Positions 1 through 29,778 of a stretch of 29,778 bases of DNA are shown piece after piece (positions within the stretch are counted from its first letter, which is position 1; each line of letters starts with the position of its first letter). Location of the stretch: IMG/VR virus record IMGVR_UViG_3300032288_002424, positions 1 to 29,778 of that record; one strand, written 5' to 3'. The notes beneath the pieces were generated by a model. The model had not been told where the DNA came from. It made no database searches and saw only the letters and a list, made by a program, of their open reading frames with translations. The stretch comes from a virus. The position numbers and the translations under genes are program-made.

Positions 1-31
1 CTTCTGGCAAATTTAAATCGCTGGCTTTCAC
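1..31 (-). CDS. Possible start of the next gene, cut by the window edge
   Basis: Directly after the TAA stop of the DUF6321-like gene there is a GTG followed by an open frame to the window edge, reading (M)KASDLNLPE. A start abutting the previous stop fits the tight gene packing of this operon. Only ten codons are visible and the ribosome binding site is weak, so this is a suggestion only and no function can be given. Confidence 0.3.
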   Translation of the reverse strand, partial: MKASDLNLPE

Positions 32-643
32 TTAGCAGTTCCACTTTCTCAATGATTTATTGATACGTGAGTTGGGATCTCTCTTGGTCTTTGCACCTGT
101 GCGAGATTTTTTCATGCCTTTCATTCTAGCACAGAATGACTTACGTCTTTTAGCGGCTTTGCTGCCTTTCTTTAACTTGCTAGGTTTGGTAGTTACAGCA
201 GTTTGTAGTTTACTACCTGGGTGTTCTCTACGATAACTTGCAACACCTTTTTTGTTTAACCCACCGTTTTTGTTCTTGCCGGATTTTTTCTGCCAAGCAG
301 CAGCCTCTGAAAGAATATCTTCATCTGTGAAAGCATCATAATTATCTTCATGGATGCCCATTTCGTCAAACATTTCTTCTAGACCATCGAACAACAAATT
401 TAATTCTTCTTCAGTGTAAACGTCCTCGTTCTTAGGTTTCTTATGACGTTTCTTCATGTTGATAGCAATAGCAGCCTGTTGTGCTGGACTACCTGCTTCT
501 TCGATTGATTCATTAGGCACACAGTTGTTTACACGAACGCCACCTTTAACCTTGGTGCCTTCTTTGTGTTTGCCCTTCCAACATTTAGGATCAAGCCTTT
601 GCTTGACTGCTTTTGCTTCTGTTAAAATTTCAAATGCTCTCAT
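32..643 (-). CDS. DUF6321-like basic phage protein (203 aa)
   Basis: The protein has three parts. Residues 1-65 contain a short region around KCWKGKHKEGTKVKGGVRVNNC. An acidic stretch follows at about 72-105. The C-terminal half is very basic, with GGLNKKGVASYRREHPGSKL and then KPSKLKKGSKAAKRRKSFCARM. This last block is the signature I associate with the DUF6321 family, found in many T4-like and other marine phage proteins. The family function is unknown. The Lys/Arg richness (tail ending NKSLRKWNC) would suit nucleic-acid binding or a packaged protein, but that is inference. The ATG overlaps the stop of the upstream 60-aa gene by four bases (ATGA), so the two are probably translationally coupled at the distal end of the proteostasis operon. 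Confidence 0.75.
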   Translation of the reverse strand: MRAFEILTEAKAVKQRLDPKCWKGKHKEGTKVKGGVRVNNCVPNESIEEAGSPAQQAAIAINMKKRHKKPKNEDVYTEEELNLLFDGLEEMFDEMGIHEDNYDAFTDEDILSEAAAWQKKSGKNKNGGLNKKGVASYRREHPGSKLQTAVTTKPSKLKKGSKAAKRRKSFCARMKGMKKSRTGAKTKRDPNSRINKSLRKWNC

Positions 644-822
644 ACTTGGCTATAGGGATTGTTAGGGCAATCCTCTTCTCCTTTACGTTCTGGATATACT
701 AGATATGTGCCCCAGTTGATATCTTGAGGATTTAATTTAGTAATATCTCTTGATTCTGGCAACGGGCCGCAACCTAATCGGCTCCACTCGTCTTCTGAAT
801 AGTAATATTTTTTTTCTATCAT
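640..822 (-). CDS. Small conserved-type protein, 60 aa, unknown function
   Basis: A 60-residue soluble protein beginning [13 protein letters not shown] and ending NPYSQV, rich in Tyr, Pro and acidic residues. No domain is recognised. Its reality rests on context: the start overlaps the IscA-like gene stop by four bases (ATGA) and its stop overlaps the DUF6321-like gene start in the same way, so it fits exactly between two good genes in one chain. Two cysteines (C18 and C53) are too far apart to suggest a zinc site. Confidence 0.65.
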
Positions 823-1142
823 ACAGAAAAACTGCTTCCGCAGCCACAGGTTGTTTGGGCATTGGGATTTTTAATTACAAACTGACTGCCCATGACTTCT
901 TCTTTGTAATCAATTTCAGCACCATTTAGATACTGCATACTCATAGCATCGATTAAAACTTTCCAAGCGCCGCAGTCGATTTCAAAATCATCGTCGTTTT
1001 GAACATCGTCAAATGTAAATCCATAACTGAAGCCACTGCATCCGCCACCTTGTACAAAGGTACGGAGTTTTAACTTAGGGTTTCCTTCTTCAGAAAGTAA
1101 GTCTTGTATTTTTATTTTTGCTGATGGACTAATTTCAATCAT
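819..1142 (-). CDS. IscA/ErpA-like iron-sulfur cluster carrier
   Basis: A full-length HesB/IscA (A-type carrier) protein of 107 aa, matching the usual 105-115 aa of the family. The three conserved cluster-ligand cysteines are present: C35 in the [10 protein letters not shown] block, and C99 and C101 in the C-terminal TTCGCGSSF block. Members accept a [2Fe-2S] or [4Fe-4S] cluster from a scaffold and pass it to apo-enzymes in the cytoplasm. Phage copies presumably help mature Fe-S enzymes during infection, but no Fe-S client is visible here. The gene is linked by ATGA overlaps to the 56-aa gene upstream and the 60-aa gene downstream. It cannot be assigned to IscA, ErpA or SufA by eye. Confidence 0.9.
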
Positions 1143-1309
1143 GTTGCCTTCTCATCTATTTTATTTTTATGTTTAACATCGCCCTGCTTAGCCGCTTTCT
1201 TTTTGTCTTTATGTGCGCCAGCACCGCCCATCTTGGCATTTTTAGCAACAAAATTTCTAGGTTTGGCAGGTTCTGTTTTTTTTAATTCAAACAACTCTAG
1301 GATTTTCAT
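1139..1309 (-). CDS. Small Lys-rich phage protein, 56 aa
   Basis: This short reading frame fills the gap between the nucleotidyltransferase and IscA-like genes. It starts with ATG at 1309, overlapping the upstream TGA (ATGA), and its own TGA overlaps the IscA-like ATG in the same way. The protein starts [20 protein letters not shown] and continues with a basic segment containing [20 protein letters not shown] and KHKNK. The KMGGAGxHxDKKKA..KxGxxKHK pattern is one I recall from small proteins of T4-like marine phages, function unknown. The perfect fit in the overlap chain makes it a likely real gene. Confidence 0.75.
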
Positions 1310-2496
1310 ACTGTGATACCCCTAGACCTAATGCCGCCTTTGCGTTTTATTTTACCTAATTCTTCAAGAGCATGACGAATTTGTTCCATGTTCATTTTTA
1401 ATTCTTCGAATTGCCGAGCCATTATTTCCCATTCGCTTGGGCTTGCATTTTCTGCACGAGCAGCAAGATCTTTTAATTGGCCAGAAGCACGTAACATTCG
1501 ATATTTTAATTTAGCAGGATTAGCTTTGTCATGACCATAAATCATAGGATTCATCGGATCATCACGATCTAACTCGATAGGAGCTTCTTTAACCTGATAA
1601 GGAGTCTTATCTAGATAGTCATCGTCTTTAGGCTTCACTCTTTCTAGAGTATAATCGTAATATTTGATACCTTTAGACCTTAAGAATTTTTCAAGAGCTT
1701 CTGATGCTTCTCTTGGTGATTTATATTGTGTTCCTAGATTAATATCTTTAGTTATTTCTTTTTCGTTGACTCTAAATTTCACGTGTGCAACTATATCTGG
1801 AAGAAAGTCTTCGGCTGAACTTTGCGCCTGGGCCCCAGATCCACCTAATGCTGCTGCTCCTGCCAATGCTGCACCGGCAACTTTGCTTTTCCATCCTTCT
1901 TCCACATCACCTTTAATACCCATGCCCTTTCGAACAGCATTAAACAATGCTTTAGCATGAGCACCTGCTCCGGTAGCTTCAGCAAATCCTTCTAGATCAT
2001 TATTGGCTGCACGTTCTCTTGCCTTGCTGGCACTGACTCCTTCAACTCCTGGACTGTCAGGATCACGCTCTCCGCTTGATTCAAAATCAATAGTTTCAAA
2101 CTTGTAGTAACCGTGAGCCTTTCCTTCTACACCATTGTAATCTGATATCAATTTTTGAAAGCTAGAAAGTCTATCGCTGCCTGCTACAAATGTTACGTTT
2201 CTATATCCCTGATCATATAAGAATGAACAGACTTTTCCTATAGTATTGAGACTAGGATTATCTTCGATATGGCTAGCATAGTTAGGGTGTATTGCTTTGA
2301 TGAATTTGATTTTTGTTGGATAGTCTAAAGGATTTTCTTTTTTGTCTTGTGTTTGTGTAACAAAAATCTTATAATCTCCACCAATCGATTTCAAAGTTTC
2401 AAAAACTCTGGCATGTCCAATGGTGGGAGGATTCATTCTGCCGAAGCAGAACGCTATGTGTTTTGATGTAGTTTCAAAAAGTTCATTAAGAATCAT
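1306..2496 (-). CDS. Nucleotidyltransferase fused to a C-terminal domain (396 aa)
   Basis: The N-terminal half is a cytidylyl/adenylyltransferase-like Rossmann domain. The nucleotide-binding signature is at residues 19-28 (GRMNPPTIGH, a TxGH version of HxGH), and a VSASKARE block matches the second ISSTxIR-type motif. Such enzymes join NMP from CTP or ATP to a small phosphate substrate; the substrate here is unknown. After about residue 190 comes a Gly/Ala-rich hydrophobic stretch (WKSKVAGAALAGAAALGGSG). Then follows a charged, helical domain of about 170 residues that I do not recognise. I chose the ATG at 2496. A TTG further upstream at 2535 would add 13 residues (PKNKKNIYRTAI-type) inside the preceding gene and looks like noise. 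The stop overlaps the 56-aa gene start by four bases. Confidence 0.8.
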   Translation of the reverse strand: MILNELFETTSKHIAFCFGRMNPPTIGHARVFETLKSIGGDYKIFVTQTQDKKENPLDYPTKIKFIKAIHPNYASHIEDNPSLNTIGKVCSFLYDQGYRNVTFVAGSDRLSSFQKLISDYNGVEGKAHGYYKFETIDFESSGERDPDSPGVEGVSASKARERAANNDLEGFAEATGAGAHAKALFNAVRKGMGIKGDVEEGWKSKVAGAALAGAAALGGSGAQAQSSAEDFLPDIVAHVKFRVNEKEITKDINLGTQYKSPREASEALEKFLRSKGIKYYDYTLERVKPKDDDYLDKTPYQVKEAPIELDRDDPMNPMIYGHDKANPAKLKYRMLRASGQLKDLAARAENASPSEWEIMARQFEELKMNMEQIRHALEELGKIKRKGGIRSRGITV

Positions 2497-2824
2497 AATC
2501 GCCGTTCTGTATATGTTTTTCTTGTTCTTCGGCAAATCGTTTTGCTAGATCGATGAGTTTTTCTTTTGGAAATTTTTCTTCAGGTTTTTCTATTTCGTAT
2601 TTTTGACAATAGTGATTTTTACAGTGCTCGATAGATTTTACATATAATTTATAAGCATCTGGGTGACCTTTGAATTCTTTATGTTTTTTTACCGCAGGGA
2701 AGAAATACTTATTAAGCATATCGTCGTCATTGTCAATAAAAAATTTAAGATCGTCCATCCAATCGACTTCTTGCTCACTGTCTTTTGGAGCTCCGATAGC
2801 TGAAAACATTTCTTTCAATAACAT
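2486..2824 (-). CDS. Conserved-type phage protein, 112 aa, unknown function
   Basis: A soluble acidic protein without signal peptide or membrane segment. Visible features are an acidic DWMDDLKFFIDNDDDML block, an H/C-containing segment (IEHCKNHYCQKYE) and a charged helical C-terminus (LIDLAKRFAEEQEKHIQNGDYDS). The CxxxxxC with nearby histidines could bind a metal, but that is a guess. The ATG overlaps the preceding TAA (TAATG) and the 3' end overlaps the nucleotidyltransferase start by 11 bases, supporting co-translation. The type resembles small proteins common in T4-like cyanophages; no function is known to me. Confidence 0.7.
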   Translation of the reverse strand: MLLKEMFSAIGAPKDSEQEVDWMDDLKFFIDNDDDMLNKYFFPAVKKHKEFKGHPDAYKLYVKSIEHCKNHYCQKYEIEKPEEKFPKEKLIDLAKRFAEEQEKHIQNGDYDS

Positions 2825-3213
2825 TATTGTTGCTCCGGTGGATCGTATTCAACATTTTCAGCAGCTGAATTTAAGTGATCGTTGGCCAGTGTAATATAAC
2901 TGCTGACCCAGCCAGGAAGTTCGTCGCCTTCTTGGATTCTATTAAACAATATTTTGGCATTTTTTGCGATCTGCAACAGTTCTGCCTTGGCCATGCTGGC
3001 TTCGTGATCTGCGCTTTCTGTAAAGCCTTTGGCTTTGGCTTCTTTTTCGAGATCTGCTTTTCGTTGCATGATTGCTTGTTTGATCTCAGGATCCTTGGAA
3101 TTAGGATCTGCCTGTAGATCTTGCAGGGCTTTTCGTTTAGCCTGCAGATCTTCTTTGTCTCTTAGTGCGGTTTCGCTAACAATAGCGTCTAATTTAGATA
3201 AAAGGTCTCTCAT
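2824..3213 (-). CDS. Helical coiled-coil-type phage protein, 129 aa
   Basis: From MRDLLSKLDAIV the protein is almost all helix and strongly charged (KEDLQAKRKALQDLQADP, then IMQRKADLEKEAKAKGF), with a C-terminal segment ELLQIAKNAKILFNRIQEGDELPGW. It has no cysteine and no membrane segment. An ATG at 3234 would add seven residues. However, a GATAAATA late-promoter octamer at 3239-3246 would start the RNA at about 3233, so the ATG at 3213 is the likelier start for that transcript. N-termini of the type MRxLLxKLD are frequent in T4-like marine phage structural or assembly proteins. The role is unknown. Confidence 0.7.
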   Translation of the reverse strand: MRDLLSKLDAIVSETALRDKEDLQAKRKALQDLQADPNSKDPEIKQAIMQRKADLEKEAKAKGFTESADHEASMAKAELLQIAKNAKILFNRIQEGDELPGWVSSYITLANDHLNSAAENVEYDPPEQQ

Positions 3214-3238
3214 AGTATGATTCCGTAAGGTCATACTA

Positions 3239-3246
3239 TATTTATC
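3239..3246 (-). promoter_or_regulatory. Candidate T4-type late promoter (GATAAATA)
   Basis: The minus strand reads GATAAATA in the 24-bp gap before the 129-aa gene, seven of eight bases like the T4 late octamer TATAAATA. In T4 the RNA starts about six bases after the octamer, which here is at the upstream ATG (3234). This favours the internal ATG at 3213. The same octamer precedes the gene at 11970. Confidence 0.5.
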
Positions 3247-3258
3247 GTTTAAAGCAGG

Positions 3259-3624
3259 TTAGTAATTATAACGAATTTCAGTAACTGTGCCATCTTCTAG
3301 CTGAATTCCTGCACGAATCCATATGAAATTGCCAGTGAAATTGCGTGTAGCAGACGGTACAGCAGGTGTACTGTCTAGACTTGTCAAAGGATCAGCATCA
3401 TCGTCATACACTATATCAAACCAATCTGCATCACCTGGATAAAGTTCTAGTGTAGCTTGAAGTTTAACACTTCCTTTAAATTCATCAAATAGAAATACCG
3501 CGGTGTGCAAACTATTAGACTTTTTATGATAACCCGCACCCTGCTGCTTTTCGCTAAAATACCAAGAAGAGGGGCTGCTTTCGTCAGCATAGTTTGAAAT
3601 TAATGTTGTACTTTGAGTGGACAT
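3259..3624 (-). CDS. Probable virion/structural protein, 121 aa
   Basis: A Ser/Thr/Asp-rich, beta-strand-like protein with no signal peptide or membrane segment. It starts MSTQSTTLISNYADESSPSS and has alternating strands such as GSVKLQATLELYPGDADWF, then NFTGNFIWIRAGIQLEDGTV. Composition and strand pattern resemble small head-decoration or tail proteins of T4-like phages, but no family is recognised. It lies between a late-promoter-like octamer upstream and another downstream, consistent with late expression of a structural protein inserted in a housekeeping operon. The structural assignment is inference. Confidence 0.6.
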   Translation of the reverse strand: MSTQSTTLISNYADESSPSSWYFSEKQQGAGYHKKSNSLHTAVFLFDEFKGSVKLQATLELYPGDADWFDIVYDDDADPLTSLDSTPAVPSATRNFTGNFIWIRAGIQLEDGTVTEIRYNY

Positions 3625-3627
3625 CTC

Positions 3628-4308
3628 TTATTTATCGGAAATGACAAAGTTGTAAACACGGCCCATTACTTCAGCATTTCTTAACTTTAACATCAGCAGT
3701 GTTGATTCGTCTTCAACGAGGACGTATCTTCGATCCCAGTTCCAATCGGTCTTTAATATCCAAGATTCGATTGCTGATGTACAGGTAATTTTAGGACTCT
3801 GCGATTTAAGCCATTTTATATATTTTGTTTTTTCCTCAGTATCGCCTTTGAATTTATGAGGCAACAGATAGACTCTATAGTTGTACTTGTTGTGAGGAAG
3901 ATTTTTTACTACGATCGCCGATGATTTTTCTAAAAGATCCGACGAATCTGCACTTGGTTCAAATTGATGTATTAATATATCATCAAATTCTTTTGAAATG
4001 CTATCATAGAAGTCTTTTTCATTGGTGTATAGATCTATGATCGATTGCTCGATACGTTTTGCCCATACACTAGTATTGTGATCTATTAGAAAATTTGCTA
4101 TTCGTAGCAGTTCATCTCGATGTTTGTAGCTTCTAGAAGCATATGAAAAGTTTCTTCCTGTCGGCGGCTCTTCATTAATACAGAACTCTCTTACAGATTC
4201 TAGAGAGCCAGTACGAAACATTCCTGCTCCGTTAACACGTAGAGAAACTTTATAGAGCCATTTTCCGTAAAATCGTTTATTGGTCGTTTTGATTTTCTGA
4301 GGATTCAT
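3628..4308 (-). CDS. Unrecognised 226-aa phage protein overlapping clpA
   Basis: A soluble, basic protein of mixed alpha/beta character. Visible blocks are KRFYGKWLYKVSLRVNGAGM near the N-terminus, a helical middle (about 60-120), LPHNKYNYRVYLLPHKFKGD, and a C-terminal RRYVLVEDESTLLMLKLRNA followed by EVMGRVYNFVISDK. I do not recognise the family and see no catalytic motif. The two YxYKV/YNYRVYLLPHK strands look like a repeated fold element. The start codon lies inside the 3' end of clpA, with a 32-base overlap in another frame; no later ATG gives a sensible protein. A weak AGAAG purine run precedes the ATG. Co-expression with the ClpA unfoldase makes a link possible (for example an adaptor), but nothing in the sequence shows it. 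Confidence 0.65.
   Translation of the reverse strand: MNPQKIKTTNKRFYGKWLYKVSLRVNGAGMFRTGSLESVREFCINEEPPTGRNFSYASRSYKHRDELLRIANFLIDHNTSVWAKRIEQSIIDLYTNEKDFYDSISKEFDDILIHQFEPSADSSDLLEKSSAIVVKNLPHNKYNYRVYLLPHKFKGDTEEKTKYIKWLKSQSPKITCTSAIESWILKTDWNWDRRYVLVEDESTLLMLKLRNAEVMGRVYNFVISDK
3629..3636 (-). promoter_or_regulatory. Possible late promoter (GATAAATA), ambiguous
   Basis: A second exact GATAAATA octamer lies five bases before the ATG at 3624. It also encodes the last codons and stop of the upstream gene (GAT AAA TAA, D-K-stop), so it may be chance. If used, RNA would begin at the ATG itself, giving a leaderless message. Confidence 0.25.
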
Positions 4309-6634
4309 TTATCAATTCTTCTGCTGCCTTTTCAGCATTAGCACGTTTAATTGCTTTCTTTTCTTCTTTAGTTAATTGCTTTGGCATTTCAGTTACATCA
4401 AAAGTCAATTCGTCGTTGTCGATACTGATAGTTACTCTACCACCATTTACTAAATCTCCAAATAGCACTCTGCGGCTTAATGGTGACTTGATGTTGTTAT
4501 CGATTAATCGGGCCAATGGTCTTGCACCCATCTTCTTATCGTAACCTCGTTCACACAACCATTTTAGAGCATCTGCATTAGCAGCGATTTCGATGCCTTT
4601 GTCTTTGAGCTGATCGTTCAATTCATTGATGAATTTTTTAACAATTTGAACAACAATTTCGTCGCCAAGTTTGTTAAATTTGATAATTGCATCTAATCTA
4701 TTGCGGAACTCAGGAGCAAAGAATTTTTTAACTGCTTTGTCGTCCTCACCATCTTTTTCTAAGGTAGCAAAGCCAATAGTATTATTTTCATTATCGGCAG
4801 CACCTAAGTTAGATGTCATAATCAATATACAGTTACGACCGTCTGCTTGTTTTCCATTTGATCCTGTTACAAAACCATTGTCCATAAATCCTAACAGAAT
4901 ATTCGAAACATCTGGGTGAGCTTTTTCAATTTCGTCTAGTAACAAGATACAATTAGGAGTTTCTTGCAGTTTTGTAATTAACTGACCTGCGTTATCTTCA
5001 TAACCCACATATCCGGGAGGAGCACCAATTAATCTAGCAACACTGTGCTTCTCTTGATATTCACTCATATCAAATCTAACCAATGGCATGGCCATTTTAT
5101 CTGATAATTGTTTTGCAGTTTCTGTTTTACCACAACCTGTTGGCCCAAGGAATAAAAATGATCCAATGGGTTTATTAGGAGTTTTCATGCCAGCTTGTGC
5201 AACAAAGATTTTATCTAAAAGATTTGCAATGGCTGTATCCTGTCCGTAGACTGAGCCTTTCATGCCTTTTTCTAAATCTGCTAGATTTTTGCTTTCTTTC
5301 TGTGCAACAGTTTCTAATGGCATATTGATCATTTTAGACAATTCGTATGTAACCTGTTCAATGTCTACTATTTGTTCAACACCTTCCATGCCTTCTTCGT
5401 CTTTGAGCTTATACCTTGCAGAAGCACAATCTAGAATGTCAATGGCTTTGTCTGGTAATTTTTTATCACTCATGTACTTCACTGACAACTTAACTGCCTG
5501 TTCAATGGCAGCATCACTAATTTTAACATTGTGATGTTTTTCGTAATATTTCTTGATTCCTTTAAGAATCTTAATAGACATTTCGGGAGTTGGTTCATCG
5601 ATAGTAACACGTTGGAATCGACGCATTAACGCACGATCCTTTTCGAAATGCTTGCGATATTCTTCCCAAGTAGTTGATGCAATGAGTTTGATGATGCCTT
5701 TGGTAAGGATAGGTTTTAACATATTGGCCATATCGTTACTGCTTTGATTAGCAGCACCTGCACCGCTCATCATATGAGCTTCATCAATGAAAAGGATGAT
5801 CTTTCCTTTGCGTTCTAATGCCATTAGCACTGCTTTGACTCTTTCTTCAAAGTCTCCACGATACTTACTACCTGCTAGAATAGCACTGATATCAAGAGTA
5901 TAAACTTGATGGTCTTGGATGAACTTAGGAACTTTCTTTTCAAATATCTTACGAGCAATGCCTTCTGCAATAGCAGTTTTACCAACACCCGGATCGCCTA
6001 CCATTAATACGTTGCACTTGTTACGACGAGCAAGGATAAGTTGAATTTTCTCGATCTCTTCATCACGCCCAATAACTGGATCGATTTTTCTTTGTTTAGC
6101 CTGTAGGCTGAGATTAGTACAGTATTGATTTAATATTTTGTCTACTTGATTAGTATTAACAACACGATGTTCTGTAGATTCTTCTTCATCTTCAACCACA
6201 ACAATATTCTCTTGGAAATACTTTACAAACTTTTCTTTGGTTACTCCGCCCTTCTGTAGGAAGTAAAAACCAAAACTATTCTTTTCTGACAACACGCTGA
6301 TAATAACATCAGCAACTTCCATACGTTGACGACCACTAAAAAGCACCTGTGTAAAGCAACGATTTAGTACACGCTCTACACTGTTAGTTTTTTTCGGTCT
6401 AGCATTAGTATCTGAAGTTTTGATATCCTGCATATTGTTTTTTAGATAATGCTCTAGGTTTGTTTTTATAAAAGCAGCATCGCCTCCGAATCCTTCAATC
6501 AATTCGTAGGATTCTTGATCACTCATAATACCAAATACAATGTGCTCTATAGTAATATACTCGTGACCAAGTTCTTTGGCAACAGCAACTGATTGTTCAA
6601 ATATTTTTTGTAAATTTTGACTAGGTTCGATCAT
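4277..6634 (-). CDS. clpA: ClpA-like AAA+ unfoldase
   Basis: A complete 785-aa Hsp100 of the ClpA class, close to the usual length of about 750-760. It has an N-domain of paired Clp repeats (1-143) and an acidic linker. The first AAA+ module has Walker A GDPGVGKT at 213-220 and Walker B ILFIDEAH at 280-287. The second has Walker A GPTGCGKT at 497-504, Walker B ILLLDEIEKAH from 563 and a sensor-2 GARPLARLI near 696. The ClpB/Hsp104 middle coiled coil is absent. An IGF tripeptide at 620-622 sits in the loop just before FFAPEFRNRLD, exactly where ClpA (IGL) and ClpX (IGF) carry their ClpP-docking tripeptide. It therefore probably unfolds proteins and feeds them to host or phage ClpP in the cytoplasm. 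The start overlaps the deformylase stop (TAATG). ClpC is the main alternative name. Confidence 0.93.
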   Translation of the reverse strand: MIEPSQNLQKIFEQSVAVAKELGHEYITIEHIVFGIMSDQESYELIEGFGGDAAFIKTNLEHYLKNNMQDIKTSDTNARPKKTNSVERVLNRCFTQVLFSGRQRMEVADVIISVLSEKNSFGFYFLQKGGVTKEKFVKYFQENIVVVEDEEESTEHRVVNTNQVDKILNQYCTNLSLQAKQRKIDPVIGRDEEIEKIQLILARRNKCNVLMVGDPGVGKTAIAEGIARKIFEKKVPKFIQDHQVYTLDISAILAGSKYRGDFEERVKAVLMALERKGKIILFIDEAHMMSGAGAANQSSNDMANMLKPILTKGIIKLIASTTWEEYRKHFEKDRALMRRFQRVTIDEPTPEMSIKILKGIKKYYEKHHNVKISDAAIEQAVKLSVKYMSDKKLPDKAIDILDCASARYKLKDEEGMEGVEQIVDIEQVTYELSKMINMPLETVAQKESKNLADLEKGMKGSVYGQDTAIANLLDKIFVAQAGMKTPNKPIGSFLFLGPTGCGKTETAKQLSDKMAMPLVRFDMSEYQEKHSVARLIGAPPGYVGYEDNAGQLITKLQETPNCILLLDEIEKAHPDVSNILLGFMDNGFVTGSNGKQADGRNCILIMTSNLGAADNENNTIGFATLEKDGEDDKAVKKFFAPEFRNRLDAIIKFNKLGDEIVVQIVKKFINELNDQLKDKGIEIAANADALKWLCERGYDKKMGARPLARLIDNNIKSPLSRRVLFGDLVNGGRVTISIDNDELTFDVTEMPKQLTKEEKKAIKRANAEKAAEELINESSENQNDQ

Positions 6635-7128
6635 TACTTCATTTTCCTTATTTTCTTCATAGCTAAGTTTAACTTCATCTGTGATACTTTGTCAACAAAA
6701 CATACGCCATCTAAATGATCGTACTCATGTTGAAAACACTTTGCGAGATAACCATCAACTTTAATTTCTTTTAAATTTCCATCTCGATCTTGATATTCTG
6801 CTACGGCCCATGCTGGTCTTTTTATAGTTAAAAACAGTCCGGGGTAGCTCAGACATCCTTCTCTATCTAAAACTTGTTCATCGCTGACTTCTTTAATGAC
6901 AGGATTGAATACAGCGAAAGGCACAGGAAAACCAGAGATGTTATTACTGCCCATAACAAATACACGTTTGGCGATTCCTATTTGATTTGCAGCTAATCCA
7001 ATACCGTTGTTTGCTAACATGAATTCTATCATGTCGTTTTCTAATTGACCAGCATCGCCGTCGTCTTTGAAATTCCAAGCTGTGCTTTTTTCAATTAATG
7101 TATGATGTGGACCTAAATTAAAATTCAT
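6634..7128 (-). CDS. def: Peptide deformylase
   Basis: A 164-aa peptide deformylase, which removes the formyl group from the N-terminal Met of new proteins at the ribosome exit. All three family motifs are intact: GIGLAANQ (42-49), EGCLS with metal ligand C92 (90-94), and QHEYDHLDG with H134, E135 and H138. The length is near the bacterial enzyme (about 170) and it keeps a basic C-terminal helix (KLNLAMKKIRKMK), unlike the shortened versions known in some cyanophages. The ATG overlaps the dnaJ-like stop region by 11 bases and the stop overlaps the clpA ATG. The three genes thus form one translation-coupled unit. Confidence 0.95.
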   Translation of the reverse strand: MNFNLGPHHTLIEKSTAWNFKDDGDAGQLENDMIEFMLANNGIGLAANQIGIAKRVFVMGSNNISGFPVPFAVFNPVIKEVSDEQVLDREGCLSYPGLFLTIKRPAWAVAEYQDRDGNLKEIKVDGYLAKCFQHEYDHLDGVCFVDKVSQMKLNLAMKKIRKMK

Positions 7129-7951
7129 TTTTTAGTTGTGCTATTCTTCGTTGTTGATCGGCTGTGAGATTTCTGGGTACCAATACTTTAATCTTTATTA
7201 AGAGATTTCCTTTCATTCTGCTTCTCATATTAGGCAGACCTTCTCCTCGACAACTTAAAACGGTTTCTGGTTGTGTACCTGGAGGAACAGTAATGTCAAT
7301 GTCTCTTCCTCCTAGCGTTTGTATTGAAATCGAACTACCTAACAATGCTTCCCATACAGAAATATTTTTTTCATAGATAATTGAATCACCATCACGCTTA
7401 AACAATGGATGAGGTTTTATAAAAATATTAACAATAAGATCGCCGGCAGGTATTCCTGGGATCGAATCATCGCCCATACCCTCATATCGAATTTGTTGTC
7501 CATGATCTATACCTGGCGGAACCCTAATGTTGATCATTTTATTTCTTCCGCCCGGAACTCCTACTTCGGCATCAATGTCTTTGCCGTTCAACACATCTTC
7601 TAAGGATATTTCAACATTGATATTGAGACTCTTATTTCTTCTCATAGCTCGTTGATTAAATCCAAATCCAAAGTTACTAAAGATGTCATTGAAGTTGCCA
7701 TGATTAAAATGGAATTCAAATGGGTTTCCTCCCTGCTGATGTCCGGGTCTTCCGTTTGGATCCATTCCCATATCAATCATTTGCTTTTTCTGTGGGTCGG
7801 TAAGGAATTCGTAAGCCTGAGAAATTTCCTTAAATTTCTTTTCATCACCGCCTCTGTCAGGATGATGCTTCATCGCCATTGAGCGATAGGCTTTTTTAAT
7901 TTCGGCTTCTGATGCGCCTCGTTGTAATCCTAGTGTAGAGTAATAATCCAT
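7118..7951 (-). CDS. DnaJ/CbpA-like J-domain co-chaperone
   Basis: A 277-aa class II J-protein. The J-domain (1-60) opens with DYYSTLGLQRGASEAEIKKA and has the essential HPD at 30-32, which stimulates DnaK ATPase. A Gly/Phe-rich linker follows (about 70-100, with HQQGGNPFEFHFNHG and SNFGFGFN). Then come C-terminal substrate-binding domains (RVPPGIDHGQQIRYEGMGD, then DITVPPGTQPETVLSCRGEGLP). The CxxCxGxG zinc fingers of true DnaJ are missing, so CbpA is the nearest model. It should work with host DnaK; no phage dnaK is seen here. The J-domain begins at residue 2, so the ATG at 7951 is secure. It has no ribosome binding site and lies six bases after a perfect TATAAT. Confidence 0.93.
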   Translation of the reverse strand: MDYYSTLGLQRGASEAEIKKAYRSMAMKHHPDRGGDEKKFKEISQAYEFLTDPQKKQMIDMGMDPNGRPGHQQGGNPFEFHFNHGNFNDIFSNFGFGFNQRAMRRNKSLNINVEISLEDVLNGKDIDAEVGVPGGRNKMINIRVPPGIDHGQQIRYEGMGDDSIPGIPAGDLIVNIFIKPHPLFKRDGDSIIYEKNISVWEALLGSSISIQTLGGRDIDITVPPGTQPETVLSCRGEGLPNMRSRMKGNLLIKIKVLVPRNLTADQQRRIAQLKNEF

Positions 7952-7957
7952 AGTACT

Positions 7958-7986
7958 ATTATATGATAAAAAAAGGACTGTGTCAA
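7958..7986 (-). promoter_or_regulatory. Perfect sigma-70 consensus promoter before the dnaJ-like gene
   Basis: On the minus strand TTGACA (7986-7981) and TATAAT (7963-7958) are separated by exactly 17 bp, the full E. coli consensus. The start point should fall at about 7951, which is the A of the dnaJ-like ATG, so the message would be leaderless. The -35 lies in the loop of the terminator hairpin and the spacer contains the terminator T-run. This suggests transcription by unmodified host RNA polymerase, probably early. Confidence 0.8.
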
Positions 7987-7997
7987 GCAGTCCTTTT
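7971..7997 (-). terminator. Rho-independent terminator of the lysis unit
   Basis: A perfect 10-bp stem AAAAGGACTG / CAGTCCTTTT with a 7-base loop. On the minus strand it is followed by an unbroken T run through 7968. It lies 25 bases after the stop of the secreted-protein gene, so it ends the unit that starts near 11970. The plus strand also has a T-rich flank, but no plus-strand gene leads into it. Confidence 0.9.
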
Positions 7998-8021
7998 ATT
8001 TAATTAAAGATTTACTGAGCT

Positions 8022-8243
8022 TTATTTTTTCTTTTCTGGAACTGCTGTGCCTTCGTGTTTTTTATGCTTTTTTACTTCCTTGCAATCTTGCTTTGGTTTT
8101 TTAGTTTTTGGATCAATAACTGGTTTACCATCTTTGCCTTGGACGTCTACGCAGACTTTTTTAGTTTCTGCTTTTTTATCATCGGCAGCAAATGCTGGAA
8201 CAGCAAATGCAGCTACGATCATCAGTGCTAATAATTTTTTCAT
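8022..8243 (-). CDS. Small exported Lys-rich protein, 73 aa
   Basis: From the ATG at 8243 the protein begins with a textbook Sec signal peptide (MKKLLALMIVAAFAVPAFA, cleavage after AFA before ADDKK). The mature part of about 54 residues is very Lys-rich, with only two cysteines flanking a KDGKPVIDPKTKKPKQ segment, which could form one disulfide in the periplasm. AAGGA lies 7 bases before this ATG; the ATG at 8270 is inside the holin gene and would bury the signal peptide. It is the last gene before the terminator, behind the holin. Its role is unknown; a helper of lysis or an envelope-modifying protein is possible from position only. Confidence 0.75.
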   Translation of the reverse strand: MKKLLALMIVAAFAVPAFAADDKKAETKKVCVDVQGKDGKPVIDPKTKKPKQDCKEVKKHKKHEGTAVPEKKK

Positions 8244-8253
8244 AATCATTTCC

Positions 8254-8700
8254 TTATAATGGTTCGTCAATCTGTGGTGCTGGCATTGGTTTGCCAGTAG
8301 ATGAAGTTACTACTGCTGGTTTAGCCGCAGGTACTGCTATCGGTGCTAGTGGAGGAGTATAGCTTGGTGCTGGTGGAGGAGTATATGCCGGAACAGCAGC
8401 TGGTACTTGAGCCCCACCATTGTTAGCCCCACCTAATTTTTCCTGTGTACGACCAAATGCCGCAATACCTAATACAGCACCCATCGCAATGTGGAATAGT
8501 CCAGCACCTTGCAGTGTTAATGGACTCCATTGTGTAATTGGAGAGTGCGTAAGGGTTTGTAATAAACTCCATAAGACTGGGAATATAACCATGTCCATCA
8601 TACAGACTACCATATACATCCAGCCCATCATTGGACGCCATTTGCTGTTCATCCAATCTTCTTTCTTTTGTTCACTTGCGCTCTTAACTTCTTCTGTCAT
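8254..8700 (-). CDS. Holin of the 3-TM (GTA holin-like) family
   Basis: A 148-aa membrane protein. After a charged N-terminus come WRPMMGWMYMVVCMMDMVIF (about 21-40), PVLWSLLQ, and the QWSPLTLQGAGLFHIAMGAV (57-76) block ending IAAFGRTQEK. The WRP...GW and QW.PLTL..GGLF..MGA pattern is that of the three-TM holin family first named from gene-transfer agents (PF11351). Such proteins form inner-membrane lesions that release the endolysin. The C-terminal 60 residues are a Pro/Ala-rich tail (YTPPPAPSYTPPLAPI) predicted to be disordered. AAGGAGCGG gives a strong ribosome binding site. The endolysin and spanins lie just upstream in the same unit. Confidence 0.8.
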   Translation of the reverse strand: MTEEVKSASEQKKEDWMNSKWRPMMGWMYMVVCMMDMVIFPVLWSLLQTLTHSPITQWSPLTLQGAGLFHIAMGAVLGIAAFGRTQEKLGGANNGGAQVPAAVPAYTPPPAPSYTPPLAPIAVPAAKPAVVTSSTGKPMPAPQIDEPL

Positions 8701-8718
8701 TCTCCGCTCCTTGTTTAA

Positions 8719-8781
8719 TTATTTCTTTGGGTGTTTGCCACCACAAACTGGACAACCTTCTTCGGTATTAGTTAAAACCAT
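8719..8781 (-). CDS. Candidate 20-aa CxxC mini-protein
   Basis: Between the DUF4337-like gene and the holin, an ATG at 8781 opens a 20-codon frame reading MVLTNTEEGCPVCGGKHPKK followed by TAA. It has an excellent ribosome binding site (AAGGAG, 7-base spacing) that lies inside the end of the upstream gene. The CPVCGGKH part is half of a zinc-ribbon-like site (CxxC plus His). The start overlaps the upstream stop region by ten bases. The good ribosome binding site and the fact that it fills the gap support a real gene, but it is very short and no homology can be checked. Confidence 0.5.
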   Translation of the reverse strand: MVLTNTEEGCPVCGGKHPKK

Positions 8782-9335
8782 AATAATACTCCTTGTAGAC
8801 TTAATAGTATCCCGGCTCCGGCCACTACAAAGCTACCCCAGAACATTGCCATACTGACGGCAAGAATACTTGCTGACAGTACAACAATAGCCAACTGATA
8901 AGCAGTTGATGCATAACCGATCCATGGGCTAGATTTCTTAGCGATTTCACGTTCGTGTTCCATGGCTCGTGCCTTTTCAGCAATCTCTTTCTTCTCAGAA
9001 TCCATGCGTTCTTTCTCTGCCATGAACTCTGCACGTAGTTTCGGATCATTAGTAGTCTTGGCTGCGATTTCGTAACTAACACCACGACCTGCTTTGGCCT
9101 GATATTGTGCCCATGTATTGTTAGCACCTAGTGTGTTGTTTAATACTGTGCTAGATAATTTGCCGCCGTACCATGCATTAACCGCTAGTAACAAAGCAAA
9201 TACAGAAATAACCATACCTGCTTTGTCTTTTAATTTTGCTTCACGCTCTGAACGTGAGCCAACTGGTGGTTTTGGTGCGTCCGGATCCTTTGGTTGTTTG
9301 TTTACTAAATTTAATACGCTGTCAATTAGTGCCAT
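8772..9335 (-). CDS. DUF4337-like inner-membrane protein, 187 aa
   Basis: After a charged N-terminus with KPPVGSRSEREAKLKDK there is a membrane segment (about 40-55, GMVISVFALLLAVNAWYGG). Then follows NNTWAQYQAKAGRGVSYEIA, which matches the family core that I know as DUF4337 (N..W..YQAK..K). A long charged helix (about 100-135) is followed by two C-terminal membrane segments (about 140-187). The function of DUF4337 is unknown. It sits between the spanin genes and the holin, so it may be a second holin, an antiholin or a pinholin-type regulator; that is inference from position. AAGGAG precedes the ATG. Confidence 0.7.
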   Translation of the reverse strand: MALIDSVLNLVNKQPKDPDAPKPPVGSRSEREAKLKDKAGMVISVFALLLAVNAWYGGKLSSTVLNNTLGANNTWAQYQAKAGRGVSYEIAAKTTNDPKLRAEFMAEKERMDSEKKEIAEKARAMEHEREIAKKSSPWIGYASTAYQLAIVVLSASILAVSMAMFWGSFVVAGAGILLSLQGVLLWF

Positions 9336-9351
9336 TACTTCGCTCCTTTGT

Positions 9352-9621
9352 TTATTTTACACTATCGAAAATTTCTTTTTGTTCTTTGTGCCATTGTATC
9401 CATGCATCAACTTTAACACGGCATTCGTAATAGGTTGAATAGTTTACAACTACTACATCGAGTAGTTTACTTAATTCTTTAGTTTCCTTGGCAGCTTCCT
9501 GTAATTCTGGACAGGCTTTTGCAATTTCAGGAGGAACATCTGGGAATGTACGTTTTACAGGAACAGTCTCTAGGCATCCTGTTAATAACAAAGCTGGAAT
9601 CAATATCAATAAAGATTTCAT
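9352..9621 (-). CDS. Outer-membrane spanin lipoprotein (Rz1-like)
   Basis: An 89-aa lipoprotein. The signal MKSLLILIPALLLTGC ends in a lipobox (LLTGC) with the lipidated Cys at 16. Residue +2 is Leu, not Asp, so sorting to the outer membrane is expected. The mature protein has a Pro-containing segment VPVKRTFPDVPPE and a helix ending DAWIQWHKEQKEIF. With the i-spanin gene, whose end it overlaps by four bases (ATGA), it should span the periplasm and fuse inner and outer membrane in the last step of lysis. Similar C...FPDVPP lipoproteins occur in many T4-like marine phages. Confidence 0.8.
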   Translation of the reverse strand: MKSLLILIPALLLTGCLETVPVKRTFPDVPPEIAKACPELQEAAKETKELSKLLDVVVVNYSTYYECRVKVDAWIQWHKEQKEIFDSVK

Positions 9622-10085
9622 TTGCCATCTCCAGGTTTGCGATTTTTAGCAGCATCGTTGTGAATATCAACAGCTTCTGGCGCAACTTTACATTCTTTAT
9701 CAATTAGTTTTTCTACTTCTTTGATTCTTTCTTGTATGACATATTGTGTATCTCTAACAACCTTAACTTTGTCTACATACACTTTCTGAATAACTGTATT
9801 TGTTTTAGCAGACTTAGCTTCAGCTTCAGCAACTTTCTTTTCCATCTCAGCAACACGCTCACGCCAAACCATCTCAGTAGAATATCCGCCTTTAAAAAAT
9901 AATCCACCCGCTAATAAAAGAACTCCTAATATTTGTATAGGTAGTTTGTAAGCGTTTACAAAAGGAATGAATTTGATAAAGAACCCAGCTATAGTTGCTA
10001 CGAGTCCTACCAAAAGAACAGTATCGATGACCCAAATGATAAGACTATCTGGAATTAAACTGAATATCCAGCCTAGCTGCCACAT
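9618..10085 (-). CDS. Probable inner-membrane spanin (Rz-like)
   Basis: A 155-aa protein with two N-terminal hydrophobic segments (about 11-40 and 48-66, the second ending LLLAGGLFFKGGY). These are followed by a long charged coiled coil (about 73-135; WRERVAEMEKKVAEAEAKSA, then VIQERIKEVEKLIDKE) that would extend into the periplasm. A polar tail ends NRKPGDGK. This topology and the following lipoprotein gene identify it as the i-spanin. Two hydrophobic segments instead of one is slightly unusual for Rz. The ATG is one base after the endolysin stop. Confidence 0.7.
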   Translation of the reverse strand: MWQLGWIFSLIPDSLIIWVIDTVLLVGLVATIAGFFIKFIPFVNAYKLPIQILGVLLLAGGLFFKGGYSTEMVWRERVAEMEKKVAEAEAKSAKTNTVIQKVYVDKVKVVRDTQYVIQERIKEVEKLIDKECKVAPEAVDIHNDAAKNRKPGDGK

Positions 10086-10086
10086 G

Positions 10087-10704
10087 TTACACTCCTAGCA
10101 CATGCTTGGCATGTTCATAGTGTTTTTTACGATCTTCAAGACCAATGGTGCCGCCGTTGATACGTTTAGTCATTGTTAGGATATCGTCTTTATCTGCTAG
10201 TGAATTTAAATTGTTGGTCTCCCAGAACCAGCAAGCACTTTGCACAGCGCCTTCAAATGTCTGTAGGTATTCTGCACATTCTTCAACAGGAATGTCTAGA
10301 CTTCCGGCAAAAAATGTATAATTGTTTTTACCAGTTAATTGAATAAGACCACGTCCGCAATAACGGAATCCGTCGCCTGTTTCCTCTGGGCCGTTGCCCA
10401 TACGCCCACCATAAATTTTGTTGGCAATTTTTTCTTGCTGGTGTGCATATTCTCTTGCTAGATCTAATGTAGGAAAGTATTTTGGAAATACTTTAACTAG
10501 ACTCTCTGCTTTATAATTTAGGTTTTCTTTTAATGCACGGAAACCGCCGCTTTCGTGAGCGCATTGTGCTAGGAAAGCAGCGATACGCTGAGGAGTATTA
10601 ATTTCGTATTCTGGAAGAATTTCATTCAATGCATCTAGCCAGTGATCCAAATACGGATTACCTGGAATAATTTGTGCTAATTGATCTTTAGTTATTAATG
10701 ACAT
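10087..10704 (-). CDS. Endolysin, glycoside hydrolase family 19
   Basis: A 205-aa chitinase-class GH19 domain with no signal peptide, as expected for a holin-released endolysin. The catalytic block AFLAQCAHESGGFRALKENL gives E51 (general acid) and E60 (general base). It is followed by the YGGRMGNGPEETGDGFRYCG and GRGLIQLTGKNNY substrate-cleft motifs, and SACWFWETNNLNSLAD. It should cut the glycan strands of peptidoglycan. There is no separate cell-wall binding domain. The gene is the first of the lysis genes, followed by the spanins, and its start overlaps the preceding stop (TAATG). Confidence 0.93.
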   Translation of the reverse strand: MSLITKDQLAQIIPGNPYLDHWLDALNEILPEYEINTPQRIAAFLAQCAHESGGFRALKENLNYKAESLVKVFPKYFPTLDLAREYAHQQEKIANKIYGGRMGNGPEETGDGFRYCGRGLIQLTGKNNYTFFAGSLDIPVEECAEYLQTFEGAVQSACWFWETNNLNSLADKDDILTMTKRINGGTIGLEDRKKHYEHAKHVLGV

Positions 10705-11459
10705 TAATCTATCCTTTGCAGTAACATAGCTTGACCGTTATTGTCAAACATAAAATTTTCACCTACTTTGTTAATGTTGTAGTTTCCTAAAACTTTGGTA
10801 AGCCAGAAAATCTCACTCATGGCGTCTTGATCCATAGAAATTGTATCGGTGATACCTTCAAGTATTGAATCTGTATCAGATTCTTTAACCATGCGCAGTT
10901 GAATCTTTTTATCGAACGGTTTGTGAATGGTAATTACATCTCCCGCTAATGTTAGATCATCCATTAAAGTCTTATTGAAGAATTTTTTAATTCCTTCAGT
11001 TTTAAATCTATTCATTAACCCGTCGTAGTCTTTGGCTGATGCAGGAATCACTGTGCGTAAAGTATCTTCAGTTACTTCATGAACTGCACTGTCTTTGTGA
11101 TATTTAAATTTCCAATCATCGATGCCTGTGAGCTTTTTTACACCGTACATGATTTCTTTGATATTTTCAGCAAGTCTAGGGCTTCTTTCAATTTCAACAA
11201 ATACGCTGTACTCACCTTTGTCATTTTCACCCGATGACACATCAGAATCTAGAACAAAACTATATCCCTTCTCGATAAATTCCATTAGGTCTCTTGCAGG
11301 ATCTCTGTCTTTTACTTGAAAGCTGATAACACATACATCTTGATCCTCGCCCATTTTTGATCTAAATGTATCGACTTCAAAAATTGGATAGACCATAAGT
11401 TCGAGGTCTTCTGGACGAAGTCCTTCGTTAAGCTGCTGGTTGTTCTTCTGGTTGTGCAT
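10704..11459 (-). CDS. T4-like phage conserved-type protein, 251 aa, unknown
   Basis: A soluble acidic protein with a core containing ELMVYPIFEVDTFRSKMGED, then VISFQVKDRDPARDLMEFIE and VLDSDVSSGENDKGEYSVFV. The middle is basic/helical, with a C-terminal domain ending NNGQAMLLQRID. I recall the DVSSGE-containing core from T4-like cyanophage proteins annotated as hypothetical, often encoded next to the following gene type. The ATG at 11459 has AGGAA 8 bases upstream but lies 32 bases inside the preceding gene; the next Met (residue 22) would remove the overlap but lacks better support. Being in the late unit before the endolysin, it may be structural or an assembly factor. Confidence 0.7.
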   Translation of the reverse strand: MHNQKNNQQLNEGLRPEDLELMVYPIFEVDTFRSKMGEDQDVCVISFQVKDRDPARDLMEFIEKGYSFVLDSDVSSGENDKGEYSVFVEIERSPRLAENIKEIMYGVKKLTGIDDWKFKYHKDSAVHEVTEDTLRTVIPASAKDYDGLMNRFKTEGIKKFFNKTLMDDLTLAGDVITIHKPFDKKIQLRMVKESDTDSILEGITDTISMDQDAMSEIFWLTKVLGNYNINKVGENFMFDNNGQAMLLQRID

Positions 11460-11970
11460 TTGCCATTTCCTGTGCTTGTTGATCTGCAGGATCGATGTGT
11501 GAATTAACCCCGCCGTTTAAACTAACAATATCTTCTATTTTATTTCTATCTAATTCTGTGTATCCACGATTAATATCGTACATTAATTTTTTAGGCATTG
11601 CTATTTTAACCATCCATACTTCTTTGTGATCAATTTTGCCTTTTTTTGTACCAGGACGAATGTCTTCTGGTTTTTTAATTTTTCTTACTTCGGATATACT
11701 GGTTTCTGCAAATTTTACTTCACAGCCATATTCGAGAAGTCTCTTCCCTCCTACGGGCTCAGGCATTTTGTCTTTAGGCCACATAAATGTACATTCTACA
11801 AAATAGCGTGTTTCTTTAGGCCCTTCGACTAATTCGCCATCGATCCAGTTGTCGTAAACATAGGTATCTAGTTCATCTATCACACGCTCAAAATCCTTAA
11901 GCATTTTTAAGCTGTTATTAGAACCGTAAAGCTGTTCTATGTTGTTTATGATGTCTTTTACGTTAGCCAT
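11428..11970 (-). CDS. T4-like phage conserved-type protein, 180 aa, unknown
   Basis: The protein contains KMLKDFERVIDELDTYVYDN, then WIDGELVEGPKETRYFVECT and FMWPKDKMPEPVGGKRLLEY. A pattern of FERVIDELD.Y....W.DGELV.GP..xRY and MPxPxGG.RLxxxGC recurs in T4-like marine phages with no assigned function. The C-terminus is Gln/Ala/Pro-rich and probably flexible. It is the first gene of the late unit: a GATAAATA octamer lies 16 bases before the ATG, with AGGAGA as ribosome binding site in a short leader. That arrangement argues for late expression and hence a virion or assembly role. Confidence 0.75.
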   Translation of the reverse strand: MANVKDIINNIEQLYGSNNSLKMLKDFERVIDELDTYVYDNWIDGELVEGPKETRYFVECTFMWPKDKMPEPVGGKRLLEYGCEVKFAETSISEVRKIKKPEDIRPGTKKGKIDHKEVWMVKIAMPKKLMYDINRGYTELDRNKIEDIVSLNGGVNSHIDPADQQAQEMANAQPEEQPAA

Positions 11971-11985
11971 GATGTCTCCTAATTG

Positions 11986-11993
11986 TATTTATC
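11986..11993 (-). promoter_or_regulatory. Late promoter (GATAAATA) of the lysis unit
   Basis: The octamer GATAAATA is followed by CAATTAGGAGACATC and the ATG at 11970. An RNA starting about six bases after the octamer would have a leader of about 10 bases containing AGGAGA. This is the best placed late-promoter candidate in the window, in the divergent gap before phoH. Confidence 0.65.
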
Positions 11994-12014
11994 AGTCAAA
12001 ACTTAAACGTAACT

Positions 12015-12020
12015 TATAAT
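12015..12020 (+). promoter_or_regulatory. Candidate -10 (TATAAT) for phoH
   Basis: A perfect TATAAT lies 96 bases before the phoH ATG in the 146-bp divergent gap. No convincing -35 (TTGACA) or MotA box is seen at the right distance, so the promoter class is open. It is the only good -10 on the plus strand of this gap. Confidence 0.35.
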
Positions 12021-12056
12021 ATTCTCCGCAGATCGTTAAATACTTTTGTGTTCGTA

Positions 12057-12084
12057 CACGGACACTACGGTTAAAAGGTCCGTG
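12057..12084 (+). promoter_or_regulatory. Hairpin in the phoH leader
   Basis: CACGGAC and GTCCGTG form a perfect 7-bp stem with a 14-base loop. It lies 12 bases before the purine-rich ribosome binding site of phoH. There is no T run after it, so it is not a simple terminator. It may stabilise the leader or bind a regulator, but this is not shown. Confidence 0.45.
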
Positions 12085-12116
12085 CCTAACACATTAAAAA
12101 GGGGGGCTAACCTTAT

Positions 12117-12836
12117 ATGAAGCGAAAAAGAGCGCAATCCGCATATTTGCAAGAGAATGTAATAAATATCAATCAACGTTTAGAAGAAAAACGCCGCAGA
12201 GTTCAAATATATCCCAAAAATCTAAGTCAAGAAACCTACTTACTTAAACTTAACGATCCCAAAAAAATGATAATTTTTGCCATAGGGCCCGCGGGCACTG
12301 GTAAAACCATGCTGGCGGTTCAATGGGCTATTGATCAACTCAAATACGGATCCGCTGATAAGATTATTATTACAAGACCAGCAGTTTCAGTTGATGAAGA
12401 ACACGGGTTTTTACCAGGTGACCTGAATCAAAAGATGGAGCCCTGGACTAAGCCGATTATGGATGTTTTTGCAGAAAACTATAATGCTAAAGAAATTACT
12501 AACATGATAACCGAGGGGGTGATTGAAACTAGCCCTTTAGCATATATGAGAGGCAGAACATTTAAGAATGCGGTAATAATTGCAGATGAGATGCAAAATG
12601 CGACACCTAGTCAGATGAAAATGTTGTTGACAAGGTTAGGAACAGGTTCTAAGATGGTTGTAACTGGAGATTTACAACAAGCAGATCGTCCGAGCAACAA
12701 TGGACTATTGGAATTTTTGAAACTGTTTAATGATTTTGAAAATCATCGTTACGTAGATATCTGCCATTTCACAGTTGGCGATATTGAAAGACATGACGCT
12801 GTCAAGGAGGTATTAGCGATTTACGGAGATTCTTGA
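12117..12836 (+). CDS. phoH: PhoH-like P-loop ATPase
   Basis: A 239-aa PhoH-family protein and the only plus-strand gene. Walker A is GPAGTGKT at 57-64, followed by ITRPAVSVDEEHGFLPGDLN, the PLAYMRGRTF strand and Walker B IIADEMQNATPSQMKM from 154. The sensor region TGDLQQADRP follows. PhoH is very common in marine phages; it is an ATPase related to helicase domains, probably acting on RNA, and its phage role is unsettled. The N-terminus is Lys/Arg-rich (MKRKRAQSAY). An unusual purine tract AAAAAGGGGGG precedes the ATG by 10-12 bases. It is convergent with the 82-aa gene, whose end it overlaps by 16 bases. Confidence 0.93.
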   Translation: MKRKRAQSAYLQENVININQRLEEKRRRVQIYPKNLSQETYLLKLNDPKKMIIFAIGPAGTGKTMLAVQWAIDQLKYGSADKIIITRPAVSVDEEHGFLPGDLNQKMEPWTKPIMDVFAENYNAKEITNMITEGVIETSPLAYMRGRTFKNAVIIADEMQNATPSQMKMLLTRLGTGSKMVVTGDLQQADRPSNNGLLEFLKLFNDFENHRYVDICHFTVGDIERHDAVKEVLAIYGDS

Positions 12837-13069
12837 GGAAGGTGGGGAGTAAGTTTCTCCCCTAACATTCTTTTATAAAAATCTAGCATGTCATCAAATC
12901 CGGCTTCTGGATTGAGGCCGTTTTTGACAACCTTTTTGTCCTTAAAGTCTAATATGACTTTAGCGGTCTGGATGTGTTTTGTCCTGATATTATTTTTAAA
13001 TTCTGTCACTTCGTCCCACTTACCGTTGGGTTTTTGAATATACGTGACGATCATGTATCTTTCAGACAT
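12821..13069 (-). CDS. Small phage protein, 82 aa, unknown function
   Basis: A basic protein starting MSERYMIVTYIQKPNGKWDE, with strands in the first half (VTEFKNNIRTKHIQTAKVIL) and a helical end (FDDMLDFYKRMLGEKLTPHL). The MIVTYIQKPNGKWDE..EF.. start followed by a TAKVILDFK block is of a type seen after nucleotide genes in T4-like marine phages; no function is known to me. Its ATG overlaps the dCMP deaminase stop by eight bases and its 3' end overlaps the convergent phoH end by 16 bases. It is the last gene of the metabolic unit. Confidence 0.7.
   Translation of the reverse strand: MSERYMIVTYIQKPNGKWDEVTEFKNNIRTKHIQTAKVILDFKDKKVVKNGLNPEAGFDDMLDFYKRMLGEKLTPHLPQESP
12844..12862 (+). terminator. 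Candidate terminator after phoH
   Basis: GGGGAG and CTCCCC make a perfect 6-bp GC-rich stem with a 7-base loop, seven bases after the phoH stop. It is followed on the plus strand by TAACATTCTTTT, an imperfect T tract. It lies inside the convergent 82-aa gene, so it also codes protein. Confidence 0.45.
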
Positions 13070-13574
13070 CTAATTTCTCCACAGTTACCCCTGACTTTTC
13101 CAGAAACGTGATACCACTAGTATCCCGATAAGCGTCCCGATATAGAACACTGCTAATACCACTTTGGTAGATAAGTTTTGCACAGTCCAAACATGGAGCA
13201 TGGGTAATAAACATAGTAGCACCCATACCAGATTCGTTAGACTTAGCCAATTTTGCAATCGCATTTGTTTCAGCATGTAATACCTCTGGTTTAGTTACTA
13301 GTCCATAACGTACATGACGTTGCGCATCTTCGTGCCACCCTCCATACGGATACTTGGCATTAAATTCTTCTGGATCAAGCCATCCACCCGCACCTGAATC
13401 CCATACTTTGTTTTCACAATCATTGTCCCAACCCGCAGGCATACCGTTGTAACCAATAGAGATAATTCTATCATCCTTGACTACAATAGCACCAACATGT
13501 AAACGTTTAGCATGACTGAGCTCTGCAAAGGTTTCTGCAGCCTTCATATATGCTTGTTTTAATTTTTCTTTCAT
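13062..13574 (-). CDS. Deoxycytidylate (dCMP) deaminase
   Basis: A 170-aa zinc deaminase that makes dUMP from dCMP, the precursor of dTMP. The zinc and catalytic motifs are HAE at 100-102 (E102 proton shuttle) and PCLDC at 127-131. The N-terminal LHVGAIVVKDDRIISIGYNG and GMPAGWDNDC blocks are typical of the T4 gpcd-type enzyme. An insert GGWLDPEEFNAKYPYGGWHE separates the two zinc motifs, in the position where family members vary. It is probably allosterically controlled by dCTP/dTTP as in the family. The start overlaps the gp44-like stop (TAATG). Confidence 0.93.
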   Translation of the reverse strand: MKEKLKQAYMKAAETFAELSHAKRLHVGAIVVKDDRIISIGYNGMPAGWDNDCENKVWDSGAGGWLDPEEFNAKYPYGGWHEDAQRHVRYGLVTKPEVLHAETNAIAKLAKSNESGMGATMFITHAPCLDCAKLIYQSGISSVLYRDAYRDTSGITFLEKSGVTVEKLDV

Positions 13575-14488
13575 TACAGTCTTGACAGTTTCACTAAAGT
13601 GGCTGCAAGATTAACTTCAGCATCAATACAGATAGGATGATCTACCATTCCCTGTTTAATAATAATGATAGCAGAATCTTGTGCTTTCTCGTCACCAAAG
13701 ATTTCTAGATTATCATATAGCCAGCGATATACTTCTTCCATTTCTTCTGCACGAAGCTTGCCACAAAGCATTTTTCTTGCTTCGGTGATCTTACCTGCTT
13801 TGAAAAGATCCACCATAGCAAATTTCCATTCTTGTTCTCCAGCATCGCCCGCATTTGCTTCAACTAGTTTGCCCTCTTGGCAGTTTTGTTGTACAAGATT
13901 GATACACTTACGCAAATCTGGATAAGCAACTTTTACATAGTTGTCTAGTGTATCGAGATCAAATTCTATATTTTCTTCAACAAGTATTGTAGCAACACGA
14001 GCAGTGAATTCTGTTTGGTCAACTTTCTCAATATGGAATCCTTGACAACGACTGTGTAGTGCTGGAATAATACGATTAGGATAGTTACAGGTTAAGATAA
14101 ATCGAGCAGTTGAGTGATAGGTTTCCATAACACCACGTAGTGCGGCTTGTGCGTTTGGACTTAGATAATCAGCCTCGTCGAGTAGTACTACCTTGAACGG
14201 ACCAAACGGAATCATCTGTACAAAGTTTGTGATCTTATCACGGACATCATCTACAGAGTTTGTACGACTTGCGTTAATTTCTAGAACATCATAATCTTCA
14301 ATGCCCAGTTCTGAAATCAATATTTTAGCCATAGTGGTTTTACCGATACCTGCAGTACCACTGAAAATTAGATGTGGAATAGATTGATCTTTAATCCATG
14401 TTTGTATCTGTTTGCGTTGATGGTCGTCTCTGAACACATATCCATCTATTGTTTTAGGACGATACTTCTCTACCCATAATTCTTTCAT
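13574..14488 (-). CDS. Sliding-clamp loader subunit (gp44-like)
   Basis: A 304-aa AAA+ clamp loader of the RFC/T4 gp44 type, which loads the gp45 sliding clamp on primer-template DNA. It starts MKELWVEKYRPKTIDGYVFR. Walker A is GTAGIGKT at 44-51, Walker B VVLLDEADYL has the DEAD box at 104-107, and the SRC arginine-finger motif is at 146-148 (LHSRCQGF). The C-terminal collar is helical. The length is close to T4 gp44 (319 aa). The partner gp62 and clamp gp45 are not in the window. Its start overlaps the cytidylyltransferase stop by four bases. Confidence 0.93.
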   Translation of the reverse strand: MKELWVEKYRPKTIDGYVFRDDHQRKQIQTWIKDQSIPHLIFSGTAGIGKTTMAKILISELGIEDYDVLEINASRTNSVDDVRDKITNFVQMIPFGPFKVVLLDEADYLSPNAQAALRGVMETYHSTARFILTCNYPNRIIPALHSRCQGFHIEKVDQTEFTARVATILVEENIEFDLDTLDNYVKVAYPDLRKCINLVQQNCQEGKLVEANAGDAGEQEWKFAMVDLFKAGKITEARKMLCGKLRAEEMEEVYRWLYDNLEIFGDEKAQDSAIIIIKQGMVDHPICIDAEVNLAATLVKLSRL

Positions 14489-14919
14489 TGTTTTAGCCCT
14501 TTGTTGATTTCTGCTGCTACTACACGTTGCCTTAGTTCTGTTGTTGAGAAGTTATGTTCACGCTTGTTAAAATAAAACTCAATGCCACGATCCGTACATT
14601 CCCAACGACCAGTAAAATCTTCGTTTAAATATTCCTGTCCTAGTATTCTAACATTAATAGGATAAGAAAGCAAGATGTTTACAAGGTCCGCTTCAGTTTC
14701 ATATACTAAGATTTCGTCAATATATCTACAGGCTTTGAGCTGTTCATAGCGTTCAAAAACGCTTTGAATAGGTTTGTTTTTGATCCCAGGTCGATCGATA
14801 GTAGGATCAGTTTGTAATCCTACGATTAAATGATCGCACTGTGTCTTTGCTTCTTTGAGCATCATTATATGCCCTGCATGAAACAGATCAAACGTTGAAC
14901 AAGTAAAACCTACCCTCAT
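14485..14919 (-). CDS. TagD-like cytidylyltransferase
   Basis: A 144-aa single-domain nucleotidyltransferase. It begins MRVGFTCSTFDLFHAGHIMM, with HAGH at 14-17, and has VFERYEQLKACRYIDEILVY in the middle. The HNFSTTELRQR block near the C-terminus matches the ISTTxLR signature. This is the glycerol-3-phosphate/choline-phosphate cytidylyltransferase superfamily, which moves CMP from CTP to a phosphorylated small alcohol or sugar. The natural substrate in phages is unknown. It is the second nucleotidyltransferase of the window. It overlaps the gp44-like gene and the small membrane-protein gene by ATGA junctions. Confidence 0.85.
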   Translation of the reverse strand: MRVGFTCSTFDLFHAGHIMMLKEAKTQCDHLIVGLQTDPTIDRPGIKNKPIQSVFERYEQLKACRYIDEILVYETEADLVNILLSYPINVRILGQEYLNEDFTGRWECTDRGIEFYFNKREHNFSTTELRQRVVAAEINKGLKQ

Positions 14920-15149
14920 TTAGTTTCCTTTGGAGGATTTGATTTATCAAGTTCGGGTTCAATAAAATGTGGTTGATGAGGAGGAAAGAATCCTTTCCAA
15001 CTATCTGGTGTAAAAATATTAACTGGTTTCCAATACTTATGTATGATGTTGTTAACAACAACACACCCGATAATGAATATCAGAAGTCCAAGGCTGATTA
15101 ATATACTACCTGCTAAAAAACTAGCAGCATTTTCTACATCTATATTCAC
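14916..15149 (-). CDS. Small single-TM membrane protein, 77 aa
   Basis: One clear membrane helix at about 9-34 (SFLAGSILISLGLLIFIIGC followed by VVVNN). A polar, Pro-rich C-terminal tail follows (KGFFPPHQPHFIEPELDKSNPPKETK). No family is recognised. It is coupled by ATGA overlaps to the cytidylyltransferase and to the next membrane protein, so the two small membrane proteins probably work together or were acquired together. Confidence 0.65.
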   Translation of the reverse strand: MNIDVENAASFLAGSILISLGLLIFIIGCVVVNNIIHKYWKPVNIFTPDSWKGFFPPHQPHFIEPELDKSNPPKETK

Positions 15150-15382
15150 ACCAACTCCTCTGCAATACCTAGTAATTCTGCAAAAATCAACAAGAAGCCA
15201 GCGAAGAACAAGTTACCTTGGATTAGGCATCCGCCGGCACCAATGCGGATAACACTTTTTACAATGCTGATATACAGATGTTTCTTTGGATCCGGATGTT
15301 TAACATTTTCTTTATTAATGACAGCATCTAGTCTGCCTCTTAGGTCTTTCATAATTTCAATATTTTGTTCATGATCATTCAT
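15146..15382 (-). CDS. Small membrane protein, 78 aa
   Basis: A charged N-terminal helix (HEQNIEIMKDLRGRLDAVIN) is followed by a basic stretch and then one or two hydrophobic segments (about 39-76; KSVIRIGAGGCLIQGNLFFA, GFLLIFAELLGIAEELV). No family is recognised. It sits in the ATGA-coupled chain with the 77-aa membrane protein and the 253-aa gene. A membrane-bound phage factor is all that can be said. Confidence 0.65.
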   Translation of the reverse strand: MNDHEQNIEIMKDLRGRLDAVINKENVKHPDPKKHLYISIVKSVIRIGAGGCLIQGNLFFAGFLLIFAELLGIAEELV

Positions 15383-16140
15383 CGTGTTTCTCCTATAATA
15401 TTATTTTTAATGAGTTTTAAAATTCTGCGGCGCATATGAAATTGTTCAAAAAATTCATAACACTTTGCCAACGGAACAATATTCACTGCTTGGCGTTTAA
15501 AAGCCGTACAAATCCATTCTGGACTTCTTTCATCTAGGTTTCGAAATTCTACATCATCAAATTCAACTAGGTTAACTTTTTCGGCAGTGTTAAATTTAAT
15601 ATAGATTAGGGGATCGCCTTCCTTGATGGTGATTTGCTTAACGCCTTTTTTAATAATAAATGCAGGCTTAGCTGCTGGTCGATACCATCTTCCTATATCA
15701 AAACTAGCCGAAATAGTAAATGTGCTGTCAATAAAACTATTTTGATCATAATATGCAGGCAGCTGGCTTAGAATTAAACTTTTTTCTGCAAAGAACAAAT
15801 AGCTTAGTGCTAGTTGATGTAATCCAAACTTTCCCTGCGGGTTACCGAGGAATGATTGAGCAAACTCTAAAGTTTGCTGTTCGACTTCAAATTTGTTTCC
15901 AGCAATTTTTAAAGTTATATCAATTGGACTTTTAATAACAAATGTATTTTTTATGTCGTCGACAATGGCAGGACATCTAGATACATTAGGACCAAAGAAT
16001 TCTCTGTAGTCTATATGTTTTAATAATGGCACCGGAGCGTGGTATCGCATAGGAGACATATAGTTGTCTGATCCAAAACCAGCCGACTCTAGTTCTTTAA
16101 ATCCTGGATTACGTCGGGTCCAATATACAGTTATACTCAT
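15379..16140 (-). CDS. Unknown phage protein, 253 aa
   Basis: A soluble protein with a beta-rich core. It starts MSITVYWTRRNPGFKELESA and contains LLKHIDYREFFGPNVSRCPA, LALSYLFFAEKSLILSQLPA, STFTISASFDIGRWYRPAAK and ITIKEGDPLIYIKFNTAEKV. I recall the type, with its FG..RCPA and EGDPLxYIxF blocks, from marine phage genomes but not a function. A cupin-like or jelly-roll fold would suit the strand pattern, but no metal-binding histidine cluster is evident. A TCTAAATA sequence (16156-16163) upstream is a weak late-promoter candidate. No ribosome binding site is seen in front of the ATG. Confidence 0.65.
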   Translation of the reverse strand: MSITVYWTRRNPGFKELESAGFGSDNYMSPMRYHAPVPLLKHIDYREFFGPNVSRCPAIVDDIKNTFVIKSPIDITLKIAGNKFEVEQQTLEFAQSFLGNPQGKFGLHQLALSYLFFAEKSLILSQLPAYYDQNSFIDSTFTISASFDIGRWYRPAAKPAFIIKKGVKQITIKEGDPLIYIKFNTAEKVNLVEFDDVEFRNLDERSPEWICTAFKRQAVNIVPLAKCYEFFEQFHMRRRILKLIKNNIIGETR

Positions 16141-16141
16141 T

Positions 16142-16519
16142 TTATAAATTATTTTTATTTAGAAACGGTTTAAGATTAGGAGGTTCCCAACCAACCGGTT
16201 TCAATACTTTGCCATCTTCACGTTTACGAACCTTGCCTGTTTCTTTGTCGATCTTAGCAAAGTTAGTTTGCATGACTTCTTTCCAAGCACCTTCTACATC
16301 TGCACCCATACTGTGTAATGCGCCGATAGTAACAACAATAATATCAACTAATGCATCTAATGTTTCTACTCGATCAACATTGTTAATGGCGACACTAAGT
16401 TCTTTCCATTCTTCTTCAATTAATTTTGTATAAAGATTGAATTGCTCTACGTTAAACTCGTCGACACTTTGGTCGCAAGCCCGCATGAATTTTTCTTGAT
16501 CGCGAAATGGGTTAGTCAC
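16142..16519 (-). CDS. MazG/PRA-PH-like nucleotide pyrophosphohydrolase
   Basis: A 125-aa all-alpha NTP pyrophosphohydrolase. The metal-binding helices are visible: LIEEEWKEL at 33-41 (Glu cluster) and ETLDALVDIIVVTIGALHSM from 52 (D55 and D59). This is followed by the family's end motif NFAKIDKETGKVRKREDGKV and KPVGWEPPNL, typical of phage enzymes close to phosphoribosyl-ATP pyrophosphohydrolase and MazG. Such enzymes cut nucleoside triphosphates or related compounds to the monophosphate and pyrophosphate. In phages they may clean the dNTP pool or change alarmone levels. The real substrate cannot be read from sequence. Confidence 0.8.
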   Translation of the reverse strand: MTNPFRDQEKFMRACDQSVDEFNVEQFNLYTKLIEEEWKELSVAINNVDRVETLDALVDIIVVTIGALHSMGADVEGAWKEVMQTNFAKIDKETGKVRKREDGKVLKPVGWEPPNLKPFLNKNNL

Positions 16520-16528
16520 AGCTTCTCC

Positions 16529-16771
16529 TTAAGACTTTAATATCTTAATGATACGCTTTTGTTCCTGTTCTGTCAACCACCTTGTTTCCAATTCACCAAA
16601 TGCTGGAGCATCATTTAGTGATTGGTCGATGATTTCTTTTAAGAGATATAGTTCTTTTTTGAGTTCAAATGCAGTGAAGCCATCGTTGTAAGGACTGGAA
16701 CACTGTCTTGACAAAGAATGAATTTGGGATGCGATATTTCCAACATCCCAATCTTTCTTTTTAAGATGCAT
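16529..16771 (-). CDS. Small phage protein, 80 aa, unknown function
   Basis: A helical, soluble protein with DVGNIASQIHSLSRQCSSPY, NDGFTAFELKKELYLLKEII and a C-terminal ETRWLTEQEQKRIIKILKS. I recall the S...NDGF..x..K..LY.LK..ID pattern from T4-like cyanophage genomes, function unknown. The start overlaps the stop of the GroES-like gene (TAATG). The C-terminal Trp-Leu-Thr-(x)n-KRIIKIL helix may be a protein-binding element. Confidence 0.65.
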   Translation of the reverse strand: MHLKKKDWDVGNIASQIHSLSRQCSSPYNDGFTAFELKKELYLLKEIIDQSLNDAPAFGELETRWLTEQEQKRIIKILKS

Positions 16772-17166
16772 TATCTTGCACCAAAATCTTCTGGACGAAT
16801 TGTTGTGCTAGAACCGTGTGCAAATTCTTGTCCAATATATACGTCGTTGGGCTTTTCGTCAGTCACGGCTAAAATAGATTTGACTTCTATTTTTTGTACT
16901 TCTTTGATGCTTTCACCGTCGTCGATTTTAATCTTGCGAGTCCAACGGCCATGTTCTACTAAAATCCATTGTCCGGGTTTAACATCTTCATGCTCAGGAC
17001 CAATTTTATAGACCTGGCACCACCGAGGTTTAACTCCATGTGATTTACCGTCATCACTTTGAATAACAATGCCAGCCTTAGTGACCTGTTCACCCATGTC
17101 CATGTTGTAAGCAAGGACATCTTTTTTAATAGCACGTAATTGACACTTTAACGGATCTAGGGACAT
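16771..17166 (-). CDS. GroES-like co-chaperonin (gp31-type role)
   Basis: A 131-aa protein with a beta-barrel pattern like GroES. It has VLAYNMDMGEQVTKAGIVIQ, where the mobile loop of GroES would be, then KPRWCQVYKIGPEHEDVKPG and QWILVEHGRWTRKIKIDDGE, and a closing strand VEVKSILAV-like region (IEVKSILAVTDEK). The spacing of AGIVI, V..IG, VKPGQW and the final ILAV strand follows GroES (GGIVL, V..VG, VKVGD, ILAI). Phage co-chaperonins such as T4 gp31 replace GroES on host GroEL to fold the capsid protein. The C-terminal 30 residues are an extension. By-eye fold matching only, so moderate confidence. Confidence 0.6.
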   Translation of the reverse strand: MSLDPLKCQLRAIKKDVLAYNMDMGEQVTKAGIVIQSDDGKSHGVKPRWCQVYKIGPEHEDVKPGQWILVEHGRWTRKIKIDDGESIKEVQKIEVKSILAVTDEKPNDVYIGQEFAHGSSTTIRPEDFGAR

Positions 17167-17167
17167 A

Positions 17168-17395
17168 TTAGCTCTTTCTGCGACTTAAGACTTCTTCAGT
17201 CATAGCATTGGGATTACTTTTATAATAATCCTGCAGTACCTGTTCTCTTGTGCGAACGATTTTTCCACCTGGTCCTAATTCATCACCACGTGCATTAACT
17301 TTGGCATTTCCAACTGCTGGTAATGTTTCATTTTTTAAAGCCATTTTTTCCATGTCAATTTCTTTACCACGGACACTTGTGTATACTTTACCCAT
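17168..17395 (-). CDS. Small phage protein, 75 aa, unknown function
   Basis: A basic, probably partly disordered protein starting MGKVYTSVRGKEIDMEKMAL and then NETLPAVGNAKVNARGDELG, ending with a helix and Arg/Lys tail (SRRKS). The VxSxRGKxxDM...N...AVGN.KVNARGD pattern is one I recall from many T4-like marine phages as a short conserved protein of unknown function. It lies one base before the GroES-like start and overlaps the DnaE-like stop by eight bases. Confidence 0.7.
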   Translation of the reverse strand: MGKVYTSVRGKEIDMEKMALKNETLPAVGNAKVNARGDELGPGGKIVRTREQVLQDYYKSNPNAMTEEVLSRRKS

Positions 17396-17864
17396 TTTGT
17401 TCTCCTTTGAAGAATTCTTCTATCGGTATATTGTATTTAATGCTGTCTATTTTGTGTACCCCTATAATGTGAAGCACGTAACTGGCCACACTAGATCCAC
17501 GCCCAACTCCCCAAACTACATTGTTAGCTCTCAGCGTATCAACGACATACTTCATAGTTTTTAGCACAGGAATCATATCATGTTGTTTGAACAGTTGCAA
17601 CTCTTGTATAACTCGATCGTAATTCTCTTTAGGACTATTTTGAACTACAAAAGTTTCGATATCCATTTCTTGATATTCGCGAGGAATGAACCAATGTGAA
17701 CTGTTGATTTGTTTTTTAGGGGTTGGATACAACAGATGTTCTGAAGACAGTCGATCTAGATATTGTTGTATGTTGTCAGAAGTTTGACAATGTTCCAGAA
17801 TCTCTGGACCATGTTTTATTACACCTTCTATTAATTCTGTTTCAGTATTATTTTCAGTCCACAT
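17388..17864 (-). CDS. DnaE-like (DNA polymerase III alpha) fragment, non-catalytic
   Basis: A 158-aa protein whose second half follows the start of the bacterial DNA polymerase III alpha palm domain. A YQEMDIETFVVQNSPKENYD...ELQLFK helix pair is followed by IPVLKTMKYVVDTLRANNVV and WGVGRGSSVASYVLHIIGVH, then IDSIKYNIPIEEFF. GVGRGSS at 119-125 matches the PGRGS(A/G)xGS motif and the last block matches DPL.Y.L.FERFL. The protein stops right there, before the PDxDxD segment with the catalytic aspartates, so it cannot polymerise by itself. It may be a relic or a protein that binds nucleotide or the host replisome. The T4-like phage polymerase is a different family (B). Confidence 0.65.
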   Translation of the reverse strand: MWTENNTETELIEGVIKHGPEILEHCQTSDNIQQYLDRLSSEHLLYPTPKKQINSSHWFIPREYQEMDIETFVVQNSPKENYDRVIQELQLFKQHDMIPVLKTMKYVVDTLRANNVVWGVGRGSSVASYVLHIIGVHKIDSIKYNIPIEEFFKGEQNG

Positions 17865-18087
17865 TAATCAATTGATCCAAATCGTTATCCAGTTGTCCTT
17901 GAGATTTAGCGAGATATCGTTTAGACATCTCCTCTTTATATATTGTAACAAAAGTTGCGATTTGTGTCAAGAGATCTCTGTTGCCCAAACGAGCGGCTAG
18001 GAAATACTTGCGATTGAGCTCATTCAATTTGTCTTCGACTTCGTTGTCTTTTAATTGACTGAGGTCACCTTCAAATGGATGAAACAT
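17854..18087 (-). CDS. Small phage protein, 77 aa, unknown function
   Basis: A helical acidic protein (GDLSQLKDNEVEDKLNELNR, then KYFLAARLGNRDLLTQIATF and VTIYKEEMSKRY). The repeating pattern suggests a small helical bundle or dimer. I recall similar 70-90 aa proteins with the LxDxEVExKLxELxRKYFxxxxxGN pattern from T4-like marine phages. No function is known. Its start overlaps the preceding stop (TAATG) and its end overlaps the DnaE-like start by 11 bases. Confidence 0.7.
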   Translation of the reverse strand: MFHPFEGDLSQLKDNEVEDKLNELNRKYFLAARLGNRDLLTQIATFVTIYKEEMSKRYLAKSQGQLDNDLDQLINVD

Positions 18088-18839
18088 TATTCTGAAAATA
18101 GTCCTAGATAACGCATGAAGATAGTATCAGAACTATGTCTCCATACTTCTATGAAAATAGGATCGTCTTGTTGCTCTATGGTAATCATAGATGGAAAATT
18201 TGGATCTTTCTTAATTACAGTTGATCCAGATACTTGGAAATCTAATTTACGAATCAGTGTAGCTGTTCCATCACCGCTGGTTACTGAACCGTTGCTAGTG
18301 GCTGTGAAAACTGTGCCAATAGTATTAGTTGCTGCCCCAAGCGTTGTGAAATCGCTGGTTCCGAGGCTGGTAATTTTATAAGAATTAGCCAGTTCGACAT
18401 CAGTAGCCGCAGTTGATGCACCACCATTTCCGTAAATTTCTAATGTGACCTTGCCTGAACCAATGGGTGTTACTTCTGCAGTGAACACTGGGTCTCCAGG
18501 AAAATTTAAAAAATCCATAGTAACGTCTGCTCCGAGATTATAAATCTGATATGAACCATTTTCATAATCTACAGTAGTTGGACTTTCAGTAGCCAACCCG
18601 CCGTCCCATTTTTGTTCACGATTGTTTTGCAATACCGCATTCTGGATGATGTTTAGTCCAAAATCGTTATCGTTGTTTACTTTAGCGGTATTATCTTGTA
18701 GATCAGTAATTTCATCTTTGGCTGTGCTAAGACTCTGTTTGATCGTATCAAAATTATCTCTAAAGGTCTGAGTATCATTATCCTGTCCTGGATAAGGAAA
18801 GTTTTCATCAATTGATGTATAATTTATGTTGCTTGTCAC
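18087..18839 (-). CDS. Tail-fibre-associated structural protein, 250 aa
   Basis: Starts with GTG at 18839 (GTGA overlap with the upstream stop; GGAG ten bases before). The N-terminus (TSIDENFPYPGQDNDTQTFR followed by DNFDTIKQSLSTAKDEITDL) is the trimeric-fibre type also seen in the two next structural genes. Residues about 145-195 hold a module, ANSYKITSLGTSDFTTLGAA then GTVFTATSNGSVTSGDGTAT, that is repeated widely in unrelated phage virion proteins. The rest is beta-rich. The position at the end of the fibre cluster supports a virion role. A GATAAATA octamer lies 34 bases upstream inside the preceding gene. Confidence 0.7.
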   Translation of the reverse strand: MTSNINYTSIDENFPYPGQDNDTQTFRDNFDTIKQSLSTAKDEITDLQDNTAKVNNDNDFGLNIIQNAVLQNNREQKWDGGLATESPTTVDYENGSYQIYNLGADVTMDFLNFPGDPVFTAEVTPIGSGKVTLEIYGNGGASTAATDVELANSYKITSLGTSDFTTLGAATNTIGTVFTATSNGSVTSGDGTATLIRKLDFQVSGSTVIKKDPNFPSMITIEQQDDPIFIEVWRHSSDTIFMRYLGLFSE

Positions 18840-21484
18840 GGTAGTTTTTCTCCACGTTGCGGAAATGCTAGATATTTATCCTCTATTTCCCCGTCTAATA
18901 TATCAATTAGATAGCGATCTGCTGTAAAATTAATATTGTTAAAATTGAAATTTTCAATCCAATAGATTCCTGCAGAAGGAATTTCGTTGGTATTTTCTTT
19001 GATGCAGGTCCAATAAACTCCTGCATAAACCACAGAATCGTTGATCTGATAAGCTATAGTTTCGGCCCATTCGCCTCTAGATGCATAATTAGTTTTTGCT
19101 TTTATTCTTGCCACAATGCCTTCAGATTTATTTGGTAGACAATAGCACAAAATCAGTCCTTTGACATAACCACTTTCATACGAAGCATCGTCCTGTATAC
19201 TTCTCATCCACAAAGGTAAAAAGCTGCGATCTCTTTCTCCAATTTCTGCGATTCGCTCTCTCATGTTATAAATGCTGTTTGGAAAAATTCGTTGATGATC
19301 TTTATCGCTGGCAAAAGGTACATCACTGTCGACCTTGATAGCATCATAACTAACCAACACAGGACTGTTAATTTTATCTGGTAGCTCCACAACACTTGAT
19401 ATGCTTTGTCTACCTACCAATCTTTCTCCTAGAATATAAAGTGCAGGATCTAATACAATAGGTACATAATATTCTTTTTCTAGGTCGTCTTTGATATCGA
19501 CATAGACAACTTCGTAAACTGTTTCTTGTGTTTCGGGATCTCTAGCCTTTGCGGTCTTGATATCACCAAATAGGATCTGTTTACGATAATGATTATGTCC
19601 CATCGCTGATACATATCTTTCTGCTGCTGTACTTTCTATACCTGCAAACAATAACATTTTAAGTTCTGTTTGAACTCCAAAATTTGAATCTCCTGAACGA
19701 TATAATTCAGCAGGATTAAAAATAGTTGCATTGGTAATAAAGTTACTCCATGCCAAACGCTTTTCTTTTGTTTGAAATGCTTTGAGGTAAAGATTTGCAA
19801 ATGTTTTATCAACGCTAGAATTAACTGTGAAATAAAATGTTTTCTGTATTTTCGAGAATCCAGACGAATCGCTGGCTTCTACCACAAATGTAAATTTTCT
19901 ATCAAAGGTAGTTTCTCCACCGTCAAATACAACATCAAACGATCTTGGTTCTGGGGGGGCATCTTCAAAAAATCTAGTAAGGCCTGGGCTATCTGCATCG
20001 GCAAATTGTTTTACCTTGCCTTGAATTTTTCCGTTAGATAAAAATTCTAGACCTACGGGTAAATCTCCTGAAACTTTTCTGTATGTAGATCTACCACCAT
20101 ATACTATTGTTTCTGCTTCGACATAAAGTTGACTTGGTTGATTTGGTTTGATTGATCCTAGGTTTTCATCGGATACCCAAGAAATTGCGCTTTCAATTTC
20201 ACTAACAAGTTCTATGTTAAATGTTTTTGCCGCACTTGACACACCAACAGCCCAATAGGTAGTATTAGTTGGAAGTATTGCTCGATTATCTGCCAAACAG
20301 ATATAGAGGTAATTGAGATATCTCACTGCTTGATTTACAGTATAGTTTGTGGCTGCATTCCATGAACCAACTAACGTGTAGTTAGATTCATATAATGTGG
20401 ATGGAAAATTCACAGCTTCGACGGTAAAGGAATATGTCTTAGTGATTTTAGACTGATACGGAACCTTGCCTGCTAGTTCTCCAGTGACACTGTCTAGCTC
20501 TAGTCCAGGTGGTGGCGTACTTGGCGAAGTGTCAGGATTAGTAGGTAGCAAGAAATAAGTTATTGTTCCTGGTAAACTTGGCGGATTATATACATCTAAA
20601 AATAAAGTTACATAATTGTTAGATCTATAACGACCGAGGTTGCTATCAGTGATCCAAAAAGGAACGCGATCAGCAGACGCATCAGCAGTGAACACTCCAG
20701 TACCAACTTGAATAATACTATTATCTGCTTTTAAAAATTCTTCAGTAACAACATAAATTTTAAAAGTTCGTCGTACTATGTTTGATCCGTCTGTTGCAGC
20801 AATAACAAATGAGTAACTTCTGCTCAATCTTCTAGGAGTTTGGCTAGGTTCACTGTAGTCATATGTTACGTTATCGTAGTAGTAGTCGTCAAAGCCATTA
20901 GACCGTGCTTCTACATAATCTATAGGAGTGATGTCAAAGGAACCAGTATCGTATCCACCATTTAATGATCCATTATAGTCAACTGAAAAAATAGGATCAG
21001 TAAATCCTGATATAACACCGTCTTTAGAAAGAGATAATCCTGGAGGTAATTGTCCCCCCATAGGCATGAGATAATACTCTAATCGATCACCGGCAATGAC
21101 ATCCGGGTCATAGACTTCTAATTGAAAATTAACTCTGCTATTGTCGAGAATAAAATAAGCTTCTTCTGATCCGACCTGCAGATATCCCTCTTTAGTGATC
21201 CAAGTCGGTGCATCAGCACCGTCTACTGATATACTAAAAGTTCTATCTTCTAGGTCTTCGGAATCTTGTGCTCGGATAACAAATCGACTGGTAGTGTATG
21301 CTTTGACTTCTGTAGGAGTTCCTTTTATGAGATTTCCAACCAATCTCAATCCTCTAGGCAACGAACCAGCGATCAACTTAAATGTGACATCACCGACATC
21401 TGAATCTGCGTCTAAGGTAATAGACGTGGTTTCTCTTTCTTTCTTTGTTCCTAGGTTGCCTCGGGGCGTATTCCAGGTTATCAT
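18836..21484 (-). CDS. Modular adhesin / tail structural protein, 882 aa
   Basis: A long beta-rich protein built of cadherin/putative-Ig (He_PIG-like) modules. The recurring LPxGLxLxxxGxIxGxP signature is seen four times: LPRGLRLVGNLIKGTP (about 40-58), LPPGLSLSKDGVISG (145), PPGLELDSVTGELAGKVP (323) and LPVGLEFLSNGKIQGK (473). Two chitin-binding (CBM5/12)-like modules are also visible: WNAATNYTVNQAVRYLNYLY at about 373, and GEWAETIAYQINDSVVYAGV with YWTC at about 802. Their order suggests a surface protein that recognises host polysaccharide. TAAGG precedes the ATG. The protein is probably a baseplate or fibre component; an exact gp number cannot be given. Confidence 0.75.
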   Translation of the reverse strand: MITWNTPRGNLGTKKERETTSITLDADSDVGDVTFKLIAGSLPRGLRLVGNLIKGTPTEVKAYTTSRFVIRAQDSEDLEDRTFSISVDGADAPTWITKEGYLQVGSEEAYFILDNSRVNFQLEVYDPDVIAGDRLEYYLMPMGGQLPPGLSLSKDGVISGFTDPIFSVDYNGSLNGGYDTGSFDITPIDYVEARSNGFDDYYYDNVTYDYSEPSQTPRRLSRSYSFVIAATDGSNIVRRTFKIYVVTEEFLKADNSIIQVGTGVFTADASADRVPFWITDSNLGRYRSNNYVTLFLDVYNPPSLPGTITYFLLPTNPDTSPSTPPPGLELDSVTGELAGKVPYQSKITKTYSFTVEAVNFPSTLYESNYTLVGSWNAATNYTVNQAVRYLNYLYICLADNRAILPTNTTYWAVGVSSAAKTFNIELVSEIESAISWVSDENLGSIKPNQPSQLYVEAETIVYGGRSTYRKVSGDLPVGLEFLSNGKIQGKVKQFADADSPGLTRFFEDAPPEPRSFDVVFDGGETTFDRKFTFVVEASDSSGFSKIQKTFYFTVNSSVDKTFANLYLKAFQTKEKRLAWSNFITNATIFNPAELYRSGDSNFGVQTELKMLLFAGIESTAAERYVSAMGHNHYRKQILFGDIKTAKARDPETQETVYEVVYVDIKDDLEKEYYVPIVLDPALYILGERLVGRQSISSVVELPDKINSPVLVSYDAIKVDSDVPFASDKDHQRIFPNSIYNMRERIAEIGERDRSFLPLWMRSIQDDASYESGYVKGLILCYCLPNKSEGIVARIKAKTNYASRGEWAETIAYQINDSVVYAGVYWTCIKENTNEIPSAGIYWIENFNFNNINFTADRYLIDILDGEIEDKYLAFPQRGEKLP
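18873..18880 (-). promoter_or_regulatory. Possible late promoter (GATAAATA) inside the 882-aa gene
   Basis: An exact GATAAATA octamer lies 34 bases before the GTG of the 250-aa gene and would give a leader of about 28 bases. It also encodes Asp-Lys-Tyr in the upstream gene, so chance cannot be excluded. Confidence 0.4.
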
Positions 21485-21493
21485 TTTTTTACC

Positions 21494-22072
21494 TTAGATG
21501 CTGCCACAGTCTAGACCAACAGTTGATGGATTTTCTATATCTCCAAACTCGATGTTAGACCATGTAAGTGCAAATTGCATTGAATTATTAAATGTACCGT
21601 TAATGAAACCAAAATCGTAGGTTGTTAAGATATCAGTTACAGGAATTACAGTTTTAAATCTTACAGAACCACCTAACGCAGTGACTTCGATATCTTGTTG
21701 TCCTGAAACTGAATTAGGTGCTGGATATCCTTCCAATGTTATTGCTGGATAAGACGCAGCTACAACAGTACCTGCATCGGTATCGAATCTAATAAAAGCA
21801 TCAGTTGCAGTATTTTTAATTTCCAGATATGTATCATATTCATCTACCTGAATGTTTCGACCTTCTTTGATTCTCTTAAATTCTAATGTACCACCGGTTC
21901 TCTGTTTGAACAATCCTACACCATCGCCGGCAGTTCCGATATTTTCTGCAGATACTGTGAGTTCGGCATCGAGTGCTGAAAAGTTAGCATTGACTTTTTG
22001 AAACGCTGTGCGCAGGTCATCACCTAACCCGTCATTAACGATATTACCTATGTTTATTGTTTGTACTGTCAT
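21494..22072 (-). CDS. Tail fibre-type structural protein, 192 aa
   Basis: The N-terminus TINIGNIVNDGLGDDLRTAF followed by QKVNANFSALDAEL is a trimerising fibre-type helix (VN.NF..L). It is also seen in the 625-aa fibre (ALDKINDNFTALD) and, more loosely, in the 250-aa protein. The body is beta-rich and low in Lys, ending LDCGSI. It has no membrane segment. It probably attaches to the same baseplate or fibre structure as its neighbours. A gap of 30 bases upstream with an AGTAAATA sequence is larger than usual for this cluster and may contain a late promoter. Confidence 0.7.
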   Translation of the reverse strand: MTVQTINIGNIVNDGLGDDLRTAFQKVNANFSALDAELTVSAENIGTAGDGVGLFKQRTGGTLEFKRIKEGRNIQVDEYDTYLEIKNTATDAFIRFDTDAGTVVAASYPAITLEGYPAPNSVSGQQDIEVTALGGSVRFKTVIPVTDILTTYDFGFINGTFNNSMQFALTWSNIEFGDIENPSTVGLDCGSI

Positions 22073-22091
22073 GATCTACGCTCTCTTTTTA

Positions 22092-22099
22092 TATTTACT
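22092..22099 (-). promoter_or_regulatory. Weak late-promoter candidate (AGTAAATA)
   Basis: Matches TATAAATA in six of eight bases and lies in the 30-bp gap between the 625-aa and 192-aa fibre genes, 20 bases before the ATG at 22072. An AAAAAGAGAG purine tract follows as possible ribosome binding site. Confidence 0.3.
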
Positions 22100-22102
22100 C
22101 TA

Positions 22103-23980
22103 TTATAGTGCTGCTATACGTGCTTGGAAATCTGCGAAGCTGCTAGAATCTGCCACAACAGATTTCAGTGTTGTTAGGTTAATAACTCTGCTGTTTTGAA
22201 TATACAATTCATTTTCAACATTAACATCTGAACTGAATATTACAGCAGGAGTAACTGTGATCGCTGATGAATCAGCAGAATCAATTAATGAAGTAAAGAT
22301 ATTACCGGTTAAGCTACCAACTATATTTGGAACAGTTAATGTATTTGTATCTGTTCTATATGACAAATCAACATCAGCTCTAACGGTTTGTCCAGTGGTT
22401 CTATTTTCAACAAATGTTGGATAATATACAGTTGTTAGACCGTTGGTATTTGTGATATCTACTGTAGTCGCAACACCTGCACTACCGCTGACGTTACCCG
22501 TGACGTTACCGGTTAAATTCCCGCTGACATTACCGGTTACATTACCACTGACGTTACCCGTGACGTCCCCTGTGATATTTCCAAAGAATGTTGCATAGAC
22601 TTTATTTTCTACAGCATCGACAATCTTGGTAGAGTCATCACCAAATATAGAACCTTTAACATCGCCAGTGTGATAACCTGTAGTGTCTCCAATTAATGGA
22701 CCAACTAGTGTATACGAATTGAGAATATTGATATTGTTAGTTAATGGGTCTATTTCTAATACGATTGTTTGTAAAATACCATCTCTAACAGACAATCCAA
22801 GTTTGGAATTTGCATTTGTATTACCAAGATACACGTCGTTGGCTATCGTATATAACACTGCTTGACTTGTACTTCCCACCGACAGTGAGGTTGTAAATAC
22901 CGCAGTAGAACCGAAAATATTACCAGTTACATCACCAACTATATTTCCACCAGTAGGTAATGTTAGATTACCATCGGTAGCAAATGTCCACTCTGGTTGG
23001 GTAAACCCATCATCTAGGATAATTTTAAATGATTTGTTTGCTTCACCAACGATTCTACCACCTGCTGTACTAGCCGACAATGAATAAGTCAGGGTCCCTA
23101 GATATCCTAATTCTAAAGCACCCGGAGCAGTTAATGTGCCGTCCGAACCAAATTCCCAAATTGGTTGGGCTCCTGCACTATCAGTCTTGATATAAACACT
23201 GGATTCGGATTGAAGATTTAGATCATTGACACTTTGTAAAATATCGTTGCCAAGCGTTGCTTGAGAACCACTAGCGCCTGGGAGTGTTAGTATGCCAGCT
23301 GTGTCAAAAGTCCATGTATTGCCATCAACATCAACGTTCCAATCAACAGTTACTCCAACGTCTGCCTTGAGTTTTCCTGTAGCACTGTCTACCAATACTG
23401 TGGTTTCGTCGGCTGCAAGAATGTTCCCGATGATGTTTACGTGAGGATCAAAGTCAAAGGCAATTTCGTCGGATGCAGAAGTAACTGTTAATGTAATACC
23501 ATAACCGGAGGTTAAGGTAAGAAGGCTTCCAAATTCGGTCGCTACAATTCTTTTATCACTGTCGACTTCAATTTCTCTGAAAAAGGTTTTATAAGGATCA
23601 ATTATTAGGCTTCCATTGATCGTAGAATTTCCAGGAAGATCGATTACAGAATTTCCAGGAATATTCGGATCCCCAGATACACCTGGGATTCCTCGAATCT
23701 GTGCACCACCAATCCACAGTCCGTTATCTGACTCGCTTGGAGATGATCCCCATACATTGAAGTAGCCACTTTTCCATCTATTAGTACTTGAGCCTAAAGT
23801 ATAGCTACCGGTGTATTCTGGTGATACATCAGTGTTTAAGATTGATAAATCGACGGCAGTCCCGCCAGTAGCAAGATCCAATGCAGTAAAATTGTCATTG
23901 ATTTTGTCCAGTGCTTCTTTGACGTTACTCCACAATAATGGCGGAGCTCCAGCGGTAATATTATTATTTGGCAATGCCAT
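22103..23980 (-). CDS. Tail fibre protein with GNVT/GNVS repeats, 625 aa
   Basis: The N-terminus (NNITAGAPPLLWSNVKEALD then KINDNFTALDLATGG) is the anchoring or trimerising part. Residues about 30-450 contain repeated strands of the type TLPGASGSQATLGNDI and WEFGSDGTLTAPG / WTFATDGNLTLPTGG, a beta-rich shaft. At about 467-500 comes a tetrapeptide repeat (GDVTGNVSGNVTGNVSGNLT and on), encoded by 12-bp DNA repeats. The C-terminus has FIRVDxDLSYR-like strands and a short helix (FADFQARIAAL). Likely a fibre that attaches the phage to the cell surface. GGGAGAA precedes the ATG, and the ATG overlaps the giant gene's stop (TAATG). Confidence 0.8.
   Translation of the reverse strand: MALPNNNITAGAPPLLWSNVKEALDKINDNFTALDLATGGTAVDLSILNTDVSPEYTGSYTLGSSTNRWKSGYFNVWGSSPSESDNGLWIGGAQIRGIPGVSGDPNIPGNSVIDLPGNSTINGSLIIDPYKTFFREIEVDSDKRIVATEFGSLLTLTSGYGITLTVTSASDEIAFDFDPHVNIIGNILAADETTVLVDSATGKLKADVGVTVDWNVDVDGNTWTFDTAGILTLPGASGSQATLGNDILQSVNDLNLQSESSVYIKTDSAGAQPIWEFGSDGTLTAPGALELGYLGTLTYSLSASTAGGRIVGEANKSFKIILDDGFTQPEWTFATDGNLTLPTGGNIVGDVTGNIFGSTAVFTTSLSVGSTSQAVLYTIANDVYLGNTNANSKLGLSVRDGILQTIVLEIDPLTNNINILNSYTLVGPLIGDTTGYHTGDVKGSIFGDDSTKIVDAVENKVYATFFGNITGDVTGNVSGNVTGNVSGNLTGNVTGNVSGSAGVATTVDITNTNGLTTVYYPTFVENRTTGQTVRADVDLSYRTDTNTLTVPNIVGSLTGNIFTSLIDSADSSAITVTPAVIFSSDVNVENELYIQNSRVINLTTLKSVVADSSSFADFQARIAAL
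22488..22582. repeat. 12-bp tandem repeat in a fibre gene
   Basis: About eight degenerate units of 12 bp, typically GTGACGTTACCG or GTTACATTACCA on the plus strand, encode (GNVT/GNVS)n on the minus strand. They are expected to be a site of slippage and length change in the fibre. Confidence 0.75.
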
Positions 23981-26900
23981 TATGTTCTCCCTACGGCTAT
24001 TTCAATTGTACCTATGTGATCGTTATCGTAATCTACCAAGGCCTTACCTACCACTGTGCCAACTTTAACATCATTGCCAGCAGCAACAGCAACGCCTGGA
24101 ATTTTACTTGTTACTAACATATCACCTTTTCTAATTCTTCCAACGACCTTACATGGTACACGTCCTTGCAGGGCCACTAGGTTTTTGTGTCCTGGGCAAG
24201 CATCATACATTACAAATGCTGCTGTGTTTGAAACAACACCTGCAACTCTTGTATCACTTTGTGTGCCAGTTAATGTAACTTCCTTGTCACCGCCAAATAC
24301 AAGAACTGTTCCTACTTCGTACTCTTTGTCGCCTTCGTAATATTCTGCTAAGTCGGCGGAGTAAGTTGCCTGTAGTCTTGATTCGTTCGGTGAAGTACCA
24401 GTTAGCGTCCAACGTCCTGTGATAGTACCGCCTGTGGTATTTCCACCTGTGGTAATTGCAGTTGTCTGTAATTGAGACACAGTAATTGGAGCGTAACCAA
24501 TACCGCTTTGCGGTCTAAACACATGAGCATCATTGTCGTAATAGTTAACTTTGTCTGCACCAAGTGATCCACTACTTACTAAAATACCACCTGCTGCACT
24601 GTAACCGTAGAGTTTGATAAATCCACCTGTGCTGGTTGTACCCGAGTCAATAGCAATTTGACTGTCTATTTTCAACTGTTGTACGTTAGCAACGTTACCA
24701 CCAAAGTCACCGTTCGAGTCTCTTTGAACTAACTTGCTGGCATCTGCGATACTATATCCAGAAGCTGCTGACGATGCTTCGATGATTACATAATCGCCAT
24801 CGCTGCTAAAACTACTTACGTTAGTTCTTCTTATAAATCCAGTTGAAGCATATTGCGATTTTTTAATAGCCCCACCAGTATCAACTATAGTACTAAATCC
24901 AACCGTTGTTACATCGCCGGTAGAGATAGTGCTGTTTCCTAATACAGTGTTCGATGAAATTTGTTGTAGCTTTCCTAATGTAAGACCATTGTTCTTAACA
25001 GTGACAAATCCATTAGTTACTGTGAATTGAGCAGTATCGAATGATGAGATACCTTTCTGTGGAACTATTGTTCCAGTACCTACTGCGGTTGTAGGAGTCG
25101 CTGCTAGAGTTGCAGTCCATGTTGATTGTGTTGCAGCATACGCATTAGTACCAGTGGCAATATTATAAGTTACCTGTGTTGAACTACAGGTCACTACAGC
25201 AAATGTACCATTGTACAATGTAGAAGTAAATCCACTAACTGTGATTTTTTGTCCAGCTGTATAAGGAGCAGAAGTCGGTCCAGTGTAAGCTAATGTTACA
25301 GTTGTACTAGAACGTGTTCCAGTTGCGCCAGTAATGCTTGCAGCAGTTGTGGCAAAACTGTTGTCTAATGATAATTTAAATTGATCAATAGCAGCCGAGG
25401 TGTTAATGTCGGCAGTGACAATAACTTCGGGATTAATCTGCGAAGTAACTTGGCTTAATGCAGAATCTTGCCCAGTGATTAGATCAAATCTCAAGTCTCC
25501 AACCACTGTGGCATTAATGGCGCTTCCACTTGCACCCGTAAACACCATTAGGTCGCCTGCATCAACAGGACCAGAGAAGCTGAAGTTTTGGAAATTATCA
25601 AAGGTCAAGCTTCTTAGGTTAACTGCGTCTTGAGGATTTACAGGGTTAGCTACGTTTCGAATTCTATATTGATTCATATCCATAGAATTCTTCATACCTA
25701 GCTGACCATCTAAAGACATAAACCCGCCAGTAAATGATGGAATTAATTGATCACTTGAGACCACAGTTCCTGCATGAGTAATACCTAAACGTCTTTCAAT
25801 ATAGATACGTGCAGCATTTTCTGTTGGCACAGTGTCTGTTGCGTTGTCTGAGAACGAACTGTCAACCGAGAATTCAGCGATCGGCACACCACGTTTGAAA
25901 CCAATACCGTCCAAGTTACTCAACGCAATCGCAGCCGAGAATGTTACACGACCAGTACCTTGGTCAACAGCAAAGTATGGTCCGACTTTAAAGTTACCAA
26001 ACTGGTCTGTGGTTACATAGAACACACGACCCACGTCACGTTCTGCGGTTTCGTTTTCTGGAGCTAATGCATTAACCGATGGTCCATAAATTTCATTTGG
26101 ATAGTTGGTATCTGCATAAGATCCTGTACCAACTTCTAAAATATCATGAGATGTAACACGAGTTAACGAAATACGAATAGTTAACGATCCGGTTCCTTGT
26201 ATAGTTCTTGCAGGAACCCCAGCCCTAAGAGTATATGTTGCTCCGTAGTTAATGATACTATCTACCAACGGTCTATTAAGATTAATTCGTCCGTATGGTT
26301 TATTAGTATCGCCTTCGCTTTGATAGTTGGAAATTATATATTCTTCGCCTTTGAATACAAATTTCGTTCCAGTTGCTCTTGCGGTATCAGCAGGACTTAC
26401 GGCAACAACAGCAAACGAACTATCACCTGCACGGCCTGTTACCAATCCAACTGTATGAGTACCGCTACCACCGCTTGAGGTAATATCTAATCCTCCGGGT
26501 GTTTCACTGATTCTAAAACTGTTGGCCCCCAACCCAGTCGATAATACAAAATAATTCTGAGCAACTGATATGCCTACAGGCAATGTTCCAGTAGTTTCAA
26601 ATTTGATAACAGCGCCAGCAACAAAGCCATGACTGTTTAAATTGACTGTTGTGGTAGCACCTGTGGTAAATGTACAGGTCGCTCCGCTGGTTACAAATTC
26701 ACCCGGTTGGTAAACTGTGAAATCAATGTAGTTGTAGTTTTCACGTAATGTGGTTCTTGTAATACCATCTGGAATAAGAGTGTATGTGCCAGTACCACCA
26801 GCTGTGATATTAATAGCACTACCGTTTTTCTGAGTGGCTAACCTAAAGCTGGTTTCTGATAAGCCTTCTGCCGAAACATAATATCTTGTGCTAGCCTGTA

Positions 26901-29778
26901 ATGGTGTAGGTAATGTACCTGTGCTGGCTATCTGTACATAGTAATTTTCTAGATAATTATGTTGAACACATATTGAAATAGACAGTCCAGTGCCATTGGT
27001 TAATGTAAATCCAGAAGCACCCGACGCTGTCTGTGACAATGTGAACTGTGTATTGCTAACAACATCTTTAACATAATAGGTTGCACCAGAAATTAAATTG
27101 TTAGAAGTGGTTCTAGCAATGATTTTATTGCCTTTCTTCAACCCGTGAGCTGTCGACGTCGTAACTGTGGTTGTGCTGGTAATCGTGGTAATGGTTTTTC
27201 TTATTTCAAAATTACCAGGGCTTGTAGTAGAAATGTCTACTTCAAACGGACCATTAGGATCACTAACACCGTCGAACTGTAATACACGATAGATATCTTC
27301 TGATTCACGCAATCTTAAACCAGTAGATGGTCGAACTGAAACTTCGACTAAGTCACCTGTTAGATAGATTAGGGAATTCAATCTCAACGACATTTTTACG
27401 CCGTCTAGAATTTGATCATATAATCCATCAAAGTTACCAGTTGAATCACTGGTTAAATTTAAACGAAATACACCTGTTGGCAGTCCCTCTACCACAACCG
27501 AAGTCACTGGATATCTATAGATTAATTCGCCATGATCTACTTCAAGTTCAGAACCTCCGATCGGTGTATAGTCACAGCCAGTAACATATACATATAGTCC
27601 GCCTGCAGAGTTATAGTAACCTGCAGTTGGTGCATAACATACAACTAGTTGTGCGAGTTCGTAGTATAAACCAGTCGGTGTTGGAACTTCTAATGGATCA
27701 CTACCTTCAGCAACTAATGCATAATTACCATGAGCTGATGATCCGCCAACGCTTCGAATCTGTGCACCGTTTAGGGAATAGTATGAGATATGGCAGTAGT
27801 AGGTAAACATACTAACAGCCTCAACTAGACCACCATTGGTAGCAAAAATACCGTAACCTAAGTCGTTAACCTGTGTGTAGTCATTACATAGAATAGATCT
27901 GTTACCTGGCATTAGTAATTCATGTAAATTACCATTGAGATCAACGTATTCAATAACAGCAGCCTGTATATCCACTTTGTTGGTTTGTAATATGGTTCTT
28001 GATGTTAGAGCGTTGCTGGCATATCCAATAGTTAAATCTGGTAACACCTGTGCATCGGCAGCACCGGTTCCTGAAGTTATGATAGCAGAAACATTGGCTA
28101 GTAATGTTTCGATTGTGGCCTGTGTCCCCGAATCACTGGCTGAACCAGTTTGTCTTGGTGTTGCTGAATATAAAGGAGTTGGCGCTGCGTTTACAATTAC
28201 CTGTTTGGCCACATATTTTGCCCAATCGATACCTGCCGCTGTTGCAGCCTGAGTTGGTGCTGGAATCTGTAAAGGACCTCCAGAAAGATAACTGCTGTAA
28301 TATTTTAAACCTGCATCGCGAGTTTGGCTATTACCTCCATATATTAAATCGTAAATCAATGCTTCGATAATATATTGTACGTCACGAGCACATTTAGTTG
28401 TGTCATAACTCAATGCAGGATAGGTTGACACCAAATATCCAAGAACTTCATCTTTGATAAATTCGATATTGCTGATTAATAATGTTTTGGCGTTAGCCAG
28501 TGCTGTAGACAATCCTGGAGGATTTGTAAATGACAGCGACGGAGCATATAATGGTCCTCGCTCAACAATGTCCGAAATAACTGTTTTACTAGTATCAACA
28601 ACTGTTTGTTGTGTGGTGTATCCTGTTAGATTGGCTTTGGCTAATTCGTGAGCATAGTTAAGAGCATCGATTGTGATTTGTTTCTGCTGTAGAATAACCA
28701 CTGATGCATTTGCACCTCGATATGTCAATCCTGATTTTCTAGAATTAAAGTTTGTACCAAGTACAATGTCGTAGCCTAATCCGTCGATGATATATCCAAC
28801 GTCTCTAGAACAAGTTGCCGAATCATATGTGAATAGGGCAAAAGGCCAAGGAGTAGTTTCGTCTAATACTAAAGTTGCAGTAGATCCATCCTTGTTATAG
28901 ATAAAATCTCGAACATAGTTAACACGATACACCACGTCTTGAACAATAAACGAACAAGGTAAATTTGGTATTCTATCAAGTCCACCGACTCTTAATCTTG
29001 TAGTGCTTTCTACTTCTGTGATTTGAAATTGTAAGTTTCCAGCAAATCCGTCGATGAACATACCACCAGCGAATGTCTGTACGTTTTTTGATTTAGAGAA
29101 AGAAGCACATTCTTGAGCGTATGGAGATTTGGCAAGAATCTGTCCTGCCGGATCAAGCACACACATAAATCCGCCATGTCCTTGACCAGTGATAGCCTGC
29201 CAACGAACTGCATCATTGGCAAGGAACATATCCATTTGGTCGTTTTCTTTAGGATAGTTAACACTGCCTGATTCGTCAATGACATCCTTGAACGTGAGGA
29301 ATAAGTCATTAATAACTGTATCAGTGCCAGATTCTGCGATAAATGCGTTATCAATTACCTGTATGAACAGATCTTGGTAAGTAGTGGTAATCTCGGCATT
29401 ATCAATGATTTGTTGTGCTAAAACGTTGATATAATCAATAGAAGCTAGGGTTTGATCTTTTTGTGTAGTAATAGCGATCAAACTGCTGGCACTTTGGAAA
29501 TATTTCAAAGCAGCAGAGATGGTTCGGTTGTAGCCACCCCATTTCAAGTCAAATACCATCGAGTCGATGATTAAGCCAACGTCTCTCTTGCAGAGGTTAG
29601 AATTATATTCGAATGTTGGAGAAAATGGAGCATAGCTGTTCGCTGATTGATGTGCGATCCAAGCCACAACTTCTTCTTGGATAAATGTTCGATTAACATC
29701 TAATAATGCCGCTGCCGCTCTGTAAAATCCTTTGTTTGCAATTTTTGGATAAACTGGCAGTGCAGAATCTTGCAGATC
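23980..29778 (-). CDS. Giant tail fibre / virion adhesin, partial at N-terminus (at least 1932 aa)
   Basis: The frame is open for 37 codons above a GTG at 29667 to the window edge, so the N-terminus is outside. The visible N-terminal third has three copies of a helical module, CxRDVGxIIDxxxxDxxxG..(N)xRxxGLxY, near 29585, 28800 and 28380. A beta-rich middle part follows. It contains repeated YYV/YFVxxxGLxxxSFRLxxxxxG modules and SGFTSTLYNGTFAVVTCSST. The conserved NPQDAVNLRSLTFDNFQNFS block lies near 25600. The last ~125 residues start ADLAEYYEGDKEYEVGTVLV and contain VALQGRVPCKVVGRIRKGDM and VGTVVGKALVDYD. This is the peptidase-G2-like or chaperone-type end found on many marine phage fibres, which may cut itself off after trimerisation. 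Stop TAA overlaps the next ATG. Confidence 0.85.
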   Translation of the reverse strand, partial: DLQDSALPVYPKIANKGFYRAAAALLDVNRTFIQEEVVAWIAHQSANSYAPFSPTFEYNSNLCKRDVGLIIDSMVFDLKWGGYNRTISAALKYFQSASSLIAITTQKDQTLASIDYINVLAQQIIDNAEITTTYQDLFIQVIDNAFIAESGTDTVINDLFLTFKDVIDESGSVNYPKENDQMDMFLANDAVRWQAITGQGHGGFMCVLDPAGQILAKSPYAQECASFSKSKNVQTFAGGMFIDGFAGNLQFQITEVESTTRLRVGGLDRIPNLPCSFIVQDVVYRVNYVRDFIYNKDGSTATLVLDETTPWPFALFTYDSATCSRDVGYIIDGLGYDIVLGTNFNSRKSGLTYRGANASVVILQQKQITIDALNYAHELAKANLTGYTTQQTVVDTSKTVISDIVERGPLYAPSLSFTNPPGLSTALANAKTLLISNIEFIKDEVLGYLVSTYPALSYDTTKCARDVQYIIEALIYDLIYGGNSQTRDAGLKYYSSYLSGGPLQIPAPTQAATAAGIDWAKYVAKQVIVNAAPTPLYSATPRQTGSASDSGTQATIETLLANVSAIITSGTGAADAQVLPDLTIGYASNALTSRTILQTNKVDIQAAVIEYVDLNGNLHELLMPGNRSILCNDYTQVNDLGYGIFATNGGLVEAVSMFTYYCHISYYSLNGAQIRSVGGSSAHGNYALVAEGSDPLEVPTPTGLYYELAQLVVCYAPTAGYYNSAGGLYVYVTGCDYTPIGGSELEVDHGELIYRYPVTSVVVEGLPTGVFRLNLTSDSTGNFDGLYDQILDGVKMSLRLNSLIYLTGDLVEVSVRPSTGLRLRESEDIYRVLQFDGVSDPNGPFEVDISTTSPGNFEIRKTITTITSTTTVTTSTAHGLKKGNKIIARTTSNNLISGATYYVKDVVSNTQFTLSQTASGASGFTLTNGTGLSISICVQHNYLENYYVQIASTGTLPTPLQASTRYYVSAEGLSETSFRLATQKNGSAINITAGGTGTYTLIPDGITRTTLRENYNYIDFTVYQPGEFVTSGATCTFTTGATTTVNLNSHGFVAGAVIKFETTGTLPVGISVAQNYFVLSTGLGANSFRISETPGGLDITSSGGSGTHTVGLVTGRAGDSSFAVVAVSPADTARATGTKFVFKGEEYIISNYQSEGDTNKPYGRINLNRPLVDSIINYGATYTLRAGVPARTIQGTGSLTIRISLTRVTSHDILEVGTGSYADTNYPNEIYGPSVNALAPENETAERDVGRVFYVTTDQFGNFKVGPYFAVDQGTGRVTFSAAIALSNLDGIGFKRGVPIAEFSVDSSFSDNATDTVPTENAARIYIERRLGITHAGTVVSSDQLIPSFTGGFMSLDGQLGMKNSMDMNQYRIRNVANPVNPQDAVNLRSLTFDNFQNFSFSGPVDAGDLMVFTGASGSAINATVVGDLRFDLITGQDSALSQVTSQINPEVIVTADINTSAAIDQFKLSLDNSFATTAASITGATGTRSSTTVTLAYTGPTSAPYTAGQKITVSGFTSTLYNGTFAVVTCSSTQVTYNIATGTNAYAATQSTWTATLAATPTTAVGTGTIVPQKGISSFDTAQFTVTNGFVTVKNNGLTLGKLQQISSNTVLGNSTISTGDVTTVGFSTIVDTGGAIKKSQYASTGFIRRTNVSSFSSDGDYVIIEASSAASGYSIADASKLVQRDSNGDFGGNVANVQQLKIDSQIAIDSGTTSTGGFIKLYGYSAAGGILVSSGSLGADKVNYYDNDAHVFRPQSGIGYAPITVSQLQTTAITTGGNTTGGTITGRWTLTGTSPNESRLQATYSADLAEYYEGDKEYEVGTVLVFGGDKEVTLTGTQSDTRVAGVVSNTAAFVMYDACPGHKNLVALQGRVPCKVVGRIRKGDMLVTSKIPGVAVAAGNDVKVGTVVGKALVDYDNDHIGTIEIAVGRT

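Follow-up and report, generated by a model that had tools for sequence, protein, structure and literature searches.

The dnaJ-like gene of a freshwater T4-type phage is preceded by a conserved compressed junction, which we consider likely to combine an overlapping terminator and sigma70 promoter with a leaderless or near-leaderless dnaJ start and, probably, a late start. The junction is a 47-base stretch (7951-7997, minus strand) in which stop and start signals share bases. It was studied within a window of 29,778 nucleotides, i.e., the whole stretch analyzed here (positions 1 to 29,778 of IMG/VR record IMGVR_UViG_3300032288_002424).

According to the proposed mechanism, RNA transcribed from the upstream lysis genes would fold into a 10-bp hairpin and stop at the T run. 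The same DNA would act as a consensus sigma70 promoter, and polymerase bound there would begin transcription on the A of the dnaJ ATG or no more than about 3 nt upstream of it. The dnaJ message would then be leaderless or near-leaderless, with ribosomes recognizing its 5'-terminal AUG. A TAAATA box probably adds a start of the T4 late type, which would give a late dnaJ mRNA with a 5'-terminal stem-loop. Competition between promoter-bound and elongating polymerase is plausible. The junction illustrates the extent of punctuation compression, as the terminator, the -35, the spacer and the start codon share or abut bases.

Layout of the junction and its neighborhood

The minus-strand order is AAAAGGACTGC TTGACA CAGTCCTTTTTTTATCA TATAAT AGTACT ATG. 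An intrinsic-terminator-like hairpin, AAAAGGACTG-CTTGACA-CAGTCCTTTT (7971..7997), was detected by terminator scan, folding and covariation. It is composed of the left arm AAAAGGACTG (7997-7988), the loop CTTGACA (7987-7981) and the right arm CAGTCCTTTT (7980-7971). The run of seven T (7968..7974) comes after the GC stem and lies inside the promoter spacer. The RNA of the 10-bp stem folds with -11.5 to -12.5 kcal/mol (z about -3.4 to -5.2 against shuffled sequences). An Rfam search gave no match.

The -35 hexamer TTGACA (7981..7986) is in the hairpin loop, and the -10 hexamer TATAAT is at 7958..7963. The 17-nt spacer between them consists mostly of the right arm and the T run. The six bases AGTACT (7957-7952) separate the end of the -10 from the dnaJ ATG at 7951. 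No other 12/12 match with a spacer of 16-18 nt occurs in the record, and 0.04 such matches are expected by chance per window under a first-order Markov model of the window. The terminator scan and the sequence thus confirm the layout given by the original prediction: a minus-strand TTGACA-N17-TATAAT with its -35 in a terminator loop, a spacer made of the right arm and the T run, and a -10 ending six bases before the ATG. Transcription from sigma70 promoters usually starts at the seventh base after the -10. At this junction the seventh base is the A of the dnaJ ATG, so the start is predicted on that A.

The dnaJ-like gene (7118..7951, minus strand) encodes 277 amino acids with a J domain and DnaJ_C (Pfam), and its message is predicted to be leaderless. 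The prediction had also held that the domain fixes the start of the protein. This is correct: the start codon is secure because the Pfam DnaJ domain extends from residue 2 onward and M1 does not vary among homologues. No Shine-Dalgarno (SD) sequence was found ahead of the start codon.

All the neighboring genes described here are also on the minus strand. The last gene before the hairpin is a small ORF of 73 amino acids (8022..8243) with the SD AAGGA and a signal-peptide-like start; it has no family match in PHROGs or Pfam. Upstream of it is the lysis unit (8254..10704), annotated with PHROGs and Pfam, which includes a holin-like gene (8254-8700), a DUF4337 gene (8772-9335), an Rz-like spanin gene (9352-9621), a phrog_4952 gene (9618-10085) and a GH19 endolysin gene (10087-10704). 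Genes for a peptide deformylase (PDF; 6634..7128, PF01327) and a Clp-type ATPase (4277..6634, phrog_4871 in PHROGs) lie downstream of dnaJ. A block conserved in most relatives, CTCAGTAAATC (8005-8020), lies between the preceding gene's stop codon and the late box. It was rejected as a repeated genome-wide motif, having only 5 matches in 384 kb.

Judged by the capsid protein, the nearest relatives in culture are large T4-type phages, namely Phosso (73%), PA5oct and GAP32 (both about 67%). No DNA-level relatives were found in the annotated phage collection. Sinorhizobium phage Phosso shares the dnaJ-PDF-Clp synteny, but it has no such junction, since dnaJ, as annotated there, starts within the end of the preceding gene.

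Conservation of the junction and competing explanations

We compared 67 distinct regions upstream of dnaJ relatives from IMG/VR phages and counted a sigma70 promoter as kept if it had at least 10 of 12 matches. The promoter is kept in 55 of the 67 regions. Its -35 is inside the hairpin in 53 of these 55 cases, and TTGAC is kept in most relatives. The -10 is conserved as well; in 53 of the 55 its end lies 5-9 nt upstream of the start codon, most often at 6 nt (32 cases). This geometry places the predicted 5' end at or near the start codon in 53 of the 55 promoters. The claims that the terminator and the promoter are interleaved, and that the RNA should begin at the start codon, thus gain support from conservation, the latter in the form of a start predicted on the ATG or no more than about 3 nt away. 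In the original prediction, this RNA would be an early dnaJ message.

The hairpin is conserved by covariation. In 38 aligned sequences, 94.6% of the stem cells are paired (86.4% in shuffles), and seven of the ten stem pairs have changed on both sides. There are 31 double-changed cells, compared with 8.2 in shuffles, which ignore relatedness, and 0-7 in slid controls. Many stem types occur, including GGACTGC/ACAGTCC, GGACTAC/GTAGTCC, GGCTGC/GCAGCC and GGGTCGC/GCGACCC. Thirteen stem cells are G-U pairs on the minus strand and mismatches on the opposite strand. As these pairs fit only minus-strand RNA, the structure is assigned to the RNA of the dnaJ strand, and a plus-strand role for the hairpin was dropped. 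Covariation thus separates selection on DNA (the promoter) from selection on RNA (the hairpin) within one element.

The original prediction was incomplete, as it missed a conserved T4-type late-promoter-like box, ATTAAATA (7997..8004, minus strand), at the foot of the hairpin. Its TAAATA core (8002-7997) is invariant in 38 of 38 aligned relatives, including those without the -35 and -10, and is thereby better conserved than either hexamer. TAAATA is near the hairpin foot in 59 of the 67 distinct upstream regions, and it is enriched directly upstream of ORFs. Initiation from this box would be expected near 7992-7991, among the hairpin's first bases, and dnaJ probably has a second, late start of this kind. 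A homologue of the phage late sigma factor gp55 and T4 core proteins were found in relatives, with a gp55-like match in one of them (G010).

The hairpin and the promoter spacing look both selected and separable, because each outlives the other in some lineages. A minority of relatives (L009, L039, L049, L054, L156, L236) have lost the -35 and -10 and still keep dnaJ, so the sigma70 promoter is not indispensable. TAAATA and the hairpin are retained without the promoter in L009, L015, L039, L049, L054 and L236. Conversely, L252 and L253 (about 30% identity) have TTGACA-N17-TATAAT-N6/7-ATG without a hairpin. In L239, L245 and L307, which share 44-49% identity with the queries by which they were found, the interleaved layout is built on a different hairpin and TAAATA is absent; for instance, L239 has GGCAGC-TTGACA-GTTGCC followed by TATAAT-N6-ATG.

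The hairpin might instead be mainly the 5' leader of a late dnaJ message started from TAAATA, acting as a stabilizer or translation element and not as a terminator, with the sigma70 promoter as a lineage-variable add-on. The retention of TAAATA and the hairpin without a promoter in L009, L015, L039, L049 and L054 agrees with this, as does the frequency of a hairpin after TAAATA (9 of 256 cases, versus 20 of 4885 for control hexamers). The same order, TAAATA-hairpin-T7-ATG without a sigma70 promoter, precedes another gene at L148:4841 (minus strand). The T run is weaker in some relatives (L010, L023 and L080); however, it is strong in most, and a GC stem with T7 is the standard terminator shape. 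The interleaved hairpins of L239, L245 and L307, which lack TAAATA, also speak against this explanation. We regard it as possible but rather doubtful.

It is unlikely that dnaJ is translated mainly from read-through of the lysis unit, with a weak or silent promoter and an SD-independent AUG in an unstructured stretch rich in U and A. The absence of an SD, the location of the lysis genes and dnaJ on one strand, and the relatives that carry dnaJ without a sigma70 promoter are compatible with such translation. However, a terminator-like hairpin should block read-through, and both hexamers, the 17-nt spacer and the 5-9 nt spacing are near-perfectly conserved.

The near-perfect palindromic arms flanking the -35 could also suggest a DNA operator for a repressor in place of an RNA hairpin. 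This was rejected as highly improbable: the arms covary to many sequences, the G-U pairs work only in minus-strand RNA, and the T run comes after the repeat. Finally, a chance overlap of promoter-like bases in an AT-rich phage, which might be proposed because AT-rich terminators often contain -10-like strings and weak promoter matches are not overrepresented across the entire region, has practically no chance of being correct: the expectation per window is far below one, the promoter is kept in most of the upstream regions, and conservation across the 67 already refutes it, so the overlap observed in the sequence is real.

The overlapped terminator and promoter with a near-leaderless dnaJ start remain our preferred reading. 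Several observations count against it. A late promoter right upstream of its own gene's terminator is odd unless late transcripts read through. The promoter is lost in a minority of relatives, the T run is weak in the three named above, and in L288 the interleaved promoter is combined with an SD-containing leader.

Leaderless spacing and interleaved elements in related genomes

A leaderless message was originally described as unusual in an otherwise SD-rich genome. About half of the ORFs have an SD (21 of 37 in the window). The word unusual is only partly right, since further sigma70 promoters lie 5-7 nt ahead of an ATG in relatives, where late-type boxes at 4-5 nt are also numerous, and comparable interleaved elements are found before other genes of phages.

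Whole records of relatives contain up to 48 consensus promoters, compared with 0-4 matches to a control pattern per record. The spacing between the -10 and the ATG in related genomes is bimodal (n=76): 14 promoters are at 5-7 nt, one is at 10 nt, and the rest are at 16-70 nt. The 5-7 nt group mostly has no SD, whereas an SD is present in 53 of 61 cases of the 16-70 nt group. Some promoters with short spacing also have an in-frame SD start shortly downstream. In L130 (about 8902-12815, minus strand), tRNA-like genes seem, from sequence only, to lie directly behind their own consensus sigma70 promoters.

Of the 479 ORF starts in the window and two relatives, 22 have a TAAATA that ends 4-5 nt ahead of them; no other hexamer, including those of the SD, is as frequent at this distance. 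These boxes are predicted to define a class of leaderless late messages. The late-promoter-like GATAAATA was seen 4-5 nt before an ATG in the window (3246-3234 and 3636-3624, minus strand) and in L132, L138, L142 and L151. Pelagibacter phage HTVC008M has seven TAAATA cases at 4-5 nt in one 50-kb segment and one in the next, and a segment of Atu_ph07 has one. None was found in the tested segments of T4, S-PM2, PA5oct, GAP32 and Phosso; in the T4 segment there was also no late box 3-7 nt before an ATG. A limited literature search found no paper on leaderless late messages in T4-type phages. The data are suggestive of leaderless translation as a systematic feature of a large T4-type phage group, most of it uncultured, and of one pelagiphage in culture.

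Four of the 11 records searched, and HTVC008M, encode the ribosomal protein bS21. Its genes were seen at G001:33352-33510, G005:140381-140539, G009:15466-15624, G015:19669-19824 and L326:41228-41431, and the carriers are the groups showing the leaderless class. Phage bS21 has been proposed to favor phage transcripts late in infection (PMC9723584). A link of bS21 to initiation on leaderless mRNAs is speculation. We tentatively suggest that the large T4-type phages examined here and HTVC008M may produce leaderless messages as a whole class, initiated at both sigma70 and gp55-type late promoters, with possible help from phage-encoded bS21. In this scheme the dnaJ junction would switch between a leaderless sigma70 message and a late 5'-hairpin message with one overlapping set of bases.

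A second conserved interleaved terminator/promoter (L112-L125), with the -35 in the right arm, lies about 10 kb from dnaJ in relatives. It precedes, with a normal SD leader, a small gene that shows a relationship to PHROG 639 (transcriptional regulator) and, more weakly, to T4 DsbA (22% identity). A scan of IMG/VR with the pattern TTGAC...TTTTT...TATAAT-N6-ATG gave at least 76 testable distinct matches. Among the matches listed, 16 of 76 have a hairpin over the -35, versus 1.9 with shuffled upstream sequence, and one precedes another J-domain protein (L336). Elements with the order terminator, promoter and ATG, and with TTGAC in or beside a hairpin loop, were seen before various further genes of IMG/VR contigs (L392, L390, L363, L362, L344, L335, L336 and others).

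Comparison with known systems

In T4 late promoters, a TATA box of 8 bp precedes the start by about one helical turn (PMC2988020). They are recognized by a TATAAATA-like box at this distance, and the dnaJ junction resembles them in its late-promoter-like TAAATA box. They differ from the present phages, where many boxes lie 4-5 nt before the ATG.

The cI mRNA of phage lambda is naturally leaderless (PMC8138138). In that type case transcription begins at the AUG and the message lacks an SD; at dnaJ an SD is likewise absent and a start of this kind is predicted. Unlike the dnaJ junction, lambda cI has no interleaved terminator, and the dnaJ case is a predicted one from a lytic phage of the T4 type.

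Reportedly, Arbiol described the promoter-early stem-loop (PeSL) cassettes of T4-type phages in 2010 (cited in PMC4503421). A PeSL joins a sigma70-type promoter and a terminator stem-loop into one intergenic unit, and at the dnaJ junction a strong sigma70-like promoter is likewise joined to a stem-loop. Promoters in the early regions of relatives often follow a terminator in tandem, as in PeSLs. The PeSL stem-loop is reported to be an effective terminator, whereas the dnaJ hairpin is a predicted one (10-bp stem and T run). Compared with PeSLs as so described, the dnaJ junction differs in having the -35 in the loop, a spacer made of the right arm and the T run, a -10 abutting the ATG, and an added late box. 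PeSLs are reported to occur in many copies in regions of gene shuffling; the dnaJ element is present in one copy per locus examined, always before dnaJ, and these fixed loci gave no sign of shuffling. The dnaJ junction is best read as a promoter-terminator composite in compressed form, a relative of the PeSL cassettes found in T4-type phages.
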